From positions 1 to 5,158 of the forward strand of contig QMLZ01000230.1 in the NCBI GenBank assembly GCA_003646995.1: a DNA stretch of 5,158 nucleotides, in the 5' to 3' direction. The notes beneath the pieces were generated by a model. The model saw only the letters and a program-made list of their open reading frames with translations. It was not told where the DNA came from and searched no databases. This document shows, piece by piece, positions 1-5,158 of the stretch. Source of the DNA: Deltaproteobacteria bacterium (GTDB taxonomy: Bacteria; Desulfobacterota; DSM-4660; Desulfatiglandales; Desulfatiglandaceae). The translations under genes were made by a program, and so were the position numbers. Position 1 is the first letter of the stretch. Each line of letters starts with the position of its first letter.

Positions 1-189
1 CCCACCATGATCCTGGGGATACTTCGGCTTTGGGCGCTGCGGATCCCGTTGAGCTACGTCTTCGCGTTCCCCCTGGGCTGGGGCGACACGGGGGTTTGGT
101 GGGGGATGTCGCTTTCAAATGTCGTCTCAGGCCTGGCGGCCCTGGGGCTCCTTTGGTCCGGCACCTGGCAGCGCCGCGTGGTGGAATGA
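1..189 (+). CDS. MATE family efflux transporter, C-terminal end (partial)
   Basis: This is the last 62 codons of a gene that starts upstream of the window; the frame is open from base 1 and ends at TGA 187-189. The translation is hydrophobic, with two probable membrane segments: one around LWALRIPLSYVFAF, then a glycine/tryptophan loop (GWGDTGVWWG), then one around SNVVSGLAALGLL. A basic tail (WQRRVVE) follows. The pattern R-hP-hxYhhxh-G-xxGVWxGhxxSNhhxxhxxhhhhxxGxW is typical of the final two helices of MATE (NorM/DinF-like) transporters, which export drugs or metabolites across the inner membrane in exchange for Na+ or H+. The G+C content is high (about 63% in a sampled 60-nt stretch), like the other flank. 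It appears functionally unrelated to the genes that follow. The family call is by pattern recognition on a short fragment, so other polytopic flippases of the MOP superfamily are possible. Confidence 0.72.
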   Translation, partial: PTMILGILRLWALRIPLSYVFAFPLGWGDTGVWWGMSLSNVVSGLAALGLLWSGTWQRRVVE

Positions 190-204
190 CCACCCCCAAG
201 CCCT

Positions 205-217
205 AAGGCACCGCCTT
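205..217 (+). terminator. Weak candidate hairpin after the transporter gene
   Basis: AAGGC (205-209) and GCCTT (213-217) form a perfect 5-bp stem with a 3-nt ACC loop, 15 nt after the transporter stop codon. It is followed by a pyrimidine-rich stretch (TTCGTCTTCT) rather than a clean T run. It could be a weak intrinsic terminator separating the transporter from the next operon, but the stem is short and may be chance. Confidence 0.25.
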
Positions 218-272
218 TCGTCTTCTGTGGTTGTTTTAGGGTAAACTTTTCCAGCATGGCGAAAGGGGGACA

Positions 273-1058
273 ATGCCGAGGGGAAGGAAGAGAGGGAGGA
301 GAAAAGATAACCTCGAGGTAAACGACTTCCGTCACGAGGAAGCCACGCGAAAGAACAACCTACCAGCCGGCTTGGCTTCTATATACGAGGTGCGTGAACG
401 GGGGACAACGCAGTATCAATATGATCCACACTTAGATCCGCAACTGGTTTGGGCTGGCAAGGCGGAGCATACCTCCTTTGAAGTCGACGTAGTTCCGCTG
501 CATATCCACGAGTACATCTCCCCTAAAGCCATCCTCAGAGCCGTGCGCCGACCGGAAGCCTTGCAACTTGACCTCTTCGGTGAAACACCACTTCCTGCGG
601 ACCAACAGGTAGAGTTTTACAAACACGAAGTTGGCTGGACTAACCGATTGATCTTGGGTGACTCGCTCCTGGTAATGAATTCACTCTTGGTCAAAGAAGG
701 AATGGCCGGCAAGGTGCAGATGATCTACATGGACCCGCCCTATGGCATCAAATATTCCTCAAACTTCCAGCCCCGTATCGACCGGAGGGACGTGAAGGAC
801 GAGGATGTTACTACCTGGTTCCTGTACACCGACTACGACGGCAAGACCTTCCACATCTGCCAAGCGTTCTTCCCCGGCGACAACAAAGCTTGGGAAAAGC
901 TGCAACGAGCGCTGAAAGCAACTATCCCTCCGGAAACTTTCGAGCAAATGCGTGGCGCCGTTTCTTTCCCTTTCAAACCTGGCGAGCACAAACGCATTGC
1001 CGTGAAAGTGATAGACTTCCGGGGGAATGAGGTGGTGAGGATAGTACAGGCGGAGTAG
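273..1058 (+). pseudogene. Adenine-specific DNA methyltransferase with a large internal deletion
   Basis: The 261-codon reading frame looks like both ends of a much longer (roughly 900-residue) site-specific DNA methyltransferase of a type III-like restriction-modification system. Residues 50-175 carry family signatures: YDPHLDPQLVWAGKAEH, then NRLILGDSLLVMNSLL, then motif IV DPPYGIKY (DPPY at 154-157), then RRDVKDED. From about residue 178 the text jumps to what resembles the family's extreme C-terminus (TTWFLYTDYDGKTF, AFFPGDNKAWEKL, GEHKRIAVKVID). In beta-class enzymes the AdoMet-binding FxGxG motif I lies after motif IV. It is absent here, so the product should not methylate DNA. A purine-rich stretch (262-269) lies just upstream of the ATG. 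The gene is co-directional with the downstream module, 22 nt away. The frame is intact, so a short protein may still be made. The family is recalled from memory; the deletion is inferred from missing motifs and length. Confidence 0.8.
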
Positions 1059-1066
1059 TCGAGAAC

Positions 1067-1071
1067 GGAGG
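1067..1071 (+). promoter_or_regulatory. Ribosome binding site for the cold-shock/ATPase gene
   Basis: GGAGG lies 9 nt before the ATG at 1081, in the 22-nt gap after the methyltransferase remnant. It supports that start, which also places the cold-shock domain at the exact N-terminus as expected. No separate promoter is visible in the gap, so the module may be read from upstream or from a promoter within the remnant gene. Confidence 0.75.
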
Positions 1072-1080
1072 CAACAGGTC

Positions 1081-3339
1081 ATGGCAACTGGGAGAATTAA
1101 AGTATGGCTTGATCATCGAGGGTTTGGATTTATCGTCACAGAAGGCTCTCCTGATATATTCGTACATATCTCGCAGGTTAATTACAGGCCTGTGCAACCC
1201 GGGGATATTGTGACTTTTGACCTGCAATTTGACGCTCAAAGTCGCCCGCGAGCAACGAATGTGAGGAAAGTTGAGCGGGGCACTCCCCTATCAATCTGGG
1301 AGGACCTACCAGAGGTTCGAGCAAAGAAAGCACGCGAGATTTTCAGCGAAGCTCTAATTGCCCGTAACGAAAAAGATTATAAGCGCGCTCGCAAATTCTT
1401 TGAGGATGCAATCTCACTTAGTCCGGAAAAAAATTTCTTTGATGCCTATGCAGCTATGGAGAAAAATTTGGGTGATTGGGATAAAGTTCGAGAAATTTAT
1501 CGTAAGGCAAGGCAATATCATCCACACGATGTTTCAATTTTGGAAAGCCTTGCCATGGCCGAAAGAAAGGCCGGAAATCTTGAGAGGTGCATAGAAATTC
1601 TGGAGTCAGCATTAAGGGAATACCCAGAGAGAGCCTCTTTACATATAAACTTCGCTCAGGTTCTTGTGGATCAAGCAGAACATACAGGAAGCTTTGAAAT
1701 TCTTAGCGAAGCTAAGGAACACTTCACAATGGCTGATCAGCTATTCCGCGGCCGTCTCAACATAAAAGAACGCAGACATTATCATAAATTTTGGATTCTT
1801 CATCAAAGGCGCAGTCGTCTGGCTTGGCTTTTATTCCGAAATGTAGGCTTTAAGTTTGTCAAGTGGCGTGTCAACTTCCCTCCTAAGGCCAATGCTCCTT
1901 CGGATGCCTGGATACTGATGGACCCTCGCCAGAGCAAGTTTTCTCGACCCTATTCCCTTGATGGGTTGGTGCTGCTTTATTGCCACTATGCTCAGGAAAT
2001 AACTGAATCAGGGGTTCGTAGGGGCGAAGAATGCTTAAAAGAGCGCGCAGCAGAGGACCCAAATGTGAAGCCTGACTTACTCTTCATAGTTCTTCCTGAG
2101 ATTGAGCCTTTAAAACATTATCTGAGACTTTTGCTTGAAGATCCAGAAAGTCACCCCACAGTAGTGCCTATTGAGGAATCCAAAATCAACGAGATCCTTG
2201 CTGATAATAACCCTGAGGCCCTAACCCGCTATCTTGAGCAGCTGTTAAGCGAGTGGATTTTCCGGCGTGACCTTTACAAAGGTAATTTTCCTGTGTCTGG
2301 GAGACGATTTTTTGGCCGAGAGAGGGAAATTGGAATATTAAATCAGAGCATTGATGAAGGACGGTCTATGGGAATTTTTGGATTAAGAAAATCAGGCAAG
2401 ACTTCTTTACTTTACCAATTAAGACTAATCAGGAAAGGAGACATCGTCGCTTATGTTGACCCTGAGGCATCTCCGATAAGTGACTGTTCTTGGATTTGCT
2501 GGAGGACTGTTCAGGAGTGGGCACAACAAGTAAAAGCAGATACAAAATCCTTATCTTTGACAAAAGTTCAGTCAGAGGAAAAGCTTCCTGATTGGTCTAA
2601 AATATTGAAGGGCTTTTCATCAGATCTGCGAACCTTAATATCCAAGGTTTCGCCAGATGCTAAACTTATTCTCATGCTCGATGAAATTGAGAAAGTGATG
2701 CCAACGAAAGGAGAAGGGTGGGCTCATAGTTTGGAATTTTTCCGTTTCTTGAGGGGTGCCGCACAACAGTCCCAGGGAAAGCTTGTTACCATCGTGGCAG
2801 GTGCAAATCCGGCCATTTGTGAAATGGCTCAGTGGAATGGTGAAGATAATCCAGTTTTCCAATTTTTCGAGGAGATGTTCTTGCCATTACTGCCAGAAAA
2901 CGAATGTAGGGAGATGATCGTCACCCTGGGAGAAGGCATGGGGGTTGAGTGGGAAGAAGAGGCCCTGAAAATTGTGTATAGGCTGTCCGGAGGGCATCCT
3001 TTTATTACTCGACGCCTCTGCAGTGCTATCGTGAATCGGTTTTCTGAAAGACCTCTCCGCGTCACTTCGAGTATGGTTGAGAAAGCGGAGGTGGAGTTGC
3101 TCATGGAAGTTAATGAGTTGTTCAATGAGATAAAGGAGCGCCTACAGCGTGACTACCCCGATGAGTGGGAAGTTTTGGAAGCTATAGCAAGCGGTTTCTC
3201 TGTGAGTGAAATTAAGCAACTCGTTCCCACTTACTCCCGGGCGCTTCGTCATCTTGAGGGATATCAGTTGATCGAGCTGACGGAGGATCGGCCGAAATTC
3301 AAGATCTCACTCCTGGAAAAGTGGTTAGTGGAGGGATAA
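1081..3339 (+). CDS. Cold-shock domain / TPR-HAT / STAND-type ATPase multidomain protein
   Basis: This is a 752-residue soluble protein with no signal peptide or membrane segment. Residues 1-65 form a cold-shock domain with RNP1-like GFGFI (14-18) and RNP2-like DIFVHIS (25-31), a single-stranded RNA/DNA-binding fold. Residues about 83-222 hold three or four TPR repeats, partly HAT-like (GDWDKVREIYRKA; GNLERCIEILESAL). Residues about 225-400 are unassigned. The ATPase spans about 400-650: FFGRERE (410-416), Walker A GLRKSGKTS (434-442), Walker B LILMLDEIE (DE at 534-535), a sensor-like strand ending VAGANP, and SGGHPF (636-641) typical of STAND/archaeal-type NTPases. A winged helix covers about 695-752. 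It is followed after 2 nt by a related ATPase-HEPN gene, so the two probably work together. The region is lower in G+C than its flanks, which suggests transfer. I infer a nucleic-acid-sensing regulator or scaffold, possibly antiviral. I do not recognise it as a named system. Confidence 0.88.
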   Translation: MATGRIKVWLDHRGFGFIVTEGSPDIFVHISQVNYRPVQPGDIVTFDLQFDAQSRPRATNVRKVERGTPLSIWEDLPEVRAKKAREIFSEALIARNEKDYKRARKFFEDAISLSPEKNFFDAYAAMEKNLGDWDKVREIYRKARQYHPHDVSILESLAMAERKAGNLERCIEILESALREYPERASLHINFAQVLVDQAEHTGSFEILSEAKEHFTMADQLFRGRLNIKERRHYHKFWILHQRRSRLAWLLFRNVGFKFVKWRVNFPPKANAPSDAWILMDPRQSKFSRPYSLDGLVLLYCHYAQEITESGVRRGEECLKERAAEDPNVKPDLLFIVLPEIEPLKHYLRLLLEDPESHPTVVPIEESKINEILADNNPEALTRYLEQLLSEWIFRRDLYKGNFPVSGRRFFGREREIGILNQSIDEGRSMGIFGLRKSGKTSLLYQLRLIRKGDIVAYVDPEASPISDCSWICWRTVQEWAQQVKADTKSLSLTKVQSEEKLPDWSKILKGFSSDLRTLISKVSPDAKLILMLDEIEKVMPTKGEGWAHSLEFFRFLRGAAQQSQGKLVTIVAGANPAICEMAQWNGEDNPVFQFFEEMFLPLLPENECREMIVTLGEGMGVEWEEEALKIVYRLSGGHPFITRRLCSAIVNRFSERPLRVTSSMVEKAEVELLMEVNELFNEIKERLQRDYPDEWEVLEAIASGFSVSEIKQLVPTYSRALRHLEGYQLIELTEDRPKFKISLLEKWLVEG
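3330..3335 (+). promoter_or_regulatory. Ribosome binding site that fixes the start of the ATPase-HEPN gene
   Basis: GGAGGG lies 6 nt before ATG 3342 and overlaps the last codons of the upstream gene, whose TAA is 3337-3339. This strongly favours ATG 3342 over the in-frame GTG at 3321, which would put the start inside the upstream gene and upstream of this site. The arrangement implies translational coupling of the two ATPase genes. Confidence 0.85.
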
Positions 3340-3341
3340 CT

Positions 3342-4844
3342 ATGCAAAATCCATACCATTGGCTCATCGTCAATCCGGACCTGTTCTATGGGTCCGAGCG
3401 ATTGAAGATGGTCAAGGAGATCATATCCGGGATATTTAGGTGCGAATCCTTTGCTATTGTCGGTGGAAGGAGATTAGGTAAGACCACTTTACTGCGTCGG
3501 TTAGAAAAAGAGATTAGGAGAACCTGTCCAGCCCTCCTTCCGGTTTATATTGACGCGCAGGCCATGCCGGGCGCCTCCTCATCGGGAGAGGCGTTTGAAT
3601 GGATTCGGGGATGCGTCGAAAACACCATTCACGCGGACTTGACCGGTAACAATCGCCATCTGGGGGGATGGATACCAGCAGCTACAGACAAGGCCAATTG
3701 CTTAAAATTAGTGCTGCTTTTTGATGAGTTTGACTCCTTCCGCGAATACGCATGGTGCTCCACCTTCTTCAACAATTTGAGGGCTTTGATACACAATACT
3801 CCTGGAATATCCGAAAAATTGAGCGTGGTCGTGGCCGGAGCCAGAACTATGCAAACGTTGCGTGATAGTCCTGGATCTCCTTTGGCAAATGTGCTGACGT
3901 GGCGATACTTGTCCTTACTTAATGAGGCTGACACGAAACGAATGGTGCACGAACCTACAGCTGGCCGATTTTCTCCCGAAGTGGGTGAAAGAGTGTGGTC
4001 TGAAAGTGGGGGACATCCATTTATTATTCAATTTCTTATGTACCACCTGTGCGAGTGGGAGAGAGAGTTAGGGGTCGAACAAGCCTTAGAAATGGCTAAG
4101 AATAAGCTTATAGAAGAACATGACATCCTATTTAGGCAATGGTGGTTCGACCATATTGAGGAGAAGGAACGAGAAGTTTATCGAACACTGCGCAGAGGAA
4201 GAATGACCGTAGAACAAATAGCTAAAGATTTAGGCTACAAAGAGAGTATAATTCGTGAGCTTATAAAAACTCTTTTATATATTGGTCTTGTGAGAAGGGA
4301 GGAGGGACTCTATGCTATTTCAGGCGAGATATTTGACAAATGGGTGCAAGATAACGATGTCGAGAAACAGCGTGACGAAGTGAAACTTGCGCCAGCAAGT
4401 CATTCATTGCACGAGCTATTTGATGAGGTTGAGAAGGCGATAAGGGAATTTGTCACCATTCGGCTAATACAGATTAATGAATTAAAAAACCTTCCCAAAA
4501 TATTCCCAGACCAAGTCCAGAAAGCTAACGAAATCTACAGGAAGGAACGAGGCGTTGACCAGGATTGTCCTTTGGAGGAGATACTACTATTCAGTGACTT
4601 TGCATTTCCTTTCGAGATTGTGCTTAGATTTTGGAAAAGCTTCTACGGAGCATTTTCGCAAACACGCGATAAGATTTTGGGGCGTGATGTAAATAAAGCA
4701 AAGCAACGTTTCGAAGAAAGAAAGGAAGTTCTCACCGTAATAAGAAATAAGATTAGACATTCCAGATCGATTACTGATGACGAAAGAAACAAGGCCAGAG
4801 TGTTCTGTCGAGACCTGCTTCAACTCCTTCCTAACAAAGAGTGA
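3342..4844 (+). CDS. STAND/archaeal-type ATPase with C-terminal HEPN ribonuclease-like domain
   Basis: This is a 500-residue soluble protein. The ATPase core covers residues about 12-260: Walker A GGRRLGKTT (41-49, K47), Walker B LVLLFDEFD (D128, E129), a sensor-like strand LSVVVAGAR (160-168) and SGGHPF (222-227). All of these are shared with the upstream protein. A winged helix follows at about 273-335 (MTVEQIAKDLGYKESIIRELIKTL). Residues about 353-496 are a helical domain with FPFEIVLRFWKSFY and then VIRNKIRHSRS. R468-N469-x3-H473 fits the RNxxxH catalytic motif of HEPN ribonucleases, and the layout resembles Swt1/Apea-type HEPN domains. ATP-driven conformational change releasing RNase activity would be a typical abortive-infection logic. 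The start is set by a strong RBS 6 nt upstream, with a 2-nt gap to the partner gene. G+C is about 37% near the 3' end, then jumps to about 67% just past the stop. The HEPN call rests on the motif and predicted helices; RNase activity is inferred. Confidence 0.87.
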   Translation: MQNPYHWLIVNPDLFYGSERLKMVKEIISGIFRCESFAIVGGRRLGKTTLLRRLEKEIRRTCPALLPVYIDAQAMPGASSSGEAFEWIRGCVENTIHADLTGNNRHLGGWIPAATDKANCLKLVLLFDEFDSFREYAWCSTFFNNLRALIHNTPGISEKLSVVVAGARTMQTLRDSPGSPLANVLTWRYLSLLNEADTKRMVHEPTAGRFSPEVGERVWSESGGHPFIIQFLMYHLCEWERELGVEQALEMAKNKLIEEHDILFRQWWFDHIEEKEREVYRTLRRGRMTVEQIAKDLGYKESIIRELIKTLLYIGLVRREEGLYAISGEIFDKWVQDNDVEKQRDEVKLAPASHSLHELFDEVEKAIREFVTIRLIQINELKNLPKIFPDQVQKANEIYRKERGVDQDCPLEEILLFSDFAFPFEIVLRFWKSFYGAFSQTRDKILGRDVNKAKQRFEERKEVLTVIRNKIRHSRSITDDERNKARVFCRDLLQLLPNKE

Positions 4845-4853
4845 AAATAATGG

Positions 4854-5158
4854 ATGCTCGTTGATAACCCCATCATCAACTCGCCCTTTGAGGAGCCCGC
4901 TCGTTACTGGGCCTATAAAGAGGGGCAGCCGGCCCTGAAGGAAGGCAGGCGGCTGGCAGGTTATTACCTCAAGGCCCGCACACGTGGTCCACAGGCAGCT
5001 CTTTTGGAAGAGGAATTTGTCCCCCTGGAGCTGGTGAACACCATCCGCTAGCGGGTGAAAGAGTGGCGGGAAAAGAAGGGATATGCGCCCCTGGAACGGA
5101 ACCACTTTTGGGGCCAATTTCGGCTAACGTTTTGGGGACAAACCCCTCACTTGCAAGA
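4854..5158 (+). pseudogene. Helicase/restriction subunit N-terminus, interrupted by in-frame TAG (partial)
   Basis: The translation begins MLVDNPIINSPFEEPARYW and continues through EGRRLAGYYL and FVPLELVNTIR to TAG at 5049-5051. The NPIxNSPFEEPxRxW/F and EGRR signatures match my memory of the start of large DEAD/DEAH-type helicase-restriction proteins encoded beside this class of adenine methyltransferase (BPTD_3080-like or type III Res-like, around 1000 residues). The same frame resumes directly after the TAG with RVKEWREKKGY, which is what the family has after VN-IR. The stop is therefore a nonsense mutation (or a sequencing error), not the natural end. After about 5085 the resemblance fades although the frame stays open to the window end. 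There is no good RBS before ATG 4854, only 9 nt after the upstream stop, so the original 5' end may have been trimmed. None of the helicase or nuclease motifs lie in the window, so the family call is moderate. Confidence 0.68.
5106..5141 (+). repeat. Short tandem-spaced direct repeat, TTTTGGGGNCAA
   Basis: TTTTGGGGCCAA (5106-5117) recurs as TTTTGGGGACAA (5130-5141), with one mismatch and a 24-nt period. It lies where similarity to the helicase/restriction family fades. Regularly spaced short repeats of this kind occur near the ends of some insertion sequences (for example IS21-type), so this may be the edge of a mobile element continuing past the window. It could also be chance. Confidence 0.35.

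Follow-up and report, generated by a model that had tools for sequence, protein, structure and literature searches.

Two adjacent STAND ATPase genes with exchangeable ends, here a cold-shock domain and a HEPN-like tail, as a candidate two-component immune switch in bacteria

Introduction

Two genes for related P-loop ATPases lie next to each other in a stretch of 5,158 nucleotides of a Deltaproteobacteria contig (hereafter the window), inside the remains of a type III restriction-modification operon, and the question they raise is whether they belong together and, if so, what such a pair might do. A sequence-only reading of the window had taken them for an undescribed two-gene antiviral module in which a STAND ATPase with a nucleic-acid-binding front end works with a second STAND ATPase that ends in a HEPN effector. 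We examined this proposal by homologue searches, alignments, profile comparisons and structure models, and compared the pair with the systems predicted or known from the literature.

Results

Gene 1 (positions 1081 to 3339, forward strand) encodes a putative sensor-type protein of 752 aa with the order cold-shock domain, TPR, alpha/beta linker and STAND ATPase. Gene 2 (3342 to 4844, forward strand) encodes, counted from its ATG, 500 aa with the order STAND ATPase, winged helix and putative HEPN effector. ORF positions confirmed both frames and the 2 nt that separate the stop codon of gene 1 (3337-3339) from the ATG of gene 2 (3342), as initially proposed. A ribosome-binding-like stretch, GGAGGG, is visible by eye within the end of gene 1 (3330 to 3335, forward strand). 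An alternative GTG at 3321 would overlap gene 1; since all 18 rows of the gene 2 alignment (A1) share a common NP(Y/F) beginning, the ATG is the likely start. Rfam, at gathering scores, gave no match in the window.

The first protein begins with a cold-shock domain (residues 3-63; 1087 to 1269, forward strand), which matched Pfam CSD (E 1.2e-10, 41.5 bits, cut-off 27) as well as PDB cold-shock proteins by sequence, so that a domain of the nucleic-acid-binding type was rightly assigned here. By eye it contains the motifs RGFGFI and IFVHIS, which we take to be RNP1-like and RNP2-like, respectively. It is followed by TPR-like helical repeats (residues about 77-254; 1309 to 1842, forward strand), seen both as Pfam TPR matches and as helices in the structure model; the HAT repeats that had been named beside them matched more weakly than plain TPR. 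Next comes an alpha/beta linker domain (residues about 258-392; 1852 to 2256, forward strand), modelled with the strand order b-b-b-a-b-a-b, for which a PDB sequence search returned no match at E<=1. In its alignment (A9; 17 rows, built without L004, L010, L016, L018, L017 and L029) the invariant columns are only one proline inside the domain and RDL at the ATPase border. The strand order had suggested a degenerate PD-(D/E)XK-like fold, a candidate that we did not adopt, no candidate catalytic residue being invariant. The remainder of the protein is the STAND ATPase with its winged helix (residues about 402-751; 2284 to 3333, forward strand), which matched Pfam nSTAND1 (E 6e-8, 33.1 bits, cut-off 27.1) and in which alignment placed Walker A, GLRKSGKTS, at 2380 to 2406 and the Walker B region, LILMLDEIE, at 2665 to 2691, both on the forward strand.

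In gene 2, alignment likewise placed Walker A, GGRRLGKTT, at 3462 to 3488 and the Walker B region, LVLLFDEFD, at 3705 to 3734 (forward strand), within an ATPase that matched Pfam AAA_22 just above its cut-off (E 5.1e-6, 27.3 bits against 27). The winged helix of this module (4155 to 4361, forward strand) was located by the structure model and by a TrmB-like Pfam match below cut-off. Both modules thus show the defining plan of STAND proteins, an NLR/CED-4-like P-loop ATPase that has Walker A and B and precedes a winged helix, and in the fold lists both resemble the archaeal ATPase 2qen, the CED-4 apoptosome and the plant NLR resistosomes. Counted over the window and 20 of the 22 core loci defined below (L017 and L029, with truncated gene 2, were left out), all 21 gene 1 proteins have the Walker A pattern GxxxxGK[TS], as do 20 of the 21 gene 2 proteins, the exception being gene 2 of L011.

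The C-terminal part of the second protein (residues 356-495; 4407 to 4826, forward strand) was assigned to a Swt1-like HEPN domain. This call needed proof, because gene 2 of the window has no Pfam HEPN match at E<=1; direct matches were found in the relatives L003, L005, L007 and L010, all below the cut-off of 27.5. Comparison of a C-terminal profile of 25 gene 2 rows (without P0020 and L020) with a profile of 19 HEPN_Swt1 domains gave an hhalign probability of 93.3, and the same comparison with the 18 close gene 2 rows only gave 77.8, whereas three further regions taken from the two proteins reached 0.2, 1.3 and 0.2. For the reference profile, 6 of 25 loci had been dropped, their match not lying 1,500 bases from each end. 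The tail also carries the conserved Rx4-6H arrangement of HEPN domains, as RNKIRH (R468-N469...H473; 4743 to 4760, forward strand): the three residues are invariant in all 18 rows of A1, the motif type in all 10 rows of a further alignment (A8), the window being among the rows in both, and they are among the nearly invariant columns (at least 90%) of 27 more diverse rows. In the AlphaFold2 model of the protein (mean pLDDT 91.0, pTM 0.78) this region is all-helical. A PDB sequence search with the HEPN region found no solved HEPN, its one match being a ribosomal protein at chance level (E 0.13). The gene 2 fold lists contain ATPases but no HEPN; as the ATPase part fills them, they say nothing on this domain. 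Taken together, profile comparison and model best explain the C-terminus as a HEPN-family domain, in agreement with the fold and the RNxxxH motif that had been read from the letters.

Do the two genes travel together? A scan of genomes that used gene 1 as its only key yielded 69 loci, of which 22, with a best gene 1 frame of at least 450 bits, form the core set. A gene 2 homologue lies directly downstream in all 22, across eight phyla, so that the co-occurrence anticipated by the sequence-only reading holds wherever the gene 1 frame is strong. The exception is L044, where gene 1 is divided between two frames (337 and 268 bits) and no gene 2 match follows; gene 1 of L004 is likewise split into two frames. 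Of the remaining 47 loci of the scan, 39 have no gene 2 match; they comprise L044 and otherwise more distant ATPases. Moreover, divergence of the two ATPases is correlated (pairwise distances, r 0.83, n 21, none of 2000 permutations as high; distance trees without the truncated L017 and L029). The pair is rare: strong full-length gene 1 occurs in 2 of 301 Chloroflexota genomes, a third match (G457, 207 bits) covering the ATPase alone, and among 251 Armatimonadota genomes 2 have a strong gene 2. Viral contigs contained no relative when searched with gene 2 and five loci when searched with gene 1, one of them, L155 on a predicted viral contig, with the full pair. Plasmids gave distant matches only (gene 1 in 22 records, gene 2 in 2), and phages only distant matches in 2 records, to residues 1-105 of gene 1.

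The ends of both proteins are exchanged among relatives. The gene 2 ATPase stays constant while the C-terminal effector domain changes: in the 22 core loci the tail is HEPN in 11 (2 of them damaged), pP_pnuc_1-like in 6, Schlafen/AlbA (SLFN_AlbA_2) in 1, a kinase in 1, undefined in 1 and truncated in 2, and outside the core set L059 has a TIR tail and P0022 a CHAT tail. At the other end, precomputed Pfam matches for 74 gene 1 relatives, the window included, show CSD in 22, HTH_17 in 13 and RRM in 1.

Upstream of the pair lies what is left of a type III methyltransferase gene, mod (273 to 1058, forward strand; PADLOC MTase_III, E 2.6e-44), with a large in-frame internal deletion: it matches residues 1-113 (88%) and 808-892 (76%) of the 899-aa mod frame of L001. 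Downstream, the start of a type III restriction gene, res (4854 to 5051, forward strand), is broken by an in-frame stop and shares 76% identity, over 89 columns, with the beginning of the 929-aa res of L001. The decayed operon described earlier around the pair was therefore borne out by comparison with L001, and the pair itself is intact; in bacterium HR15 the pair lies inside a type III restriction operon. Restriction-modification or other defence genes occur near several loci. Any enrichment of defence genes among the neighbours is qualitative, and controls matched PADLOC as well: at 1e-20, 58 families, 25 of them listed, were found among 137 flank genes (of 214 selected ORFs, nearest first, within 5 kb). 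A control set of 119 ORFs, drawn from 19 of 20 regions in the same genomes (L087 supplied none), gave 45 families, again with 25 listed, and most of those listed are kinase-like models that have two members each. Locus L001 is followed by DNA polymerase I, a housekeeping gene, to which by sequence the PADLOC RTasPolA match beside this locus belongs. Qualitatively, the flanks argue weakly against a neighbourhood dominated by housekeeping genes.

Discussion

The recurrence of the pair across phyla, together with its swapped toxic ends, suggests a bacterial suicide-immunity system with a putative role in defence. We think it probable that the pair is a two-component, NTP-driven immune switch of the abortive-infection kind. 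In the scheme that we infer, protein 1 would be the sensor, its cold-shock domain binding single-stranded nucleic acid that is invader-derived or exposed by stress, and the TPRs and the alpha/beta linker would relay this binding to its STAND ATPase. The activated protein 1 might then form an ATP-dependent hetero-oligomer with the STAND ATPase of protein 2, bringing the HEPN domains together; once dimerised, these would cut RNA, and growth of the infected cell would stop. Of the antiviral reading first given to the window, the pairing and the HEPN-family tail stood, and the defence role stays putative.

The word "undescribed" in that reading was too strong. A two-gene STAND/STAND counter-invader system, nSTAND2, has been predicted (Kaur et al. 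2021, PMC8195603; eLife 10:e70394, Fig. 6C legend), and in the part of that paper describing it one protein bears a variable effector, most commonly HEPN or GT4, the effector-bearing STAND is described as inactive with eroded NTP-binding motifs, and a conserved arginine finger is present in both proteins. It is possible, and we hold it tentatively, that our pair is a divergent branch of this system, HEPN being one of its known effectors; such an origin would be compatible with the switch mechanism. As far as that description goes, the plan is the same: two adjacent STAND genes (here in 22 of 22 strong loci), predicted from genomes, with a variable effector on one protein and HEPN among the commonest (here 11 of 22). 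The family also straddles the 24-bit cut-off of Pfam nSTAND2 (PF20702), with gene 2 of L015 at 27.2 bits and three matches that lie, by coordinates, in L015, L013 and L011, and in 5 of 6 loci around nSTAND2 matches (L149, L151-L154; not L150) two or more adjacent frames either show a P-loop pattern or match the pair profiles, the similarity to these being weak (A1, E 8e-21 to 2.7e-6; A3, E 1.2e-14 and weaker). On the other side, gene 1 of the window reaches only 17.1 bits, gene 2 has no nSTAND2 match at E<=1, and the cut-off is passed in only 2 of the 20 genomes holding the family. Against the inactive effector STAND of the published account, both STANDs here keep the nucleotide-binding motif, gene 2 in 20 of 21. 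Further differences from that account are that the effector is the C-terminus of the downstream ATPase, that the first protein carries CSD, HTH_17 or RRM with TPR, and that no GT4 was recognised in the 22 core loci, where 3 tails are undefined or truncated.

Fusions of a Swt1-like HEPN to STAND ATPase, TPR and S1 are listed by Anantharaman et al. 2013 (PMC3710099; Biol Direct 8:15, Table 1). As tabulated there, the HEPN subfamily seen here is joined to STAND, TPR and an RNA-binding domain of the OB fold; these are fusions, whereas here the parts are split over two co-diverging proteins. Novelty is thus limited: two-gene STAND/STAND systems with HEPN were already predicted in outline, and in the titles, abstract openings and passages of the literature surveyed the exact family, CSD/HTH-TPR-STAND with an active STAND-effector, is neither named nor described.

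Among defence models, PADLOC gave no strong full-length match for either window protein, only partial ones, the best being CasR (E 7.8e-8, winged helix of gene 2) and CSD_V (E 2.4e-7, gene 1). In Avs proteins, too, sensing is linked to an effector through a STAND ATPase, and the fold lists include the Avs structures 8dgc and 9jap; Avs are, however, single large proteins with an N-terminal effector, and no PADLOC model named Avs matched either protein at E<=1. The CED-4 apoptosome and the plant NLR resistosomes have different sensors and effectors from the pair, and their structures contain one ATPase type per ring. In type III CRISPR, the HEPN RNases Csm6/Csx1 are restrained until a signal arrives, whereas in the pair HEPN activation would come from the STAND ATPases. 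The PADLOC models for Csx1 hit no more than the TPR part of gene 1, and weakly so (best E 0.00036); those for CARF3 hit the winged-helix parts (best E 0.00022).

Cold-shock and HEPN domains both act on nucleic acids, and this, with the housekeeping gene next to L001, would fit a stress-response or translation-control module in which the former senses cold or RNA damage and the latter trims cellular RNA. We regard this as unlikely, given that unrelated domains take the place of both the front and the back end, and given the rare distribution (2 of 301 Chloroflexota for gene 1, 2 of 251 Armatimonadota for gene 2), which a conflict system fits better than housekeeping. That the pair serves the type III restriction system hosting it as an accessory or a regulator, as the order mod-gene 1-gene 2-res in L001 and the window might suggest, is very unlikely: with mod and res 76-88% identical over the compared pieces, these are not independent cases, among the 137 core-locus flank genes only L001's own matches the MTase_III model of L001, and the window has a pair that is still open between a broken mod and a broken res. 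A toxin-antitoxin pairing was dropped by inference, both proteins being large ATPases and both ends being exchanged.

To return to the immune switch, a bolder and doubtful extension is that the pair represents a cross-phylum hetero-apoptosome family, in which two ATP-binding STANDs with an exchangeable nucleic-acid sensor and an exchangeable killing domain act only together, and which in some hosts would sit as a second line in a type III restriction operon, firing when restriction fails. If the switch is real, it would be a compact natural one, divided between an ATPase for sensing and an ATPase that carries the effector, the ends of both being interchangeable, and would link cold-shock-type nucleic-acid sensing to a HEPN RNase. 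The passage of a signal between two different STAND ATPases in NLR-like immunity would then become directly testable, and the pair would provide a two-gene signature for finding further effectors.

Results

The genome scan was keyed on gene 1 alone, through two of its conserved stretches, and returned 69 loci. Gene 1 is directly followed by a gene 2 homologue in all 22 loci where the best-scoring gene 1 frame reaches at least 450 bits (L001-L021 and L029, the core loci; the next locus scores 338 bits), with a gap of -101 to +9 nt between the genes, counted from the first start codon. Contig ends truncate some core loci (L008, L010), and L004 has its gene 1 split into two frames. A separate gene-2-like ORF was found in 8 of the 47 non-core loci (L033, L048, L052, L053, L054, L059, L063, L064), and none in the other 39 at E 1e-5. 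The two-gene arrangement proposed from the sequence alone thus holds in every strong locus. A counter-example to the pairing is L044 (9497-11289), one of these 39 non-core loci, where a gene 1 relative is divided between two frames (337 and 268 bits) with no recognisable gene 2; this locus is decaying, decayed or differently arranged. Moreover, the ATPase distances of gene 1 and gene 2 correlate (r 0.83, n=21), none of 2000 permutations giving a value as high.

According to record taxonomy, the core loci belong to Armatimonadota, Chloroflexota, Cyanobacteriota, Pseudomonadota, Planctomycetota, Acidobacteriota, Verrucomicrobiota and Thermodesulfobacteriota, and supported clades in the ATPase trees cut across phyla (n=21). 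Members of the family are rare. Of 301 Chloroflexota genomes, 2 (L003 and L012) have a strong gene 1 over its full length, with one more match in these genomes covering the ATPase only (207 bits), the remaining matches listed being short CSD, TPR or ATPase pieces (242 genomes tallied). In Armatimonadota, gene 2 was found at 1e-20 in 5 of 251 genomes and is strong in two, L001 and L002. A predicted viral contig from IMG/VR (L155, 357-4413) also carries a full pair, whose tail looks pP_pnuc_1-like by eye.

The C-terminal domain of gene 2 had been read as HEPN-like with an RNxxxH motif. The window protein has no Pfam HEPN match at E<=1, and HEPN_Swt1 is matched directly in four gene 2 relatives (L003, L005, L007, L010), all under the curated cut-off of 27.5 (best in L010, 27.1 bits, E 5.3e-6); profiles were therefore compared with each other, using for HEPN_Swt1 a profile of 19 of the 25 Chloroflexota loci with a HEPN_Swt1 match. 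The gene 2 tail matched it with a probability of 93.3 (E 2.6e-7, one pairwise comparison), the RN..H motifs being aligned. This probability falls to 77.8 when 18 close rows only are used; the corresponding values for the ATPase, TPR and linker parts were 0.2, 1.3 and 0.2. R468, N469 and H473 are invariant in 18/18 rows of the gene 2 alignment (A1) and 10/10 rows of the HEPN alignment (A8), both including the window. The window tail is therefore taken as a HEPN domain, as first proposed, of the Swt1-like type and probably active.

Both ends of the pair vary. Gene 2 bears a HEPN tail in 11 of the 22 core loci (intact in L001-L007, L010 and L015, apparently frame-shifted in L020, truncated in L021), a pP_pnuc_1-like tail in six (L009 and L014 by Pfam; L008, L011, L012 and L019 by blastp similarity), Schlafen/AlbA_2 in L018, a protein kinase in L016 and an undefined tail in L013, and is truncated in L017 and L029. 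Pfam describes pP_pnuc_1 only as a predicted nuclease. An LTHT(T/S) stretch lies near the end of five of the six pP_pnuc_1-like tails (L009, L011, L012, L014, L019), the L008 tail being shorter and without it. Outside the core, the effector is TIR in a distant pair from a MAG labelled Klebsiella pneumoniae (L059, 269-3984) and CHAT in the relative protein P0022. The gene 1 tree places the Schlafen locus within a fully supported clade whose other members are pP_pnuc_1 loci, and hence a related ATPase has had its effector replaced. At the front end of gene 1, precomputed Pfam matches for 74 relatives including the window give CSD in 22, HTH_17 in 13 and RRM in one, the others showing none; L003 has both HTH_17 and CSD. 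By analogy with published systems, we infer that such exchange at both ends around a constant ATPase pair is typical of bacterial conflict systems.

Two single-gene relatives hold the logic of the pair within one protein: L024 (9959-12001), with the ATPase fused to a weak HEPN_Swt1 match (18.8 bits, under the cut-off), and L028 (9572-12028), with the same ATPase type fused to a protein kinase (E 6.9e-30). A distant STAND relative, L034 (9422-11311), has IF2_N at its front end, and its overlapping downstream gene has no Pfam match at E<=0.05. An alpha/beta linker joins TPR to ATPase (window 1852-2256); it recurs across the family and gave no match in a PDB sequence search.

The decayed restriction-modification operon noticed around the pair was confirmed by comparison with bacterium HR15 (L001, 3-12308), which has the same gene order: type III mod (an 899-aa frame, incomplete at the contig start), gene 1, gene 2, a res-like gene (929 aa, weak REase_III match, E 4.8e-8) and DNA polymerase I, the STAND pair being embedded between mod and res. 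In the window, the mod remnant (273-1058) is an open frame missing about 694 internal codons relative to L001 (about residues 114-807), and a stop breaks the res frame soon after its start. Identity to L001 is 76-88% for mod and res over the compared pieces, 66% for gene 1 and 56% for gene 2, and thus the pair differs more between the two loci than the restriction genes do, and in the window it has outlived them. The end of a hydrophobic, membrane-protein-like ORF occupies 1-189.

Elsewhere, a type I restriction gene lies near L014, a type IIG enzyme and NsnB near L029, and a DpdE/ZorD-like helicase near L018; 8 of 10 further flank genes inspected individually had no PADLOC match at 1e-20. Defence genes thus do neighbour several loci, but control genes matched PADLOC too (119 genes of the same genomes, 1e-20; the matches listed are mostly kinase-like two-member models, plus AbiLi and a Cas12 model), and enrichment around the pair is suggestive only.

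Discussion

The pair had been put forward as a candidate undescribed module. This exact pair was not found in the titles or abstract openings of the surveyed literature, which mostly excludes subscription papers; the general design, however, had already been predicted. Kaur et al. 2021 (PMC8195603) predict a mobile operon of two genes whose products each contain a STAND domain (nSTAND2); one of these domains is inactive and is the one that carries the variable effectors, among which GT4 and HEPN are the commonest. The plan of two genes, a STAND in each and a variable effector is common to both. In contrast, the window proteins fall under the nSTAND2 cut-off, and the effector-bearing ATPase keeps Walker A in 20/21 here whereas the published one is described as inactive. 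Gene 2 of L015 is above this cut-off, and the border between the families is not sharp. In genomes holding the pair, the nSTAND2 matches are members of the pair family themselves; loci around nSTAND2 matches mostly hold neighbouring P-loop genes weakly similar to the pair, and the two are therefore probably sister families. Fusions of a Swt1-like HEPN to STAND-ATPase, TPR and S1 are listed by Anantharaman et al. 2013 (PMC3710099). Kaur et al. 2020 (PMC7159879) count cold-shock domains as RNA-binding domains in other predicted systems, and DefensePredictor 2026 (PMC13092281) reports HEPN systems, the examined passages of the last giving no description of the STAND pair.

The probable mechanism is that nucleic acid would be bound by the CSD or its replacement, and that the TPR and linker would pass this binding on to protein 1's STAND switch. 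With ATP, protein 1 would then co-assemble with the STAND of protein 2, bringing HEPN domains together, so that RNA would be cut and the cell halted. In this scheme the domain content, the intact motifs, the adjacency of the genes, their correlated divergence and the exchange of ends are established computationally, whereas the ligand, the assembly, the RNase activity and the role in defence are predicted.

To conclude, the two-gene STAND module is real and spans phyla; earlier work had predicted its general type in outline, and its function is probably immune.
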